Shown in pieces: positions 1 through 64,000 of a DNA stretch of 64,000 nt. The stretch is from Bizionia sp. Its GTDB lineage: Bacteria; Bacteroidota; Bacteroidia; Flavobacteriales; Flavobacteriaceae. The stretch's first letter is position 1. The number at the start of each line of letters is the position of its first letter. The position numbers were made by a program, and so were the translations under genes. Where the stretch lies: the NCBI GenBank assembly GCA_020631395.1, contig JAHDHI010000014.1, positions 1 to 64,000 on the forward strand. Reading direction: 5' to 3'. The notes beneath the pieces are model-generated. The model made no database searches and was not told the DNA's origin. It saw nothing but the letters and a program-made list of their open reading frames with translations.

Positions 1-51
1 GTACGGTTCTGTGAGAGGTTTAGGGGTGAGATTCCCCTTTACCTACTCGAC
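1..51 (+). mobile_element. 3' end of a group II intron (end of domain V plus domain VI)
   Basis: The window opens with GTACGGTTC, the 3' strand of a bacterial group II intron domain V. It is followed by a domain VI-like hairpin (AGGTTTAGGGG / CCCCTTTACCT) with an unpaired A near the 3' side and the terminal CTACTCGAC. The 3' boundary is placed at base 51 because minus-strand reading beyond it resumes a nuclease-like protein. The rest of the intron and any reverse transcriptase lie upstream of the window. This is recognition of a conserved ribozyme end; the domains further upstream cannot be seen. Confidence 0.72.
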
Positions 52-292
52 TTTTGACTTTATTTACTTCCTCTGATTTTAGTTTTGAAATAAGAGTGCT
101 ATATGGCGTTTCTACGTAATGCTTGCATTGGATAGTACCTTCTTTCTTTTTTCCAATCCAGAACCTTCCATCTACACCTCCGTCTCTACCAGCTTTAAAT
201 TTCTCAACCCTTTTCTTTGAGATTTTTTCCACTATTGAAGCACCAAGAGTTTCAAATTCCCTATCATTAAGTTTCGAAAAATCATACTCCAT
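52..292 (-). pseudogene. Mrr-like restriction endonuclease, N-terminal fragment cut by the intron
   Basis: About 80 residues from the ATG at 292. The motif series GRDGGVDGRFW ... GTIQCKHY resembles the PD-(D/E)XK nuclease core of Mrr-like proteins, with the catalytic Asp in GGVDG and the Gln-x-Lys in QCK. The frame continues to base 20, but the last residues (RVGKGESHP) are intron sequence read antisense. In related Mrr-like N-terminal domains a KVKKxNP-like stretch follows; here KVK is the last natural sequence. The intron lies on the opposite strand, so splicing cannot restore this gene's mRNA and it is presumably inactive. Such domains often head larger antiphage proteins, but the downstream part is outside the window, so the full architecture is unknown. 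Confidence 0.6.
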
Positions 293-610
293 ATATTATT
301 TGGTATTATTCAAGGTATGGCTCATATCAGGTTTTATTTTAATTGTTGCCAACAACGTTATAATAGCAATTGCTATTATATTCCATATATGAGCAATAGC
401 GTAAAATCTATTGTACCCAAAAATACTATAAAATACATTTATTAAGAACAAAAGACAGTAGTTAATACATATGAACTTAAAAAATAGAATTTCTAAATTA
501 ATCAGGTTAAAGGGAACTTTTAAGGAGAACCAGATGATGAGAAATGTTGTTAATTTTGAAAGCTATTTCTCTGCTCATCGTCAAGGTTGAGAATCCAATA
601 GGTGAATTGT
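293..610. other. Intergenic region with a perfect 22-bp palindrome
   Basis: No convincing gene. Bases 359-380 are a perfect 22-bp palindrome centred on AGCAATTGCT. Just before it, TTGCCAACAACG contains, on the other strand, the TTGTTGGCA string also found at the end of the repeat at 57295-57305. The rest is AT-rich sequence without recognisable promoters. Confidence 0.4.
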
Positions 611-652
611 AAAAAAAAATCAAGGGACTGTCTTTCCGGACAGCCCCTTGAT
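611..652 (-). terminator. Rho-independent terminator of the TonB receptor gene
   Basis: Arms 619-632 (ATCAAGGGACTGTC) and 639-652 pair with one mismatch around a 6-nt loop. On the minus strand the hairpin is followed by a run of T (A-run at 611-619). It lies 26 bp beyond the stop of the minus-strand receptor gene. Confidence 0.85.
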
Positions 653-677
653 TTTGTGATCTATGTATTATGACAAT

Positions 678-3563
678 TTAGAACTTGTAATTAAGCGATA
701 AATTGAACATGGTTCCCAATTGACTAAAGTGGTAACCATCGTATGTCATTTGTGAATAACGTTGGTTGAAGGTAATCAGGTTCGATTGATCCTTAACTTG
801 AGCAGGATCTGCCAAAATAGCATCTCCAGCTGCATTTTCCGATTTGAAACTCCATTCTGGCAATACGTTCAATAGGTTGTTGACGTTTAATGCAATGGTC
901 AGTTTTTCAGAAGCATTGTAATTTATGCCTAAGTCAGTGACAATCTTTGGAGTAAACTCAGTCCTTACGTTGAATATGCCATTGGCATCCGTGGATAGTC
1001 CTTGTTGGAAAAAAGTGGTTTTCCCGAAATAGGTGTTGTTAAGTGAGAATCCAAATTTGTTAATGTCATAATTGGCTCCCAAAATCCACTTTGTCCTTGG
1101 TCTAGAAGTAAAGAACAATGCTTCTTGCGTTTGGTTTACGACAGATTGATTGGCATTTGCTACAATTGGAATGTTCTTGACAGCTCCATCTCTTTCGTTT
1201 TGAATGGTGTAGTTTCCTGACAGGTTTAGATCCAAGTCACCATTGCCGAGTACAATGTTCTTTTGGCTCAACACGACATCGATACCAGAGGTCTTCGTGT
1301 CAATGGCATTGGAAAAGAAACTAAGGTCACTCAAGTTGTTGTTTTCCAAAACTATATCCAATTGATTTGTTGAGTCTCCACTTGGTCCTATCTCTGTACC
1401 TAATACAATTCTGTCTTTTACAGAAATGTTATAGTAATCTATTGTAAAGCTCAATGTATTTGTTATTTTTCCACCAAAACCTATGGTGAAATTGTTGGAC
1501 GTTTCAGCATCGAGTTCTGGTATCTCCAATATCGATTTAGCGATGGTTGAAACATTGTTTATCAAACCACCAACCTGTATGCCAGATCCAGGGACAAAGC
1601 TATATTGCGCTTTTTGTGTGTAAATTTGGTGTAGAGTAGGTGCTCTAAACCCTGAAGAGACAGATGCTCTAGCGGTAAGGTTGTCGTTCAATTTTAAACG
1701 AGAGCTCAATTTATAGACGAATGTGTTTCCAAAATCAGAATAGTTTTCAGTTCTAACGGTGGCACTCAACAAGAAATCCTTGCTAACGTCGTAGTCCAAA
1801 CTAAAATAACCTCCAAAATTGTAGCGGTTGAACTTTCCAGAATTTTCAGGGCTGTTCCCTGCAAAAGAATCTGCACCACCACCATCGTAAGATGCCAACT
1901 CTCCTTCTATGACTTCAAACGTCTCATTCCTGAACTCGGCACCGAAACCAATGCTTACCTTTTCTGAAAGTATTCTGGAGATATCTATGTTTCCTACGTT
2001 ATGAGTGAATTTTGTTCCTCCTGGATCGAACGACTGTTGACTGTTTTCTCTGTAGATATCTGTTCCTTGAATAAGTTCTACACCCTCGTTAGGGGCAATA
2101 TCTCCATCACCATTTAAATCATACTCTACAAGATCAACAATACCATTTCCATTTAAATCCCCTAGAAATGTATCTGGAGATAAAACACTATTTCTATTGT
2201 GAGAATTATTTACTTTATAGGTTTGCGTGTTGCCACCAGTAGTATAGCTTAAATCCACATTCCAGTCGTTTATTTTTGTTTTGATGCCAACTGTACCATT
2301 GTAGTCATTAAGCAAACCTTCAAAAGTTGGAACGTAACCGTCATAGCCTCCTGCATTCGTTGGGTGGTTTCCAGGGAAAAAATCTGCTAAATAAGGAAAA
2401 CCTTCATCGACATCCAAGGTTCTCCAATATGGCGTTCTATAGTTGGCAAAGCTATTCACTTTCTTGTATACATAGGCACTATTAAAGTACAGTTCGGTGT
2501 TTTCACTTAAGTTCAATCCACCATTTATTAAAAATTTGGAAGCAGCCGTTTCTGGAGAACCATTTACATTCCCAGCATCTGGTCTACGTGATAAAAACTC
2601 TTGCACATCGGCTAAAGTTATAGGTACAGCTGCATCAGGATTAAAAAAATCACCAAATTCACCTTCAGCATCAACAGTTCCAGGCCTATTTGCCAAGTTT
2701 ACTTTGGAAAAATCTATGGTATAATTTACAAATCCCTTGCCATTGCTTATTGGGCTTCCATTGTTTACGCTAAAACCAAACATTTCTCCATCTCCTTCAG
2801 AGGTGATTCCTGTTCTAATGGTTGCCGAACCACTTTCTGGGCTATCCTTGAGGATGATGTTCATTACGCCGGCAATGGCATCGGATCCATATTGAGCAGA
2901 AGCACCATCACGTAGTATTTCCACGCGTTTTATGGCATCTGTGGGTATTGCAGAGATGTCTGTACCCGTTTCACCACGTCCCGGAGAAGTTTGGGTATAC
3001 AACAATGCACTTAGGTTTTTACGTTTCCCATTGATGAGGATCAACGTTCTACTTGGCCCCATGTTTCTAATTTCATACGGATCCAAAAGAGATGTCGCAT
3101 CATTTACAGGTGTTTGTACCGTGTTGAACGATGGTATTCTGTATTGCAAGGCTTTGTCAAAAGTTGCTTGACCTGTGGATGTCAACTCCTTGACTCCGAG
3201 TACATCTACAGGAAGCGGTGTGTCTGCATTGCTTCTAGGAGCTGTTCTGGTTCCTACAAGGATAACTTCCTCCAAGGCTTCACCATCTGCCAAGGTAATG
3301 TTTACTGTCGATTGTCCATTGATGACAAATTCTTGTGTTTCATAGCCAACGTAACTAAATACTAGGGTGGCAGATTGCTGAACATTGATGATGAAATTAC
3401 CATCAAAGTCCGATGTAGTTCCATTGGAAGTCCCTTTCTCAATAATGTTAACACCTGTTAGAGGAGCACCATTAGAGTCGGAAACCGTACCAGTAATGGA
3501 TTGTTGTGCAAAAGCAAATGCAGTGCACACAAAGAATAATAACAAAATTTTGATTTTTCTCAT
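678..3563 (-). CDS. TonB-dependent outer-membrane receptor with N-terminal carboxypeptidase-like domain
   Basis: 961 residues. A signal peptide (1-19, ending AFA before QQ) is followed by a carboxypeptidase-regulatory-like beta-sandwich (about 21-95; SITGTVSDSNGAPLTGVNI), typical of Bacteroidetes receptors. A plug domain follows (about 105-235, with RDGASAQYGSDAIAGVMNI), then a 22-strand-type barrel ending in the aromatic FNLSLNYKF. It would bind and import a substrate across the outer membrane using TonB energy. The plug resembles the iron/vitamin-type receptors rather than SusC, and no SusD partner is adjacent. Around residues 469-490 there are two Asp/Asn-rich loops (DLNGNGIVD, DLNGDGDIAPNE) of calcium-binding type, probably on an external loop. 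It is transcribed alone and ends at a strong terminator. The substrate is unknown. Confidence 0.9.
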   Translation of the reverse strand: MRKIKILLLFFVCTAFAFAQQSITGTVSDSNGAPLTGVNIIEKGTSNGTTSDFDGNFIINVQQSATLVFSYVGYETQEFVINGQSTVNITLADGEALEEVILVGTRTAPRSNADTPLPVDVLGVKELTSTGQATFDKALQYRIPSFNTVQTPVNDATSLLDPYEIRNMGPSRTLILINGKRKNLSALLYTQTSPGRGETGTDISAIPTDAIKRVEILRDGASAQYGSDAIAGVMNIILKDSPESGSATIRTGITSEGDGEMFGFSVNNGSPISNGKGFVNYTIDFSKVNLANRPGTVDAEGEFGDFFNPDAAVPITLADVQEFLSRRPDAGNVNGSPETAASKFLINGGLNLSENTELYFNSAYVYKKVNSFANYRTPYWRTLDVDEGFPYLADFFPGNHPTNAGGYDGYVPTFEGLLNDYNGTVGIKTKINDWNVDLSYTTGGNTQTYKVNNSHNRNSVLSPDTFLGDLNGNGIVDLVEYDLNGDGDIAPNEGVELIQGTDIYRENSQQSFDPGGTKFTHNVGNIDISRILSEKVSIGFGAEFRNETFEVIEGELASYDGGGADSFAGNSPENSGKFNRYNFGGYFSLDYDVSKDFLLSATVRTENYSDFGNTFVYKLSSRLKLNDNLTARASVSSGFRAPTLHQIYTQKAQYSFVPGSGIQVGGLINNVSTIAKSILEIPELDAETSNNFTIGFGGKITNTLSFTIDYYNISVKDRIVLGTEIGPSGDSTNQLDIVLENNNLSDLSFFSNAIDTKTSGIDVVLSQKNIVLGNGDLDLNLSGNYTIQNERDGAVKNIPIVANANQSVVNQTQEALFFTSRPRTKWILGANYDINKFGFSLNNTYFGKTTFFQQGLSTDANGIFNVRTEFTPKIVTDLGINYNASEKLTIALNVNNLLNVLPEWSFKSENAAGDAILADPAQVKDQSNLITFNQRYSQMTYDGYHFSQLGTMFNLSLNYKF

Positions 3564-3981
3564 TTTTTTTTTGGTTTTTGATTAGGCTAGTAAAATTGGT
3601 GATTATTATTTGAATAAATGTTATTTGTGGAGATGAATTTTAACATTTATTTTAACATTTTCCTTAAAAAATATTAATTTCTATTGTTTTTTAAGGCGTG
3701 GCAAAAGATTTTTTTTGTTAAAAAAATAAAAATAATCAATATGTTTTTTGCTAGTTTATTCGTAATGAATGAACAAAAGATAAGATATGTCTACCTCAAG
3801 GTTTTAAAAATGAGGAGAATCCTGAATGCATATTGTAAAAACTGTGATTGGGTAAGCTTCTAAAAAGGAGCTGATATAATTGGCTTATGTCGAATGGATT
3901 AAAAAAACAGAATTAATGCGGTGGAATGATCTAATTTCATTGTCGTGTTCTTTACTTTTGCATTGTAAATGTATTCGTAAA
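3564..3981. other. Divergent intergenic region
   Basis: AT-rich region between the receptor (minus) and the SRPBCC gene (plus). An open frame extends upstream of the SRPBCC protein to a TTG at 3880, but its sequence is not family-like. No clear TAnnTTTG box was found on either strand. It presumably holds both promoters. Confidence 0.4.
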
Positions 3982-4452
3982 ATGCCTTTGATTGAGATTA
4001 AGACCGTAATCAATGCAGATGTTCAAACTTGTTTTGATTTGTCTCGTGACATCGACTTTCATAAAATTTCCTTGAAACATTCCAAAGAAAAAGCAATTGC
4101 CGGCAAGACTTATGGGTTGATGGGATTGGGGGAGTGGGTAACCTGGGAAGCTACACATTTTGGGGTCAAGCAAAAACTGACTTCAAAGATCACAGAATTC
4201 GAAAACCCATGCTATTTCGTGGATGAAATGGTATCGGGAGCATTCGAATCTTTCAAGCATGAACATATTTTCAAAGAAGAATTTGATGCCAAACTCAATG
4301 TAGAGCATACTTTGATGATTGATAGATTTCATTTTGTAAGCCCTTTCGGTTTGTTGGGTAAATTGGCAAATGCACTTTTTTTGAAACAATATATGACGAA
4401 GCTGTTAACAACTCGGAATCAAGCGCTAAAAGCTCAGGCAGAAGCCGTTTGA
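3982..4452 (+). CDS. SRPBCC-superfamily protein
   Basis: 156 residues from the ATG at 3982 (MPLIEIKTVINADVQ). The frame stays open upstream to a TTG at 3880, but the family's usual first strand begins at this ATG. The helix-grip pattern is visible: an N-terminal strand, CFDLSRDIDFH, the central strands EWVTWEATHFGVKQKLTSKI, and a C-terminal helix LLGKLANALFLKQYMTKLL. The ligand-cavity fold is shared with cyclases, START proteins and orphan proteins often labelled cell-division inhibitor SulA-like. No catalytic residue can be named, so the function is unknown. The stop overlaps an ATG (TGATG) of a possible small ORF. Confidence 0.75.
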   Translation: MPLIEIKTVINADVQTCFDLSRDIDFHKISLKHSKEKAIAGKTYGLMGLGEWVTWEATHFGVKQKLTSKITEFENPCYFVDEMVSGAFESFKHEHIFKEEFDAKLNVEHTLMIDRFHFVSPFGLLGKLANALFLKQYMTKLLTTRNQALKAQAEAV

Positions 4453-4592
4453 TGTTGTTGGCCATCGTAACGATGGAGGCATTGTGGTTAACATACAATC
4501 CAATGATGCTATTTTTATCAAATGAAAACATTCATGACCAAAGATTGAAGGTACAGCGGGGCAATTATGTTACCGTTGCAGATGACCGATAA
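4452..4592 (+). CDS. Possible 46-residue hydrophobic small protein
   Basis: ATG overlaps the SRPBCC stop as TGATG, the geometry of translational coupling. The product starts MLLAIVTMEALWLTYNPMML, a plausible membrane segment, and ends in a charged tail. No family is recognised and the frame could be chance; the overlap and hydrophobic stretch are the only support. Confidence 0.25.
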   Translation: MLLAIVTMEALWLTYNPMMLFLSNENIHDQRLKVQRGNYVTVADDR

Positions 4593-4612
4593 AAAACAAT
4601 GGATATAAAAAG

Positions 4613-5515
4613 ATGAAATCTAGAAAGAAATTTATCTACGGCATATTGTTGGGAGTCTTGGGGATAGTGTTGTTTTCCTCAAAAGCAGTCCTGGTAAAGC
4701 TCATTTATCGATACGAGGTGGATGCGCTAAGTGCTTTGTTGTTGAGAATGCTTTTCTCGTTCCCATTCTATGTGGCAATAGTTTGTTTCTACACAAATGA
4801 GAAAAAAGAGGTAGCCATTGGTAAAAAAGACTATTTGTGGCTTGCCTTTTTTGGTTTTATCGGTTATTATTTGGCCAGCTATTTTGATTTTATAGGGTTA
4901 ACTTACATAAAGGCTAGTTTGGAACGCATCATACTCTTTGTTTATCCAACCATTGTGTTGTTGTTCAATAGAATGTTTTTGAAGAGGGTAATAACTAGAA
5001 ATCAGAAGTTGGCAATTCTCATAACCTACATAGGGATAATAATAACATTTGGAAGCGAAGTCAGCATTACGGGAAATTATGCTTATTTGGGCGGGTTCTT
5101 AGTTTTGTTGAGTGCAATAACCTATGCATCCTATTTGGTTGGAAGCGGATGGTTGATTCCAAAATTTGGTGTTATGCGATTTACTGCCTATGCAATGTTG
5201 GTGTCCTGCGTTTGTGTTTTTGTACATTATGGAGTCATATCAAAAGTAAATATTGTCAACTACCCTTGGCAAGTTTATGCATTGGGTTTGTTAATAGCAG
5301 TTTTTGCTACGGTAATTCCGTCGTTTTTGGTTTCCATTTCCATAAAACTCATCAATTCGTCAAATTTTGCCGTGGTAGCTGGGATTGGGCCGATTTCAAC
5401 AATCGTATTGGCATTTGTCTTCTTGGATGAAAGATTGACGTCAGTGCAAATGTTTGGAACCATAGTCGTCATTTTGGGTATTTCATTGGTTTCAAAAGGT
5501 AAAGAGAGCAAGTAA
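4613..5515 (+). CDS. EamA/DMT-family transporter
   Basis: 300 residues with ten hydrophobic segments in two homologous halves, the pattern of the drug/metabolite transporter superfamily. The first half starts FIYGILLGVLGIVLFSSKAV and contains the conserved helix-3/4 region YIKASLERIILFVYPTIVLL. The second half contains VVAGIGPISTIVLAFVFLDERL, the typical EamA ending. It would move a small metabolite or amino acid across the inner membrane; the substrate cannot be read from sequence. The start is the ATG at 4613. It is separated from parE by 368 bp. Confidence 0.88.
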   Translation: MKSRKKFIYGILLGVLGIVLFSSKAVLVKLIYRYEVDALSALLLRMLFSFPFYVAIVCFYTNEKKEVAIGKKDYLWLAFFGFIGYYLASYFDFIGLTYIKASLERIILFVYPTIVLLFNRMFLKRVITRNQKLAILITYIGIIITFGSEVSITGNYAYLGGFLVLLSAITYASYLVGSGWLIPKFGVMRFTAYAMLVSCVCVFVHYGVISKVNIVNYPWQVYALGLLIAVFATVIPSFLVSISIKLINSSNFAVVAGIGPISTIVLAFVFLDERLTSVQMFGTIVVILGISLVSKGKESK

Positions 5516-5883
5516 TTCTTTTGTTTGTGATTTAATGGGAGAAGGAACTCTGTCATCTGTGCCAATTCAAATTATTTTTATTTCAATAGTTGTTAAAACT
5601 AAAAACTCAGTTATTGCTACAGAGCCTTTTTATTAATTTTTAATATTTTAGAGTGAGTCATAATTACTTTAATGAATTAGCTTTTCCAGTCTAACACTAA
5701 AATTATATTTTAAGCCGTTGTAATGTACAGTATTGCATTGTTTGTGCAAGCGTGTTTTTGAGAGTTGTTTATTGAAAGAAAGGTGTTTTAAAAACTTTGT
5801 TAATTACTTTAGAACAATGAGGTTTCATTTTTTATGGGGTTGTGCTATATTAGCATCCTATCACAAAATTTCGCTCAACACCT
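5516..5883. other. Intergenic region upstream of parE
   Basis: 368 bp, AT-rich. No gene, strong hairpin or exact TAnnTTTG box is seen. It should contain the parE promoter; the closest match is TACTTTAG around 5805. Confidence 0.35.
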
Positions 5884-7743
5884 ATGAAGGAACAGACCCA
5901 ATACACCGAAGACAACATACGTTCACTCGACTGGAAGGAACATATTCGTATGCGACCAGGAATGTATATTGGCAAGTTGGGAGATGGGTCTTCACCAGAT
6001 GATGGTATTTACATTCTTTTGAAGGAGGTACTTGACAATTCGATAGATGAGTTTGTCATGGGAGCAGGAAAGACCATCGAAATCTCTGTACAAGGAAGTA
6101 AAGTCATCGTTCGCGATTATGGTCGTGGAATACCATTGGGGAAAGTGGTGGATGTGGTTTCCAAAATGAATACAGGAGGAAAGTACGACTCCAAGGCCTT
6201 TAAGAAATCTGTGGGACTAAATGGAGTGGGAACAAAAGCAGTGAATGCCTTGTCGTCTTATTTCAGGGTAGAGTCGTCTCGTGAAGGAAAAAGTGCTTCG
6301 GCAGATTTCGAACAAGGAAACTTGACGGATCAGGAGTTCTTGGAAGAGACAACTCGAAGAAAAGGGACAAAGGTGTCATTCATTCCAGACGAACTTATCT
6401 TTAAAAATTACAAGTTCAGGAGTGAATACATAGTTAAGATGCTAAAAAACTATGTATATCTCAATCCTGGATTGACCATAGTTTTCAACGGAGAGAAATA
6501 CTACAGTGAAAATGGACTTAAAGACCTATTGGCAGAAAAGATTGCCGAAACGGACTTGCTTTACCCAATCATTCATTTGCGAGGTGACGACATTGAGGTT
6601 GCGATAACGCATAGTAGAACACAATACAGTGAAGAATACAATAGTTTTGTCAATGGACAAAACACCACGCAAGGAGGGACGCACTTGGCTGCATTTCGAG
6701 AAGCATTGGTGAAAACCATTCGAGAGTTCTATGGTAAAAGTTATGAAGCATCGGATATTAGAAAATCCATAGTGTCGGCCATTGCCATAAAGGTAATGGA
6801 ACCTGTTTTCGAGAGTCAGACGAAAACGAAGTTGGGATCTACGGACATGGGAGGAGAGTTGCCAACGGTAAGAACCTACATAAACGATTTCCTAAAAACC
6901 CATTTGGACAATTACCTCCATAAAAACCAAAATGCGGCCGAAAAGATTCAGCGTAAGATATTGCAAGCAGAAAGAGAGCGAAAAGAACTGTCGGGCATTA
7001 GAAAATTGGCCAAGGACAGAGCAAAGAAAGCAAGTCTTCACAATAAGAAATTAAGAGATTGTCGAGTACATTTTGGAGACACCAAAAATGAGCGCAATCT
7101 GGAAACGACCCTGTTTATCACAGAGGGTGATTCTGCATCAGGTAGCATCACAAAATCAAGAGATGTAAATACGCAAGCCGTATTCAGTTTAAAGGGAAAA
7201 CCTTTGAATTGCTATGGATTGACCAAGAAGATCGTTTATGAAAATGAGGAGTTCAACTTGCTGCAAGCAGCATTGAACATAGAAGAATCGCTTGAAGATT
7301 TGCGTTATAACAATGTAGTGATAGCAACCGATGCCGATGTAGATGGTATGCACATTCGTCTGTTGTTGATAACATTCTTCCTTCAATTCTTTCCAGAAGT
7401 GATAAAAGAAGGGCATCTATACATTTTGCAAACACCTCTGTTTAGAGTTAGAAATAAGAAGGAAACGATTTATTGCTATTCAGAAGAAGAACGTGTAAAT
7501 GCCATCGAAAAATTAAAACCAAAACCAGAGATTACCCGATTTAAGGGATTGGGTGAGATCTCACCAGACGAGTTTAAGTATTTCATAGGAGAGGACATAC
7601 GTTTAGATCCGGTAATGCTAGACGAGCAAATGTCCATAGAAGAGCTGTTGGCATTCTATATGGGAAAAAATACACCATCCAGACAAGAATTCATCATTGA
7701 GAATTTGAAGGTGGAAATGGATTTGATAGAAGATAAAAAATAA
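5884..7743 (+). CDS. parE: DNA topoisomerase IV subunit B
   Basis: 619 residues, the normal length. ATPase subunit of the type IIA enzyme that decatenates replicated chromosomes. The GHKL ATPase domain has EVLDNSIDE (E48, N52), DYGRGIP and the glycine-rich [14 protein letters not shown]. The transducer is followed by the TOPRIM domain with TEGDSASG (about residue 414) and the metal-binding DADVDG (about 483), ending with the conserved RFKGLGEI region. It is followed by parC after 102 bp, the usual pair; the short gap carries a dispersed-type repeat. GyrB is excluded mainly by the parC partner and the shorter TOPRIM region. Confidence 0.95.
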
Positions 7744-7756
7744 TAATAGAGGACAA

Positions 7757-7838
7757 TTTGTCATTCCTGCATATGTAGGAATCCACAAAATAAAGAATAG
7801 ATTCCTGTCATATATGTAGAAAAGCCAGGAATGACAAA
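7757..7838. repeat. REP-like nested inverted repeat between parE and parC
   Basis: Outer arms TTTGTCATTCCTG (7757-7769) and CAGGAATGACAAA (7826-7838) are perfectly complementary. Inner arms GGAATC (7778-7783) and GATTCC (7800-7805) also pair. This resembles the GTCATTCCTGC...GCAGGAATGAC palindromic elements scattered in many bacterial genomes, including flavobacteria. Its right end contains an ATG in frame with parC, which would wrongly lengthen the protein by five residues. Confidence 0.65.
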
Positions 7839-7845
7839 AAGAAAT

Positions 7846-10479
7846 ATGGCAGAAGAAAACGACGACTTGGACAATTTAGCAAACGAAAACCTAGAGCATC
7901 AGGAACCACAAGAAACCATTACCCGAATAACGGGGATGTACAAAGAATGGTTTCTGGATTATGCATCGTACGTTATTTTAGAACGTGCAGTACCGGCAAT
8001 TGAAGATGGCTTTAAACCCGTGCAACGTCGTATTATGCACTCCATGAAGGATTTGGACGATGGACGCTACAACAAGGTGGCCAACATAGTTGGGCATACC
8101 ATGCAGTATCATCCACACGGAGATGCCAGCATTGCAGATGCCATGGTGCAAATTGGTCAAAAGGACCTATTGATAGACACTCAAGGAAACTGGGGGAACA
8201 TATTGACAGGAGATCGTGCCGCAGCTTCTCGTTACATAGAAGCACGTATTTCCAAATTTGGATTGGATGTCGTCTTCAACCCAAAGATAACGGAATGGCA
8301 AGCCTCCTACGATGGTCGTCGCAAGGAACCTGTTAATTTGCCTGTGATGTTTCCATTGCTCTTGGCGCAAGGAGGAGAAGGAATCGCAGTAGGGTTGTCT
8401 ACAAAGATATTGCCACATAACTTCATAGAGCTCATAGAGGCCTCCATAAAACACCTCAATGGCAAACGTTTTACATTGGTTCCGGATTTCCCTACTGCTG
8501 GAATTGCGGACTTCTCCAATTACAATGACGGTTTGCGAGGAGGAAAGGTTCGTGTAAGGGCAAAGATTTCGCAACGCGACAAAAACACCTTGGTCATCAC
8601 CGAAATTCCTTTTGCAACGACAACGACATCGTTGATAGATTCAATCTTGAAGGCGAATGAGAAAGGGAAGATAAAAATCAAGAAGATAGAAGACAACACG
8701 GCAGCCGAAGTAGAGATATTGGTGCACTTGCCTTCAGGGTTGTCGCCAGACAAAACCATCGATGCCTTGTATGCATTTACAAATTGCGAATCTTCAATCT
8801 CTCCATTGGGTTGTGTTATCGAGGACAACAAACCATTGTTCGTTGGTGTCTCGGAAATGTTACGACGTAGCACGGACAATACGGTTCAATTGTTAAAGCA
8901 AGAACTGGAGATAAAGCTTGGAGAGTTCGAAGAACAATGGCATTTTGCCAGTTTGGAGCGTATTTTCATCGAAAACAGGATCTATCGAGACATAGAGGAA
9001 GAGGAAACATGGGAAGGCGTGATAGCAGCGATAGACAAAGGGCTGAAACCACACATAAAGCATTTGAAACGAGACATTACCGTCGAAGACATTACGCGTT
9101 TGACGGAAATAAGAATCAAGCGTATTTCCAAATTCGACATCGACAAGGCTCAACAAAAAATTGACGCCTTGGAAGAGCAAATAGCGGAAGTAAAACATCA
9201 TTTGGAAAATCTAATCGATTATGCCATAGCGTATTTTACACGTTTGAAGAAAGAATATGGAGAAGGACGAGAGCGTAAAACGGAAATAAGAACCTTTGGA
9301 GATGTCGATGCTACAAAAGTGGTGATACGTAACACGAAACTCTATGTAAATAGAGAAGAAGGTTTTATCGGTACCTCATTGCGCCGTGATGAATATGTAG
9401 GAGATTGTAGTGACATAGATGACATCATAGCCTTTACCGCAGACGGAAAGATGATGGTTACCAAAGTGGATTCCAAAACGTTCATTGGCAAAAACATCAT
9501 ACATGTGGCAGTCTTTAAAAAGAAGGACAAACGCACCATTTACAATATGATTTATCGAGATGGTGGTAGCAAAGGGCCATCTTACATAAAACGTTTTGCC
9601 GTTACAGCAATAACAAGAGACAAAGAATACGACTTGACCAATGGAAACAAGAGTTCCAAGCTCTGGTACTTTTCCGCCAATCCCAATGGAGAAGCAGAAG
9701 TTATAAGCTTGTATTTAAGGCAGGTAGGGAGTGTTAAGAAATTGAAATGGGACATAGACTTTGCCAATGTTCTAATAAAAGGAAGGGCATCCAAAGGTAA
9801 TTTGGTGACAAAATATCCAATTAAGAAAATAGAACTCAAAGAAAAGGGGGTGTCAACTTTAAAGCCTCGCAAGATTTGGTTTGACGATACGGTACAACGT
9901 CTAAATGTGGATGGCCGTGGGGAGCTGTTGGGAGAATTTAGAGGGGAAGACCGCATTCTCATAATCAATCAAAAAGGGGTGTTGAAAACAATCATCCCGG
10001 AAGTTACCGCACATTTTGACGACGATATGATTGTGATGGAAAAATGGGTTCCCAAAAAACCAATTTCGGCCATTTATTTTGATGGAGAAAAAGAGAAATA
10101 TTACGTAAAGCGTTTCTTGATTGAAAATGAAAACAAGGAAGAATTGTTTATTTCAGATCATGAAAAATCACAACTGGAAATAGTATCTACCGATTGGAAA
10201 CCCATGGTGGAAATAGTATTCGCCAAAATTAGAGGTAAAGATAGAAAGGAGAATGAAGAAGTGAATTTGGAAGAGTTCATTACAGTTAAGGGAATTACAG
10301 CATTGGGGAATCAATTGACAAGAGAGAAAGTAAATCAAATCAATCTTTTGGATCCAATTCCTCACGAAGCACCTGAAGAAATCCATGCCGAAGATTTTGA
10401 AGTTGTCGATGAAGAAAATGTTTCAGGAGAAGATGAAGCCAACGAAAACAATGATGACGAACAGCCGACACTGTTCTAA
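7846..10479 (+). CDS. parC: DNA topoisomerase IV subunit A
   Basis: 877 residues from the ATG at 7846 (MAEENDDLDN). An in-frame ATG at 7831 lies inside the upstream repeat and is disfavoured. This is the DNA-breaking and rejoining subunit. The winged-helix/tower domain includes PVQRRIMHSM, HPHGDASI and AAASRYIEARIS, where Y130 is the catalytic tyrosine that attaches to DNA. A coiled-coil tower is followed by a C-terminal beta-propeller domain. The tail is very acidic (EDEANENNDDEQPTLF). It pairs with ParE directly upstream and is probably co-transcribed despite the repeat between them. Confidence 0.95.
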   Translation: MAEENDDLDNLANENLEHQEPQETITRITGMYKEWFLDYASYVILERAVPAIEDGFKPVQRRIMHSMKDLDDGRYNKVANIVGHTMQYHPHGDASIADAMVQIGQKDLLIDTQGNWGNILTGDRAAASRYIEARISKFGLDVVFNPKITEWQASYDGRRKEPVNLPVMFPLLLAQGGEGIAVGLSTKILPHNFIELIEASIKHLNGKRFTLVPDFPTAGIADFSNYNDGLRGGKVRVRAKISQRDKNTLVITEIPFATTTTSLIDSILKANEKGKIKIKKIEDNTAAEVEILVHLPSGLSPDKTIDALYAFTNCESSISPLGCVIEDNKPLFVGVSEMLRRSTDNTVQLLKQELEIKLGEFEEQWHFASLERIFIENRIYRDIEEEETWEGVIAAIDKGLKPHIKHLKRDITVEDITRLTEIRIKRISKFDIDKAQQKIDALEEQIAEVKHHLENLIDYAIAYFTRLKKEYGEGRERKTEIRTFGDVDATKVVIRNTKLYVNREEGFIGTSLRRDEYVGDCSDIDDIIAFTADGKMMVTKVDSKTFIGKNIIHVAVFKKKDKRTIYNMIYRDGGSKGPSYIKRFAVTAITRDKEYDLTNGNKSSKLWYFSANPNGEAEVISLYLRQVGSVKKLKWDIDFANVLIKGRASKGNLVTKYPIKKIELKEKGVSTLKPRKIWFDDTVQRLNVDGRGELLGEFRGEDRILIINQKGVLKTIIPEVTAHFDDDMIVMEKWVPKKPISAIYFDGEKEKYYVKRFLIENENKEELFISDHEKSQLEIVSTDWKPMVEIVFAKIRGKDRKENEEVNLEEFITVKGITALGNQLTREKVNQINLLDPIPHEAPEEIHAEDFEVVDEENVSGEDEANENNDDEQPTLF

Positions 10480-10500
10480 TGTCGACTTTTTTAGGAACTA

Positions 10501-10555
10501 GTTTTCATATTTAACATTGCTATGAGGTAACTGTAACAATGTTAAATATGAAAAC
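10501..10555. terminator. 19-bp perfect inverted repeat after parC
   Basis: GTTTTCATATTTAACATTG (10501-10519) is perfectly complementary to 10537-10555 around a 17-nt spacer. It lies between the convergent parC and lipoprotein genes. There is no long T-run on either side, so it may be a bidirectional, weak terminator or an mRNA-stabilising hairpin. Confidence 0.5.
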
Positions 10556-10580
10556 AAAAGAAATTTCTGTTATGAGCGAA

Positions 10581-10964
10581 TTATTTTTTTTTGGCTTGAA
10601 TGTTAAAGGCCACGCCCTTCTGCTTTTTAGTTTCTCCAACATAGGAGTATTCGAAAGTATAGGAGGAGTCTGTTGTTGTAAGTATCTTTAAATGTATGTT
10701 CTTTCGTTCTGTCATGCTTTTTGGATTAATGGTCTTAAAGATGACTTCACAATCATTTATCCATCTTAACTCTGAAGAATCAATCTTACCATTGTAGCTC
10801 TCTATTTGTAAATCACTTGTTCTTGTAAATGTCGATTTGTAAATTTCATCATTGATGACGACTTCGCTTTTAAAGCTCCCTGTTTTAAAATCTTTACAAT
10901 TGCGATTTGCATTGTAACAACTACTAAAAGAAATTAAAAGGATGAATAGAAGTAAAATTCTCAT
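10581..10964 (-). CDS. Small conserved lipoprotein
   Basis: 127 residues. A lipoprotein signal (MRILLLFILLISFSSC, lipobox FSSC with Cys16) is followed by about 110 residues of beta-rich, charged sequence containing CKDFKTGSF, WINDCEVIFK and YTFEYSYVGETKKQKG. It would be anchored in the envelope. Homologues beside parC in related genomes are, as I recall, sometimes mislabelled topoisomerase IV because of the neighbour; nothing in the sequence is topoisomerase-like. It converges on parC across the 10501-10555 repeat. Function unknown. Confidence 0.75.
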   Translation of the reverse strand: MRILLLFILLISFSSCYNANRNCKDFKTGSFKSEVVINDEIYKSTFTRTSDLQIESYNGKIDSSELRWINDCEVIFKTINPKSMTERKNIHLKILTTTDSSYTFEYSYVGETKKQKGVAFNIQAKKK

Positions 10965-11169
10965 TGCGTTATAATTTTAAACAAAATTAGTAAATGAATG
11001 AATCATAAAAGCTTTTTTTAACATAAAGCATACTAGCTCATAAATCGCGTATTTGAAAAATTCATGTACAAAGTTACGAATACGCAAAATTTCTAAAATT
11101 TGAATTTTTCCATAAAAACAGCAAATTTGTTTTTTTGAATGCCTAAAACAGAAAAATGGATTTTAATGA

Positions 11170-11607
11170 TCAATTCTCGAAATTTGAAAAACTGCCATCT
11201 TTATAAAAAATGATTATTCGTTCAATTTCTTTTTTTGAAGAAGACGTCATTTTTTTTATTTCTGAATTTTCCAACGTAGGGTTTTCAATTTTTGGTTTCG
11301 AAAATAAATCTTGTTTTTCGGAAAACGAAATTTGATTTTGAGAAGTTGGTTGGTTGGTTATTTTTTCTTCTGATTTTTTTTCGGAAGGAAATTTTCCTTT
11401 CCCATTCATCAACCAATACAATTCAACCTCGGGAAAAGAGGAGAGTACCTTAAGGACAAATTCTAAACTGGGTTTGTTTCTACCAGAAAGTATATGAGAA
11501 ATACTAGATCGTTGCACACCAATTTTTTCAGCAAATGAAGAGGCGCTCTCACCGTAATGTTCAATGACTTTTTTAAGTCTTTTTGTAAATTCTTGGTTAT
11601 TTAGCAT
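11170..11607 (-). CDS. XRE-family helix-turn-helix regulator
   Basis: 145 residues. An N-terminal HTH (about residues 20-60; SSFAEKIGVQRSSISHILSG then RNKPSLEFVLKVLSSFPEV) matches the Cro/CI type. A variable, polar Ser/Lys-rich linker (about 75-128) leads to a short C-terminal motif, IERIIIFYKDGSFSNFEN, which I recall from similar flavobacterial regulators. The ATG at 11607 lies 4 bp from a perfect palindrome (11611-11622), and a second one (11645-11660) overlaps a minus-strand TACATTTG promoter box. Autoregulation at these sites is inferred. Its divergent neighbour, the M14 peptidase gene, carries the same motif in its promoter. The inducing signal is unknown. Confidence 0.85.
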   Translation of the reverse strand: MLNNQEFTKRLKKVIEHYGESASSFAEKIGVQRSSISHILSGRNKPSLEFVLKVLSSFPEVELYWLMNGKGKFPSEKKSEEKITNQPTSQNQISFSEKQDLFSKPKIENPTLENSEIKKMTSSSKKEIERIIIFYKDGSFSNFEN

Positions 11608-11610
11608 ATG

Positions 11611-11660
11611 TTACAATTGTAAACAGGTGTTGTTAGATTATGATGTTTACAAATGTAAAA
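11611..11660 (-). promoter_or_regulatory. XRE gene promoter with two operator-like palindromes
   Basis: TTACAATTGTAA at 11611-11622 is a perfect 12-bp palindrome. GTTTACAAATGTAAAA at 11645-11660 is a near-palindrome whose minus strand reads TACATTTG (11650-11657), a match to the TAnnTTTG -7 box of Bacteroidetes promoters. With that box transcription would start near 11646, about 40 nt before the ATG. Operator and -7 box coincide, as expected for a repressor site. Confidence 0.6.
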
Positions 11661-11842
11661 TTAATATTTGTTTTATCATAATAATTGAGGTTAATTCTTA
11701 AATATGAGACAATTAAGTTGATCTAATACTTCATATAATAATATTTAAAATACTGAAAAAGAGATATTTGTGAGTTCAATATAGAATTCATTGAATTTTA
11801 TTCAATCAAACTATGGGGTTATTGTTGACTAATAATCTATTT

Positions 11843-11858
11843 GTATACATCCGTAAAC
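11843..11858. promoter_or_regulatory. Degenerate copy of the operator palindrome
   Basis: GTATACATCCGTAAAC matches the GTTTACAWWTGTAAAC pattern with about two changes. It is weaker than the other copies and is included because it lies within the same cluster. Confidence 0.35.
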
Positions 11859-11877
11859 TAAAATGAACAACATTCTT

Positions 11878-11917
11878 GTTTACAAATGTAAATTACGCTT
11901 TGTTTACATTTGTAACA
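11878..11917. promoter_or_regulatory. Central pair of operator-like palindromes with divergent -7 boxes
   Basis: GTTTACAAATGTAAAT (11878-11893) and GTTTACATTTGTAACA (11902-11917) sit 24 bp apart start to start. The left one gives TACATTTG on the minus strand and the right one gives TACATTTG on the plus strand (11905-11912). They therefore look like two back-to-back promoters in the middle of a 579-bp region that has no annotated gene at this point. The plus-strand start would be near 11916, just before the hairpin at 11950-12008. Confidence 0.5.
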
Positions 11918-11949
11918 AGTTGTGTTGACATAATTGAATACTTAAAAGA

Positions 11950-12008
11950 CTTTAAAGGGAGTGAGAAATTGTAGTCGCTTGTCAATTGCTCTATTTGACT
12001 CTTTAAAG
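11950..12008 (+). ncRNA. Candidate structured RNA or leader hairpin
   Basis: A long imperfect hairpin: CTTTAAAG-GG-AGT (11950-11962) pairs with ACT-CTTTAAAG (11998-12008), and GAGAAATTG (11963-11971) pairs with CAATTGCTC (11983-11991) with one mismatch. The apical loop is 11 nt. It lies about 35 nt downstream of the plus-strand TACATTTG box at 11905. It could be an independent small RNA or part of a long leader of the M14 gene. No known riboswitch family is recognised. Confidence 0.4.
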
Positions 12009-12157
12009 ACTCAACCTTATTCAAGAATAGGATACAACTAAATTTCTAATAATGTCATTGGGAGATCGGTTTTAGGCAAAGGTGTTTATGGTACGTTTAT
12101 TCCCTTATTAGAATTAAAAAGAGTACACGATAATAGTTTTCCAAGTCATCTAAAGCC

Positions 12158-12173
12158 ATTACATTTGTAACAT
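12158..12173 (+). promoter_or_regulatory. Promoter/operator of the M14 peptidase gene
   Basis: ATTACATTTGTAACAT is another copy of the palindrome and contains TACATTTG (12160-12167), a TAnnTTTG -7 box. Transcription would start near 12171, 16 nt before the ATG at 12187. No good TTG -33 element is visible. Confidence 0.55.
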
Positions 12174-12186
12174 TATATTTAAAAGC

Positions 12187-13338
12187 ATGACTATAGACAC
12201 TTTAAAAGCATTGCACGAAACTCATAAAGAACAATCGCTTTATGGGCGGTATGTTAACTCTGGAAACATTAAACCTCTTTTTGAAAAATATGCTGATAAA
12301 TTCCAAATAGAAACGATAGGAGAGTCGGTTTTAGGGGAGGACATTTACTCAATAACTGTGGGGACTGGTCAAAAAAAGATACTTATATGGTCTCAAATGC
12401 ATGGAAACGAATCTACGACTACCAAGGCAGTTTTTGATGTTCTCAATGCGTTTGTTAGCTTCAATCCTTTATATGACCATATTTTAAAGGGCTGTACAAT
12501 TAAGGTCATACCTATTTTAAATCCAGATGGAGCCAATGCATATACGCGATTAAATGCAAACAATGTAGACTTAAATAGAGACGCCCAAGACTTGACTCAA
12601 CCAGAAAGCAAGGTGTTGAAGTCTTGTTTTGAGTTGTTTAAGCCAGATTACTGCTTTAATTTGCATGGGCAACGGACCATATTTAGTGCTGGCAAGCAAG
12701 AAAAGGTGGCAACAGTTTCTTTTTTGGCACCAGCCCAGGATGATGGCTGCACCATAACCGAGACACGTAAGGTGGCCATGTCCATAATTGTCAAAATGAA
12801 TGAGATGTTGCAGCAGGAACTCCCAAATCAAGTCGGAATCTATGACGATGCCTTCAATATGAACTGTGTTGGAGATGCCTTTCAGAGCCTTAATGTGCCT
12901 ACGGTCTTGTTTGAAGCTGGACACTATGCAAACGATTATGATAGAGAAGAGGTGAGGAGGTACATCTTTCAATCCTTGATGGTGGCTATAAATGCCATTG
13001 TTAAAGATGATATAGACGTAAATGATGTGGACGCCTATTTGGGCATTCCGCAGAACGACAAGCTGTTTTATGACATCATTGTTAGAAATGCAAATTTCAA
13101 TGGAAAGACCTTGGACATTGCCATACAGTATCAGGAAAGATTAATGGACAATGTGTTGCAATTTATCCCTAAAATCGTCAAAATAGAAAAACTTACGGAG
13201 TATTTTGGGCATAAAACCATTGATGCAAAGAACAATATGGTTTTAAGCGAAGAAAATGAAGTAGTGAAATTAGAAGACGAAAACGATTTCGTTGTGGTGG
13301 ACAATGTAAAATTATCATTAAAAATCATGAAATCTTAA
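12187..13338 (+). CDS. M14-family zinc carboxypeptidase
   Basis: 383 residues, no signal peptide, so cytoplasmic. The M14 zinc site is readable: MHGNES (H72, E75) and the distal His in FNLHGQR (about H160). The catalytic Glu is probably in LFEAGHYAND (E243). NPDGANAYTRLNANNVDLNRD is the typical substrate-binding stretch of the family. Such enzymes remove C-terminal residues from peptides or hydrolyse amide-linked amino acids; the substrate here is unknown. The C-terminal 110 residues form an extra, unrecognised domain. The promoter carries the palindrome shared with the divergent XRE regulator. An Lrp-type gene follows. Confidence 0.85.
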   Translation: MTIDTLKALHETHKEQSLYGRYVNSGNIKPLFEKYADKFQIETIGESVLGEDIYSITVGTGQKKILIWSQMHGNESTTTKAVFDVLNAFVSFNPLYDHILKGCTIKVIPILNPDGANAYTRLNANNVDLNRDAQDLTQPESKVLKSCFELFKPDYCFNLHGQRTIFSAGKQEKVATVSFLAPAQDDGCTITETRKVAMSIIVKMNEMLQQELPNQVGIYDDAFNMNCVGDAFQSLNVPTVLFEAGHYANDYDREEVRRYIFQSLMVAINAIVKDDIDVNDVDAYLGIPQNDKLFYDIIVRNANFNGKTLDIAIQYQERLMDNVLQFIPKIVKIEKLTEYFGHKTIDAKNNMVLSEENEVVKLEDENDFVVVDNVKLSLKIMKS

Positions 13339-13370
13339 GTTTTGACATATAAAATTCAATGAAATTGTAT

Positions 13371-13378
13371 TATTTTTG
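13371..13378 (+). promoter_or_regulatory. -7 promoter box of the Lrp-type gene
   Basis: TATTTTTG matches TAnnTTTG exactly, 24 bp before the ATG. A TTGACA at 13342-13347 is a possible upstream element, but the spacing is long. Confidence 0.5.
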
Positions 13379-13402
13379 CTTTATATTTAATAAAAAATAA
13401 AA

Positions 13403-13882
13403 ATGGCAAAATTTAAACTAGACGAAATTGATCATCAAATTCTTGATATGTTGATAGATAATACAAGAGTACCTTTCACGGATATCGCTAAAAAGTTATT
13501 GATATCTGCTGGAACAGTACACGTGAGGGTGAAAAAAATGGAAGATGCAGGAATCATAAGAGGGTCTTCGCTAACATTGGATTATAAAAAATTGGGATAC
13601 TCCTTTATAGCATACGTGGGTGTCTTTCTTCAAAACACTTCTCAAACCACTTTTGTGTTGGAACGCATAAACGAGATTCCTTATGTTACAGTAGCACACG
13701 TTACTACTGGGAAATTCAATATTTTCTGTAAAATTAGAGCACGTAACACGGAGCATGCAAAAGACATTATTTTCATGCTGGATGATATCGATGGCGTTTA
13801 TAGAACGGAAACGATGATTTCTCTAGAAGAGAGCATTAACGACAAAAAGCGTTTGATGCATAGCATTTTTAGAGAGCTATAA
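13403..13882 (+). CDS. Lrp/AsnC-family transcriptional regulator
   Basis: 159 residues. N-terminal winged HTH (LDEIDHQILDMLIDNTRVPF then DIAKKLLISAGTVHVRVKKM), then the RAM/AsnC ligand-binding domain (about 70-150; YVTVAHVTTGKFNIFCKIRA). These feast/famine regulators bind amino acids, form octamers and control amino-acid metabolism or transport. No target is indicated by the sequence. It has its own -7 box and a strong terminator, so it is likely monocistronic. Confidence 0.9.
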   Translation: MAKFKLDEIDHQILDMLIDNTRVPFTDIAKKLLISAGTVHVRVKKMEDAGIIRGSSLTLDYKKLGYSFIAYVGVFLQNTSQTTFVLERINEIPYVTVAHVTTGKFNIFCKIRARNTEHAKDIIFMLDDIDGVYRTETMISLEESINDKKRLMHSIFREL

Positions 13883-13901
13883 CTTTTTAACACTTTATTA
13901 T

Positions 13902-13933
13902 AAAAACCTTTCGAGAAATCGAGAGGTTTTTTT
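13902..13933 (+). terminator. Rho-independent terminator after the Lrp-type gene
   Basis: AAAAACCTTTCGA (13902-13914) pairs with TCGAGAGGTTTTT (13919-13931), with one G-T pair, around GAAA. A T-run follows. Confidence 0.88.
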
Positions 13934-13957
13934 ATTACATTTAATCCTTGTTATTTA

Positions 13958-14491
13958 ATGCAAACCTCAATAAATATGAATGCCACACAACTGTCGCAAG
14001 ACGAATACTTGCCATATTTCAACAATTACATAGAGCAGGCTGGTGATGTCGAATTGATGGAAGGGTTGGGATCAGGCATGAAAAGCATGTTGAACTTCTA
14101 TGGATCAATAGTTAGTGACAAGTTGGAATATAGGTATGCAGATGGCAAATGGACCATAAAGGAAATCATAAATCATTTAATGGATGCAGAACGTGTATTT
14201 TGCTACAGGGCAATGCGCTTTGCTCGCCAAGACAATGCTACTTTGCTTGGGTTTGAAGAAAATGATTATGCAGTCGCTAGCAAGGCGAACAATAGAAGTC
14301 TGGAGTCACTTGTGGAGGAATATAGGTTGTTGCGATTGTCTACGATGGCCTTGTTTGAAAGTTTTGATGACGACATGCTCATGCGCAAAGGTGTTGCTGG
14401 TAGTGGAGAGGTTTCGGTTAGAGCTTTGGGTTTTTTGATAATTGGACACGAAAAACACCATGGAAACGTGATTGTAGAGCGTTATTTGTAA
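13958..14491 (+). CDS. DinB-superfamily metal-binding protein
   Basis: 177 residues; a second possible start is the Met at codon 7. The four-helix DinB/YfiT fold is indicated by the metal-ligand pattern INHLMDAERVF (His in helix 2) and GHEKHHGN (two more His near the C-terminus), with WTIKEIINHLMD as the family signature. Members include thiol-dependent S-transferases and uncharacterised stress proteins; the substrate cannot be predicted. It follows the Lrp terminator and so probably has its own promoter. Confidence 0.85.
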   Translation: MQTSINMNATQLSQDEYLPYFNNYIEQAGDVELMEGLGSGMKSMLNFYGSIVSDKLEYRYADGKWTIKEIINHLMDAERVFCYRAMRFARQDNATLLGFEENDYAVASKANNRSLESLVEEYRLLRLSTMALFESFDDDMLMRKGVAGSGEVSVRALGFLIIGHEKHHGNVIVERYL

Positions 14492-14504
14492 CTGGGGGAG
14501 GCAG

Positions 14505-14792
14505 CTATTCTTCTTTGTCTACATTTAAATCGGTCACTATGATATGGCCGGCATCATTGAGTTCGATGTCGTCATTGGAATCAAAATTTATCATGGTATA
14601 ATGCAATTTGCTGCTTACCTTTACTAGATATATGGTGTCTTCAGTTTTAACCTCTACGGCCTCGATGGTTTCGTTTTTATGATTGTCAAAGACGATGATG
14701 TCATTGTCTCCATATCCATCAGGGTATTTTGTGGTCAATAAATTTAAAACTTCCGGTGTTAACTTTTTGTAATCAACGATAACTCTTTTCAT
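14505..14792 (-). CDS. Small conserved acidic protein of unknown function
   Basis: 95 residues, no signal peptide or membrane segment. It starts MKRVIVDYKKLTPEVLNLL and contains KYPDGYGDNDII and EAVEVKTEDTIYLVKVSSKL. Strongly acidic tail. I recall similar short proteins in other flavobacteria but no assigned function. It converges on the DinB gene with a 13-bp gap and shares the strand of aroB, 84 bp downstream. Confidence 0.65.
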   Translation of the reverse strand: MKRVIVDYKKLTPEVLNLLTTKYPDGYGDNDIIVFDNHKNETIEAVEVKTEDTIYLVKVSSKLHYTMINFDSNDDIELNDAGHIIVTDLNVDKEE

Positions 14793-14876
14793 AACGACTA
14801 TTTTTTAATTAGTAATTACTCTTAGATTTTAGACAGGGTTTTATAAAGTTACAATTTTTTCAATTGAAATGAAACT

Positions 14877-15944
14877 TTAGAGATTGTAAAAATTAAATGC
14901 TTTTATTATAAGATCATTGTCTACGATGCAGTTGATCTTTGTTTTGCTGATGGACTCGAGTAAAACAAAGTTTATGTTGCCATGTTCGTTCTTTTTGTCA
15001 TATTTCAATAGTTCCATAATAGGAGCATGGTCTTCTTGGTCTATGGCAACATGCCCATAGATGCCTTTTATGACTTGTTTTATGTCATCATTGTCTTCTG
15101 CAGGGAAATTGAGAATTTCTGAAGATAAGTATGTTGCCAGAACCATTCCTATGGCTATGGCTTCGCCATGTAAAAGCGTTTCTTTTTTTGGATGGCTTAA
15201 AAAATAAGACTCAATGGCATGTCCCAAAGTATGACCATAATTCAATGTTTTACGCAAGTTGTCTTCATTTGGGTCTTTCTCCACAATGTCCTTTTTGATT
15301 AAAATGGACTCAAAAATCAAATCATCTAAACTGTCAAGTGATAGTTTAGATAGGTCTTTTAACTTGTTCCAGTATAGTCTGTTGTGTATTAATCCATGTT
15401 TAAGCATTTCGGCCAATCCCGAACGCATTTCCAGTTGTGGCAATGTTTCGAGAAAGGAAGTGTCTACCAGAACCATTACAGAAGTGTTTATAACTCCGAT
15501 TTGGTTTTTCAAGTTGCCGAGGTCTACTCCTGTCTTGCCTCCAATGGAAGCATCGACCATCGAAAGGAGTGAGGTTGGTACGTTTATGAAATCTATTCCG
15601 CGTTTGAAAGTAGAAGCCACAAAGCCACCCAAGTCCGTAACGACTCCTCCTCCTAGGTTTATCATTAGGCTTTTTCTATCTGCATTGAGTTCGGATAGCG
15701 CATTCCATACCCCAACACAAGTGTCTATTGTCTTGTTTATTTCTCCCGATTCTATTTCAATGATCTCTATGTTCACTTCGGTTTCAACCTTGGCTAGAAA
15801 AGTCGGCAAGCAAAATTGATGCGTGTTGTCATCTACCAAAAGAAATATCTTGGAATATTTCGTATTTCTTAAATGTTGATTTAAAGCATCGTAGCAAGCT
15901 TCGTTCAAATATATCGTGTAGTCTTGTGTATTAATAGATGTCAT
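14877..15944 (-). CDS. aroB: 3-dehydroquinate synthase
   Basis: 355 residues, full length. It converts DAHP to 3-dehydroquinate in the shikimate pathway, using NAD and a divalent metal. The NAD-binding part has INLGGGVVTDLGGFVASTFK. The active-site region has PTSLLSMVDASIGGKTGVD and KNQIG; metal ligands are the Glu in GLAEMLKHGLI and the His residues of NYGHTLGHAIE and LLHGEAIAIGM. Transcribed away from the proline dehydrogenase gene. Confidence 0.95.
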   Translation of the reverse strand: MTSINTQDYTIYLNEACYDALNQHLRNTKYSKIFLLVDDNTHQFCLPTFLAKVETEVNIEIIEIESGEINKTIDTCVGVWNALSELNADRKSLMINLGGGVVTDLGGFVASTFKRGIDFINVPTSLLSMVDASIGGKTGVDLGNLKNQIGVINTSVMVLVDTSFLETLPQLEMRSGLAEMLKHGLIHNRLYWNKLKDLSKLSLDSLDDLIFESILIKKDIVEKDPNEDNLRKTLNYGHTLGHAIESYFLSHPKKETLLHGEAIAIGMVLATYLSSEILNFPAEDNDDIKQVIKGIYGHVAIDQEDHAPIMELLKYDKKNEHGNINFVLLESISKTKINCIVDNDLIIKAFNFYNL

Positions 15945-16012
15945 TGACTAATTGGTATAAAAATTGAGTGTGAAAATAACGCGTTTTTAGTAAAATTATA
16001 TGTTAGTATAAT

Positions 16013-16020
16013 TATATTTG
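16013..16020 (+). promoter_or_regulatory. -7 promoter box of the proline dehydrogenase gene
   Basis: TATATTTG is an exact TAnnTTTG match, 25 bp before the chosen ATG at 16045. The TTG ending this box is also the in-frame codon just before an apparent longer start, another reason to reject that start. Confidence 0.55.
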
Positions 16021-16044
16021 TGCAAATATATTTCGACTAAACTT

Positions 16045-17220
16045 ATGAGCCAAGAAAAAACCTTTGATAATACAGAAATAGCATTTTCGTTAAAAAGTGA
16101 TTCCGAATTGGAACGTGCCTATTTTTTATTTAAAATGATTGCGAGTCAGCCTTTGGTGAAGATAGGTACTGCGGCTACAAACTTTGCCCTGAAGGCAAAA
16201 TTACCAGTTGAAGGCCTTATCAGAGCTACGGTTTTCGATCATTTCTGTGGAGGTGTCAACGAGGATGACTGTTTGAATGTAATAGACAAAATGTTCACCA
16301 AGAGAGTGAGTTCAGTTTTGGATTATTCCGTAGAGGGAAAAGAAACAGAGGAGCAATTTGATGAAGCAACGGCCAAGATACTTAAAATAGTAGGTTTTTC
16401 AGATGAGAAGGAAGCCATGCCCATAGTTGTTTTCAAGCCAACAGGGCTCGGACGTTTTCATTTGTTTCAAAAGAAAGGAGAAGGGAAAGCTTTTACGGAA
16501 GAGGAACAATTGGAATGGGAAAGAGTAGTGGGGAGATTCAATGCCATTTGCAAAGAGGCAAGTGAAAAGGATGTGGAGGTTTTGATTGATGGAGAAGAAA
16601 GTTGGATGCAGGATGCAGCAGACGATTTGGTGGAGCAAATGATGGCCATATACAACAAAGAAAAACCAATAGTATACAATACACTACAAACGTATAGGTG
16701 GGATAGACAGGACTTTTTAAAGGCTTCTCACGAGCGTGCGAAAAAGGAAGGATTTAAATTGGGTTTCAAAATTGTAAGAGGGGCCTATATGGAAAAGGAG
16801 AGATCTCGTGCCGAAGAAAATGGTTATGAATCCCCGATATGTAAAGACAAATTGACTACAGACAATAATTTCAATACTTGCTTGGAGTACATTTTGAACA
16901 ATATAAAAGACATTTCAATATTCATAGGAACCCACAATGAAGAAAGTTCGTACTTGGCAATGGATGTTATGAAACGTTTGAAATTGGATAAAAGCGATAA
17001 TCGCATCTGGTTTGGGCAATTGTATGGTATGAGCGATCATATAAGCTTCAATTTGGCGGCAATGGGATACAATGTTGCCAAATATGTTCCTTTTGGCCCT
17101 GTAAAAGACGTTATGCCTTATTTGATTCGCAGGGCAGAAGAAAACACCTCGGTTGCTGGGCAAACGAGTAGAGAGCTGTCCTTGTTGAAAAAAGAAAGAA
17201 AACGTAGGAAAACAAACTAA
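16045..17220 (+). CDS. Proline dehydrogenase
   Basis: 391 residues from the ATG at 16045 (MSQEKTFDNTEIAFS). A TTG at 16018 in the same frame overlaps the promoter box and is rejected. FAD enzyme oxidising proline to pyrroline-5-carboxylate. The PRODH barrel shows LGFKIVRGAYMEKER (FAD/substrate contacts), GTHNEESS, FGQLYGMSDH and the C-terminal YLIRRAEENTSVAGQ with the substrate-binding Arg pair. The monofunctional form is about the usual length for Bacteroidetes; no P5C dehydrogenase is adjacent. The stop codon overlaps the convergent minus-strand gene by 4 bp. Confidence 0.92.
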   Translation: MSQEKTFDNTEIAFSLKSDSELERAYFLFKMIASQPLVKIGTAATNFALKAKLPVEGLIRATVFDHFCGGVNEDDCLNVIDKMFTKRVSSVLDYSVEGKETEEQFDEATAKILKIVGFSDEKEAMPIVVFKPTGLGRFHLFQKKGEGKAFTEEEQLEWERVVGRFNAICKEASEKDVEVLIDGEESWMQDAADDLVEQMMAIYNKEKPIVYNTLQTYRWDRQDFLKASHERAKKEGFKLGFKIVRGAYMEKERSRAEENGYESPICKDKLTTDNNFNTCLEYILNNIKDISIFIGTHNEESSYLAMDVMKRLKLDKSDNRIWFGQLYGMSDHISFNLAAMGYNVAKYVPFGPVKDVMPYLIRRAEENTSVAGQTSRELSLLKKERKRRKTN

Positions 17221-17591
17221 TCGATGAATTCGATAGATTGAAGCGTTGCGGTCTTCTCGCAATTTTCGACAGTTAGAGCTGCGTCCTTGTCATTGAGCAC
17301 CCCTTCTATGTGGTATATGCCACAAGGCTCTCTTCTTGGTTCACTTTTAGAAAAGACGACGTCGCCTTTGTGTAGTATGTAATTTATTTGTGTGGTATCT
17401 ATGTTCTTGGAAGTTATAAAAGTTTGTGTATCTGGGCTAAATACAATGTTTTTGGTATTTATGTTTTTTAGAGTTCTTGCTTCTGGACTATAGCTACAAG
17501 ACGCTTTTTTTCCGTTAAGGAAAAACGCCAAAACGATAAGCCCAATTGAAAAACCACCAAGATAATATCCGATTCTGTTTGCTAATCTCAA
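17217..17591 (-). CDS. Membrane-anchored protein, DUF4258-like
   Basis: 124 residues. An N-terminal membrane segment (about 8-25, YYLGGFSIGLIVLAFFL) is followed by CSYSPEARTLKNI and a soluble domain with LHKGDVVFSKSEPRREPCGIYHIEG. The arrangement resembles flavobacterial proteins carrying a DUF4258-like domain; this is recall, not a search. It would face the periplasm or remain inner-membrane anchored. It is the last gene downstream of ald on the same strand (27-bp gap) and overlaps the convergent proline dehydrogenase by 4 bp. Confidence 0.65.
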   Translation of the reverse strand: MRLANRIGYYLGGFSIGLIVLAFFLNGKKASCSYSPEARTLKNINTKNIVFSPDTQTFITSKNIDTTQINYILHKGDVVFSKSEPRREPCGIYHIEGVLNDKDAALTVENCEKTATLQSIEFID

Positions 17592-17618
17592 ATTTCTAAA
17601 TTTTAATGAAATGCAAAT

Positions 17619-18818
17619 TTAGAATATTATAAGGTTAATGTCACTATATTTTAAGTCAAACCATTCACCAACCGACCTATTTGTCAATATGCCATGGTAA
17701 AAATACAATCCACTTTTTAACCCTCTGTCCATTCTCAAAGAATTTTCCAATCCTCCATCTTCAGCAATTTTCAATAAATAAGGTGTGAAAATGTTACTTA
17801 TGGAAGCAGAAGCTGTTCGTGAATACCTAGCAGGGATGTTGGGAACGCAATAATGGATGACCCCATGTTTTATATAAGTAGGATGTCTGTGTGTGGTGAC
17901 TTCACTGGTTTCAAAACAACCTCCCATATCGATGCTGACATCAATGATCACTGATCCTTTTTTCATTTGTTCAACCATTGTTTCACTTACGATAACTGGA
18001 GATCTGTTTTTCCCTCTAACAGCACCAATGACAACATCGCAACGTTTCAAAGCTTTGTTCAAATGTTTTGGTTGGATGGTAGATGTGTACAACGTTCTTC
18101 CCAAATTGGTTTGGATACACCTTAATTTCGTAATGGAGTTGTCAAATATCTTCACATTGGCTCCAAGTCCTATGGCACTTCTAGCAGCGAATTCGCCAGC
18201 AGTTCCAGCTCCGAGAATTACCACTTCTACTGGAGGTACACCACTAATGTTTCCAAACATCAAGCCATTTCCATCACTGGAATTGCTTAACAATTCAGAG
18301 GCGATGAGTACAGAGGCAGTTCCTGCAAGTTCACTGAGAGCCCTTACAGCTGGATAGGCACCATCTTCGTCTCGAATGAACTCAAATGCCAAGGCAGTTA
18401 TTCTTTTGGCAGCCAAAGCTTCAAAATATTTTTTGCTTTGTGTTTTAAGCTGCAAGGCAGAGATCAATGTAGTCTGTGGGTTTATCAACTTCAATTCTTC
18501 CAGGGTAGGTGGCTCTACCTTAAGAATCATTGGACAGGAATATACCTTGGCGGTGTCATTCGTTATTTCAGCTCCAGCCTCACTATAATCCTTGTCGCTG
18601 AAATTGGAGCCTTTGCCTGCTCCGGATTCCAATAAAACACGGTGACCGTTGTTTACTATGGCAGATACAGCATCTGGAGTAAGGCATACCCGTTTTTCCT
18701 GAAAAGCAGTCTCTTTGGGGATGCCGATGAAAAGGGAACTCTTTTTCTTCAATATCTCTAAAGTTTCCTCTTGAGGCAATAACTGTTCTTTGGAAAAGGG
18801 AGTAATCGGTTTAGTCAT
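17619..18818 (-). CDS. ald: Alanine dehydrogenase
   Basis: 399 residues. Alanine dehydrogenase/PNT family enzyme interconverting alanine and pyruvate with NAD. N-terminal IGIPKETAFQEKRVCLTPD is the family signature with the substrate-contacting Arg and Lys. The Rossmann stretch is VVILGAGTAGEFAARSAIGLGANVK, followed by DVVIGAVRG and IIDVSIDMGGCFETS. A 20-30-residue N-terminal extension precedes the usual start, as in other Bacteroidetes members. The single-chain length and the lack of membrane segments argue against transhydrogenase PntA. Confidence 0.88.
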   Translation of the reverse strand: MTKPITPFSKEQLLPQEETLEILKKKSSLFIGIPKETAFQEKRVCLTPDAVSAIVNNGHRVLLESGAGKGSNFSDKDYSEAGAEITNDTAKVYSCPMILKVEPPTLEELKLINPQTTLISALQLKTQSKKYFEALAAKRITALAFEFIRDEDGAYPAVRALSELAGTASVLIASELLSNSSDGNGLMFGNISGVPPVEVVILGAGTAGEFAARSAIGLGANVKIFDNSITKLRCIQTNLGRTLYTSTIQPKHLNKALKRCDVVIGAVRGKNRSPVIVSETMVEQMKKGSVIIDVSIDMGGCFETSEVTTHRHPTYIKHGVIHYCVPNIPARYSRTASASISNIFTPYLLKIAEDGGLENSLRMDRGLKSGLYFYHGILTNRSVGEWFDLKYSDINLIIF

Positions 18819-18883
18819 TTTTAAGCAATATCATTATAATAAAAATCAAATTACGAATAAAATTTGAATGATAGCAATATCGA

Positions 18884-19408
18884 TTAAAAATACTGATTCA
18901 ATATACCCCAAATATTTTTGGGTTTCACTCTTAATTCGTCTTCTAATTCTTGGATCGATTTGTCAACGGAATTTAATCTATTGAAGATTCTTGCTCTAAT
19001 GAGGTATATGCTGGGTATTATGATTGCAATGAAGGGAATCATGTGGATCAATTCGAATTCATCGAAAAAATGAGTGTTGGATAAAGAAAAGCTGATAATT
19101 TGATAGCAATACATTGCAATGGGGACCAATAATGCGTGATACCACCAATGGCGACAAGTGAAAAACCATACGGTTAAAAACAGCAATGGTATTATCTTGC
19201 CTGTAAGCGTCCAAACCACAACTTGAACATTTTCGTAGATCTCGCTATTGAAAGTGTAAATGAAGGTGTTCCAAACCGCCCTGTTCGGTACACCTTCATA
19301 TAAGTAAAAAAGGTAAGGCGTTATAGCTATGAATGTAGCTATTATGCTACCTGCAATGATAACCTTTCTATTATCCTTTTGTTGGTATTTTAATTTTTTT
19401 TCCGTCAA
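18884..19408 (-). CDS. Inner-membrane protein of unknown function
   Basis: 174 residues with about four hydrophobic segments (around 18-36, 65-83, 89-108 and 121-138) and a charged C-terminal tail (SVDKSIQELEDELRVK). The only suitable start is a TTG at 19408, which lies inside the end of a 47-residue secreted ORF (19371-19514); translation is probably coupled. No family is recognised. The neighbours tsaE and porX suggest a conserved flavobacterial block rather than a shared function. Confidence 0.7.
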   Translation of the reverse strand: MTEKKLKYQQKDNRKVIIAGSIIATFIAITPYLFYLYEGVPNRAVWNTFIYTFNSEIYENVQVVVWTLTGKIIPLLFLTVWFFTCRHWWYHALLVPIAMYCYQIISFSLSNTHFFDEFELIHMIPFIAIIIPSIYLIRARIFNRLNSVDKSIQELEDELRVKPKNIWGILNQYF

Positions 19409-19514
19409 CTGATGTTTGTGTTTGATCGTTTAAATCGATAAAGGTGGTCATATCGGTCGAGAAGAATACACTACCTAGGAGAACTAGTGCAATGAGATGT
19501 GTCTTGGCCTTCAT
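19371..19514 (-). CDS. Small secreted protein, 47 residues
   Basis: ATG at 19514. MKAKTHLIALVLLGSVFFST is a good signal peptide, followed by about 27 polar residues ending KKIKIPTKG. Its last 38 bases overlap the start of the membrane-protein gene in another frame, giving a likely coupled pair. No homologous family can be named. Support comes from the signal sequence, position and overlap. Confidence 0.5.
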   Translation of the reverse strand: MKAKTHLIALVLLGSVFFSTDMTTFIDLNDQTQTSVDGKKIKIPTKG

Positions 19515-19624
19515 AAATTGATTATGGATTGGTTGAAATATTAATCAAATTTAATTAAAGCGAATAGCCTGATTTTTGCTTAAATGTTAAATAAACGTTA
19601 AAATCGATGTTTTTTTAAATTTCT

Positions 19625-19666
19625 ATTACGGGTAAAACCGTAATATCCCAAAAATCCGTTTGGGAT
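19625..19666. terminator. Two tandem short hairpins downstream of tsaE
   Basis: ATTACGG/CCGTAAT (19625-19644) and ATCCCAAA/TTTGGGAT (19645-19666) are adjacent perfect stems. They lie between the tsaE stop and the next minus-strand ORF. No clear T-run follows on the minus strand, so termination is only a guess. Confidence 0.35.
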
Positions 19667-19688
19667 TCCGATATTAAATAAAGGCTTT

Positions 19689-20105
19689 TTAAAGATGAAT
19701 GTTAGTCAGTACAAGGGTTCTCGTACTATCGATGTTTAGTTGGATGTTTATGGTAGTGTGACTGTTTTGTATCAAAGGAGATAAGATGTCAGGCCATTCT
19801 ACTAAAATCCAGTGTGAAGTGTTTAGATAGTCCTCTATGCCAAAATTATAGAGTTCTTCTTCATCTTCTATGCGATATAGGTCAAAATGATAAATAGAGC
19901 CATTCTCAGCATTGTATTCGTTTACTATGGAGTAGGTGGGACTACTTATCGTATCTACACTTCCCAATAGTTTTACCAAAGATTTTATGAGTGTGGTCTT
20001 TCCAACTCCCATTTCTCCATCGAACAATAAAATCTTGGATGTAGTATGCTTTAAAATTTGCTCGGCAGTGGTATTGACATCCTGCAATGAATATTCTATT
20101 TTCAA
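19689..20105 (-). CDS. tsaE: tRNA threonylcarbamoyladenosine biosynthesis ATPase TsaE
   Basis: 138 residues, typical. P-loop GEMGVGKTT (residues 30-38), switch-like SSPTYSIVNEY and the conserved HFDLYRIEDEEELYNFGIEDYL and VEWPD. TsaE works with TsaB and TsaD to make the t6A modification at position 37 of ANN-decoding tRNAs. It lies about 100 bp downstream of porX on the same strand and may share its transcript. Confidence 0.93.
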   Translation of the reverse strand: MKIEYSLQDVNTTAEQILKHTTSKILLFDGEMGVGKTTLIKSLVKLLGSVDTISSPTYSIVNEYNAENGSIYHFDLYRIEDEEELYNFGIEDYLNTSHWILVEWPDILSPLIQNSHTTINIQLNIDSTRTLVLTNIHL

Positions 20106-20203
20106 AATACAATCGGTTAAAAATGCAAACTTAAGACTTTTTCTGTTTTCCTGTAAACATAAATGTTACTTCTGCAACTCGATGACCATTGTCGTATTAA
20201 CCC

Positions 20204-21757
20204 CTATTTAGGGTTCAATACGACAAAAGGTATAATCATTTCCTCCAAGGAAACCCCTCCGTGTTGGTAGGTGTTTCTGTAATAACTAACGTAGTGATTG
20301 TAATTGTTTGGGTAGGCAAAGAACAAATCACTTTTCGCGAAAATGAAAGAACTGTTCATTGAAATGGATGGCAAATGGATGCTTTTTGGGTTTTTGGCAG
20401 CCAAAACATCTTTGTCTTCATAACTTAGACTCCTACCAGTCTTGTATCGTAAGTTTAAACTAGTATCTCTGTCTCCTATTACCTTGGATGGATTTTTAAC
20501 GTTGATTGTACCATGGTCCGTTGTCAATATAAGCTTGAAACCCATTTGTTGAGCGTGTTGTATCATTTCCAAAAGTGGCGAATTTTTAAACCAACTTTGA
20601 GTTAGGGAACGATAAGCCTTGTCATTGGAAGCTAGTTCTTTCACAACGTCCATTTCTGTTTTCGAGTGCGACAGCATATCCACGAAGTTATAGACGACTA
20701 CTGTAAGGTCGTTGTCTTTTACTCCTCTAAAGTTGTCTGCCAACTTCTTTCCGGATTTTAAATTTGTTATTTTATAGTATTCATGCTTTAGGTGGGTTAG
20801 TCCCAAACGTTTCATTTGTGCATTTAAAAAATCTGCTTCGTGTAGGTTTTTGCCACCTTCATCAGTGTCATTCTTCCAATATTCCGGATGTAGTTTTTCC
20901 ATGTCACTTGGCATCAATCCAGAAAATATGGCATTTCTGGCATATTGCGTTGCAGTAGGTAGGATGCTAAAAAAGGGTTCCTCCGTTTCTTTTTTGTAAT
21001 GATTGGCAACAAAAGGCTCGAAGGCTTTCCATTGATCGTAACGTAAATTGTCTACGACTACCAAAAGTGTAGGTTGTTCTTTGCTCAGTTGTGGAGCGAT
21101 TTTGTCTTTGAATAGGTTGTGAGACAATGTAGGGGAATCGGTGTTTGGTTCAAACCAAGTTGGGTATGTTTTATCAATGAATTTGCCAAATTGCAGATTG
21201 GCTTCATTTTTTTGAGATTCGAGAATTTCGAACATTCCTGCATCCTCTATGTCTTCTAGTTGTATTTCCCAATAGATCAATTTTTGATACAATGCCACCC
21301 ATTCTTCATAGGAATTGACCATGGATAGATCCATGGCGATCTTCCTGAATTCTTGTTGATAGTTGGATGTCGTCTTTTCAGAAACCAAACGAGAGTGATC
21401 TAAGTTCTTTTTAAGACTTAGCAATATCTGATTTGGGTTTACGGGTTTTATCAAGTAATCGGCAATCTTGTTGCCAATGGCTTCTTCCATTATGTATTCT
21501 TCCTCACTTTTGGTAATCATTACCACTGGGAGGGTGTCTTGTTTTTCTTTTATTTCGTTTAAAGTTTCCAATCCTGTTAGTCCTGGCATATTTTCATCTA
21601 AGAAAACAATATCAAATTTGGTTTCATCAAGGATTTCTATAGCTTCGGTACCACTGTTGCAAGTTGTGACATTGTAGTTTTTCTTTTCAAGAAAGAGGAT
21701 ATGAGGCTTTAATAAATCTATTTCATCGTCAACCCAAAGAATATTGATAGTGTTCAT
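20204..21757 (-). CDS. porX: PorX, response regulator with PglZ-like phosphatase domain (T9SS control)
   Basis: 517 residues. N-terminal receiver domain (1-120) with WVDDE and phospho-acceptor D54 in FLDEN, and Lys in LIKPVNP. The C-terminal PglZ/alkaline-phosphatase-superfamily domain has VVVDNLRYDQW, TTDHGTINV and QHGGVSLEEM, consistent with metal ligands. PorX with PorY controls T9SS gene expression in Bacteroidetes, matching the two T9SS-exported proteins in this window. The PglZ domain should not be read as a BREX phage-defence component. It is divergent from the HD hydrolase with only 38 bp between starts. Confidence 0.93.
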   Translation of the reverse strand: MNTINILWVDDEIDLLKPHILFLEKKNYNVTTCNSGTEAIEILDETKFDIVFLDENMPGLTGLETLNEIKEKQDTLPVVMITKSEEEYIMEEAIGNKIADYLIKPVNPNQILLSLKKNLDHSRLVSEKTTSNYQQEFRKIAMDLSMVNSYEEWVALYQKLIYWEIQLEDIEDAGMFEILESQKNEANLQFGKFIDKTYPTWFEPNTDSPTLSHNLFKDKIAPQLSKEQPTLLVVVDNLRYDQWKAFEPFVANHYKKETEEPFFSILPTATQYARNAIFSGLMPSDMEKLHPEYWKNDTDEGGKNLHEADFLNAQMKRLGLTHLKHEYYKITNLKSGKKLADNFRGVKDNDLTVVVYNFVDMLSHSKTEMDVVKELASNDKAYRSLTQSWFKNSPLLEMIQHAQQMGFKLILTTDHGTINVKNPSKVIGDRDTSLNLRYKTGRSLSYEDKDVLAAKNPKSIHLPSISMNSSFIFAKSDLFFAYPNNYNHYVSYYRNTYQHGGVSLEEMIIPFVVLNPK

Positions 21758-21758
21758 G

Positions 21759-21766
21759 TATATTTG
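21759..21766 (+). promoter_or_regulatory. -7 promoter box of the HD-domain gene
   Basis: TATATTTG matches TAnnTTTG, 29 bp before the TTG start of the HD gene and directly next to the porX start codon on the other strand. Confidence 0.45.
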
Positions 21767-21795
21767 TTTATATATTAATAAGTAATAATGACAGC

Positions 21796-23025
21796 TTGCA
21801 AAAGATTAACAAACTTAAGATTTTAAACGACCCAATTTACGGATTTATTACAATCCCCAACTCTTTAATTTTCGATTTAATCGAGCACAAGTATTTTCAA
21901 AGGCTACGTCGCATTACTCAAATGGGGTTGTCTTATTTGGTTTATCCGGGTGCACACCATACGAGATTTCAACATGCGATTGGTTGTATGCATTTAATGC
22001 AAAAAGCTGTTAATGTCCTTCGTTTCAAAGGAGTTGCGATTACCGAAAATGAAGAAAACGCATTGTATATAGCCATTTTATTACATGATATTGGACATGG
22101 CCCATTTTCTCACGCCATGGAACACAGTATAGTAAACGGCATAGCTCATGAGCATATTTCAATGCTTTTCATGGAACGTTTAAATGAAGAATTTAACGGC
22201 AATTTAACACTGGCAATAGAGATTTTCAAAGGAGAATATCCTCGAAAGTTCATGTGTCAGCTAATATCCAGCCAATTGGATATGGATAGAGCAGACTATT
22301 TGAAACGTGATAGCTTTTATACAGGAGTAGCGGAAGGAAACATAAACAGTGAACGTCTGATTACCATGCTTAACGTTAAAGATGATGCATTGGTCATAGA
22401 AGACAAGGGGATCTATAGTGTTGAAAAATTTTTGGTTGCTAGGCGATTAATGTACTGGCAAGTATATTTGCACAAGACGAGTTTGGTGGCCGAGCAGTTA
22501 ATTATAAGAGTGCTGAAACGAGCAAAGGAATTAACTAAAAATGGAGTTGAATTACCTGCAAGCGAGCCATTGTCTTTTTTCTTGAAGAATGAAATAACTT
22601 TGAATAATTTTGATGCAGATAGCTTGGATATCTTTTCCAAACTAGATGATTATGACATTGTATCTGCTATGAAATCATGGCAGTTTCATAAAGATTTCGT
22701 ATTGAAAAACCTCTGCGAGATGATTTTGAATAGAAGTTTGTTGAAGATCAAAATGAAGAAGAAGGAAATTAAAGCATCATACTTTGTTCAGCATAGAGAC
22801 AACTTAATGAAAAAACACGAAGTTTCTGAAGCAGAAGCAGATTACTTTGTGTTTATTGGAAAGGTTTCAAACCAAGCATATGAGCGAAAAAAACAAGGAA
22901 TAAAGATTTTGCATAAAAATGGTAAGATAGAGGATATAGTCAAGGCCTCAGATCAACTTAATTTAAAAGCACTGTCAAAACCGGTAACTAAATATTATAT
23001 ATGCTATCCAAAAGAAAAAATGTAA
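21796..23025 (+). CDS. HD-domain phosphohydrolase (dGTPase-like)
   Basis: 409 residues from a TTG (MQKINKLKILNDPIYGFI); the nearby ATG is in another frame. Metal site: HHTRFQHAIG (His), ILLHDIGHGPFSHAME (HD pair) and SSQLDMDRADYLKRDS (Asp), the order seen in SAMHD1/dGTPase-like proteins. It probably hydrolyses a nucleotide or related phosphoester in the cytoplasm. The exact substrate is unknown. It sits immediately upstream of lpxD, an arrangement common in flavobacteria, but no functional link is evident. Confidence 0.87.
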   Translation: MQKINKLKILNDPIYGFITIPNSLIFDLIEHKYFQRLRRITQMGLSYLVYPGAHHTRFQHAIGCMHLMQKAVNVLRFKGVAITENEENALYIAILLHDIGHGPFSHAMEHSIVNGIAHEHISMLFMERLNEEFNGNLTLAIEIFKGEYPRKFMCQLISSQLDMDRADYLKRDSFYTGVAEGNINSERLITMLNVKDDALVIEDKGIYSVEKFLVARRLMYWQVYLHKTSLVAEQLIIRVLKRAKELTKNGVELPASEPLSFFLKNEITLNNFDADSLDIFSKLDDYDIVSAMKSWQFHKDFVLKNLCEMILNRSLLKIKMKKKEIKASYFVQHRDNLMKKHEVSEAEADYFVFIGKVSNQAYERKKQGIKILHKNGKIEDIVKASDQLNLKALSKPVTKYYICYPKEKM

Positions 23026-23035
23026 TAAATTTTTC

Positions 23036-23043
23036 TATTTTTG
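23036..23043 (+). promoter_or_regulatory. -7 promoter box directly upstream of lpxD
   Basis: TATTTTTG is an exact TAnnTTTG match ending 6 bp before the lpxD ATG at 23050. If used, the transcript would have almost no leader. No good TTG is found at the -33 position. Confidence 0.4.
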
Positions 23044-23049
23044 CGAATA

Positions 23050-24078
23050 ATGAAGTTTAAAGCAGAACAAATAGCAGGTATCTTGGAAGGCGAAATTGTG
23101 GGCAATTCACAAATAGAAGTTTCCAAGTTGTCAAAAATTGAAGAAGGAGAGCAAGGGGCATTGACCTTTTTGGCCAACCCCAAATATACTCCTTATGTAT
23201 ATACGACAAAGGCATCGATAATTATTGTGAACAAGGATTTTAATCCGGAACAAGAACTTTCGGCAACCTTGATCAAGGTGGATGATGCGTATCATTCCTT
23301 TTCTAAGCTATTGGAGTACTACAACAAGGTCAAACTGAATAAATTTGGGATAGAGCAGCCTTCATCGATATCTGAATCCGCTAAACTAGGAAATGATGTT
23401 TATGTAGGAGCCTTTTCATACATCGGTAACAATGTTGTTATTGGAGACAATGTAAAGATATTTCCAAGTTCATTTATAGGTGACAATGTCGTTCTTGGAG
23501 AGGATTCCGTTGTTTTTTCTGGAGCCAAAATCTATTCAGAGTCCATAATAGGTAAAAACTGTGTTATAAATTCGGGAGCCATTATTGGAGCCGACGGATT
23601 TGGGTTTGCCCCACAAGAAAACGGTGAATACAAAAAAATACCGCAAATAGGAAATGTAATCCTAGAGGACTTTGTAGACATTGGAGCTGCAACGACAATC
23701 GATAGAGCTACTTTGGGATCCACCGTTATAAGAAAAGGTGTCAAGTTGGACAATCAAATACAAGTGGCGCACAATGTGGAGATTGGTAAAAATACCGTAA
23801 TAGCAGCACAAACTGGTATAGCGGGATCTACCAAAATTGGTGAGAATTGTCAAATAGGAGGGCAAGTAGGCATTGCAGGACATTTGGTGATAGGAAATGG
23901 TGTTCGCATTCAGGCACAGTCTGGCATAGGCAGGAACATAAAAGACAATGAGACCTTACAAGGTTCACCTGCATTTAGTTATGGCGATTGGAACAAATCC
24001 TATGTGTATTTTAAAAATTTACCGAAATTGGTAAAAACAATAAATCAATTAGAAAAAAAAGAAAATGGCAATAGTTAA
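23050..24078 (+). CDS. lpxD: UDP-3-O-acylglucosamine N-acyltransferase
   Basis: 342 residues from the ATG at 23050 ([18 protein letters not shown]); a TTG three codons earlier lies in the promoter box. Third step of lipid A synthesis. The N-terminal uridine-binding domain has [23 protein letters not shown]. It is followed by left-handed beta-helix hexapeptide repeats (about 105-300) with the catalytic His region [12 protein letters not shown] and [19 protein letters not shown]. The end overlaps lpxC/fabZ by 14 bp, so the genes are co-transcribed. Confidence 0.95.
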
Positions 24079-25471
24079 TACTGAAATAAAGCAAAGGACA
24101 ATAGATAAGGATGTATCCTTAAAAGGAGTTGGCTTACACACAGGAAAAGACGTTACGTTAACATTCAAACCCGCTCCAGCAAATTCTGGATTTTCTTTTA
24201 AGCGAGTAGATTTAGAAGGAAGCCCTATTTTAGAAGCCGATGCTAATTACGTGACAAATACGCAACGTGGTACTTGCTTGGAGAAAAATGGAGTGACAAT
24301 TCAAACCTGTGAGCATGTGCTGGCAGCATTGACGGGATTGGATATAGACAATGCCATCATAGAGTTGGATAATTCTGAGCCACCAATTATGGATGGGTCT
24401 TCCAAGTTTTTTGTCGAGGCGATAGAAAAAGCTGGCATCATAGAATTGGATGCCTTCAGGGAAGAGTACGTGGTTACGGATGTCATCTCATATTCAGATG
24501 AAGAAACAGGAAGTGAGATACTGGTAATGCCTTCAAAGGAATATCAAATTACTGCAATGGTAGATTTTGGCACTAAGGTATTAGGTACCCAAAATGCAAC
24601 CTTAAATCACTTGTCCGATTTTAAAACGGAAATAGCCGATTCAAGAACATTCAGCTTTCTACATGAATTGGAGTCCCTTTTGGAACATGGACTAATAAAG
24701 GGAGGAGATCTAAACAATGCCATTGTATACGTAGACAAGGAGTTATTGCCGGAAACAATGGAAAAGTTGAAGGTAGCCTTTAAAAAAGACAGCATAGCAG
24801 TAAAGTCAAATGGAATCTTGGACAATCTTACGTTGCATTACCCTAATGAAGCAGCAAGACACAAATTGTTGGATGTGGTTGGAGATTTGGCGCTCATCAA
24901 AACAAGGATTAGAGGTAAGGTCATAGCCAACAAGCCAGGACATTTCGTAAACACGCAGTTTGCAAAGAAAATGTCGAAATTAATAAAGAACGAAAGGCGT
25001 AACAATGTTCCTGTAATCGATTTGAATCAACCTCCAGTCATGGATGTGAATCAGATTATGGACATGTTGCCGCATAGACAACCTTTCCTTTTGATAGACA
25101 AGATTTTCGAGCTTACCGACAATGATGTCATTGGATTGAAAAACGTAACGATGAACGAGCCTTTTTTCGCTGGTCATTTTCCTGGAGCACCAGTTATGCC
25201 CGGAGTTTTAATCGTTGAAGCAATGGCGCAAACAGGAGGGATCTTGGTTTTGAGTACGGTACCAGATCCAGAAAACTACTTGACGTTCTTCATGAAGATG
25301 GATAAGGTTAAGTTCAAGCAAAAAGTTGTTCCAGGTGATACGTTGATATTCAAATGTTCTTTGATAACACCAATTAGACGAGGGATTTGTCACATGCAAG
25401 GTTATGCATATGCCAATGGTAAATTATGTGCAGAAGCAGAGTTGATGGCGCAAATATCCAAAGTGAAATAA
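24065..25471 (+). CDS. lpxC/fabZ: Bifunctional LpxC deacetylase / FabZ dehydratase
   Basis: 468 residues, a fusion characteristic of Bacteroidetes. Residues 1-300 are LpxC, the zinc deacetylase committing to lipid [30 protein letters not shown], and [12 protein letters not shown] with the zinc ligands HxxxD; the catalytic His is in [12 protein letters not shown]. Residues 320-468 are FabZ, the 3-hydroxyacyl-ACP dehydratase: [16 protein letters not shown] and the active-site [20 protein letters not shown] with His and downstream VEAMAQTGG. The fusion may balance fatty-acid and lipid A synthesis. The start overlaps lpxD. Confidence 0.96.
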
Positions 25472-25542
25472 AAACAAGAAAAGCATTTGTCTCATGTCAA
25501 AGAGGTAAGAATGCATTTATCTAATTATAATAATACAAAGAG

Positions 25543-26328
25543 ATGAACCAACCATTAGCTTATGTGCATCCAGGTGCCAAAATCGCTAAAAATGTAGTGA
25601 TAGAGCCTTTCACGACAATATATAACAATGTTACCATTGGTGAAGGAACTTGGATTGGAAGTAATGTAACCATTATGGAAGGTGCACGAATTGGTAAGAA
25701 TTGCAATATTTTTCCTGGCTCTGTGATTTCGGCAGTACCTCAAGATCTTAAATATGACGACGAAGATACATCTACCATTATTGGAGACAACGTTACCATT
25801 AGAGAATGTGTAACCATCAATAGGGGGACGACGGATAGAATGAAGACAGTGGTGGGAAACAATTGCCTGATTATGGCTTATTGCCATATTGCACATGATT
25901 GCATAGTAGGAGATAATTGTATTTTCTCGAATAATACGACTCTGGCTGGACACATCAATGTTGGAGACTATGTTGTCTTGGCAGGTATGACGGCAGTACA
26001 TCAATTTTGTTCGATAGGAAACCATGCATTTGTAACTGGTGGTTCCTTGGTACGTAAGGATGTGCCTCCGTTTGTGAAAGCAGGAAGGGAGCCTTTGTCT
26101 TATGTTGGTATCAATTCCGTTGGATTGAGAAGAAGAGGATTCACAACCGAAAAGATAAGAGAAATTCAAGACATATACAGGTTGTTGTATCAAAAGAATT
26201 ATAACAACACCCAAGCTTCAGGGATAATAGAAGCAGAAATGGAAGCAACTACGGAGCGTGATGAAATTCTACAATTTATCAAGAATTCACATCGTGGAAT
26301 CATGAAGGGTTACTTCAAATCAAATTAA
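25543..26328 (+). CDS. lpxA: UDP-N-acetylglucosamine acyltransferase
   Basis: 261 residues. First step of lipid A synthesis: transfer of a 3-hydroxyacyl chain from ACP to UDP-GlcNAc. Hexapeptide-repeat beta-helix (about 5-190) with MAYCHIAHDCIVGDN holding the catalytic His, and VHQFCSIGNHAFVTGGS. The C-terminal helical domain has GINSVGLRRRGFTTEKIREI, family-typical. Follows lpxC/fabZ by 71 bp in the same operon. Confidence 0.95.
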   Translation: MNQPLAYVHPGAKIAKNVVIEPFTTIYNNVTIGEGTWIGSNVTIMEGARIGKNCNIFPGSVISAVPQDLKYDDEDTSTIIGDNVTIRECVTINRGTTDRMKTVVGNNCLIMAYCHIAHDCIVGDNCIFSNNTTLAGHINVGDYVVLAGMTAVHQFCSIGNHAFVTGGSLVRKDVPPFVKAGREPLSYVGINSVGLRRRGFTTEKIREIQDIYRLLYQKNYNNTQASGIIEAEMEATTERDEILQFIKNSHRGIMKGYFKSN

Positions 26329-26362
26329 AGAGCAATTAGCTAATAATTAAACACACATAGAA

Positions 26363-26929
26363 ATGGCAAGCACATCAGATATCAGAAATGGATTATGTAT
26401 AAGATATAACCACGATATTTTCAAGATAGTAGAGTTTTTACACGTTAAGCCAGGTAAAGGACCTGCTTTTGTAAGAACAAAATTGAAAAGTGTAACTACA
26501 GGCAAGGTAATAGACAATACATTTTCTGCAGGACATAAGTTGGATGACGTTCGTGTAGAAACACATAAATTTCAATATTTGTACAATGAAGGGGAAACGT
26601 TTCATTTTATGAACACAGAAGATTATTCTCAAATAGAACTGCAAAAGACAATTTTGGATTCTCCAGATTTAATGAAGGAAGGGCAAATAGTCACGGTATT
26701 GATTAATTCCGAAGACAATATGCCACTTACGGTAGACATGCCTGCAAGTGTCATATTGGAAGTGACGGCGACAGAGCCAGGTGTGAAAGGGAATACAGCT
26801 ACAAACGCAACGAAACCTGCAACAGTAGAAACTGGAGCTACGGTAAATGTTCCATTGTTTATCAATGAAGGAGACAAGATTAAAGTGGAAACGGAAAAAG
26901 GAACATATAAGGAGCGTGTAAAAGAATAA
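26363..26929 (+). CDS. efp: Elongation factor P
   Basis: 188 residues, full length. Relieves ribosome stalling at polyproline. Domain I carries the loop HVKPGKGPAFVRTKLKS with K32 at the tip, the residue modified in many bacteria. Domains II and III end in GDKIKVETEKGTYKERVKE. No modification enzyme is seen in the window. Lies 34 bp after lpxA. Confidence 0.96.
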   Translation: MASTSDIRNGLCIRYNHDIFKIVEFLHVKPGKGPAFVRTKLKSVTTGKVIDNTFSAGHKLDDVRVETHKFQYLYNEGETFHFMNTEDYSQIELQKTILDSPDLMKEGQIVTVLINSEDNMPLTVDMPASVILEVTATEPGVKGNTATNATKPATVETGATVNVPLFINEGDKIKVETEKGTYKERVKE

Positions 26930-27033
26930 TTTTGCATAAATGGAAATCATTTTACATTTATATGAGCTAACTAGTTCGTTTGTATCGTAGAAAACGATGG
27001 CATATTGCGATTGGAAATTGTGAAAACTAAACT

Positions 27034-27990
27034 ATGAAATTCCCCAAAAAGTATACATTAAAAGAAATTTCTCAAATCATTGATTGTGATTTTGTTGGAG
27101 ATGAGAACTTTCCAGTTTTGGGGATGAATGAGATTCATGTGGTCGAATCTGGAGATATCGTTTTTGTGGATCATCCAAAGTATTATGATAAAGCATTGGA
27201 ATCTGAAGCAACCATTGTGTTGATTAATAAGAATGTAGAGTGTCCAGAAGGAAAAGCACTTCTTGTAAGTGATGATCCATTTAGGGATTTCAACAAGTTG
27301 ACTTTTCATTTCAAACCATTTCAAGCTTCAAATGCAAATATTTCCCCGACAGCTAGAATAGGCGAGAATACGGTTATCCAGCCAAATTGTTTCATTGGAA
27401 ACAATGTGACAATTGGAAATAATTGTGTAATTCACTCTAATGTTAGTATATACGATGATGCAATTGTAGGAAACAATGTAACTATTCATTCAGGAAGTAT
27501 TTTGGGAGCTAGCGCTTTTTATTACAAGAATAGGCCAGAAGGTTTTGATCAATTGGTTTCCGGAGGACGAGTAGTCATAGAAGACAATGTAGACATAGGA
27601 GCGCTTTGTACAATAGACAAGGGGGTCACTGGTGACACGACCATTGGTGAAGGATCAAAATTGGACAATCAAATACAAGTTGGCCATGATACCATTATTG
27701 GGAAGAAATGCTTGATAGCATCGCAAGTAGGTATCGCAGGATGTTGTGTTATTGAAGACGAAGTGACCATTTGGGGGCAAGTAGGAACCAATAGCGGAAT
27801 TAGAATTGGAAAAAAAGCAGTGATATTGGGACAGACTGGTGTGACTAAATCTGTAGAAGGTGGGAAAAGTTATTTTGGAACTCCGATAGAAGAATCCAGA
27901 GTAAAACTAAAAGAATTGGCCTATGTCAAGCAAATCCCCAATATAATTAAGAAACTAAAAGGGAAAAGCGATAACGAAGGAGTTCGTTAA
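27034..27990 (+). CDS. Second LpxD-like UDP-3-O-acylglucosamine N-acyltransferase
   Basis: 318 residues. N-terminal LpxD-like domain (about 1-95) with [20 protein letters not shown] and a hexapeptide-repeat helix (about 110-290). The active-site His equivalent is in [15 protein letters not shown]. It is a paralogue of the lpxD at 23050, with a variant loop [17 protein letters not shown] where LpxD has [10 protein letters not shown]. Co-location with lpxA and efp is typical for flavobacteria. It may have a different acyl preference or modify another nucleotide sugar; the sequence does not decide. Confidence 0.85.
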
Positions 27991-28297
27991 GCCGTTTTGT
28001 CATTTAGAATGACAATGCGGTAATGATGAACCATCTATGTGGAGGTAAGAGGAAATCGGACGGTGAAGAAGCATTGTTTTGTTGCCATGTGGGGACTTAA
28101 GGCATACTATATAAGGGATGGGAGATGAGTAGCTTATTATATGAAACACTAGAAAACATCTCTTCATATTCAGAAATAAAAATTTAAAAATAGCTTAGTT
28201 AATACTAATCAAAATATTACTTTTGCTGACAAATGAAGAAGCTTTAATTTAGAGTTTCAAAAATGTTTAAATAGAAATTACTTAACATAAATATAAA
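27991..28297 (+). other. Intergenic region with a hairpin and the sucD promoter
   Basis: A hairpin at 27992-28020 (CCGTTTTGTCATT, TAG, AATGACAATGCGG; 11 of 13 pairs) directly follows the LpxD-like stop and includes the GTCATT/AATGAC string of the 7757-7838 repeat. The rest has no gene. TACTTTTG at 28218-28225 is an exact TAnnTTTG box, giving a start near 28229 and a leader of about 70 nt for sucD. Confidence 0.5.
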
Positions 28298-29170
28298 ATG
28301 AGCGTTTTAGTAAACAAAGATTCAAAAATAATAGTTCAAGGATTTACAGGTGGAGAAGGTACTTTTCACGCAGGTCAAATGATTGAATATGGAACAAACG
28401 TAGTTGGAGGTGTAACACCAGGAAAAGGAGGACAAGTACATTTGGACAAACCTGTTTTTAACACAGTTCAAGAAGCTGTAGAAAAAGTAGGAGCAGACAC
28501 TACAATTATATTTGTACCGCCAGCCTTTGCTGCCGATGCTATTATGGAAGCTGCCGATGCAGGAATCAAGGTAATCATTACAATTACAGAGGGTATTCCT
28601 GTTGCAGATATGATAAAGGCTTCAGATTATATTAAAAGTAAAGACTGTCGTTTGGTAGGTCCAAACTGCCCAGGAGTAATTACCCCAGGTGAAGCTAAAG
28701 TAGGCATTATGCCAGGTTTCGTCTTCAAGAAGGGGAAAGTAGGTATCGTTTCCAAATCTGGGACATTGACTTATGAAGCTGCCGATCAAGTGGTAAAGCA
28801 AGGATTGGGAATAACTACGGCCATTGGTATTGGAGGAGACCCCATAATAGGAACGACAACAAAAGAAGCAGTGGAATTGTTGATTAACGATCCAGAAACT
28901 GAATGTGTCGTCATGATTGGAGAAATTGGAGGCCAATTGGAGGCAGATGCAGCCAAATGGTACCAAAACAGTGGAAGTAAAAAACCAATAATAGGTTTCA
29001 TAGCAGGAGAAACTGCACCAGCAGGCCGTACCATGGGGCATGCAGGAGCAATTGTAGGCGGTAGTGACGATACGGCACAGGCCAAAAAGGCAATAATGAA
29101 GGAATGCGGGATTCACGTTGTGGATTCACCTGCAGAAATAGGAAAAAAAGTTGCCGAAGTTTTAGGATAA
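28298..29170 (+). CDS. sucD: Succinate-CoA ligase, alpha subunit
   Basis: 290 residues. TCA-cycle enzyme subunit binding CoA and carrying the phospho-histidine. CoA-binding GFTGGEGTFHAGQMIEYG, LVGPNCPGVITP, the phospho-His loop GRTMGHAGAIVGGSDD and GEIGG are all present. The beta subunit gene is not adjacent, as usual in flavobacteria. Its own promoter (28218) and strong terminator (29228) make it monocistronic. Confidence 0.95.
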   Translation: MSVLVNKDSKIIVQGFTGGEGTFHAGQMIEYGTNVVGGVTPGKGGQVHLDKPVFNTVQEAVEKVGADTTIIFVPPAFAADAIMEAADAGIKVIITITEGIPVADMIKASDYIKSKDCRLVGPNCPGVITPGEAKVGIMPGFVFKKGKVGIVSKSGTLTYEAADQVVKQGLGITTAIGIGGDPIIGTTTKEAVELLINDPETECVVMIGEIGGQLEADAAKWYQNSGSKKPIIGFIAGETAPAGRTMGHAGAIVGGSDDTAQAKKAIMKECGIHVVDSPAEIGKKVAEVLG

Positions 29171-29227
29171 GGCATTTAATTTTAACAATTTTCAACTGTT
29201 AAAATAATTATAATAAACAAACGTTAT

Positions 29228-29267
29228 AAGTTCGTTGGCTGTACATTAGCTAACGAACTTTTTTTTT
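29228..29267 (+). terminator. Rho-independent terminator after sucD
   Basis: AAGTTCGTTGGCT (29228-29240) pairs with AGCTAACGAACTT (29248-29260) with one G-T pair, followed by a long T-run. Confidence 0.9.
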
Positions 29268-29284
29268 AACGAAAACTATCAAAA

Positions 29285-32263
29285 ATGAAGCACTTAAAAT
29301 TAGCTGTTGCACTTATGCTCGTTGCATTTGTCTATAGCTGCAAAAAGAGCAATGATGACAAAGCCATTGCTATGGCTTACAAAACCGAAAGCAAGACAGA
29401 TGCGAGTGGTTTTAAATACGAAACTGTTACGAATGATCCAACTGGATTACGTTTGTATACTCTAGAGAATGGTTTGAAGGTCTATATGAGTAAGAATACC
29501 GACGAACCCAAAATACAGACATACATAGCTGTTAGGGCAGGATCCAATTACGATCCGAAGGAATCTACGGGATTGGCTCACTATCTTGAGCATATGGTAT
29601 TTAAAGGTACCGATGAGATAGGAACTGTGGATTGGGAAAAGGAAAAGGTATATTTGGATCAAATATCCGATTTGTATGAACAACATAGAGCAGAAACAGA
29701 TCCAGACAAGAAATTGGCGCTTTACAGAAAGATAGATGAAGTATCGTTGGAAGCATCAAACTATTCAGTTGCCAACGAATATGATAAAATGACGAGTTCA
29801 TTGGGAGCAACAGGAACCAATGCGCATACGTGGTTTGAAGAGACCGTGTACAAGAATAAAATCCCTGCAAACGAATTGAGTAAATGGTTGGCTTTGGAAG
29901 AAGAGCGTTTCAGTAAGTTGGTATTGCGTCTGTTTCATACCGAATTGGAAGCGGTATTCGAAGAATTCAATAGAGGACAAGATAATGATGGAAGAAAGAG
30001 ATATGCGGCAATGTTGGATGGTTTGTTTCCAAATCACCCATATGGGCAACAAAAGACAATAGGGACGGCAGAACATTTGAAAAACCCGTCACTGGTGGAT
30101 ATCAACAACTATTTTGATAAATATTACGTGCCAAACAACATGGCCATGGTATTGGTTGGAGATTTGGATTTTGACAAGACGATAAAAGAGGTCAACAAGA
30201 CTTTTGGAAAGTTGAAGAAAAAAGAAGTGACACATCCGGTACTCCCAAAAGAAGAACCAATAAATGGGGTAGTAACAAAAGAAGTATACGGCCCTACAGC
30301 AGAAAGCGTGTCCTTGGCATTCCGTTCTGGAGGAGTAAACACGAAAGAAGAGAAATTGGTGACCCTTTGCGATATGATTTTGGCAAACGGAAACGCAGGT
30401 TTGATAGATTTGAATCTAAATCAAAAGCAAGTAGTGCAAAGAGCTGGTTGTTCTCCAACGTTCTTGAATGATTATGGTTACCACAGCTTTAATGGATCTC
30501 CGAAGGAAGGTCAAACCTTGGACGAGGTGAAACAATTGTTGTTGGATCAAATAGAACTACTTAAGAAAGGACAATTTGAAGATTGGATGATAGAAGCGGT
30601 TGTCAATGATTTGAAAAAGTCACAATTGCAGCAATATGAAAACAGCACAGCTTTGGCTTCAGCATATTTCAATGCATTCATTCATCATGAAGATTGGGAA
30701 GACAAAGTGAAATTCTTGGATGATCTAAAAGCAATCACAAAACAAGAATTGGTGACGTTTGCAAATGAATTCTACAAAGACAATTACGTAGTGACATACA
30801 AACGTAAAGGAGAAGACAAGAATATCGTTAAAGTGTCCAATCCAGGTATCACACCAGTAAACCTGAATAGAGACAAAGCATCGGAATACATGAAGAACTT
30901 CAACAAGATCGAATCCAAACCATTGGAGCCTTTGTATGTTGATTATAATTCTGCCATAAAAGAAACGAAAACGAACAATGGATTGAAAGTGTCATACATT
31001 GAAAATGAAACCAACGACTTGTTCAATTTGAACATCATTTTCGACATGGGGAGTGACAATGACAAGAAACTAGGATTGGCAGTAGGTTATTTGGAGTATG
31101 TGGGAACGGACAAGTATTCTGCAGAAGAATTGAAAAAGGAATTTTACAAGTTGGGTATAGACTATTCTGTCAATGCAGGAGGAGAGCAAACATTCGTTGG
31201 TTTGAGTGGACTCAAGGAAAATTTGCCCAAAGGGTTGGAGTTGTTGGAGCACCTATGGGAAAACGCAGTGCCAAATCAAGAGTCTTATGACAAATATGTA
31301 CAATCCATTGCAAAAGGGAGACAAGACAGCAAAACTAGCAAAAGTCGCATTTTACGTTCAGGTTTGATGAATTTCGCCAAATACGGTGAGAACTCAAGAT
31401 TGCGGAACATTATTTCTGTAAGTGAATTGAAAGCCATTAATCCACAAGAATTGGTGGATTTGACAAAAGGAATGAAAAACTACAAGCAACGCTTGTTCTA
31501 TTACGGAAAAGACGTGAATTCTGCAGTAACGGCAATCAATGACTTCCATAAGGTTTCAGGGGAATTGAACGAGTATCCAGAAGCAATGACCTATGTTGAA
31601 AAGGAAACGGGAGGTAATGTATATTTCGTAGATTACGACATGGTACAATCGGAAATGATGTTTTTGGCAAAAGGAGAACCTTTCAAAGCAGAGAACATGG
31701 CTGCTTCCACATTGTTCAACACCTATTTTGGAGGCGGTTTGTCATCTATAGTATTCCAAGAAATTCGTGAATCCAAATCCTTGGCATATTCAGCGTGGTC
31801 AAATTATTCTACCGCACGTAAAAAAGAGGATGCCAATTATGTTATGGCCTACATTGGTACGCAAGCCAACAAAATGCCTGAAGCAGTCGATGCAATGATG
31901 AGTTTGATGAGTGACATGCCTGAAGCAGAAGATCAATTCAATGCAGCCAAAGAAGCTACTTTGAAGAAGTTGGCAGCGCAACGCATCACGAAATCCAATG
32001 TGTTCTGGAGTTATGAGAGACTTAAGAAACTAGGAATAGACAATGACAATCGCGAAGCAATGTACAATGCTATAAAGGATATGAAAATGGAAGATCTTCG
32101 TGAGTTTTTCAACAAGAACATAAAAGGAGAGAGCTACAATGTAATGGTGGTAGGAAACAAAAAGGACATTGATTTCGAAGCTTTGCAAAAACTAGGAAAA
32201 GTGCAAGAAATGGATGTGGATTACTTGTTTAACTATGAGAAACCAGAAGAGGTTAAGTTGTAA
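29285..32263 (+). CDS. M16-family zinc peptidase lipoprotein
   Basis: 992 residues. Lipoprotein signal with Cys19 (VAFVYSC). The N-terminal M16 domain has the inverted zinc motif HYLEH (H99, E102, H103) and the downstream Glu in LEAVFEEFNRGQD. The second half (about 540-980) repeats the fold without the motif and has the R/Y region GGGLSSIVFQEIRESKSLAYS that completes the active-site chamber. It therefore has the full clam-shell form of pitrilysin-like enzymes in one chain. It would degrade peptides in the periplasm or at the envelope. Flanked by terminators on both sides, so transcribed alone. Confidence 0.92.
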   Translation: MKHLKLAVALMLVAFVYSCKKSNDDKAIAMAYKTESKTDASGFKYETVTNDPTGLRLYTLENGLKVYMSKNTDEPKIQTYIAVRAGSNYDPKESTGLAHYLEHMVFKGTDEIGTVDWEKEKVYLDQISDLYEQHRAETDPDKKLALYRKIDEVSLEASNYSVANEYDKMTSSLGATGTNAHTWFEETVYKNKIPANELSKWLALEEERFSKLVLRLFHTELEAVFEEFNRGQDNDGRKRYAAMLDGLFPNHPYGQQKTIGTAEHLKNPSLVDINNYFDKYYVPNNMAMVLVGDLDFDKTIKEVNKTFGKLKKKEVTHPVLPKEEPINGVVTKEVYGPTAESVSLAFRSGGVNTKEEKLVTLCDMILANGNAGLIDLNLNQKQVVQRAGCSPTFLNDYGYHSFNGSPKEGQTLDEVKQLLLDQIELLKKGQFEDWMIEAVVNDLKKSQLQQYENSTALASAYFNAFIHHEDWEDKVKFLDDLKAITKQELVTFANEFYKDNYVVTYKRKGEDKNIVKVSNPGITPVNLNRDKASEYMKNFNKIESKPLEPLYVDYNSAIKETKTNNGLKVSYIENETNDLFNLNIIFDMGSDNDKKLGLAVGYLEYVGTDKYSAEELKKEFYKLGIDYSVNAGGEQTFVGLSGLKENLPKGLELLEHLWENAVPNQESYDKYVQSIAKGRQDSKTSKSRILRSGLMNFAKYGENSRLRNIISVSELKAINPQELVDLTKGMKNYKQRLFYYGKDVNSAVTAINDFHKVSGELNEYPEAMTYVEKETGGNVYFVDYDMVQSEMMFLAKGEPFKAENMAASTLFNTYFGGGLSSIVFQEIRESKSLAYSAWSNYSTARKKEDANYVMAYIGTQANKMPEAVDAMMSLMSDMPEAEDQFNAAKEATLKKLAAQRITKSNVFWSYERLKKLGIDNDNREAMYNAIKDMKMEDLREFFNKNIKGESYNVMVVGNKKDIDFEALQKLGKVQEMDVDYLFNYEKPEEVKL

Positions 32264-32303
32264 ACCATAAAAGTTCTTGTTTCGACAAGAATTGCAACAA
32301 GCT

Positions 32304-32344
32304 AAAACCTCACAATTAATTGTAAATTGTGAGGTTTTTTTTAT
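32304..32344 (+). terminator. Rho-independent terminator after the M16 gene
   Basis: AAAACCTCACAATT (32304-32317) pairs perfectly with AATTGTGAGGTTTT (32325-32338); a T-run follows. Confidence 0.9.
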
Positions 32345-32364
32345 TCATAACACATACTAATTGC

Positions 32365-32372
32365 TATATTTG
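32365..32372 (+). promoter_or_regulatory. -7 promoter box of the fabG transcript
   Basis: TATATTTG, an exact TAnnTTTG match 80 bp before the fabG ATG and just after the previous terminator. Confidence 0.5.
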
Positions 32373-32452
32373 AAATAATAAAGATTAACCCATTTCAATG
32401 GACGAATACCATTTGACAACAGAGGTGTTCGTATCAAAAAATATTAAACCAA

Positions 32453-33199
32453 ATGAAGATATTAGAAGGTAAGACGGCAATCATAACTGGAGCTAGCCGT
32501 GGAATAGGTAAAGGTATTGCTCAAACTTTTGCGAAGCAAGGTGCTAATGTGGCATTTACATACAGTTCATCTGTAGAAGCAGCTAACGAATTGGAAAAAG
32601 AATTGAATGCTTTGGGAGTCAAAGCCAAAGGATACAAGAGCAATGCGGCCGATTTTTCCGAAGCACAGACACTCGTGGAAGATGTCTTGAAAGAATTTGA
32701 AGGAATAGATATATTGATAAACAACGCAGGAATTACGAAAGACAACCTTCTCATGAGAATGGGAGAAGAAGATTTCGACAAGGTAATCGAAGTCAATTTG
32801 AAATCCGTATTCAATATGACCAAAGCCGTACAACGTACGATGCTTAAACAACGTAAGGGATCGATCATAAATATGAGTTCCGTAGTTGGGGTAAAAGGAA
32901 ATGCAGGGCAAACCAATTATGCGGCATCCAAGGCTGGTATTATAGGTTTTTCCAAATCCGTGGCTTTGGAATTGGGATCAAGGAACATTAGAAGCAACGT
33001 TGTAGCTCCTGGTTTCATAGAAACTGAAATGACAGCAAAGCTTGATGAGGACACAGTGAAAGGTTGGAGAGCTGCAATCCCATTGAAAAGGGGAGGTACA
33101 CCAGAAGACATAGCTAATGCTTGCGTGTTTTTGGCGAGTGACATGTCTGCTTATGTAACAGGACAGACATTGAACGTGGATGGTGGAATGCTTACTTAA
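32453..33199 (+). CDS. fabG: 3-oxoacyl-[acyl-carrier-protein] reductase
   Basis: 248 residues. Short-chain dehydrogenase reducing 3-oxoacyl-ACP with NADPH in fatty-acid elongation. Cofactor loop TGASRGIGKGIA, NNAGITKDNLLMRM, catalytic Ser in INMSSVVG, and Tyr/Lys in YAASKAGIIGFSKS; VAPGFIETEMT and the C-terminal GQTLNVDGGM are FabG-typical. First gene of the run fabG, orphan, vWA, prohibitin-like. Confidence 0.93.
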   Translation: MKILEGKTAIITGASRGIGKGIAQTFAKQGANVAFTYSSSVEAANELEKELNALGVKAKGYKSNAADFSEAQTLVEDVLKEFEGIDILINNAGITKDNLLMRMGEEDFDKVIEVNLKSVFNMTKAVQRTMLKQRKGSIINMSSVVGVKGNAGQTNYAASKAGIIGFSKSVALELGSRNIRSNVVAPGFIETEMTAKLDEDTVKGWRAAIPLKRGGTPEDIANACVFLASDMSAYVTGQTLNVDGGMLT

Positions 33200-33237
33200 G
33201 AAGAAATAAATACAATAAAAAACGTTTGACCACATAT

Positions 33238-34275
33238 ATGAAAAAGCAAATAATATTTCTAGTATGCTTCTTTATGCTTACTACAATTAGTGCTCAAGTA
33301 AGTGTCGGACCAAGACATATTGGGAAGTCTAAAAATTTCCCTAAAGGACGTCTAGATAAATTTAAAGGAACAGAAACTATATTTGTGCTGTCGGATATTA
33401 TAGATCAAGCGACTTATAAAAAGATATTAGATGATTCTTGGGATATAACTCCTTATAAATTGGTGGAAAATGATGATTTTGATATTTTAAACTATGTTGA
33501 TGATAATTACTCTTTTGCACATTTAGAAGGTTATCACATAATAAGAACAACGAAATCTGGAGCGCAAGTTGATTACCTGTATATCTATATAAAATTTTTT
33601 ATGCTAGATTCGGAAGGTTTAAAAAAGGATTTAAGTAAATTAAAAAAGACTAGTAAAAAATATAAAAGGAAGGTTATAAAAGCTATTTCTTCAAATAGAG
33701 AAAATTTAGCAAGAGTGGATATGTTTCCTAAAGATACATTTTTACCAACAGCCTTAAATTCAGAATCAGCAGTTATAATGGATAGCATCTATAATAAAGA
33801 TGTTTTTTATAATTACAAATCTGGTTTTCTTAAAAATTATTTTCAAAAAGTAAATAACCAGTTGAAAACTGGTGAAGAATACTGGATGTTTGAAAATGAT
33901 AATTTGCCTGAATTAAAAGAACTAGCAAAACAGACTTTATTTATTCCTAATTATCATTTAAACGAGTTTAACCCATGGAAAATGAAAAACAAAAAAGATA
34001 AAGATGGTTTTAAAAAAGTAATAGAAAATTACGAGCATAAGTTTGAATTTCAAGATGAGAACGAAATAGACAAGCGAATTTTAGCTGGTGAGGAGTTCTA
34101 TTATCTTCGTTTTGTCAGAGTTAATTCCCAAAAATTCGTACATATTGTGAATTCTAAAACTGGTGAAATAATATATAGAAATTATGTAGCTGGTATATTG
34201 CCTTCGTATAATTTAAAGTCACGACATATTAAGGATATCAATAGTAAAATCAGAAAAGCACTAAAGAATAATTGA
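33238..34275 (+). CDS. Secreted protein of unknown function, AT-rich
   Basis: 345 residues from the ATG at 33238; a TTG four codons earlier is less likely. Signal peptide MKKQIIFLVCFFMLTTISAQ. The rest is charged, Lys/Tyr/Phe-rich, with no repeats or known motif; the N-terminal part has FKGTETIFVLSDIIDQATYKK and the end has FVHIVNSKTGEIIYRNYVAG. No T9SS sorting domain. The DNA is visibly more AT-rich, with more AAA/TTA/ATA codons than fabG or the vWA gene on either side, suggesting recent acquisition. Its stop TGA overlaps the TTG start of the next gene (TTGA), so translation is coupled. Confidence 0.65.
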   Translation: MKKQIIFLVCFFMLTTISAQVSVGPRHIGKSKNFPKGRLDKFKGTETIFVLSDIIDQATYKKILDDSWDITPYKLVENDDFDILNYVDDNYSFAHLEGYHIIRTTKSGAQVDYLYIYIKFFMLDSEGLKKDLSKLKKTSKKYKRKVIKAISSNRENLARVDMFPKDTFLPTALNSESAVIMDSIYNKDVFYNYKSGFLKNYFQKVNNQLKTGEEYWMFENDNLPELKELAKQTLFIPNYHLNEFNPWKMKNKKDKDGFKKVIENYEHKFEFQDENEIDKRILAGEEFYYLRFVRVNSQKFVHIVNSKTGEIIYRNYVAGILPSYNLKSRHIKDINSKIRKALKNN

Positions 34276-36305
34276 CAACACAAACACTTTTATATATCAT
34301 ATTAGCTGGAATAGTAGCGCTTTTATTGGCGCTTTTTCAGTATGGATATAAGTCAAAGGGAAATTCCAAGAAGAACGCTTTTTTTGCCTTTTTGCGATTC
34401 TTGTCGATTTTTGGAGTGTTGTTGTTGCTTGTAAACCCTAAGTTCGAACAAGTAAAGGTATATACCGAAAAACCTAACTTGGTCGTTGCAGTAGACAATT
34501 CGAGTTCAATAAAACACTTAAAGCAGGAACAAGGAGTTGAAGATTTGGTTGAATCAATAAAAGAGAACAAGTCTTTGAAAGAGAAGTTTAACGTCAATTT
34601 CTTTTCTTTTGGCAAAGGCCTCAATGCAACAGATTCTTTGAGCTTTGACGAAAGGCAAACCAATATTGACAAGACATTCAAAGAGTTGTCTCAAATATAC
34701 AAGAATACCATATCTCCAACACTGCTAATCACGGATGGAAACCAAACATATGGCAATGATTACGAGTTTTCCGCAAAAAAACACAAGCAAGCTACATATC
34801 CCATCATTCTTGGTGATACCACAAGATACGTCGATTTGAAATTGCAACAGTTGAATGTAAATAAGTATGCCTATTTGAAAAACAAGTTTCCAGTGGAAGC
34901 TATTTTGGTGTATAATGGAGAAGAAGCGGTGAGTACGCAATTCATCGTGACCTCCGGAAGTGCTAGGCTACATTCACAGCGTATTGCTTTTACAAAAGAT
35001 GAAAATTCAAAAGTGGTCAATTTCACACTTCCGGCAAATAGAGTAGGAGTACAAGGCTACAAGGCTACGTTGGTGCCAATCGATACGGAGAAGAATAAAA
35101 CAAACAATAGCAAGAACTTTGCTGTGGAGGTAATCGATCAAAAAACCAAAGTAGCAGTAGTGAGTTCTTTTTTGCATCCGGATTTGGGAGTTTTCAAAAA
35201 GAGCATAGAGAGCAACGAGCAACGGGCAGTCTCATTTTTAAAACCAAATGAAATAATAAGTCAAATTGATGATTTTCAACTGGTTGTTTTGTATCAGCCA
35301 AGCAATAGCTTTAAGCAGTTAATGGGAGTTCTAGATGCAAAAAACAAGAACAGATTTGTTGTTTCCGGTACAAAAACAGATTGGCGCTTTTTAAATGCGG
35401 AAGCTAAAAGCTATGCTCAAGACATTACATCGCAAACCGAAGACTATCAGGCAATTTCTAACTCCAGTTATGGAACATTCATATTGGAGGATTTGAATTT
35501 TGAATCTTTTCCACCATTGTCATCATCTTTTGGCGCTCCGGACTTCAAGATTCCATATGAAACCTTGTTGTATAAAAAATTGGGCAACATTGAAACGGAA
35601 GAACCATTGTTGGCTACCTTCGAGACCAATGGGAGGAGAGAAGCGATTCTTTTTGGGGAAAACATTTGGAAATGGAGATTGCAAAGTCACATAAATACGC
35701 AAAGCTTCAATGGTTTCGATAACTTCATGGGTAAATTGGTGCAATATTTGGCATCAAACAAACGTAAGAATAGACTGAACATTGAATACGAATCCTTTTA
35801 CCAAGGCAATGCCAATGTGGTGATCAAAGCGCAGTTTTTCAATAAAAACTATGAGTTCGATGCAAAGGAAAGTTTAAATGTGGTCGTTAAAGACAAAGAG
35901 ACGAAGGAAACGAAAACATTTCCCTTCATCTTAAAGAACAACAACTATCAAGTGGATTTAAGTAGCTTGCCAGCTGCAGAATACACCTTTACAGTAAAAG
36001 CCTCTCGTGAAAACATTTCAAAATCTGGACAATTTAAGATACTGGAATACAACGTAGAACAACAATTTTTAAATGCCAATGTAACAAAACTACAGCAGTT
36101 GGCTACCAATAGTAACGGAACAAGTTATTTTGTTGCCAATTACGATGGTGTATTTAACGACTTGCTAAACGACGAACGTTACCTGCCTATACAAAAAAGC
36201 AGTAAAAATATCGTACCTTTAATAGATTGGAAATACCTGTTGTTTCTAATCGTTTTAACCTTGGCAATCGAATGGTTTCTAAGGAAATACAATGGATTAA
36301 TCTAA
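34272..36305 (+). CDS. Membrane protein with von Willebrand factor A-like domain
   Basis: 677 residues from a TTG overlapping the previous stop (TTGA). Two N-terminal membrane segments (about 4-20 and 37-56), then a vWA-like domain with the MIDAS-type DNSSS (VVAVDNSSSIKHL, about residues 73-85) and LLITDGNQTYGNDY. A long periplasmic region follows, and a C-terminal membrane segment (about 652-670) ends KYNGLI. It resembles large vWA proteins of Bacteroidetes with unknown roles. Followed after 10 bp by the prohibitin-like gene, so the two are probably co-expressed. Confidence 0.8.
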   Translation: MTTQTLLYIILAGIVALLLALFQYGYKSKGNSKKNAFFAFLRFLSIFGVLLLLVNPKFEQVKVYTEKPNLVVAVDNSSSIKHLKQEQGVEDLVESIKENKSLKEKFNVNFFSFGKGLNATDSLSFDERQTNIDKTFKELSQIYKNTISPTLLITDGNQTYGNDYEFSAKKHKQATYPIILGDTTRYVDLKLQQLNVNKYAYLKNKFPVEAILVYNGEEAVSTQFIVTSGSARLHSQRIAFTKDENSKVVNFTLPANRVGVQGYKATLVPIDTEKNKTNNSKNFAVEVIDQKTKVAVVSSFLHPDLGVFKKSIESNEQRAVSFLKPNEIISQIDDFQLVVLYQPSNSFKQLMGVLDAKNKNRFVVSGTKTDWRFLNAEAKSYAQDITSQTEDYQAISNSSYGTFILEDLNFESFPPLSSSFGAPDFKIPYETLLYKKLGNIETEEPLLATFETNGRREAILFGENIWKWRLQSHINTQSFNGFDNFMGKLVQYLASNKRKNRLNIEYESFYQGNANVVIKAQFFNKNYEFDAKESLNVVVKDKETKETKTFPFILKNNNYQVDLSSLPAAEYTFTVKASRENISKSGQFKILEYNVEQQFLNANVTKLQQLATNSNGTSYFVANYDGVFNDLLNDERYLPIQKSSKNIVPLIDWKYLLFLIVLTLAIEWFLRKYNGLI

Positions 36306-36315
36306 ACTAAAAATA

Positions 36316-37134
36316 ATGGAAAAATTACCTAAGATCGCAATACCGATAGTCGTTGTTGCAATTGTTTTATTAGTAGTGTTGACAAAGTCGGCAATCACAA
36401 TTGGATCTGGAGAACGAGGTGTTCTCTACGAGACACTGGGGAATGGAGTGGTTACAGACGAATCACCTTTGGGAGAAGGATTTCATATAATTGCGCCTTG
36501 GAACAAGGTATTCGTCTATAATGTAAGACAGCAAGAATTGTTTGAAAGAGAAATGTCCGTATTGTCCTCAAATGGATTGGAGATTAAATTGGACGCTTCG
36601 GTCCTATACCAGGCGACAACAGCAACCGTGGCAAAACTTCATCAAACTAGAGGAGAGGATTATCTGCAAAGCGTCATAATACCAGCGATACGTTCGGCAA
36701 CGAGAAGCGTAGTTGGGCGTTATACGCCAGAACAATTGTATTCCACAAAGCGAGATGCTATCCAAAAAGAAATTTTTGAAGAAACTAAAAAAATCTTAGA
36801 GCCACAATACATTCAATTAAACTCGGTTTTAGTACGTGATGTAACTTTGCCTCCAACAATTAAAGAGGCAATTGAACGTAAATTGAAACAAGAGCAAGAA
36901 TCCTTGGAATATGAATTCAGATTGGTAACTGCTGATAAAGAAGCGCAAAAACAACGTATAGAAGCACAAGGTAAGGCAGATGCGAATAAAATTCTGAGTG
37001 CTTCATTGACAGATAAAATTCTTCAAGACAAGGGTATTGAGGCAACTATGAAGTTAGCTGAATCACCTAATAGCAAGGTTATCGTTATTGGTTCTGGAGA
37101 TAGCGGATTGCCTGTAATATTAGGGAATCAATAA
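36316..37134 (+). CDS. Prohibitin-like SPFH-domain membrane protein
   Basis: 272 residues. One N-terminal membrane segment (about 6-24), then an SPFH/band-7 domain (about 25-200; GERGVLYETLGNGVVTDESP, EGFHIIAPWNKVF, SVLSSNGLEIKLDASVLYQ) and a helical coiled region rich in Glu/Ala/Lys (about 195-240). Prohibitins form ring assemblies in membranes and modulate proteases such as FtsH. It follows the vWA gene by 10 bp and ends at a shared bidirectional terminator. Confidence 0.88.
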   Translation: MEKLPKIAIPIVVVAIVLLVVLTKSAITIGSGERGVLYETLGNGVVTDESPLGEGFHIIAPWNKVFVYNVRQQELFEREMSVLSSNGLEIKLDASVLYQATTATVAKLHQTRGEDYLQSVIIPAIRSATRSVVGRYTPEQLYSTKRDAIQKEIFEETKKILEPQYIQLNSVLVRDVTLPPTIKEAIERKLKQEQESLEYEFRLVTADKEAQKQRIEAQGKADANKILSASLTDKILQDKGIEATMKLAESPNSKVIVIGSGDSGLPVILGNQ

Positions 37135-37156
37135 AAATAAATTTCTATTTAAAATG

Positions 37157-37189
37157 AAAGTGCGACGCTAACCAGCGTCGCACTTTTTG
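37157..37189. terminator. Bidirectional terminator
   Basis: AAAGTGCGACGCT (37157-37169) and AGCGTCGCACTTT (37174-37186) form a perfect 13-bp stem with a 4-nt loop, with T-runs on the plus side and A before it. It serves the prohibitin-like gene and the convergent thioredoxin-like gene. Confidence 0.9.
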
Positions 37190-37222
37190 TTTGCAATATT
37201 GGTGTTTGATATCCATATCAGA

Positions 37223-37744
37223 TTATTTCCTTACAATGAATTGTTCACTGATGATTTTCAATTCCTCATCTGTTAATTTGGATGTGCTCTTCAATTTTTT
37301 AATAAACACTGCAACTTCCTCTGGTGTCGCTGGACATCCTAGGTTTTCCCCCTTGTCATTGAAGGAGTCTGCGATGAGTTTTCCACGATCATCAAAAATC
37401 AACCAAAAGGGAATGCCGGAGTCATTGCCCTTATAGCGTTCTAGTATGGCCTGGGCTCCAGGGTTTTCCAAATGTTTGTTCTTTTGCGACTCTTTAACGG
37501 TCAAATGATCTATCACATAATTGTCTTCAAATAACTTCTTCGTGTTTTCAGACAACATGTTCTTGTCCATTTTCTTACACCAACCACACCAAGAAGCATG
37601 AAATATGATGAAAACATTTTTGTTTTCATCCTTTGCTATTGCAGAAGCTTTTTCAAGAATTGTTTTGGCATCTTCTTGAGCATTGAGGTTTGTTGCTCCA
37701 AAAACAATTAGAGCAACACATAAAATTAGGGATTTCATTTTCAT
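37223..37744 (-). CDS. Exported thioredoxin-family protein
   Basis: 173 residues with a signal peptide (MKMKSLILCVALIVFGATNLNA). Thioredoxin-like fold with the redox motif WCGWCKKM (CxxC, around residue 53) and the cis-Pro region SGIPFWLIFDDRGK. Periplasmic disulfide reductase or thiol chaperone is likely; the partner is unknown. It is the last of three minus-strand genes after the Asp-box protein and lipoprotein, with a 118-bp gap. Confidence 0.85.
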   Translation of the reverse strand: MKMKSLILCVALIVFGATNLNAQEDAKTILEKASAIAKDENKNVFIIFHASWCGWCKKMDKNMLSENTKKLFEDNYVIDHLTVKESQKNKHLENPGAQAILERYKGNDSGIPFWLIFDDRGKLIADSFNDKGENLGCPATPEEVAVFIKKLKSTSKLTDEELKIISEQFIVRK

Positions 37745-37862
37745 AGTTATAAGTTTTGTGTTTTAAAAATATCATTTTAAATGATAGAAATCAGTAATTC
37801 TAAATATATTTTTGAGATTTCAACTAAAACAACAAAATATTAAAACTGTATCAAACGTTTTT

Positions 37863-38273
37863 TTACTCGATTCTTTTTTTCTTGTTAATGACATTGTAGT
37901 AGTATGTTTTAGTTGGAGACTTTCCTTTGTCTCTTTCCGCTTTTATATTTCTAGAAATGGCAATTATTTCGATGTCGGAAATCCAATTCACACTTCCTGC
38001 ATTGAGTTCATCCTCAAAAATACTTGATTGAGATTCTTTTTCGTAGATGAAAAAACTAACAGTCCCCATTAAATCCTGTATTCTTTTATGTGTTTTGTGC
38101 ACTATGAAATGACTGCCTTTTTCATTGGCTTTAATGCTGTATTTCGTTCCAAATTTCTCCACGGCCAAATTTTTCATCAAAGATGTATGATTGTCTTCTT
38201 TTTGAATTGCTTTATGGCTTTTGCATTGAGTAGAAAACAAAAATACTATCAAAAGGAATTTCCAGTTTTTCAT
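37863..38273 (-). CDS. Small lipoprotein of unknown function
   Basis: 136 residues. Lipoprotein signal ending in the lipobox STQC (Cys17), then a basic, beta-rich domain containing KFGTKYSIKANEKGSHFIVHK and INKKKRIE at the end. The start ATG is 2 bp after the stop of the Asp-box gene, so the two are co-translated. No family is recognised. Either an accessory lipoprotein for the exported protein or an unrelated passenger. Confidence 0.65.
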   Translation of the reverse strand: MKNWKFLLIVFLFSTQCKSHKAIQKEDNHTSLMKNLAVEKFGTKYSIKANEKGSHFIVHKTHKRIQDLMGTVSFFIYEKESQSSIFEDELNAGSVNWISDIEIIAISRNIKAERDKGKSPTKTYYYNVINKKKRIE

Positions 38274-38275
38274 AT

Positions 38276-39835
38276 TTATTTCTTAATCAGTTTCATACTT
38301 TTAAAATAGCCTTTGGAAGTTTTTATTTTCACAAAATACGTTCCAACACCATATGATGAGAAATCAAAGGCTAATGTGTGTTCCCCTGATTGGTATTGCT
38401 TCCAATTGCTCTCTTTTATTTTTTGGCCGATGAGATTGAAGATTTCATATTTAAGCTCTGTAGTTTCATTTAGTTTTACAATGGAATATGCATTGTCTTC
38501 CGTTGGTTGAGGGTATAATGAAGAAATGCTTATGGCATCAGATATCATGGTAAACTCATCTACGCTTAACGATCCATCATCCAAACTGGTTTTGGCCATA
38601 TAGATGTTAAGATCTCCATCATTGGTCCTACCATCGGACCAAAATGATATCGCTGTGTCATTCGTTGCCACCAATTGATGATATTCCCCAATCCCAAAAT
38701 CATTGCTCGAAGGTATCACAAAGTCAAAATCACTTGGAGAAGAATTAAGTTGTGTTTCGGTAAATGTTTCTCCTCCATCATAGGAAGCACCTATGAAAAA
38801 ATCTGTCATTTTATTGGTGTTTACATGTTTTTTTCTGTCATACCAATCCAACACCAATACTCCGTTTTCATTTACATAGATGCTAGAATAGAACTGCTGT
38901 ATTTCATCTTGTGTATCGGAGTGTACAACTTTTGGAGTACTCCAACTTACTCCGTTATCATTGGAGTAGGTCAAAAAAACATTGAAATAATCAGGATTGC
39001 TTGTCTCTGAAGCTGTGTATGTCAAGTACAAACGTCCATCGTAATCGCCTCCAGAGTTGTCTATGGCCAAATAGACAGTAGGCTGATATCTCAAAGAAAT
39101 GTCTGGTGCATTGAAGGTGTAGTCGGGAAAACTGATGACTTGTGTCGAGTGAACTAGATTGGTTCCACCATTGGTGTACTCTTGAATATAAACTTTGTTT
39201 TCCGTACCTAAACCAACAGTAGATGTGAAAACGGTACCGTCTTTTTTTACGACGATACTTGGTAGATGATCACCGTCCCCAATCTCCAATGATGACGTGT
39301 TTTGATAATTTTCGTCCAAAACATACAATTTGACCTCATTTTCAACCAATGGGATGTAGACATTGCCTACATTAGGTGATGTATCATATCTATCTACGGT
39401 TAACCATGGCTTGTCTGTATTTGAAGTAGCTACAGTAGATACCAAAGACCAAGTGATGCCACCATCTGTTGACTTGGACAATATAGTATCTACACCAGAA
39501 TCAGTTGAAATAAGATTTACCATCAAGACATTCCCTTCGTTGTCAAATGAAAGTACGACATCGCCAGCCCCATCGGCGTTGCTATAAATGCCATTGAAAT
39601 CGCTAATGTTCCATGTGTCTCCAAAATCTGTAGTATAGTAGACGCTAAGATCGAAATCATTGGAATCTCCAAAACCATGTTGAGCGGCAACTACCATGTT
39701 GTTTGAGTTAGTCGGGTTTATTGCCGCATGTATTTCTGCTTCGGGCAAATTACCGTCTTCCAATAAAGTGTCTTGTGATCTTGCTATCAAAGAAAAAGCA
39801 ATTAATAGCAAAGAGAGAAGGAATTCTTTTTTCAT
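38276..39835 (-). CDS. Asp-box (BNR/sialidase-like) protein exported by T9SS
   Basis: 519 residues. Signal peptide (1-20). A six-bladed propeller is suggested by Asp-box motifs S-x-D-x-G-x-x-W: TTDFGDTWN, STDGGITWS, SNDNGVSWS and YDGGETFT. The C-terminal 75 residues are a type A T9SS sorting domain (SISSLYPQPTEDN, IGQKIKESNW, YFVKIKTSKGYFKSMKLIKK). The protein is thus secreted or surface-attached. The Asp-box fold occurs in sialidases and many glycan-binding or structural proteins, and no complete sialidase active site (Arg triad) can be confirmed. Upstream lies the 593-bp gap shared with the his operon. Confidence 0.82.
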   Translation of the reverse strand: MKKEFLLSLLLIAFSLIARSQDTLLEDGNLPEAEIHAAINPTNSNNMVVAAQHGFGDSNDFDLSVYYTTDFGDTWNISDFNGIYSNADGAGDVVLSFDNEGNVLMVNLISTDSGVDTILSKSTDGGITWSLVSTVATSNTDKPWLTVDRYDTSPNVGNVYIPLVENEVKLYVLDENYQNTSSLEIGDGDHLPSIVVKKDGTVFTSTVGLGTENKVYIQEYTNGGTNLVHSTQVISFPDYTFNAPDISLRYQPTVYLAIDNSGGDYDGRLYLTYTASETSNPDYFNVFLTYSNDNGVSWSTPKVVHSDTQDEIQQFYSSIYVNENGVLVLDWYDRKKHVNTNKMTDFFIGASYDGGETFTETQLNSSPSDFDFVIPSSNDFGIGEYHQLVATNDTAISFWSDGRTNDGDLNIYMAKTSLDDGSLSVDEFTMISDAISISSLYPQPTEDNAYSIVKLNETTELKYEIFNLIGQKIKESNWKQYQSGEHTLAFDFSSYGVGTYFVKIKTSKGYFKSMKLIKK

Positions 39836-40214
39836 GACATATAGTGTTTTAGTATGTGGTTGTTTTACGCAATCATTTGCTATATAGACACTTATGTCTT
39901 GTCAAACCCTACTTTGTGTTTCCTTTTATATTTTAATTTGATTTGTTTTAAAGTAGAAAACAAGATTTACTCAAAGCAATGAAAAAGCGAAGGACTAAAC
40001 CATTGTTTTATATAACCAAATGACAAAAACTTGAATAACTGGCTTTGAAGGAATAGTTGAGATGTATTTTAAGATTAATTTCAAATTGAGTTCAATTGCT
40101 TGTTTTTGTAGCGTCTTATAAGTGTTTGACTCTTGTTTTAAAGCATTTTAACTTATAATTTTTGTTAGTCTATCGGATAAATAGAATATTTGTATGATTT
40201 TAAACTGTGGAAAT
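39836..40214. other. Intergenic region between the Asp-box gene and the his leader
   Basis: Divergent, AT-rich and without a recognisable gene. It should include the Asp-box gene promoter on the minus strand; no exact TAnnTTTG match was found. Confidence 0.4.
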
Positions 40215-40246
40215 TTGGAATATTAAAATTATTTTTTGAATATTTG
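40215..40246 (+). promoter_or_regulatory. Likely promoter of the his operon
   Basis: TTG at 40215-40217 and AATATTTG at 40239-40246 (one mismatch to TAnnTTTG) with a 21-bp spacer. Transcription would start near 40250, about 16 nt before the leader-peptide ATG. Confidence 0.45.
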
Positions 40247-40265
40247 CTGAGAACAAAAACAAAAA

Positions 40266-40322
40266 ATGACTTTTATTCAAATACATCATCATCATTTTCA
40301 TTCTGGCAATCAAGCGAGCTGA
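40266..40322 (+). CDS. hisL: Histidine operon leader peptide
   Basis: An 18-codon ORF encoding MTFIQIHHHHFHSGNQAS. Four consecutive CAT codons plus one more make five His in six codons, a hallmark of transcription attenuation. Ribosome stalling on these codons when charged tRNA-His is scarce would change folding of the downstream leader. CATTTTCA (40293-40300) in the His codon region pairs with TGAAAATG (40320-40327), a plausible pause or 1:2 stem, and the terminator follows at 40351. Confidence 0.88.
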   Translation: MTFIQIHHHHFHSGNQAS

Positions 40323-40350
40323 AAATGTATTGAGTAAAACCAAGATATTT

Positions 40351-40384
40351 AAAAACCCGTTTGAATCAATCAAACGGGTTTTTT
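40351..40384 (+). terminator. His operon attenuator terminator
   Basis: AAAACCCGTTTGA (40352-40364) pairs perfectly with TCAAACGGGTTTT (40370-40382) around ATCAA, ending in a T-run. It lies between the His-rich leader ORF and hisG, so it is an intrinsic terminator inside the leader, the off state of the attenuator. Confidence 0.88.
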
Positions 40385-40428
40385 GTTTCTACTCGATTTG
40401 ATTGGTTTATTCAAATTAAAGTAGAACA

Positions 40429-41286
40429 ATGAATAAATTGAGAATTGCAGTTCAAAAATCAGGAAGGCTAAATGAGGATTCAATGAAAATCCTCAAAGAC
40501 ATTGGTATATCCATAGACAATGGGAAGGACCAACTAAAAGCATCAGCACAAAATTTCCCATTAGAGGTGTTTTATCTAAGAAATGGAGACATTCCCCAAT
40601 ACTTGAGGGATGGAGTAGTAGACGTTGCCATAATAGGAGAGAATGTATTGGTGGAAAAAGGTAGCGACATTGCAATAGTAGATCGCTTGGGGTTCTCAAA
40701 ATGTAGAGTTTCCATAGCGGTACCCAAGAGTTCAAGTGCAAATGCATTGAAGGATCTGGAAGGAAAACGAATTGCAACATCCTATCCCAATACGGTCAAT
40801 CAATTTTTAAAGGAAAATGGTATTGCTGCCAATTTGCACATTATTAATGGCTCGGTGGAAATAGCTCCGAATATAGGTTTGGCAGACGGTATTTGCGATA
40901 TAGTCTCCAGTGGAAGCACATTGTTTAAAAACGGGCTGAAAGAAGTGGAGGTTTTACTTAAATCCGAAGCTGTACTAGCAGTTTCTTCTAGGATATCAAA
41001 AGAAAATCAAGCGCTTTTGGAAAAAATTCAATTCAGGATACGATCCGTTTTGAAAGGACGTAATTCCAAATATGTGCTATTGAATGCGCCTAACGACAAA
41101 CTCGACGACATCATAGGTATATTGCCAGGAATGAAAAGCCCAACGGTTTTGCCTTTGGCGGATAAAGGTTGGAGTTCCGTACATTCCGTAATAGACAAGA
41201 ATGTCTTTTGGGAAGTAATAGATGAACTGAAACTAAATGGAGCACAAGGGATTCTGGTGTGTCCGATAGAAAAGATGGTGGTTTAA
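40429..41286 (+). CDS. hisG: ATP phosphoribosyltransferase (long form)
   Basis: 285 residues. First and committed step of histidine synthesis, joining ATP and PRPP. N-terminal catalytic domains with KSGRLNEDS, GVVDVAIIGENVL, GLADGICDIVSSGSTLFKN (PRPP loop). The C-terminal 75-residue domain (SPTVLPLADKGWSSVHSVI) is the regulatory ACT-like domain of the long form, so no HisZ is needed and feedback inhibition by histidine is expected. First gene after the attenuator. Confidence 0.96.
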   Translation: MNKLRIAVQKSGRLNEDSMKILKDIGISIDNGKDQLKASAQNFPLEVFYLRNGDIPQYLRDGVVDVAIIGENVLVEKGSDIAIVDRLGFSKCRVSIAVPKSSSANALKDLEGKRIATSYPNTVNQFLKENGIAANLHIINGSVEIAPNIGLADGICDIVSSGSTLFKNGLKEVEVLLKSEAVLAVSSRISKENQALLEKIQFRIRSVLKGRNSKYVLLNAPNDKLDDIIGILPGMKSPTVLPLADKGWSSVHSVIDKNVFWEVIDELKLNGAQGILVCPIEKMVV

Positions 41287-41367
41287 GCTCCTTGAAGGAT
41301 CAGCAATAGAAAAACAAACAACACTATAATCATAAAAATAGAGATTTCCGAAAGGGAAACATAGACA

Positions 41368-42651
41368 ATGAAAACGATCATAAATCCAAAGACAAGTGAA
41401 TGGCCAGAAATCTTGAAGAGGCCTACTCAAACCGTAAATGACATCGAAACGACGGTGAATCAGATCTTTGATGACGTAAAACGCAATGGAGACACGGCAA
41501 TTTCAAAATACACGACGTTGTTCGATGGAGTGGACTTGGAGGCCAACATCGTTTCCAAAAAGGAAATTGAAGAAGCTTCTACATCTGTACCGGAGGAACT
41601 GAAGCAAGCCATCCAAAGGGCCAAAGCAAACATCGAAGCTTTCCATGGAGCACAAAAAACACCAATGGTCCAGGTCGAAACCCAAAAAGGAGTCAATTGC
41701 TGGCAAGAAAAAAGACCTATAGAAAAAATTGGATTGTACATTCCAGGAGGGACAGCCCCTTTGTTCTCAACGGTCTTGATGTTGGCGGTACCTGCAACGA
41801 TAGCCGGATGCAAGGAGTTGATTCTATGTTCTCCACCAAATGCAAAAGGCAGCTTGGCAAAGGAGATATTGTATGCAGCACAATTATGCGGTGTCACAAA
41901 GATCATCAAGGTCGGAGGCATCCAAGCCATAGCAGGATTGACCTTTGGTACGGAAACCATACCTGCCGTGTACAAGATCTTTGGCCCAGGAAATCAGTTC
42001 GTCACGGTGGCAAAGCAGTTGGCAACCAAGTTTGGCGTGGCAATAGACATGCCGGCAGGACCAAGTGAATTGCTCGTGGTTGCAGACGACAGCGCAAATG
42101 CAGCGTATGTTGCTTCAGATTTGCTTAGCCAAGCCGAACACGGTACAGACAGTCAAGTTCTTTTGGTTTCTACATCAAAGACTCTATTGGAGGACGTCTC
42201 GAATGAAATAAAAATTCAAATAGAAGTTTTGCCACGTAAATCCATTGCAATTCAGGCGATTGAAAATTCAAAGCTCATTTATGTGAAAAATGACGATATT
42301 GCGTTGAAATTAATTAATGAGTATGGACCAGAGCACTTTATAATCTGTTCGAAGAACGAAAAAGTGTATGTCGATGGGATTGTAAATGCAGGCTCGGTGT
42401 TTATTGGTGATTATACGCCAGAAAGTGCAGGAGACTACGCTTCGGGTACCAATCATACATTGCCCACAAATGGGTTTTCAAAAGCATATTCAGGTGTTAA
42501 TTTAGACAGTTTCACAAAGAGTATCACGTTTCAGAAAATAACGAAAGAAGGCTTGGTGAACATTGGAAGCACAATAGAATTAATGGCAGAAGCTGAAGGA
42601 TTGCAAGCACACAAGAACGCCGTATCCATTAGGCTGAAGGATTTGATTTAA
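41368..42651 (+). CDS. hisD: Histidinol dehydrogenase
   Basis: 427 residues. Oxidises histidinol to histidine with NAD and zinc, the last step. YIPGGTAPLFSTVLMLAVPA, GPGNQFVTVAKQL, DMPAGPSELLVVAD, zinc and active-site residues in LLSQAEHGTDSQ, NEYGPEHFI and SGTNHTLPTNGFSK. Separated from hisG by 81 bp. Confidence 0.96.
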   Translation: MKTIINPKTSEWPEILKRPTQTVNDIETTVNQIFDDVKRNGDTAISKYTTLFDGVDLEANIVSKKEIEEASTSVPEELKQAIQRAKANIEAFHGAQKTPMVQVETQKGVNCWQEKRPIEKIGLYIPGGTAPLFSTVLMLAVPATIAGCKELILCSPPNAKGSLAKEILYAAQLCGVTKIIKVGGIQAIAGLTFGTETIPAVYKIFGPGNQFVTVAKQLATKFGVAIDMPAGPSELLVVADDSANAAYVASDLLSQAEHGTDSQVLLVSTSKTLLEDVSNEIKIQIEVLPRKSIAIQAIENSKLIYVKNDDIALKLINEYGPEHFIICSKNEKVYVDGIVNAGSVFIGDYTPESAGDYASGTNHTLPTNGFSKAYSGVNLDSFTKSITFQKITKEGLVNIGSTIELMAEAEGLQAHKNAVSIRLKDLI

Positions 42652-42748
42652 AACATACGAAACGATAATTAATCTAAACCCCTCAATAGAAAAAAACAGA
42701 ATGTAGAACAAAAAAGAACAACAGCTCCAAATGAACAAATTAACAACA

Positions 42749-43783
42749 ATGAACATTCAAGATTTAGTCAGAGAAAACATTAAAGCATTAAAGGCCTATT
42801 CATCGGCTAGGGATGAATTTCAGGGTGCTAAGGGCAACATGGTTTTTCTAGATGCAAATGAGAACCCATTCAACAATGGGATTAATCGCTATCCAGACCC
42901 ACAACAGAACATTGTAAAGGGGATGTTATCCGAAATAAAGGGAGTTCCAACAAAAAACATCTTGTTGGGAAATGGTAGTGACGAGGTATTGGATCTTATC
43001 TTTAGAGCTTTTTGCGAGCCAAAGGTAGATAACATAATCACATTGCCTCCTACCTATGGCATGTATGAGGTCTTGGCCAATGTAAATGACATAGCGGTCA
43101 TAAAAATAGAATTGGATGAAAATTTTCAGCCCAAGGTAGATGAAATCTTGAAAGCAGCCAACAGCAGTACCAAATTGTTGTTTTTATGTTCGCCCAACAA
43201 TCCAACGGCCAATAGCTTCGGAAGTGAAAAAATAGAAAAATTGTTGAAGGAGTTCAAGGGCATAGTTGTCGTGGATGAAGCCTACATCGATTTTTCCAAA
43301 GAAGAAAGCTGGTTGAATCAATTGGATGCATTTCCAAATCTAATAGTTACGCAGACCTTGTCCAAAGCATATGGCATGGCAGGGATACGATTGGGCATTT
43401 GTTATGCTTCAGAGTCTATAATTGCAGTTCTGAATAAAATAAAACCACCTTACAACGTTAACGAGCTAACACAACAAAGGGCATCGAAAATTCTATTGTA
43501 TAGAGAAGGTTTGAAAAAGGAGATTAAAGTAATAATGGAAGAACGAGCGATGTTGATGTCAAATTTGAAAAATATTTCCTTTATAAGGAAAATATACCCG
43601 ACAGACACCAATTTCATACTATTGGAAGTAGATGATGCAAACAAACGTTACGAAGAGTTGTTGAAACATGGTATCGTGGTTCGTAACAGGTCGAACCAGC
43701 CATTGTGCGATAATTGCCTTCGTATAACGGTGGGAACCTCGAATGAAAACAGAAAATTAATATACGCCTTGCAACGATTGTAA
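42749..43783 (+). CDS. hisC: Histidinol-phosphate aminotransferase
   Basis: 344 residues from the ATG at 42749 (MNIQDLVRENIKAL), the usual start region; an in-frame ATG at 42731 would add six residues. PLP enzyme of fold type I: LDANENPFNNGINRYPDP, GNGSDEVLDLI, FLCSPNNPTAN, VVDEAYIDFS and the PLP lysine in SKAYGMAGIRLG. The C-terminal Arg is in LRITVGTSNEN. Third gene of the operon. Confidence 0.95.
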   Translation: MNIQDLVRENIKALKAYSSARDEFQGAKGNMVFLDANENPFNNGINRYPDPQQNIVKGMLSEIKGVPTKNILLGNGSDEVLDLIFRAFCEPKVDNIITLPPTYGMYEVLANVNDIAVIKIELDENFQPKVDEILKAANSSTKLLFLCSPNNPTANSFGSEKIEKLLKEFKGIVVVDEAYIDFSKEESWLNQLDAFPNLIVTQTLSKAYGMAGIRLGICYASESIIAVLNKIKPPYNVNELTQQRASKILLYREGLKKEIKVIMEERAMLMSNLKNISFIRKIYPTDTNFILLEVDDANKRYEELLKHGIVVRNRSNQPLCDNCLRITVGTSNENRKLIYALQRL

Positions 43784-43801
43784 AGGCTTAATAAAACAAG
43801 A

Positions 43802-43819
43802 TTCCCGCTTTCTCGGGAA
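43802..43819. repeat. Short hairpin between hisC and hisB
   Basis: TTCCCG and CGGGAA flank CTTTCT. It recalls half of a GATTCCCGC-type dispersed palindrome. No T-run on the plus strand, so it should not terminate the operon; it may tune mRNA processing. Confidence 0.35.
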
Positions 43820-43824
43820 AAAAG

Positions 43825-44958
43825 ATGAAAAAAGTATTATTTATAGATAGAGACGGCACAATAATAAAAGAAACTGCAGACGAGCAAATAGATTCTTTTG
43901 AGAAATTGACATTTTACCCAAAAGTGTTTCAATACTTGGGAAAGATAGCAAAGGAGTTGGATTACGAAATCGTGATGATAACCAATCAGGATGGTTTGGG
44001 GACCGATGTCTATCCAGAAAATACGTTTTGGCCAGTTCATGATTTTATCATAAGTACATTCAAAGCAGAAGGAATCGTCTTCAAGGAACAATTCATAGAT
44101 GTAACCTTCGCAAAAGACAATGCGCCAACGCGCAAACCAAATACAGGATTGCTAACTCAGTATTTCTCAGAAGCATACGATTTGGCAAATTCATTTGTAA
44201 TAGGAGATCGTTTAACGGACATAGAATTGGCCAAAAACCTTGGTTCAAAGGGAATTTACATCAATGATGAAACCCATCTGGGAACAAATGAGATTACAGT
44301 CAAGAGAAGTGAATTGGATGCATACATAGGTTTGGAAAGTAACGATTGGGAAGACATATATACCTTTTTGAAAGCAGAAGAGCGTACTGGTAAAATTACA
44401 CGAAATACCAACGAAACCAAGATAGACATAGCATTGAACCTTGATGGAACCGGGAATAGCAACATAGATACTGGGATTGCATTCTTCGACCACATGTTAG
44501 ATCAAATCTCCAGGCATGGCCAATTGGATTTAAACATCAAGGTAGAAGGTGATTTGGAAGTAGATGAACATCATACCATAGAAGATACGGCTATAGCCTT
44601 GGGAGAAGTCTTTGCTGAAACCTTGGGAAACAAGTTGGGGATAGAACGTTACGGATTCTGTTTGCCTATGGATGACTGCCTATCTCAAGTAGCCATAGAT
44701 TTTGGTGGACGCAATTGGCTTGTTTGGGAAGCGGAATTCAAACGCGAAATGATAGGCAAAATGCCAACGGAGATGTTTTTTCATTTCTTCAAATCCTTTA
44801 GTGACGGTGCAAAATGCAATTTGAACATAAAGGCAGAGGGCGTAAACGAACACCACAAGATCGAAGCCATTTTCAAAGCTTTTGCAAAAGCGATCAAAAT
44901 GGCAGTAAAGCGAGATGTTGAAAAAATGATTTTGCCTTCGACCAAAGGAGTCTTATAG
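43825..44958 (+). CDS. hisB: Bifunctional histidinol-phosphatase / imidazoleglycerol-phosphate dehydratase
   Basis: 377 residues, the fused HisN-HisB form. Residues 1-165 are a HAD phosphatase: [11 protein letters not shown] (D8 nucleophile, D10), MITNQDGL and [13 protein letters not shown]. Residues 180-377 are the dehydratase with manganese ligands in [40 protein letters not shown] and [16 protein letters not shown]. It supplies two non-consecutive steps of the pathway. Confidence 0.96.
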
Positions 44959-44977
44959 AATTAAAAGCACGAGAGCA

Positions 44978-45559
44978 TTGAAACTAGTCATAATAGATTA
45001 CGGAGCAGGAAACATTAAAAGCATTCAGTTCGCATTTAAGCGCCTGGGGGTAGAAGCCATATTGTCAAACAACCCGGAAGAAATCAAGTCTGCAGACAAA
45101 GTCATTTTTCCAGGTGTGGGAGAAGCAAGTTCTGCGATGGAAAAATTAAAGGAAAGCGGATTGAATGAACTGATAACAGAACTTAAACAACCGGTTTTGG
45201 GGATTTGTCTTGGAATGCAATTGTTATGCAACCATACGGAAGAAGGAAATACAAAGGGACTGGGTGTCTTTGATGTAAACATAAAGCGCTTTTCCAATCA
45301 AGTCAAAGTTCCTCAAATGGGATGGAATACCATAAAAAATTTGAAATCCGAATTGTTTGCTGGCATAGGTAATGATGATTACATGTATTTGGTACACAGC
45401 TACTATGCCGAAAATAGCAAAGAAGCCATAGCTACCACTTGCTATGATGTAGACTATGCATCTGCATTGCAAAGGGATAATTTTTACGGTGTGCAATTTC
45501 ACCCAGAAAAGAGTAGTGTGGCAGGGGAGCGAATATTAAAGAATTTTTTGGCGCTTTAA
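44978..45559 (+). CDS. hisH: Imidazole glycerol phosphate synthase, glutaminase subunit
   Basis: 193 residues from a TTG start (MKLVIIDYGAGNIKS); no ATG is available. Class I glutamine amidotransferase passing ammonia to HisF. Nucleophile Cys in LGICLGMQLL, His/Glu in GVQFHPEKSSVAG, and the oxyanion-loop GVGEASSAM. Encoded near hisF, separated by hisA as in most his operons. Confidence 0.95.
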   Translation: MKLVIIDYGAGNIKSIQFAFKRLGVEAILSNNPEEIKSADKVIFPGVGEASSAMEKLKESGLNELITELKQPVLGICLGMQLLCNHTEEGNTKGLGVFDVNIKRFSNQVKVPQMGWNTIKNLKSELFAGIGNDDYMYLVHSYYAENSKEAIATTCYDVDYASALQRDNFYGVQFHPEKSSVAGERILKNFLAL

Positions 45560-45625
45560 GCTTAGAATGCATTTCGCACTGCATTGAAGAATTACCAAAG
45601 GCAGATAGAAATATAAAAAGCAAAC

Positions 45626-46393
45626 ATGAGAATAATACCAGCAATAGACATCATAGACGGCAATTGTGTGCGTTTGACAAAAGGAGATTACAATACCAAG
45701 AAGATATACAATGAAAACCCTTTGGAAATAGCAAAGCAATTCGAGGCTTCGGGCATAGAACATCTACATGTTGTGGATTTGGACGGAGCGAAAGCGAAAC
45801 ATATTGTAAACTACAGGATATTGGAACAGATTGCATCCAAAACAAGCTTGAAGATAGATTTTGGAGGCGGATTGAAATCTGATGAGGATTTGAGAATAGC
45901 ATTCAATTCTGGAGCCAATCAGATAACAGGGGGAAGCATAGCCGTAAAGAATCCCAATGTCTTTGAACAATGGATATCTAAATTTGGAGCAAGTAAAATC
46001 ATTTTGGGAGCGGATTTTTACCCAGATGCCATTGGAGGAAAAATAGCTACCAATGGTTGGCAAGAAGAAAGCAACTTGGAGTTGATGCCATTTATTGAAG
46101 GCTATTTGAAAAAGGGAATCCAATATGTGATTTGTACGGACATCTCCAAAGATGGTATGTTGGAAGGCCCATCGTTTGATACTTATCAAAAAATCATAAA
46201 TAAGGGACAAGTGACAACCGATAACGGAGGTGCCACGCGTTCAATCAAACTAATAGCCTCTGGAGGCATATCTACTTTTGATGAATTGCCAAAACTGGCA
46301 GAAATGGGCTGCGAAGGCGTTATCGTTGGTAAGGCCATCTATGAGAACAAAATAAGTCTGAAGCAATTGGAAACGTTCGTTTTGAACAATTAA
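45626..46393 (+). CDS. hisA: ProFAR isomerase
   Basis: 255 residues, (beta-alpha)8 barrel isomerising ProFAR to PRFAR. Catalytic Asp in [18 protein letters not shown] (D8) and the second in [15 protein letters not shown]; phosphate loops at [11 protein letters not shown] and [12 protein letters not shown]. Internally duplicated like HisF. A slightly long C-terminal end is normal for Bacteroidetes. Confidence 0.95.
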
Positions 46394-46412
46394 CATCTAA
46401 AATAAATTTTAA

Positions 46413-47168
46413 ATGCTTACAAAGCGAATAATACCTTGTTTGGACATCAAAAACGGAAGAACCGTCAAAGGGGTTAATTTTGTGAACTTGATAGATGCTG
46501 GAGATCCAGTGGAATTGGCAAAGCAATATGCAGAAAGAGGTGCAGACGAATTGGTGTTTTTGGACATCTCAGCAACCTTGGAAGGTCGAAATACCACTTT
46601 GGAAATGGTTTTGAGTGTGGCTGAGCAAGTGAACATACCATTTACTGTAGGAGGAGGGATATCTTCCATAGAAGATGTGGATAGACTACTAAAGTCTGGG
46701 GCAGACAAAATATCCATCAATTCATCGGCAGTAAAGCGTCCGGATTTGATAAACGAATTGTCCAACAAATTTGGAAGTCAATGTGTAACTGTTGCGATTG
46801 ATGCAAAACAGATAGAAGGCGAATGGATAGTGCATTTGGCAGGAGGAAGCATTCCAACCCAATGGAATCTATTCGATTGGGCCAAGGAAGTGGAAAGAAG
46901 AGGAGCAGGAGAAATCTTGTTTACCTCCATGAACAATGATGGTACAAAGGCAGGCTTTGCCAACAAGGCATTGGCCAGATTGTCGGAAAGCGTGAATATT
47001 CCAATAATAGCCTCGGGAGGAGCAGGAACGATTCAACACTTCGTGGATGCTTTCGAAATGGGGAAAGCAGATGCAGCTTTGGCCGCAAGCGTATTTCACT
47101 TTGGTGAAATTCCCATTTTGGAATTGAAAAAAGAATTGAAACAAAACAACATAGCAGTACGCATATAA
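46413..47168 (+). CDS. hisF: Imidazole glycerol phosphate synthase, cyclase subunit
   Basis: 251 residues. Barrel enzyme forming imidazole glycerol phosphate and AICAR with His[20 protein letters not shown] (catalytic Asp11), [26 protein letters not shown] (second Asp, about 130), [16 protein letters not shown] and [11 protein letters not shown]. 19 bp after hisA. Confidence 0.96.
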
Positions 47169-47279
47169 CAATAGCGTTAATTTTCGAATTGTGTGGGAAT
47201 GAAAGAGAAAGAACAAGCTACAACATGTCGTTTTGCTTTGTAATGCCACTTGACTAGAAAAAACTAACAAACAATCAAC

Positions 47280-47882
47280 ATGACAATAGATTTCGATAAA
47301 AGCAACGACGGATTGATTCCAGCAATCATTCAAGATAACAATACAAAAAACGTTTTGATGCTGGGGTATATGAATGCCGAAGCATTGGAAAAGACCAAGA
47401 GGACTAAACTGGTCACATTCTTTAGTCGTAGCAAGCAGCGCCTATGGACAAAAGGTGAAGAAAGTGGCAATGTCTTGAATTTGGTAGACATCAAATTGGA
47501 TTGCGACAATGATACCTTGTTGATTCAAGTGGATCCCAAAGGACCAACTTGTCATAAAGGAACGGATACATGTTGGAATACTTCAAATGTCGAAACATAT
47601 GGATTTATCTCCAAGTTGGAGGAAACTATCGAGGATAGACGTACAAATGCAACAGCCGAAAAATCCTATGTTGCTTCCTTGTTTGAGAAAGGTATCAATA
47701 AAATCGCTCAGAAGGTTGGTGAAGAAGCCGTGGAAGTTGTAATCGAGGCCAAAGATGACGATGACGACTTGTTTTTGAATGAAAGTGCAGATTTGCTATT
47801 TCATTACTTGATGCTATTGCAAGCAAAAGGTTTCAAGTTGGAAGATGTCATGGGGGTATTGAAAGAAAGAGAAAAGAAGTAA
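47280..47882 (+). CDS. hisIE: Bifunctional PRA-cyclohydrolase / PRA-pyrophosphohydrolase
   Basis: 200 residues, HisI-HisE fusion. N-terminal cyclohydrolase with MLGYMNAEAL, FFSRSKQRLWTKGEESGN, zinc/magnesium ligands in DIKLDCDNDTLL and the Cys pair in PTCHKGTDTCW. C-terminal pyrophosphohydrolase (about 115-200) with KVGEEAVEVVIEAKDDD and DLLFHYLMLLQ. Performs steps 2 and 3 of the pathway. Last biosynthetic gene of the operon. Confidence 0.96.
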   Translation: MTIDFDKSNDGLIPAIIQDNNTKNVLMLGYMNAEALEKTKRTKLVTFFSRSKQRLWTKGEESGNVLNLVDIKLDCDNDTLLIQVDPKGPTCHKGTDTCWNTSNVETYGFISKLEETIEDRRTNATAEKSYVASLFEKGINKIAQKVGEEAVEVVIEAKDDDDDLFLNESADLLFHYLMLLQAKGFKLEDVMGVLKEREKK

Positions 47883-47912
47883 CTTTGTTATTCAACTCAA
47901 AATTTTCAAGCC

Positions 47913-48443
47913 ATGCAATTCGATAAATACAAAATAAGCCTATTGGAAGCTAACCAAAGTGAAGCTTTCTTCAATTTGATAGATGACAATCGATCGCGTC
48001 TCGAAGATTTTTTTGCTGGAACTGTATCTAAGACGAGGACATTGGAAGATACCATTGCCTATTGTAAGGAAATAGCACAGCGAATCCTTGACAAGAGTTA
48101 TTTTCCATTTATGATCATCGATGTCGAAACCAATGACTTCGTTGGATTGATAGACGTGAAAAACATAGATTGGAATGTGCCCAAGGCAGAATTGGGATCT
48201 TTCATAGGAACAAGTTACGAAGGCAAAGGCATTGCTACGGAAGCCACTTCCTTGATTGTAGACCACCTGATTAAAACCTATCATTTCAAAAAACTACTAT
48301 GTCGAGCCAATAGTAGGAACATCGGAAGCATCAATGTGATTTTGAAAAACGGCTTCGAATTGGAAGGTACCATAAGAAATGACTATAGAACCACAAAAGG
48401 AGAAATAGTAGACTTGAATTACTATGGACGTATTTTCGATTGA
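47913..48443 (+). CDS. GNAT N-acetyltransferase (RimJ/RimL-like)
   Basis: 176 residues. The GNAT fold with acetyl-CoA loop region ELGSFIGTSYEGKGIATEAT and the typical C-terminal NIGSINVILKNGFELEGTIRNDY, as in ribosomal-protein or small-molecule acetyltransferases of the RimJ/RimL group. Follows hisIE by 30 bp and is probably on the his transcript, though its substrate need not be related to histidine. Confidence 0.85.
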   Translation: MQFDKYKISLLEANQSEAFFNLIDDNRSRLEDFFAGTVSKTRTLEDTIAYCKEIAQRILDKSYFPFMIIDVETNDFVGLIDVKNIDWNVPKAELGSFIGTSYEGKGIATEATSLIVDHLIKTYHFKKLLCRANSRNIGSINVILKNGFELEGTIRNDYRTTKGEIVDLNYYGRIFD

Positions 48444-48569
48444 AAAACCTCATTGTCAAATCGATTTGTAAAACCTGAATGCAAAGTCGGTTTATGCCAT
48501 AATTGGAGCATATGTTCATCTTTTCGTCATAACTCCCTAAAAGAATAAGATTAGAGATTTGGAATGAAC

Positions 48570-48622
48570 CCAAAATCTTATGTTTTTTGAATCAAACAGT
48601 CATTCAAAGCATAAGATTTTGG
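48570..48622. repeat. 13-bp perfect inverted repeat after the his operon
   Basis: CCAAAATCTTATG (48570-48582) and CATAAGATTTTGG (48610-48622), extendable to about 17 pairs with one G-T pair; the spacer can fold as TTTGAAT/ATTCAAA. No T-run follows. It may be a weak terminator of the his-GNAT transcript or an operator-like element of the next gene. Confidence 0.45.
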
Positions 48623-48707
48623 TAACATATACGTATCCATTAGTTTATACCCAAACGCTTTATTTATACTTCATATCAAACTAATTAACCATTAAAAAAA
48701 CAACCTT

Positions 48708-51602
48708 ATGAAAAGTAAAGCAAAACATCTTATTTTCTTTTTGTTTGCCTTTGTCATCTTGGCAAATGCAAATACGAACAAATATAGATTGACACTAAGG
48801 GACAACCCAGCGACATCCATTGTCGTAGGTTGGAATCAAATTTCAGGAAACAACGCAGTGGTCTATTATGGAACCACGGATTTTGGCACCAATTGGAGTG
48901 CTTATCCCAATGGAAAAACCGTAGATCGTTCGGTGAGTTACAGGGGAATGAACAACAGATTTGCATATTTGACGGGATTACAGCCAAACACCAACTACTA
49001 TTTTGTAATTCGTGACAATGAAGGGACAAGTTCCCGATTTTGGTTTAAAACCTGTTCCAACAATCCAGCAGATAAGTTGTCTTTCATAGCAGGGGGAGAT
49101 TCCAGAAACAATAGGACGCCTAGAATTAATGCCAACAAGTTGGTTGCGAAATTGAAACCGGATGCAGTGTTGTTTGGTGGCGACATGACCAACAGCGATA
49201 GCAATTCTCAATGGAGTACTTGGTTTGACGATTGGCAATACACCATAGCAAGTGATGGGAGGATGTTTCCAATAGTGGCGACGAGAGGCAACCATGAAAG
49301 TTCTAACAATTCCATTTACAACTTGTTCGACGTTCCTTCATCCAATGTGTATTATGCCATTACATTTGGTGGGTCATTGATTAGATCCTATACCTTGAAT
49401 ACGGAGATGTCCATATCAGGAAACCAAACTACTTGGTTGAATTCGGATTTACAGTCCAACAACAATACGACATGGAAAATGGCGCAATACCACAAACCAA
49501 TGCGACCTCACGTAAGTTCTAAGTCGGAAGGCAATCAGCAATATGGCAGTTGGGCACAATCGTTTTTCGATTACGACGTAAAGTTGGTAGTGGAGTGCGA
49601 TGCCCATACGGTAAAGACGACCTGGCCGGTGAGACCATCCACATCTGGAGGTAGCGACGAAGGTTTCATAAGAGACGATGCAAATGGTACCGTCTACGCA
49701 GGGGAAGGTTGCTGGGGCGCACCATTGCGTTCCAACAACGACAACAAGGCTTGGACAAGGAACAGTGGGATGTTCAACCAATTCAAATGGATTTTTGTGG
49801 ATCAATCAAAAATCGAAGTCAGAACCATCAAAGTGGACAATGCCGATCAAGTTGGGGAGGTAGGAAACAACAACCGTTTTGCGATACCTGCCAATTTGGA
49901 TGTGTGGAATCCAAGCAATGGTTCCGTGGTAACCATAACAGGAAATTTGGACGCTCCTACGTGCAACGTTACAAGTCCAGCAAACGGACAATGGTACAAT
50001 GCCCCACAAGGCATAACCATTGGAGCAAATGCTGCAGATGCAGATGGGAATGTGGTCAATGTGGAGTTTTTTGTAAATGAGACTTCCATCGGTACGGATG
50101 CAACGAGCCCTTACACCAAGAACTATTCCATCCCTACAGATGGAGCATATGCCATAACAGCCATTGCAACGGACAATGATGGACTGACCACGACAAGTAC
50201 AACGGTGAACATTACCGTAGGTGTCGTTGCCCAAACCTTCGAAAAGCGAATTGCAAATGGAATGGATGATGTCGAGCAAAACGGAACGAATGGTAGCATC
50301 TATACGAACAGCTCGGATATGGAATTGGTCAACGATGGCTCAAAGGGAAATCAAATCGTGGGGCTTCGTTTTACGGGAATAACGGTACCACAAGGCGCTA
50401 CAATTACCAAGGCATATATTCAGTTTACAGTAGATGAAACATCCTCAGGTACTACAAACCTTAACATAAAAGGGCAAGATATCAATGATGCGCCAGCATT
50501 TGCCAGTGCAACGAACAATGTATCGAACAGAACGACCACCATTGCATCGGTATCTTGGAATCCATCGCCTTGGAACAGCGTAGGAGCATCAGGTACAAAC
50601 GAAAGGACTCCAGACATCAAATCAATCGTTCAAGAAATAGTGGATAGATCGGGATGGAACTCCGGAAACGACATGGCCATGATAATTACAGGAACAGGGG
50701 AACGAACAGCAGAAGCTTATGAAGGTGTATCTGGAAGTGCAGCATTGCTTCATTTGGAATATACTGTGGGAGGAACGCCTTCAAATGGATGTGACAGCGT
50801 ACTAATCGATACCAACGATTTTGAAAGCAACTATGGCGTCTGGAATGACAGTGGGTCGGATTGTACGAGGACAGCCAATGCTTCCTATGCGAAAAGCGGC
50901 ACCTATAGCGTAAGGTTGAGAGATGACACCTCTAGTTCCAGAATGTACACGGATACCATGGATTTGTCAGATTTCGATGATGTCACAATAAGCTTTTCAT
51001 ACATGTGCAATAGCATGGACATGGACAATGGCAATGAAGGTTTTTTGTTGCAACTTTCTGAAAATGGAGGGATCTCCTATGCGATGGTAGAAGAATGGAA
51101 TAGGGATGATGAATTTGCAAACAATGTACGCTATGACGATTCCGTAACCATTCAAGGGCCATTTACGGACTCAACCCGTTTTCGTTTCGTATGCGATGCT
51201 TCATCAAATGGAGATCAAGTATATATTGACGATGTCGTGATTTCCGGTTGTTCCGATGTAGCACCAAAGAGCATGTCAACGATCAAGAGTGTCGATTTCA
51301 TCACAGCAAAGTTTTCAAATGATGGGCTGCCAGACAATCAAGAAGCAGAAGACGATTTCTTTGAAGATATGATGGTGTACCCAAATCCATTCAAAACCAA
51401 TTTCAACATAGAGTTTATAGAACCCGTGGGTTGGGGAAAGATAGAACTGTACAACTTGCAAGGAGAATTGGTACACGAAAAGGTCTTTCGAAGATCCGAT
51501 GAACCCATCGAGGTGGAGCCAAATGGATTGACGATGGGGGTGTATTACCTCAAAGTAAAAGTTGGCAATGCATCAATACTCAAAAAAGTGTTGAAGAAAT
51601 AA
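48708..51602 (+). CDS. Purple-acid-phosphatase-like metallophosphoesterase exported by T9SS
   Basis: 964 residues. Signal peptide (1-21), a fibronectin-like N-terminal domain (about 22-115), and a calcineurin-like phosphoesterase (about 122-400): IAGGDSRNN (D131), LFGGDMTNS (D159), TRGNHESS (N195-H196-E197), YHKPMRPH, and VVECDAHTVK, where the usual GHxH is degenerate. Then an Ig-like domain (about 424-505), two further beta-sandwich modules (about 510-690 and 695-850), and a type A T9SS sorting domain (about 888-964; MMVYPNPFKTNFNIEF). A large secreted, possibly multi-substrate phosphatase. Followed by a strong terminator. Confidence 0.87.
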   Translation: MKSKAKHLIFFLFAFVILANANTNKYRLTLRDNPATSIVVGWNQISGNNAVVYYGTTDFGTNWSAYPNGKTVDRSVSYRGMNNRFAYLTGLQPNTNYYFVIRDNEGTSSRFWFKTCSNNPADKLSFIAGGDSRNNRTPRINANKLVAKLKPDAVLFGGDMTNSDSNSQWSTWFDDWQYTIASDGRMFPIVATRGNHESSNNSIYNLFDVPSSNVYYAITFGGSLIRSYTLNTEMSISGNQTTWLNSDLQSNNNTTWKMAQYHKPMRPHVSSKSEGNQQYGSWAQSFFDYDVKLVVECDAHTVKTTWPVRPSTSGGSDEGFIRDDANGTVYAGEGCWGAPLRSNNDNKAWTRNSGMFNQFKWIFVDQSKIEVRTIKVDNADQVGEVGNNNRFAIPANLDVWNPSNGSVVTITGNLDAPTCNVTSPANGQWYNAPQGITIGANAADADGNVVNVEFFVNETSIGTDATSPYTKNYSIPTDGAYAITAIATDNDGLTTTSTTVNITVGVVAQTFEKRIANGMDDVEQNGTNGSIYTNSSDMELVNDGSKGNQIVGLRFTGITVPQGATITKAYIQFTVDETSSGTTNLNIKGQDINDAPAFASATNNVSNRTTTIASVSWNPSPWNSVGASGTNERTPDIKSIVQEIVDRSGWNSGNDMAMIITGTGERTAEAYEGVSGSAALLHLEYTVGGTPSNGCDSVLIDTNDFESNYGVWNDSGSDCTRTANASYAKSGTYSVRLRDDTSSSRMYTDTMDLSDFDDVTISFSYMCNSMDMDNGNEGFLLQLSENGGISYAMVEEWNRDDEFANNVRYDDSVTIQGPFTDSTRFRFVCDASSNGDQVYIDDVVISGCSDVAPKSMSTIKSVDFITAKFSNDGLPDNQEAEDDFFEDMMVYPNPFKTNFNIEFIEPVGWGKIELYNLQGELVHEKVFRRSDEPIEVEPNGLTMGVYYLKVKVGNASILKKVLKK

Positions 51603-51623
51603 CAAGTGCACAATTCAAATGAT

Positions 51624-51658
51624 GATGCCCACTGGACTTCCCAGTGGGCATCTTTGTT
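51624..51658 (+). terminator. Rho-independent terminator after the metallophosphoesterase
   Basis: GATGCCCACTGG (51624-51635) pairs perfectly with CCAGTGGGCATC (51641-51652) around ACTTC, followed by T-rich sequence. Confidence 0.88.
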
Positions 51659-51859
51659 TCTCAACCATTGTGAATATAATGGATCGATCAATGTCGAGTC
51701 GTTGACATGTTCGTTGCAATTAAGGAACATGTACAAAAACGTGAATTTACCATTGCTTAACTTCTACGATCATTAAGTGACGATGAATTAAAATAGGGCT
51801 AAGAGTAACATAATGCTCATGGTGTTAATTTGTGGTATTCAAAAAACAACTAAAAGACA

Positions 51860-53308
51860 ATGAAAAATTATTTGAAATTCAGTATTATTAGTTTGGTTTT
51901 GGCATCTTCAATAGGATGTAAGGACGATGACAATGATATCTTCCAAGAATTATCGAACCCCGTTGATTTAAAGGCTCATTCCGTTACTCCAAATTTCTTG
52001 AAAGCTACTTCAGAGTTTTCAGAGGTAAACATCTATCCGCTATTATCTTCTGAAGATGTGTTGACAGAATCTCCAGCATTCGTATATGGCTCCATGGCTG
52101 ATGGAGCTGGGTTAATTAAAAACAAGGACAACACCTATACATTGATCAACAACATAGAAGCAGATTATGCAATAGCAAGGATAACCTTGGATGAAACATT
52201 TAAACCTATAAATGGAGAGCACATCTTGAATGCTTCGGCAACAGCCAATACTGCACAATGTTCTGGATCTTTGATTACGCCCGAAGAACATGGCTTCGGG
52301 CCGTTGTATCTGTCTGGAGGAGAGTGGGGAGGTGCCTCGAAGGGAGTGTTTGTCACAAACCCATTAAAAGATGCCAATGTAGCTTCCTTTGCACAGATGT
52401 TGCCGGCAATGGGACAATGGTCTACTGAAAATGCAGTAGCCATTGGGCAAAACGCATTTCCTGGGAAAACAGTTGTGTTCATAGGTGACGATCATTCCAA
52501 CAACGAAGTACCTTCTGGACAATTGGGAATGTACGTAGGAAACAAAGGAGATTTGTATGGGGGGCAATTGTTTGCTTTGAGAGTCATTGACGACTCCATC
52601 GATTTTGAAGTAGACATGGAAGAAGGCGAATCCTATCCAATAGATTTCGTAGCATTGCAAGAAACACAAATGGATTTGTTGGATACGGAAGCAAAGACGA
52701 AAGGGGCAATGGGCTTTTCAAGATTGGAGGATATCGATTGGAGAAGAGGATCGGCAGCAAACAATAGAGAAATATACTTTAATGTCACAGGAAGAAAAAA
52801 ACCAGGGCTGGAAGGAAAAGGAACTACCTATGGCAGAGTTTACAAGTTGACTTTAAATGAAAACGACCCAACTGGGGCAGGAACGATTACTTGTGTACTT
52901 GATGGAGACAAGGCAAATGGTCTTGCAAAGTCCTTCCATAGCCCAGACAATATCGTTGTCACAGAAAACTTTGCATACATACAAGAAGATCCTAACGGTT
53001 ATTTTGATGCAGCTGATAAAATGCACTATGCAAGATTATACCAATACAATCTGAATACAGGTGAATTGAAAACAGTATTGGAATGTGACCAAGATGCAGC
53101 CCAAGCTCAGGGGTACGGAACAACGAACAGCATTTGGGAAATTACAGGAATGATAGATGTTTCGGATGTGGTAGGAGTCGATGAGACGTTCTTGGTCATC
53201 ACGCAAAACCATGGATGGGAAGGTGGCTTCACGGATCCTGAAGCCAATGCTTCCCCTTCTACAGGTCAAGGAAGCATATTGTACATCATAAATGGTTTGG
53301 AGCGATAA
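51860..53308 (+). CDS. PhoX-like (DUF839) lipoprotein
   Basis: 482 residues. Lipoprotein signal with Cys20 (SSIGC). The DUF839/PhoX-like features are FVYGSMADGAGLI, GFSRLEDIDWRRGSA, SPDNIVVTENFAYIQED and ITQNHGWEGGF. PhoX enzymes are calcium/iron-dependent alkaline phosphatases; here the Tat signal of classic PhoX is absent and a Sec lipoprotein signal replaces it, as in Bacteroidetes members. Metal-ligand completeness cannot be judged by eye. The next gene, a di-heme peroxidase, starts at or 27 bp after the stop, so the two form a tight pair. Confidence 0.78.
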   Translation: MKNYLKFSIISLVLASSIGCKDDDNDIFQELSNPVDLKAHSVTPNFLKATSEFSEVNIYPLLSSEDVLTESPAFVYGSMADGAGLIKNKDNTYTLINNIEADYAIARITLDETFKPINGEHILNASATANTAQCSGSLITPEEHGFGPLYLSGGEWGGASKGVFVTNPLKDANVASFAQMLPAMGQWSTENAVAIGQNAFPGKTVVFIGDDHSNNEVPSGQLGMYVGNKGDLYGGQLFALRVIDDSIDFEVDMEEGESYPIDFVALQETQMDLLDTEAKTKGAMGFSRLEDIDWRRGSAANNREIYFNVTGRKKPGLEGKGTTYGRVYKLTLNENDPTGAGTITCVLDGDKANGLAKSFHSPDNIVVTENFAYIQEDPNGYFDAADKMHYARLYQYNLNTGELKTVLECDQDAAQAQGYGTTNSIWEITGMIDVSDVVGVDETFLVITQNHGWEGGFTDPEANASPSTGQGSILYIINGLER

Positions 53309-53335
53309 ATGATATTTCATAAAGTCAAATTAACC

Positions 53336-55093
53336 ATGACACGCACATTTCTATGTGCGTGTCTATTTGGTATCGTTCTTTTTGGTTGTAAGAAAAGAAA
53401 TGGTACTTACGAAGCCGATATTCCACGGGAGAAGCTGAATATCAATTTCAAAAAAGACATAAAGGAAGCGATCTTGTTTTTAGATACCTTGATTGCTGTT
53501 AACACGCATGAGGAGAGATTGAATTATTACAAACATGCAAGAGCGAAGTTCAAAAAGCTAGAACCAATACTTGCTTTTTTAGACGGTGAAAACTACAAGT
53601 TCTTGAACCAACCCAACATACTCAAAGTGGAAGAGGAGGATGCTACGGACATAAAGGTAAAGCCACCTTATGGATTTCAAGTTTTGGAAGAACAATTGTT
53701 TGCCGAGATTCCTGAAGAAGACATGACAACCAACATCGAATTCATTAAAAATCGTTTGCAACTGATTTCAGCAAACACAAGATTGAACATTGAGAACCAT
53801 CATTTGATATGGTTGTTGAGAGACGAAATTGTACGTGTTGCTCTAACGGGTATAACAGGATTCGATTCTCCAGTTTTGGAGCAATCCCTCGAAGAGGCAA
53901 AAATTGCATATCTCGAGATGGAAAGAATCTTAAATGTCTACGCTTCAAACTTTAAAGATCAAACGTTACTTAAGATATGGACAGATGAGTTTACCAGAAC
54001 CAAAAAAATGCTAACTGCAGATTTTGAGGCTTTTGATCGCTATTACTTCATAAAAAACCATACGCATCGACAATTGCAACTTCTGGTGAAAACTCAAAAG
54101 GATTGGAATGTGAACTTTCCTTTCGAAATGGCTTTCAAAAATGAGGTGATCTCACTTTTTTCTGAAAAAACCTTCAACCTGAGCTTTTTTTCCGATAGCA
54201 ACGCCGAGGTCGCTTTTTTTTCTGAAAAGGTAGCATTGGGAAAACGTTTGTTCGATGATGAAAACTTGTCACGATCCAAAAGCATCAGCTGTGCATCCTG
54301 TCATCAGGAAGACAAAGCATTTACAGACGGGTTGAAAAGGTTTGACGGGCAAACACGGAATACGCCAACAATGCGTTATGCTGCATTGCAAAAAGGTTTT
54401 TTTCATGATGGTAGAGCTGGAAGCTTGGAAGGACAGATCATAAACGTCATTAAAAATGAAAATGAATTTCATTCCGATTTGAAAACGGTTATGGAAGTTG
54501 TGAAATCTAATTCATCCTATGTAGAGGATTTCAAGGCCTTATATGGCAAGGTAGATGATGGAGCCATTAGAAACGCCATAGCCAATTATGTAAGAAGTCT
54601 ATCTACTTTCAACTCAAAGTTCGATAGAAACATCAATGGTTTGGAAAATACATTGACCCAAAATGAAATCAACGGATTCAACCTGTTCAATGGGAAGGCC
54701 AAATGTGCGACCTGTCATTTTGCACCAGTGTTCAATGGTACGGTACCTCCAAACTACAAGGAGTCGGAGTTGGAAGCCATTGGGGTGCCAAATGGCACGT
54801 TGAGAGGAACTAGGATTAGTGATGATTTGGGACGCTACCATCTTTTCAATGTCGAAGAACGAAAACATTTCTTTAAAACACCTACGGTTAGAAATGTTTC
54901 CAAGACTGCACCATACATGCATAATGGTGTATATGGGACATTGGAAGAAGTAATGACGTTTTACAAGAATGGAGGAGGAGCTGGTTTGGGAATCGAATTG
55001 GAACACCAAACTTTGCCAACGGACTCCTTAAAATTGAATGCAGAAGAAATTCAAGACATCATTGGTTTTTTGAACACTTTGGAAGATGAGTAG
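53336..55093 (+). CDS. Di-heme cytochrome c peroxidase / MauG-family lipoprotein
   Basis: 585 residues from the ATG at 53336 (MTRTFLCACLFGIVLFGC, lipobox Cys18); an ATG at 53309 directly after the previous stop gives a poorer signal. A helical N-terminal domain (about 30-270) precedes the peroxidase region with two heme c motifs, CASCH (about residue 318) and CATCH (about 458). NTPTMRYAALQKGFFHDGRAGSLEGQ and KTPTVRNVSKTAPYMHNG are typical. It reduces peroxide in the periplasm or, like MauG, modifies a partner protein. Tight linkage to the PhoX-like gene hints at a shared role. Confidence 0.88.
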   Translation: MTRTFLCACLFGIVLFGCKKRNGTYEADIPREKLNINFKKDIKEAILFLDTLIAVNTHEERLNYYKHARAKFKKLEPILAFLDGENYKFLNQPNILKVEEEDATDIKVKPPYGFQVLEEQLFAEIPEEDMTTNIEFIKNRLQLISANTRLNIENHHLIWLLRDEIVRVALTGITGFDSPVLEQSLEEAKIAYLEMERILNVYASNFKDQTLLKIWTDEFTRTKKMLTADFEAFDRYYFIKNHTHRQLQLLVKTQKDWNVNFPFEMAFKNEVISLFSEKTFNLSFFSDSNAEVAFFSEKVALGKRLFDDENLSRSKSISCASCHQEDKAFTDGLKRFDGQTRNTPTMRYAALQKGFFHDGRAGSLEGQIINVIKNENEFHSDLKTVMEVVKSNSSYVEDFKALYGKVDDGAIRNAIANYVRSLSTFNSKFDRNINGLENTLTQNEINGFNLFNGKAKCATCHFAPVFNGTVPPNYKESELEAIGVPNGTLRGTRISDDLGRYHLFNVEERKHFFKTPTVRNVSKTAPYMHNGVYGTLEEVMTFYKNGGGAGLGIELEHQTLPTDSLKLNAEEIQDIIGFLNTLEDE

Positions 55094-55098
55094 ATCGT

Positions 55099-55155
55099 AA
55101 AAACATAAATTTAGATCAAGACACAGGCTTGTTTTTTGAGTCTATGTTTTTATGT
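55099..55155 (+). terminator. Possible terminator after the di-heme peroxidase gene
   Basis: AAAAACATA (55099-55107) pairs with TATGTTTTT (55143-55151), with an inner CAAG/CTTG stem followed by TTTTTT. The layout is irregular. Confidence 0.4.
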
Positions 55156-55211
55156 TTGGGGATGAGGTATGGCAATCTCCTATTTGATTGCAAAAACCTT
55201 ACTCGATATCA

Positions 55212-55958
55212 TCAAGTCAAAACCTTTATTGTTGCAGGTTTTAAGTGAATTACTCCAGTAGCATCCAAAACCTTTATGATCAAGTATGTGATGTCTATTT
55301 CGTACCATTTAACACCAAAGTTCGCACGACTTGCGTGTTTGTGGTGGTTGTTGTGATAACCTTCTCCCATCATCAGGAAATCGAACCGAAATAGATTTTT
55401 GCTGGTGTTTTTCATTTTAAAGTTCACATAACCATAGATGTGACCGAACCAATTGATGATTACTCCGTGAATTGGAGCCATTAAAAAGGTTATTGGCAAC
55501 AACAACCATTGCCAAGGATTGGATACGAAATATATGAAGAACAAAACATATGAGCTCATCCATAACAATCTGGAAAATCTTGAACTCGCAAAGGCATCAA
55601 AACTTTTCCATTGCGGGACATTTTTTGTGAAACGGGAATCAATCTCTACACGACCCTTGTTTATGTCTTGGTATATGGTCTTCGTTTTCCACATCATGGC
55701 AAACAAATTGGCGTCGTAAGCGGGGGAATGTGGGTCTTTTTCAGTATCTGTATAGGCATGGTGCACACGATGCATAATGCCATAGCCGTAGGCACTCAGG
55801 TAACTTGAACCTTGGAAGAACCAAGTCAAGATAAAAGTGATGCGCTCCATTGTTTTGGACATTGTAAACACTTGGTGTGCTGCATAGCGGTGCAAAAAGA
55901 ATGATTGAAAGAACAAGCCACCATACCAGAGTACTAGAACGAAAAGAATGATAATCAT
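55212..55958 (-). CDS. Membrane acyl-CoA/acyl-lipid desaturase
   Basis: 248 residues. Di-iron membrane desaturase with the His boxes HRYAAHQ (HxxxxH), HRVHHAYTD (HxxHH) and HNNHHKHAS (HxxHH), and four hydrophobic segments. It introduces a double bond into acyl chains and so adjusts membrane fluidity. Start codon 11 bp from a predicted transcription start with a TATCTTTG box. The Crp-type regulator gene lies just upstream on the same strand. Confidence 0.9.
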   Translation of the reverse strand: MIIILFVLVLWYGGLFFQSFFLHRYAAHQVFTMSKTMERITFILTWFFQGSSYLSAYGYGIMHRVHHAYTDTEKDPHSPAYDANLFAMMWKTKTIYQDINKGRVEIDSRFTKNVPQWKSFDAFASSRFSRLLWMSSYVLFFIYFVSNPWQWLLLPITFLMAPIHGVIINWFGHIYGYVNFKMKNTSKNLFRFDFLMMGEGYHNNHHKHASRANFGVKWYEIDITYLIIKVLDATGVIHLKPATIKVLT

Positions 55959-55972
55959 AAATTGTTTTTTTG

Positions 55973-56003
55973 CAAAGATAATCTCGTCCTTTAACCCCTA
56001 CAA
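55973..56003 (-). promoter_or_regulatory. Promoter of the desaturase gene
   Basis: On the minus strand TTG (56003-56001), a 20-bp spacer and TATCTTTG (55980-55973) match the -33/-7 consensus of Bacteroidetes promoters well. It gives a very short leader. Confidence 0.6.
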
Positions 56004-56013
56004 TGAACCCAAG

Positions 56014-56586
56014 TTAAGAAAGGCGTTTGCGAATACGGCTCAAGGCTTGTGCTGTAATGCCTATATAAGAGCTTATGTATTTGAGCGGTATCACTTTCAA
56101 TAGCTCTGGACGTTCTTTGAAGAGTTTGAGATAACGCTCTTCTGCTGAAAGGTTCAAGAGGTTTTGCTCTCGTTTGGATTTAATTAGAAATAGACGTTCT
56201 GCCGTAAGCCTCCCGATGAGGTTCCCTATTTGAGTCGTTCTATAGACATCTTGCAAGTCATTGTAGGAAATGCTCAAGATGGTAGTGTCGGTAAGCGCTT
56301 GTAATTGGTACAGTGATGGTTTGCGTGTCAAAAAGGAATCATATGCACTGATGAATTGATTTTCAAAGCTAAAACCAAAGGTGATTTCCTTCTCAGGATT
56401 GTCTTTTGGGATGAATAGACGTACCACACCGGATTCTATGAATGAAATATGGTTTTCCACATCATCGAGTTGTAAGAAAACGGCCTTCTTTGGGATGGTC
56501 TTGCGGTGTAATTTCGAAGTGAAAAAGTCCCAATCCGAATCCGAGATAGTTGCTATCTGTTCGAGATATTCTTTTATCTGTTGCAT
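56014..56586 (-). CDS. Crp/Fnr-family transcriptional regulator
   Basis: 190 residues from the Met at 56586 (MQQIKEYLEQIATIS); an ATG at 56595 is possible. N-terminal cyclic-nucleotide-binding-like fold (about 20-120; FLQLDDVENHISFIESGVVRLF) and C-terminal HTH (LKYISSYIGITAQALSRIRKRL). No cysteine cluster for Fe-S, so FNR-type oxygen sensing is unlikely; cNMP-contact residues are not the canonical ones. It lies upstream of the desaturase and may regulate it. Both promoters share the TATCTTTG box. Confidence 0.85.
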   Translation of the reverse strand: MQQIKEYLEQIATISDSDWDFFTSKLHRKTIPKKAVFLQLDDVENHISFIESGVVRLFIPKDNPEKEITFGFSFENQFISAYDSFLTRKPSLYQLQALTDTTILSISYNDLQDVYRTTQIGNLIGRLTAERLFLIKSKREQNLLNLSAEERYLKLFKERPELLKVIPLKYISSYIGITAQALSRIRKRLS

Positions 56587-56613
56587 ATTATGCAATGCTA
56601 TGATTTAGTTATG

Positions 56614-56621
56614 CAAAGATA
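56614..56621 (-). promoter_or_regulatory. -7 promoter box of the Crp-type gene
   Basis: Minus-strand TATCTTTG, identical to the desaturase box, about 30 bp before the start codon. Confidence 0.45.
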
Positions 56622-56762
56622 AGGGTTTGTGGAGTTTGTTTTTCTTAAAAGTCTTGTTTTTAGCTCAACTCCAAGGTTGATTTTACCAAAGAAAAAATAA
56701 AGAGTAGCAAGATCTAGCATAGGTATAGGTTGGCAAAAATATAGCAATTGTTTAATGTATCG

Positions 56763-57203
56763 TTAATTGCAGTTATTCTTCACCTTTTCCAGTGCTTTTG
56801 GAAATATGGATGTCATGAAATCCAAATGTTCATCAAGGATGTCTATTTCAACAGTAAGTGTGTTGCTTTCCATTCCTTCGGTAAGTGTATAGGTTTCTGT
56901 TGCTCCCGACCATTTTTTTGTTTCATCATCAATGGGTTGTTCCTTTCCCTTTACCACATTTCCAATATGCCTAAACTGCATAATTTCATTTGGAATGTGC
57001 CTTTCGATGATGCTGTATATGCCACTTTGATCAGGAGAAAGAAATAGAACCTTGCTACCTTCTATCCAATTGTCGGTAATGGCGTATGAGCCTTCAAAGA
57101 ATACATTGACCCAGTCCCGATATGAGTTTTCGTTCCAGAGTGCTTCCCAAATCTTGGTTTTCTCTGCCTTGATGTCAATTGAAAATTGTAATCTATTGAT
57201 CAT
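56763..57203 (-). CDS. SRPBCC/AHSA1-like protein
   Basis: 146 residues. The AHSA1-type helix-grip fold is indicated by IDIKAEKTKIWEALWNENSYRDW at the N-terminus, EGSKVLFLSPDQSGIYSIIE, ATETYTLTEGMESNTLTVEI and the C-terminal helix FPKALEKVKNN. Ligand and role are unknown. It lies just beyond the R1 repeat (57228) and may be the next unit of the accessory stretch, but only weak similarity to the repeat is seen at its own 3' end (TATAGCAATTGTTT). Confidence 0.75.
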   Translation of the reverse strand: MINRLQFSIDIKAEKTKIWEALWNENSYRDWVNVFFEGSYAITDNWIEGSKVLFLSPDQSGIYSIIERHIPNEIMQFRHIGNVVKGKEQPIDDETKKWSGATETYTLTEGMESNTLTVEIDILDEHLDFMTSIFPKALEKVKNNCN

Positions 57204-57227
57204 AGCCTTGTTTTTGTTCGTTAAGGG

Positions 57228-57305
57228 ATGTGGTTAGTACGGAAATTAAAAGCCCTAAACTTTGGATTAAGCACCAAAATCCGTATTAATTATAGCATTG
57301 TTGGC
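57228..57305. repeat. Repeat R1, cassette-like element 3' of the DHFR-like gene
   Basis: Left end TGGTTAGTACGGA (57231-57243) is imperfectly complementary to TCCGTATTAATTA (57280-57292). The core CTAAACTTTGGATTAAGC (57255-57272) and ATTGTTGGC end (57297-57305) are shared with R2. It begins 11 bp from the stop codon of the minus-strand DHFR-like gene, the position an attC site would occupy. Confidence 0.6.
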
Positions 57306-57315
57306 ATTTCGTATT

Positions 57316-57855
57316 TTATTTTTTTCGTTTGTAATGATTCTGAGTCACTTGGTTCAAATATGTTTTTGTTCCAATCAGTTCAAATTTTAGTTTGTTCGGT
57401 AGTTCAGAGAATAAAGAAGAACCACCACCTAATAAAATCGGAATTGTTGTAAGTATCATTTCGTCAATTAAGTCTTCTTTAAGAAAATTTCTTATTGTGG
57501 TCCCTCCGTCAATGTAAAGTCTGTTAAATCCTTTTTCATTGATTTGACCTAATATTTCTGTCAGTGTTCCTTTGACCAAGAATGCCTTTCCTTTATGACT
57601 TTCAGGTATTTCTTTTAATTTATTACTCAATACAAAAACTGGTTTATCATATGGCCAATCAACATCAAATCCGCATACTGTTTCAAATGTTGTACGTCCC
57701 ATAACAAGCGCGTCAATTCCATTGTTAAACTCTACATATCCCATATCATCATTTTCCGGATTTGGTATGGAATGTAGCCAATCTATCCCTCCATTTTTAT
57801 CAGCGATATATCCGTCTATACTTGTCGCAATGAATACGCTATTTTTCTTGCTCAT
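57316..57855 (-). CDS. Dihydrofolate-reductase-superfamily (RibD C-terminal-like) protein
   Basis: 179 residues. RibD_C/DHFR fold: VFIATSIDGYIADKNGGIDW, ALVMGRTTFETV (NADPH phosphate region), FVLSNKL, LYIDGGTTIRNFL and MILTTIPILLGGGSSLF. These orphan reductases are common single-gene cassettes and passengers; the substrate is unknown and trimethoprim resistance should not be assumed. It is bracketed by R2 upstream and R1 directly downstream, with no obvious promoter of its own. More AT-rich than the nearby metabolic genes. Confidence 0.85.
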   Translation of the reverse strand: MSKKNSVFIATSIDGYIADKNGGIDWLHSIPNPENDDMGYVEFNNGIDALVMGRTTFETVCGFDVDWPYDKPVFVLSNKLKEIPESHKGKAFLVKGTLTEILGQINEKGFNRLYIDGGTTIRNFLKEDLIDEMILTTIPILLGGGSSLFSELPNKLKFELIGTKTYLNQVTQNHYKRKK

Positions 57856-57893
57856 TATTTTTAGGTTTTGTTTTGTTATATGAATGCCTACGT

Positions 57894-58072
57894 GTTGGCT
57901 ATGGTTAGTACGGGAGTTGAAATTCCTGTATTTCCGATTAAGTCTTAGCCAATTTTTTATTTTGTTTTATTCTTTTTTATTGTAAAGCCAAATCAAAAAG
58001 ATTTGGCGGACTTCGTTTAAATATCTAAACTTTGGATTAAGAGCCAAATCCGTATTAACTATATCCATTGTT
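57894..58072. repeat. Repeat R2, cassette-like element 3' of the nuclease-like gene
   Basis: Starts GTTGGCTATGGTTAGTACGG (57894-57913) and ends CCGTATTAACTATATCCATT (58050-58069), imperfect inverted repeats of each other. The core CTAAACTTTGGATTAAG (58025-58041) is identical to R1. An extra perfect hairpin GCCAAATC/GATTTGGC (57987-58007) and GGCGGACTTCGTTTAA lie inside. R2 begins 2 bp from the stop of the minus-strand gene at 58074. Confidence 0.62.
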
Positions 58073-58073
58073 A

Positions 58074-59207
58074 TTATTCATCCGTGTAGTTTTTCTTTTC
58101 CTCAACAATTATTTCATCTTCTTTTAAATCTTCTACTGAATCAACCTCTTTGTAAATTATTTTTTCTTCATATTCTGGCTCAACTTTTAAATAAATCTTA
58201 CCACTAGAACTATAATCTCTAGCTAACAATTCCCATTCAATAGGAATTGTGTATTCCTTACATTCTGGGATTATATAAGCTTCAAAAAAACGATTGTCTT
58301 TTTGGATTAATGGTTCATTATCTTTTGGTGAATATGAGATTTGATTTTCATCTACATATGTTCTTCTGTATTTAAGAGCGGTAAGGTCAACCATTCCCAT
58401 TGGTCCTGTTCCTAAATGGTCCATTATTCCTTTGTGCTCGCCAACTACTTTGAACTTAACTCGCCAATCTTCAATTACATTTGAACCAGTATTAGCCATA
58501 ATTGCTTCAAAAGAGCATATGGCTTCATTAATTCGTCCTTGGCTAATTGAAGCAAAAGCAGGATTGTTAAATGGCGCTTTATTCATCCAAGTATTACCAG
58601 CTAGTACTGAAGCAATTCCCATATCAAGATTTTCAAGTTCAGGTTCTCTAATTCTATATTTTTTTATTGTCCTAATGCATTTAGGTTTAATAATATATTC
58701 TGTTTGAAAATCATTTAAAGAGACTTCGAAATCAAATTTTGTTTTATGTTGTTTGTTACCAACCCAAAAATTATAAGTGTCTTGATTGTCATCAATTAAG
58801 TCGGCTATATCTTCCCAACAGAAAAGTAGAATTTCAAATTTTCCGTTTTTTCTGCTTTCTAAATCCTTAATCCTAACATATTCTTCAATAGCAGAATCCT
58901 TATTCATTGTTGTAGCAAAAATAAAAACAGACAAGTCAGGTTTGAATTTATGAGCCTTTCCAATCTCAATGTCAATTTCCTTTTTTGTCAATTTAGCATT
59001 GACATAATCATCTTTGCCTTTACATTGAATTCCCCAATAATCTAATTCTCCTTTTGGAACTCCATATACATCTACTCCAGCTTGAGGTTGTCCATTTCTA
59101 CCATTCTTTTTGATTTTCATTGGTATATTCCAAACTTCTCCCCAAAGCTGTTTGCAGAGTGTTTCAAAATCTGGCCAATTTTCAGGTTTTTGAATGGTTT
59201 TCTTCAT
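58074..59207 (-). CDS. Restriction-endonuclease-like protein with unknown C-terminal domain
   Basis: 377 residues. The first 150 form a PD-(D/E)XK-type nuclease domain: WPDFETLCKQLWGEVW, then NGQPQAGVDVYGV (catalytic Asp) and YWGIQCKGKDDY (Gln-x-Lys), and LSVFIFATTM, as in Mrr/Cap4-like nucleases. Residues 190-350 form a beta-rich domain with no recognised motif, containing SVLAGNTWMN and RRTYVDENQISYSP; the tail is acidic. A single-gene antiphage or DNA-targeting effector is plausible but inferred. AT-rich, with R2 directly 3' and no methyltransferase nearby, so not a classical restriction-modification system. Confidence 0.7.
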   Translation of the reverse strand: MKKTIQKPENWPDFETLCKQLWGEVWNIPMKIKKNGRNGQPQAGVDVYGVPKGELDYWGIQCKGKDDYVNAKLTKKEIDIEIGKAHKFKPDLSVFIFATTMNKDSAIEEYVRIKDLESRKNGKFEILLFCWEDIADLIDDNQDTYNFWVGNKQHKTKFDFEVSLNDFQTEYIIKPKCIRTIKKYRIREPELENLDMGIASVLAGNTWMNKAPFNNPAFASISQGRINEAICSFEAIMANTGSNVIEDWRVKFKVVGEHKGIMDHLGTGPMGMVDLTALKYRRTYVDENQISYSPKDNEPLIQKDNRFFEAYIIPECKEYTIPIEWELLARDYSSSGKIYLKVEPEYEEKIIYKEVDSVEDLKEDEIIVEEKKNYTDE

Positions 59208-59313
59208 TTTTTTCTAATAATGCTTAACTATTGCATAAGTGCAACTAGTTGCGTTTATTTCTAAAATACTCAAATATAGTGGTTCTTTTAAAATAGATGA
59301 ACTGAATTTACTT

Positions 59314-59640
59314 TTAATCATGTAGGGAATCATGACAAGGTTTGCAGATTGACACGAGCCATTTTATTGGTTCTTTTCCAATATTCCTTCTTGCATATTT
59401 TTTGTGGTGGACTTGAGTGGCCCTTGCTCCACAGTAAGCACATTTCCAATTGTCTCGTTTGAGGACTACATAACGTTTACGCTTCCACGCATCCGATTTC
59501 AGGTATACGTTTCGGTAATAGTTGCGACGACGTCTACGCTTCATTTTAAAGATCCAACGGTTAAAAATCCATCCGCCTATTGCAATAACAAATAGGAGTA
59601 AGATCCTATATCCCATAGTATTGTCTCGCAATAATTTCAT
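59314..59640 (-). CDS. Membrane-anchored HNH endonuclease-like protein
   Basis: 108 residues; Met9 (59616) is an alternative start. A membrane segment (GYRILLLFVIAIGGWIFNRW, about 10-29) is followed by a very basic stretch (KMKRRRRR) and an HNH domain: WKCAYCGARATQVHHKKYA and CKPCHDSLHD, with two CxxC pairs that would bind zinc and the HH catalytic pair. An inner-membrane-tethered, cytoplasm-facing HNH protein is unusual; the basic residues set the topology. Possible role in DNA uptake, repair or defence, unproven. Confidence 0.75.
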   Translation of the reverse strand: MKLLRDNTMGYRILLLFVIAIGGWIFNRWIFKMKRRRRRNYYRNVYLKSDAWKRKRYVVLKRDNWKCAYCGARATQVHHKKYARRNIGKEPIKWLVSICKPCHDSLHD

Positions 59641-59919
59641 TTTTAGCCTTTTCTTAAATTTTAAAACCTGATACTTCTTTGATAAAGTTTCTTTCTTATG
59701 ATACTCACACCTTTATCAAGAAACGCTGTAGAATCAGAAATTGTGGAATTGCTCATTATATCAAAATATCCTTGGTCATATTCTTATGATACAGGATTAA
59801 GTACTAAAATAAGCATTTTATGCCCACTTTGTCAAGAGTTTTTCACGCTACGATAACCATTAGTTAAACCTTCGGTAACTTTCAAATTCCTAAAAACATG
59901 TCTCTTTGCCAAAAAAACA
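59641..59919. other. Intergenic region before marC
   Basis: No gene seen. A 12-bp direct repeat TTCTTATGATAC occurs at 59693-59704 and 59781-59792. An inverted repeat around GATAAAG/CTTTATC lies near 59680-59717. Significance unknown. Confidence 0.35.
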
Positions 59920-60549
59920 ATGGAGTTATTTTTAGTAAGTTTTGGAGCACTATTTTCCATAATGAACCCCTTGGGAACAGTGCCAGTATTTGTGGGATTG
60001 TCACAAGACCATACCAAGAAGGAACGTGCCGTGATTGCTTTTTGGACGGCTTTGGATGTCTTGGCCATTTTGCTTTTGTCCTTTTTTGTAGGAAAGTACA
60101 TTTTGTCTTTTTTCGGAATAAGTTTGGACGCCTTGAAAATTGCAGGAGGTCTCATCATTGCATCTTCCGGGTTTGCTTTGTTGACAGGTAAATTCAGGGA
60201 GCACAAGGGAATGGGAAAGCAGCGTAAGGGAGTGGCGGACGACATAGCCTCCCGTAACTCGATATCGTTGACACCATTGGCTATTCCAATGCTGGCAGGG
60301 CCTGGTACGATATCGTTGTTGATTACGTACAACCAAGAGTATGTCTTGATTTCTGAGATATCGATTATAGTGGGAGCAATGCTATTTACGGCATTCACCA
60401 TTTATTTGATATTGAAGAGTTCTCATTATATCGTTAGGGCCTTGGGCGCTTCAGGAATCAATGCTTTGTCAAGGATCATAGGTTTTATCGTCATCGCAAT
60501 TGGAGTGGAATACATCATAATTGCCGTAAAGTCTATATTTCGTCTTTAA
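59920..60549 (+). CDS. MarC-family integral membrane protein
   Basis: 209 residues with six hydrophobic segments. Family signature NPLGTVPVFVGLSQDHT near the N-terminus, and LTPLAIPMLAGPGTISLLI in the second half; both are MarC/UPF0056 hallmarks. Function in bacteria is unsettled (possible exporter; not proven in multidrug resistance). Its 3' end overlaps the convergent prsW-like gene by 17 bp. Confidence 0.9.
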   Translation: MELFLVSFGALFSIMNPLGTVPVFVGLSQDHTKKERAVIAFWTALDVLAILLLSFFVGKYILSFFGISLDALKIAGGLIIASSGFALLTGKFREHKGMGKQRKGVADDIASRNSISLTPLAIPMLAGPGTISLLITYNQEYVLISEISIIVGAMLFTAFTIYLILKSSHYIVRALGASGINALSRIIGFIVIAIGVEYIIIAVKSIFRL

Positions 60550-61219
60550 CTTTGAATTGGGAATTGTTCTGATGCCTTTTTATGGCCTTTCTAGATAATG
60601 CAATGCCAATTACGAGAGAAGCTATCGCGCCAACCCAAATACCAGGGATGAACTTGATGAACAAAAAGAAATCATAGGCGCCGTGAAAGGCAATGGCCAA
60701 CAACAACCCAGCAAGATTCAATTGCACCCTTCTTTTGGAGAACTTTGCCTTACCCATGAAATACCCCATGAGAATTCCAAAAGTGGCGTGTGCGGGAACG
60801 GCAGTGAAAGCCCTAACCAAAGCTGTAGTTGGTCCCCCATTCAATACATACATGATGTTTTCGGTGGCAGCAAACCCCATGGAAACCATTACGGCATACA
60901 CGATGCCGTCAAAAGGTTCGTTAAATTCCTTTCTTCTTTGTGCAAACAACAAAACAATCAAGTACTTGCTCAATTCTTCAGAGAAACCGACGACAAAAAA
61001 GGCTTGCACGAATTGTTGCATCACACTTAACTTGTCGGTTAAGGGAACGGCTATGTTAAATACGGAGTATAGGGAAGTAGTTATTAAAATACTGACTACT
61101 GCTCCTAAAAGAAAGGAAATGAACAATAGCCGTTTTGGCTCTTTTTCATATTTGTCTTTGAGGTAGATGTAAAAAATAATTACAAAAACGGGAGCAAGTG
61201 CATAGATAATTAGGTCCAT
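60533..61219 (-). CDS. PrsW-type intramembrane metalloprotease
   Basis: 228 residues, about seven membrane segments. CPBP/PrsW-type motifs: FSEELSKY (EExxK-like), FDGIVYAVMVSMGFAATEN, VPAHATFGILMGYF and AFHGAYDF; the Glu pair and the His residues are the proposed metal/catalytic sites. PrsW in Bacillus cleaves an anti-sigma factor; a partner is not evident here. Separated from the Nudix gene upstream by 18 bp, so likely in the same transcript. Confidence 0.87.
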   Translation of the reverse strand: MDLIIYALAPVFVIIFYIYLKDKYEKEPKRLLFISFLLGAVVSILITTSLYSVFNIAVPLTDKLSVMQQFVQAFFVVGFSEELSKYLIVLLFAQRRKEFNEPFDGIVYAVMVSMGFAATENIMYVLNGGPTTALVRAFTAVPAHATFGILMGYFMGKAKFSKRRVQLNLAGLLLAIAFHGAYDFFLFIKFIPGIWVGAIASLVIGIALSRKAIKRHQNNSQFKVKDEI

Positions 61220-61237
61220 TGGACGAATGTATAAAAA

Positions 61238-61789
61238 TTATGACATTTTTTTTATGCTTTCAAGGACAAACTCATAATAGGATCTGTTGGAGGCCACAAA
61301 ATGATTGTTGCTCTCGCTATGTTTCAAAAGCGTCTTGAAATCCTCGAAAGAGACAAGTTTCAGTGCTTCGACTTCATCTTCTTGAGGTCGTAAGTGAGAC
61401 AAGTCAACCTTCAGTTCAGCAATGAAGGTGTTGTGAAACTCATTGTCTACGATCCCGTTGGCATAAGTTTGAAAACACTCGAAGACACCTATCTTTTGCA
61501 ACTCGCCCTCGGAAATCGTCAACCCGATTTCTTCTTCGATCTCTCTAACGGCACCACTTGTCAAGGTTTCTCCTGCATCGATGTGGCCTGCAACGGAAAC
61601 ATCCCATAGCAAAGGGTAAATTGCTTTGGTTTTTGCTCTTTGTTGCAATAGGATTTTACCACTGTCTGTATAAAGCCAAATGTGAGCCGTATTGTGATAA
61701 TGGCCTTTGGAATGGATTTCGGATTTCAAGGCGCTTTGCCCTGTTGGTTCTCCAGTTTTGGTGACAATGTCTATGTATTCATCATTCAT
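61238..61789 (-). CDS. Nudix hydrolase
   Basis: 183 residues from the Met at 61789 (MNDEYIDIVTKTGEPTG); nine further upstream codons exist but look non-family. Nudix box GHIDAGETLTSGAVREIEEE followed by IGL, with all the Glu residues of the GX5EX7REUXEEXGU motif. The flanks (HYHNTAHIWLY, LLQQRAKTKAIYPLLWDVS) resemble the YfcD/IPP-isomerase-like branch. It probably cleaves nucleotide diphosphate derivatives; it need not be an isomerase because the isomerase Cys/Glu set is not clear. Confidence 0.87.
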   Translation of the reverse strand: MNDEYIDIVTKTGEPTGQSALKSEIHSKGHYHNTAHIWLYTDSGKILLQQRAKTKAIYPLLWDVSVAGHIDAGETLTSGAVREIEEEIGLTISEGELQKIGVFECFQTYANGIVDNEFHNTFIAELKVDLSHLRPQEDEVEALKLVSFEDFKTLLKHSESNNHFVASNRSYYEFVLESIKKMS

Positions 61790-61876
61790 TTTATAAATAT
61801 AAGTACTCCTATACAATTGTCATAGGCATTGATGAGAAAAGAGAAATAGATATACTGCCTGTAATTCAATATGCTT

Positions 61877-63040
61877 TCATTGTTTCATGAGAGAAGCCAT
61901 GCAATCCACAAGTTTGTTCAAATCTTCAGCAGTATTGAACAAATGACAAGAGATTCTAATGTAGTCCCCTCTAAATGATATATATATGCTTTGTTCTTTT
62001 AGAGCTGTCTTTAGTGCATTGACATCCAAATCCTTTGGTAACTTGATTCCGAAGAGATGATGCGTTCTAAAATCGTCGTCTTCAATGCTACACCCCAGAT
62101 CTTTAAGAGCCTTTACAGCTTCTGTAGAAATGTTTTTGCAATACTTTTGAATGGCTTTGGGGGTCCACTCGATCACTTGTTTCAAAGCTTCTATTTGCAT
62201 TTTCACGTAGATGAAATTCCCGCCTTCTCCAACAGCATAGCGATTTGCCAATGGCTTGTATTCCGATTGGTAATTGGTCAAGCCAGCAAAATCTTCACTA
62301 CCCAAGCGATTCGCCCAATTGTCTTCGATAGGTATCCCGTCATCAAAATACTCGCCATAATAGGCATAACCGCAGCCATATGGACCAAATAGCCATTTGT
62401 AACCTGCACAAATCAAAGCATCTGGTTGTATTTCCTTTACAGAAAATGGCAATGCTCCAACAGATTGACTTCCATCGACAATGAGCAATGCGCCGTGTTG
62501 CTTGCTTTTTTCTCTGACGGCCTTTAAATCGAACAAACTTCCATTGGACCAATGTATGTTTCCCATTGCAACAACGGCAGTTTTGTCGGTAATGGCATTT
62601 AAAATGGATGCATTCCATTGTATTACCCTATTGGACTTTGAGTCTGGGGCAGAAACGGTTTTTATGGTTGCGTTGTATTTTTCAGCTAATTTTTGCCATG
62701 CGTATACATTGCTTGGAAATTGCTCGTCAATGATCAAAATTTCGTCTCCGACATTTAATGCCATGTTGTTGGTTACGGTAGAAATGCCATAGGATACGGA
62801 GGGAATGTTGGCAATGCGATCATGATTGTCTACTTCCACTAGTTTGGCGAACAGTTTTTTCAACTCTACAACGGGTTCAAAAAAATCTGATGTAGGAATG
62901 GTGTATGGTTTTCTTTTTTGTTTTAAACCTTCCATGCCAGCTTCATGAACGGCTTTGAAGCTTGGCGATTGACTAGCAATGTTTAGATAGGTGACATCTT
63001 CGGGGATGTCGAATAGGTGTTTTTGATGTCGTAACGCCAT
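61877..63040 (-). CDS. Class V aminotransferase-fold protein (cysteine desulfurase/selenocysteine lyase-like)
   Basis: 387 residues, PLP fold type I. DVTYLNIASQSPSFKAVHEA start, GDEILIIDEQFPSNVYAW, MGNIHWSNGSLFDLKAV, LIVDGSQSVGALPFSV and the PLP lysine in ALICAGYKWLFGPYGCGY. C-terminal Arg in FRGDYIRISCHLFNTAEDLNK. This sequence type is nearer to isopenicillin epimerase/cysteine-desulfurase-like orphans than to NifS/IscS; no Fe-S cluster genes are adjacent, so the substrate is unknown. Confidence 0.85.
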   Translation of the reverse strand: MALRHQKHLFDIPEDVTYLNIASQSPSFKAVHEAGMEGLKQKRKPYTIPTSDFFEPVVELKKLFAKLVEVDNHDRIANIPSVSYGISTVTNNMALNVGDEILIIDEQFPSNVYAWQKLAEKYNATIKTVSAPDSKSNRVIQWNASILNAITDKTAVVAMGNIHWSNGSLFDLKAVREKSKQHGALLIVDGSQSVGALPFSVKEIQPDALICAGYKWLFGPYGCGYAYYGEYFDDGIPIEDNWANRLGSEDFAGLTNYQSEYKPLANRYAVGEGGNFIYVKMQIEALKQVIEWTPKAIQKYCKNISTEAVKALKDLGCSIEDDDFRTHHLFGIKLPKDLDVNALKTALKEQSIYISFRGDYIRISCHLFNTAEDLNKLVDCMASLMKQ

Positions 63041-63118
63041 AATGATTTTATTAAAGTTATGAAATTAATAAAATCAAATGATTTTAATGGGATGGAAACA
63101 ATGAAATAATGATGCTAA

Positions 63119-63352
63119 GAGAGCCTTTTAAAAGACAAAACGGTCATGTCGTTGATTAGCTTAACGGCTTTGAATGAGATATTGCCTTCTTCAAAATTTT
63201 TCAAAAGCCAAAAGTCATTTATCGTCAACCTTTCTAGAATTGAAGGGACAGAAGGCAATCTGCTTATTATGGATTCCAAAAGAAAGGTTCCGGTAAGTAA
63301 GACGTTAAAGGGAGAACTCATTGCGATTTTGAACAAAGGCAACTTGTTATAG
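63119..63352 (+). pseudogene. LytTR DNA-binding domain remnant
   Basis: About 77 codons open from after a stop at 63116. ESLLKDKTVMSLISLTALNE then LPSSKFFKSQKSFIVNLSRI and KVPVSKTLKGELIAILNKGN read like the second half of a LytTR domain (family pattern: LP...F.R.HKSYIVNL..I). The receiver domain and the first half of the DNA-binding domain are absent upstream, so it is a truncated remnant, though an ATG at 63146 could still make 68 residues. A further 18-codon stretch at 63375-63431, VISELKELKALVEQLIKK, ends in a stop before the terminator and may be another fragment of decayed sequence. Confidence 0.6.
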
Positions 63353-63454
63353 GAGTAGACATCAATCAAGAGGGGTGATAAGTGAGCTTAAAGAACTAAA
63401 GGCTTTAGTTGAGCAATTGATTAAAAAATAACGAGCTTTTCTTATAATATAACG

Positions 63455-63487
63455 TAAAAACCACGCTTTTAAAGCGCGGTTTTTTGT
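63455..63487. terminator. Terminator between the LytTR remnant and the M42 gene
   Basis: AAAAACCACGCTTT (63456-63469) pairs with AAAGCGCGGTTTTT (63471-63484) with one A-C mismatch, followed by T. Placed between two convergent units, and likely bidirectional. Confidence 0.8.
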
Positions 63488-63508
63488 GTCTTCAATCAAA
63501 GTAAATCA

Positions 63509-64000
63509 TTATTTGAAATAACTAAACGTTTCACCATCCTCAATCTTCAATAGTGTTTCATAAATCAGTTTGATTACATTTTCAACATCTTCCCTATGTA
63601 CGGTTTCAACGGTAGTATGCATATAACGCAGCGGCAATGAGATTAATGCAGATGCCACGCCACCGTTGCTATAGGCAAAGGCATCGGTATCTGTTCCCGT
63701 AGCTCTGGACAATGCTGCACGTTGAAAAGGAATTTTCTTTTCCTCGGCAGTGTCCGTTATCAAATCACGTAGTTTTTGTTGTACGGCTGGTGCATAGGCA
63801 ATCACTGGACCTTTTCCGATTTCTGCTTCGCCTTGTACTTTCATGTCAATCATTGGAGTAGTGGTATCATGGGTAACATCGGTCACGATTGCGACATTTG
63901 GTTGTATGGTGTACGTAATCATTTCAGCCCCACGAAGTCCAATTTCCTCTTGTACAGCATTGGTTATGTATAGGCCAAAAGGAAGCGTTTTCTTGTTTTC
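63509..64000 (-). CDS. M42-family metallo-aminopeptidase, C-terminal part
   Basis: The gene begins beyond the window. The visible 163 residues include VQEEIGLRGAEM (catalytic Glu pair of M42/M20), VAIVTDVTHDTTTP (metal-ligand Asp), RATGTDTDAFAYSNGGVASA, and the metal-binding His in LRYMHTTVETVHREDVEN. Cytoplasmic tetrahedral aminopeptidase of the glutamyl-aminopeptidase/FrvX type. The Met near 63922 is internal, not a start. Confidence 0.88.
   Translation of the reverse strand, partial: ENKKTLPFGLYITNAVQEEIGLRGAEMITYTIQPNVAIVTDVTHDTTTPMIDMKVQGEAEIGKGPVIAYAPAVQQKLRDLITDTAEEKKIPFQRAALSRATGTDTDAFAYSNGGVASALISLPLRYMHTTVETVHREDVENVIKLIYETLLKIEDGETFSYFK

Follow-up and report, generated by a model that had tools for sequence, protein, structure and literature searches.

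Why does the gene for a PhoX-like surface lipoprotein run directly into the gene for a di-heme peroxidase in a flavobacterium? The locus lies in a window of 64,000 nucleotides from Bizionia sp. (contig JAHDHI010000014.1, positions 1 to 64,000), the whole stretch of DNA that was analysed, and its three open reading frames stand at the coordinates originally predicted:

48708..51602, plus strand: purple-acid-phosphatase-like T9SS protein, a neighbour and not part of the unit (domain matches; neighbourhood comparison)
51624..51652, plus strand: terminator hairpin between the purple-acid-phosphatase gene and the pair (folding)
51860..53308, plus strand: DUF839/PhoX-like surface lipoprotein, 482 aa, of the c1 group (PF05787; model fold)
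53309..55093, plus strand: M75-fold/MauG-type di-heme peroxidase lipoprotein, 594 aa when read from 53309

The last two genes form a tight pair, as had been proposed: the peroxidase ATG at 53309 abuts the DUF839 stop, and the ATG at 53336, which gives a better signal peptide, is the likelier start. The pair can be read as an exported PhoX-like metalloenzyme together with its dedicated periplasmic oxidative maturase, the chemistry being putative, and we see this reading as having an even chance of being right. The peroxidase would probably act by activating its PhoX-like partner before export. The observation behind the original prediction, which had the peroxidase protect, load or modify the partner's iron, is confirmed, and its interpretation is partly supported.

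The pairing is far above chance. The adjacency of a PF05787 lipoprotein gene and a PF03150 gene seen in the window recurs in the family, where 27/28 DUF839 loci of the c1 group adjoin a peroxidase (27/149 genomes, among the matches listed), and at 78 of the 80 named loci that are the best 80 of 532 relatives. In a phylum set of 296 Bacteroidota genomes, the peroxidase lies directly downstream on the same strand at 29/29 c1 loci, counted after 14 of 43 places had been set aside (E 3.9e-12 or weaker, for the most part short matches at the N-terminus). The three unpaired c1 genes (L075, L133, L135) each belong to a genome with a pair elsewhere, as a second copy. The pair being conserved across genomes, the prediction does not fall on grounds of poor conservation. 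The peroxidases that accompany c1 proteins group as a single clade (support 1.0), and the wider neighbourhood is variable, with a few gene blocks recurring in subsets of genomes.

A second DUF839 group, c2, widens the picture: all 11 c2 partners (11/11) have a T9SS tail, and only part of the group pairs with a fusion peroxidase. Of 23 family places matching PF05787 at c2 strength, among the matches listed, 13 have a long peroxidase no more than 9 kb away and 10 lack one. The phylum search for fusion peroxidases, with all 51 places used, finds 15 further ones with a non-c1 PF05787 gene no more than 9 kb away, and 7/51 lack any DUF839 gene over that distance, three of these at contig ends. The second phylum search for DUF839 genes gave 54 places, of which 35 were used (E < 1e-14) and 19 dropped, some being weak matches to c1 genes already counted.

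The pair is not the undescribed module it was first taken for, because its operon and the idea of maturation are in print for Flavobacterium. Lidbury 2022 reports a MauG-like gene next to phoX "in all Flavobacterium genomes", describes the PhoX-like outer-membrane lipoprotein fjoh_2478 in an operon with the MauG-like di-heme protein fjoh_2477, and raises the possibility that PhoX depends on the MauG-like protein (PMC8812569). The proposed induction under phosphate limitation is likewise published: Fjoh_2478 and Fjoh_2477 both go up on phosphate depletion (Lidbury 2020, PMC8115612, in its Table 1), the two genes being equated with the window pair by family and gene order only and their subfamily identity presumed. 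PhoX-Fj was inactive when P. putida expressed it without the peroxidase, a failure that according to the authors could reflect poor lipoprotein folding or localisation (PMC8812569). The M75 domain, the junction hairpin, the second partner group and the export topology are not described in the available parts of either paper (PMC8812569, PMC8115612). The M75-like extra domain and the junction RNA hairpin appear to be new, and the phylum-wide pairing, the c2 partner group and the contrast in export signals are also new here.

The upstream neighbour, which the original prediction counted into a three-gene cluster, falls outside the unit. Its protein has a purple acid phosphatase N-domain, a metallophosphatase domain, Big_7, a Reelin subrepeat and a T9SS sorting tail, and between it and the pair is a strong terminator region (51610-51665, -26.7 kcal/mol, z -6.5). 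A three-gene cluster was considered because the peroxidases of two loci (L061, L062) have a purple acid phosphatase nearby. It was rejected: within the 5-9 kb flanks of each locus, to which the search was limited, a counterpart of the window gene occurs at 1/80 loci (best 80 of 532) and at 0/27 other family c1 loci. That single locus, L107, is the closest relative among the matches listed, and there too the gene adjoins the pair. At L061 and L062 the peroxidase is near another purple acid phosphatase (c41, a Pfam match) in place of the DUF839 gene, and with c41 as query the window's purple-acid-phosphatase-like protein was not found.

The peroxidase itself is built from two parts:

53417..54118, plus strand: M75 (EfeO/EfeM/imelysin) fold domain, aa 37-270, with a remodelled metal site (structure matches; profile)
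54215..55090, plus strand: di-heme CCP_MauG domain, aa 303-594 (PF03150; structure matches)
54290..54304, plus strand: first CxxCH heme motif, C328-H332 (46/46 peroxidases)
54704..54718, plus strand: second CxxCH heme motif, C466-H470 (46/46 peroxidases)
54962..54964, plus strand: Tyr552, aligned with MauG Tyr294, the axial ligand of the six-coordinate heme (46/46; equal-length match to MauG residues 263-295)

The N-terminal ~270 residues are a separate domain, whose predicted two-bundle helical M75 fold matches EfeO (7wgu, Z 21.3), Algp7 (3at7, Z 21.3) and EfeM (7q1g, Z 20.9). By profile, EfeO is its best solved relative (E 0.0016). The PF09375 profile gives weak matches in 2/46 peroxidases (best E 0.094), hhalign of the domain against M75/imelysin is weak (E 0.0034, probability 9.5%), and canonical imelysins of the family align to it weakly. 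This kinship, together with the iron requirement of PhoX, agrees with a dedicated iron handler: ferrous iron held by the M75 domain would be oxidised at the di-heme domain and placed in its ferric form in the PhoX site, in the way proposed for EfeO with EfeB. We hold this improbable: the EfeO-type ligands are mostly replaced, which weakens EfeO-like, simple iron loading. Lys82 stands in for the first Glu of ExxE, Asn100 for the second Asp and Gln124 for the His of HxxE, each in 46/46 peroxidases; acidic positions of the M75 metal site are kept at Glu85 (43/46), Glu/Asp127 (46/46) and Asp186 (46/46). An M75 fold is associated with a heme peroxidase in EfeUOB and in imelysin/di-heme peroxidase operons, and an imelysin fused to an EfeB-like domain is mentioned as well (PMC3143127, PMC9174327). 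The window differs from these systems in its CCP_MauG fusion, its replaced metal ligands and the lack of a permease beside the pair.

The di-heme domain matches the PF03150 CCP_MauG profile (147.7 bits against a cut-off of 25.6, E 5e-43). It shares with MauG the two CxxCH hemes, the axial Tyr position and equivalents of Gln103 and Glu113 (Q376 and E386 in the alignment), and the MauG Y294H variant scores lower in the match around Tyr552. The likeness would extend to a dedicated partner, which for MauG is methylamine dehydrogenase. The window peroxidase departs from MauG in its N-terminal M75 fold, in Val380 at the position of the distal Pro107 (46/46) and in a variable residue 366 at the position of the bridging Trp93 (Y 21, W 7, L 7, H 6, M 4, F 1), as also in BthA according to the text available on it. 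The label "MauG/CcpA-type" stands in its first half, by virtue of the invariant Tyr552, and not in its second: classical bacterial cytochrome c peroxidase (CcpA) has a Met axial ligand (Met-His), as the available text of PMC6405878 has it, and a CcpA-type detoxifying peroxidase was rejected as family label, the axial position being Tyr, not Met, in 46/46. Taken as a whole, the di-heme domain is no further from classical peroxidases than from MauG in either sequence or fold: the predicted domain matches 1iqc with Z 24.9 and MauG with Z 22.0 (3svw) and 21.7 (3l4m), and sequence comparison gives E 1.2e-30 for 1iqc and at best E 1.6e-21 for MauG. The NCBIfam equivalog model for MauG scores 154.1 bits, below its cut-off of 443.85. 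MbnH, a di-heme enzyme with the partner protein MbnP, provides the best-scoring curated NCBIfam model (172.9 bits, below the cut-off of 362.85) and the first Foldseek match (6e1c), but the partner here is a PhoX-like propeller and not MbnP.

The two proteins of the pair also differ in their export signals. The window's DUF839 protein carries the following stretch, in agreement with the minimal lipoprotein export signal of Bacteroidota, K-(D/E)2, as given in the available text of PMC5080379:

51917..51931, plus strand: lipid-anchor Cys20 followed by KDDD (lipobox call)

A lipobox was called in 26/28 c1 partners and in 26/46 peroxidases, the window peroxidase included, by a caller that mis-assigned several cysteines; among these proteins, an acidic export-signal-like stretch is present in 22/26 c1 partners vs 6/26 peroxidases. 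The published exoproteome agrees, in the part available: it contains Fjoh_2478 and not Fjoh_2477 (PMC8115612). Plain protection, with the peroxidase clearing H2O2 that would harm the iron-cysteine centre of its partner, is unlikely on this evidence, because the export signals predict a surface or secreted partner and 20/26 lipobox-called peroxidases are without such a signal. The axial Tyr in place of Met and the partner-specific clades also argue against it, although some members of the superfamily reduce H2O2 and classical peroxidases are the nearest sequences of solved structure. At three c2 loci (L099, L102, L103), an FG-GAP lipoprotein with one CxxCH, a possible electron donor that would suit protection, is encoded upstream of the pair.

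Classical PhoX has a twin-arginine signal peptide; the window protein has a lipoprotein signal without the twin arginine, and is for this reason filed as PhoX-like. Its single Pfam match is PF05787 PhoX (32.7 bits, cut-off 24), a profile that at E <= 0.01 recovers just 11/28 c1 members, and a PDB profile search using c1 alone gave no PhoX match. For the predicted c1 model (pLDDT 89.9), PhoX 4a9v is the top match (Z 28.2, rmsd 2.7, 376 aligned), and further resemblances of the propeller are to lactonases and a PQQ sugar dehydrogenase. The residues that we take to be the PhoX active site (Cys179, presumably an iron ligand, Glu273, Arg385 and Glu387) have equivalents in the window protein, mapped via the c2 group:

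52259..52261, plus strand: Cys134, equivalent to PhoX Cys179 (invariant, 28/28)
52427..52429, plus strand: Glu190, equivalent to PhoX Glu273 (invariant, 28/28)
52721..52729, plus strand: Arg288-x-Glu290, equivalent to PhoX Arg385-x-Glu387 (both invariant, 28/28)

Judged from the alignment, c2 partners seem to have lost the Arg385 equivalent. Invariant aromatics of c1 are W453, Y225, Y328 and Y373, with Trp453 invariant in c1 only; no clear Trp or Tyr common to c1 and c2 yet absent in classical PhoX emerged by eye from a partial profile alignment. Least likely of all is a redox couple, in which an oxidoreductase- or lactonase-like propeller, not a phosphatase, feeds electrons to the di-heme protein: the lactonase and sugar dehydrogenase resemblance and the apparent Arg loss in c2 favour it, but c1 retains the PhoX Cys, both Glu and the Arg, no structure matches the propeller better than PhoX, the peroxidase in the periplasm would be kept away from a partner on the surface, and a F. 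johnsoniae phoX mutant has lower inducible phosphatase activity (PMC8812569), with a published value of 9.6 for the pafA phoX double mutant, against 21. PhoX enzymes are alkaline phosphatases with a ferric-calcium cofactor, and for the c1 group the phenotype of this mutant speaks indirectly for such an activity.

The junction of the two genes holds an RNA element within the signal-peptide codons:

53338..53363, plus strand: terminator-like hairpin at the start of the peroxidase gene (hairpin scan)

Such hairpins occur at 42/79 pairs, vs a shuffle mean of 0.3 and 10/161 control junctions, in a scan that takes perfect stems only and so misses 37/79, among them L107 with its imperfect stem. The hairpin was found in 12/27 family c1 pairs and in 0/5 c2 pairs with the partner upstream.

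Maturation of the partner before export could proceed as follows. A PhoB-type regulator would switch on the DUF839 gene, and the junction hairpin would pass only part of transcription or translation into the peroxidase gene; by limiting read-through, it would yield less maturase than substrate. Both proteins would cross the inner membrane, the peroxidase receiving two c-hemes and remaining periplasmic. Its M75-fold domain may dock the partner, and the Tyr-ligated di-heme centre, charged by H2O2, may pull electrons from the folded propeller, so that propeller iron becomes ferric or a residue near the site is modified. The activated enzyme would then reach the surface via the lipoprotein export signal (or T9SS for c2) and free phosphate from organic phosphate esters. 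More tentatively, such single-protein maturases may exist phylum-wide, with an M75 domain rebuilt for docking, a MauG-type engine that activates PhoX-like propellers before export, and a dose set by the hairpin in the signal-peptide codons.

Methanethiol oxidase MtoX, another propeller, offers a parallel. In the available description of the mtoX-SCO1/senC-mauG operon, a metalloenzyme gene has a MauG-like neighbour that is proposed to mature its product; the system differs in its copper enzyme, unrelated partner family and copper chaperone gene (PMC5739008). In soil and sea, Bacteroidota play a major part, and PhoX-type phosphatases free phosphate from organic matter. If a maturase is needed, this would account for heterologous failures such as that of PhoX-Fj in P. 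putida, metagenome surveys would have to count phosphatase genes only where both genes are present, and a new type of substrate would be added to MauG-type chemistry. Pairing across the phylum also supplies many natural enzyme-substrate pairs for locating the modified site or metal step.

Upstream of the pair lies a repeat that we take to be Pho-box-like:

51746..51761, plus strand: 11-bp direct repeat TTTAC-N6-TTAAC (pattern search)

Among the upstream regions of the best 80 of 532 relatives, to which all counts out of 80 below refer, the explicit 11-bp pattern, picked after viewing the sequences, occurs in 16/80 vs 10/307 controls, the stricter TTWAC form in 4/80 vs 3/307 and the triple form in 1 vs 2. 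A model-free scan for 11-bp direct repeats gives 37/80 (shuffle mean 31, maximum 37), and a 13-bp period is equally good (38/80; mean 29, maximum 37). TTNACA-N5-TTNACA occurs in 0/80, and ACA-N8-ACA in 20/80, inside the shuffle range (mean 10.7, maximum 21). A separate element, absent from the window, is an ACATT repeat with 9-bp spacing, found in 20/80 upstream regions vs 1/307 controls, 16 of the 20 in Aquimarina.

Three genes lie in a row in the window, and the original prediction had taken them as one phosphatase and peroxidase cluster, with the last two perhaps forming an undescribed module. The relevant features are:

48708–51602, forward strand: purple-acid-phosphatase-like T9SS protein, first in the row
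51624–51652: strong terminator hairpin 3′ of the purple-acid-phosphatase gene (−26.7 kcal/mol, z −6.5)
51746–51761: 11-bp direct repeat TTTAC-N6-TTAAC, 114 bp before the start codon
51860–53308, forward strand: DUF839/PhoX-like lipoprotein, second in the row
53309–55093, forward strand: di-heme lipoprotein (peroxidase), third in the row
53338–53363: terminator-like junction hairpin at the start of the peroxidase gene

The second and third genes form a conserved pair. A survey of 149 same-family genomes finds proteins of the window's DUF839 group (c1) in 27, at 28 loci; 27 of these loci have a peroxidase with the same long N-terminus immediately downstream and on the same strand. The peroxidase is present at 78 of the best 80 of 532 c1 relatives in a named genome collection, and at 29/29 c1 loci in a phylum set of 296 genomes (a count that leaves out 14 weak places), bearing out the expected co-occurrence. 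The named loci span Bizionia, Lacinutrix, Winogradskyella, Tenacibaculum and Aquimarina through to Pontibacter, Cesiribacter and Labilibacter. Three c1 loci lack a peroxidase: L075 from the family set and, from the named collection, the two Mangrovimonas loci L133 and L135. Each is a second DUF839 copy in a genome that also holds a pair. At locus L154 a second DUF839 copy comes after the peroxidase, and at L176 the peroxidase (6459–8280) reads as two overlapping frames, likely a frameshift or sequencing error. The neighbourhood beyond the pair is variable, with a few gene blocks recurring in subsets. In the window, whose DUF839 gene is the only PF05787 match in its genome, the DUF839 stop directly abuts the peroxidase frame's first ATG; an internal ATG at 53336 would make a better signal-peptide start.

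The purple-acid-phosphatase gene lies next to this unit but does not belong to it. Of the 80 named loci only L107 has a counterpart of its catalytic region beside the pair, the other 79 and the 27 further family loci having none (flanks 5–9 kb), and the gene is followed by the strong terminator. L107 is the closest relative, its DUF839 protein being 89% identical to the window's. Histidine-biosynthesis genes lie upstream of the pair (43825–47882; Pfam on four of them).

Nor is the module new to the literature. An excerpt of PMC8812569 describes a putative phoX that, in all Flavobacterium genomes, shares an operon with a gene for a MauG-like c-type cytochrome peroxidase; the window therefore adds a member from another genus to that published pair. 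The same excerpt reports that PhoX-Fj was inactive in P. putida, suggests that it may depend on a cofactor for function, and finds that phoX deletion reduces inducible activity. Phosphate depletion changed the transcripts of the two F. johnsoniae genes by FC 12.50 and 9.58 (PMC8115612, in excerpt).

The structure model of the DUF839 protein (pLDDT 89.9) finds its best match in P. fluorescens PhoX (Z 28.2 over 376 residues). Mapped via c2, a second, T9SS-exported DUF839 group that is sequence-alignable to PhoX, and by profile comparison (E 2.4e-9), c1 residues C134, E190, R288 and E290 are the equivalents of PhoX Cys179, Glu273, Arg385 and Glu387, which we take to hold or serve the PhoX iron–calcium centre; all are invariant (28/28). 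The Pfam PhoX profile is reached at E 0.01 by 11/28 c1 members, so that Pfam annotation misses most of the group. Many c1 proteins (DUF839 genes of L079–L097) carry collagen-like Gly-x-Asp repeats between lipid anchor and propeller, with Pfam Collagen matches in 7/28; these are perhaps a surface stalk.

The C-terminal part of the peroxidase is a CCP_MauG domain. Its Y552, invariant in 46/46, aligns to MauG residue 294 (query 22–54 against chain 263–295, equal lengths), and a Y294H MauG variant scores lower at this match (25.9 vs 27.8 bits). Q376 and E386 are also invariant and spaced as MauG Q103 and E113, and the MauG P107 position is V380 in 46/46 peroxidases. A P107V variant scores above wild-type MauG (79.8 vs 77.1 bits) and E113Q (76.0) and Q103N (75.1) below, in agreement with the mapping of V380, E386 and Q376. 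According to an excerpt of PMC6405878, Tyr–His ligation is the mark of MauG and BthA, and Met–His that of classical peroxidases. Speaking against close kinship with MauG, classical peroxidases are the best matches among solved proteins by both sequence and fold (1iqc, E 1.2e-30, Z 24.9), the MauG match being weaker (E 1.6e-21, Z 22.0 at best). MbnH and MauG are the top-scoring curated NCBIfam models, both below cut-off.

The N-terminal domain (aa 37–270) is folded like the M75 proteins EfeO, EfeM and Algp7 (Z 20.9 to 21.3) and the imelysins, and its best solved relative by profile is E. coli EfeO (E 0.0016). Loading of iron into the partner, one of the roles originally offered for the peroxidase, is unlikely: taking the EfeO/EfeM metal ligands as given in an excerpt of PMC9174327, these are largely replaced, the EfeO Glu, Asp and His giving way to invariant Lys82, Asn100 and Gln124. 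Nine residues are invariant (R78, K82, N100, Q124, E128, D186, P188, R244, F247), and because several sit at EfeO/EfeM ligand positions, the cleft seems to have been kept but re-purposed. No report of an M75–CCP_MauG fusion beside PhoX was found among the open-access papers searched.

Counting only proteins whose lipobox was called, 22/26 c1 proteins vs 6/26 peroxidases have two or more acidic residues within the six positions after the lipid-anchor Cys. With its CKDDD, the window's DUF839 lipoprotein matches the K-(D/E)2 minimal export signal given in part of PMC5080379; its peroxidase reads CKKRN. A T9SS tail is found on 11/11 c2 partners. The F. johnsoniae exoproteome, in Table 1 of the PMC8115612 excerpt, contains PhoX-like Fjoh_2478 and not MauG-like Fjoh_2477. 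These signals suggest a periplasmic enzyme and a surface substrate, an arrangement that would be easier to reconcile with activation ahead of export than with continuous protection or with electron exchange. Protection of the partner, also raised originally, is on this ground improbable, and a redox couple of the two proteins, separated between periplasm and surface, is the least probable reading. The peroxidase may rather be a periplasmic oxidative maturase acting on the exported PhoX-like enzyme, to which we give about an even chance; this reading draws on the conserved pairing, the predicted folds, the residues described above and the export signals, its reaction, target and M75-domain role being putative.

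The 43 long-peroxidase loci examined in the family set comprise 27 paired with c1 and 11 with c2. Two more have tandem peroxidases beside PhoX-domain frames of ~2640 aa (genomes G084 and G117), and a third tandem pair (G143) adjoins a frame containing masked letters, making its partner putative; tandem long peroxidases are seen at L066, L067 and L106. At two others (L061, L062) they lie near a T9SS purple acid phosphatase (cluster c41) and a TPR-like protein (c42), with no DUF839 gene seen nearby. The c1-partner peroxidases group in a single clade (support 1.0; complementary split 0.989), and thus enzyme and partner group diverged together. In the phylum set, a DUF839 gene lies within 9 kb at 44/51 N-domain places (29 c1, 15 PF05787), one of the latter (L215) 7.4 kb away with other genes between; of the remaining seven, three are at contig ends. 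The converse pairing, every DUF839 gene with a long peroxidase, does not hold outside c1. Family PF05787 places of c2 strength have the peroxidase within 9 kb in 13/23 cases and lack it in 10/23, and 20/35 phylum PF05787 places lack it. Of those 20, 17 resemble classical PhoX, with much stronger PhoX-profile matches (E ≤7.1e-63) than any paired place. At L099, L102 and L103 the gene immediately upstream of the c2 pair encodes an FG-GAP lipoprotein (c36) that has a single CxxCH motif and is a possible electron donor. At L063, L064, L068, L100, L104 and L105 the next gene after c2 DUF839 encodes a ~300-aa leucine-rich-repeat protein (c6; identified by Pfam in the L064 copy).

A perfect-stem terminator-like hairpin lies between the genes in 42/79 pairs (shuffles expect 0.3, maximum 2), against 10/161 control junctions (P 6e-16, relatedness ignored), and junction folding beats shuffles at z < −2 in 60/79. 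The stems vary in sequence from lineage to lineage (junctions of L107–L186). In most close relatives displayed the hairpin falls within the first peroxidase codons, in the signal peptide; in several more distant pairs it sits in the intergenic gap. Family-set hairpins number 12/27 in c1 pairs and 0/5 in c2 pairs. We infer an attenuator that would keep the maturase below its substrate. Upstream, the 11-bp direct repeat is similar to the Pho boxes known from other phyla. Its pattern occurs in 16/80 pair upstreams vs 10/307 controls (P 2.7e-6, for a pattern picked after inspecting sequences and with relatedness ignored); a model-free repeat scan of pair upstreams did not single out the 11-bp period. 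A 9-bp-spaced ACATT repeat is found upstream of 20/80 pairs (within L135–L185; 16/20 Aquimarina) vs 1/307 controls.
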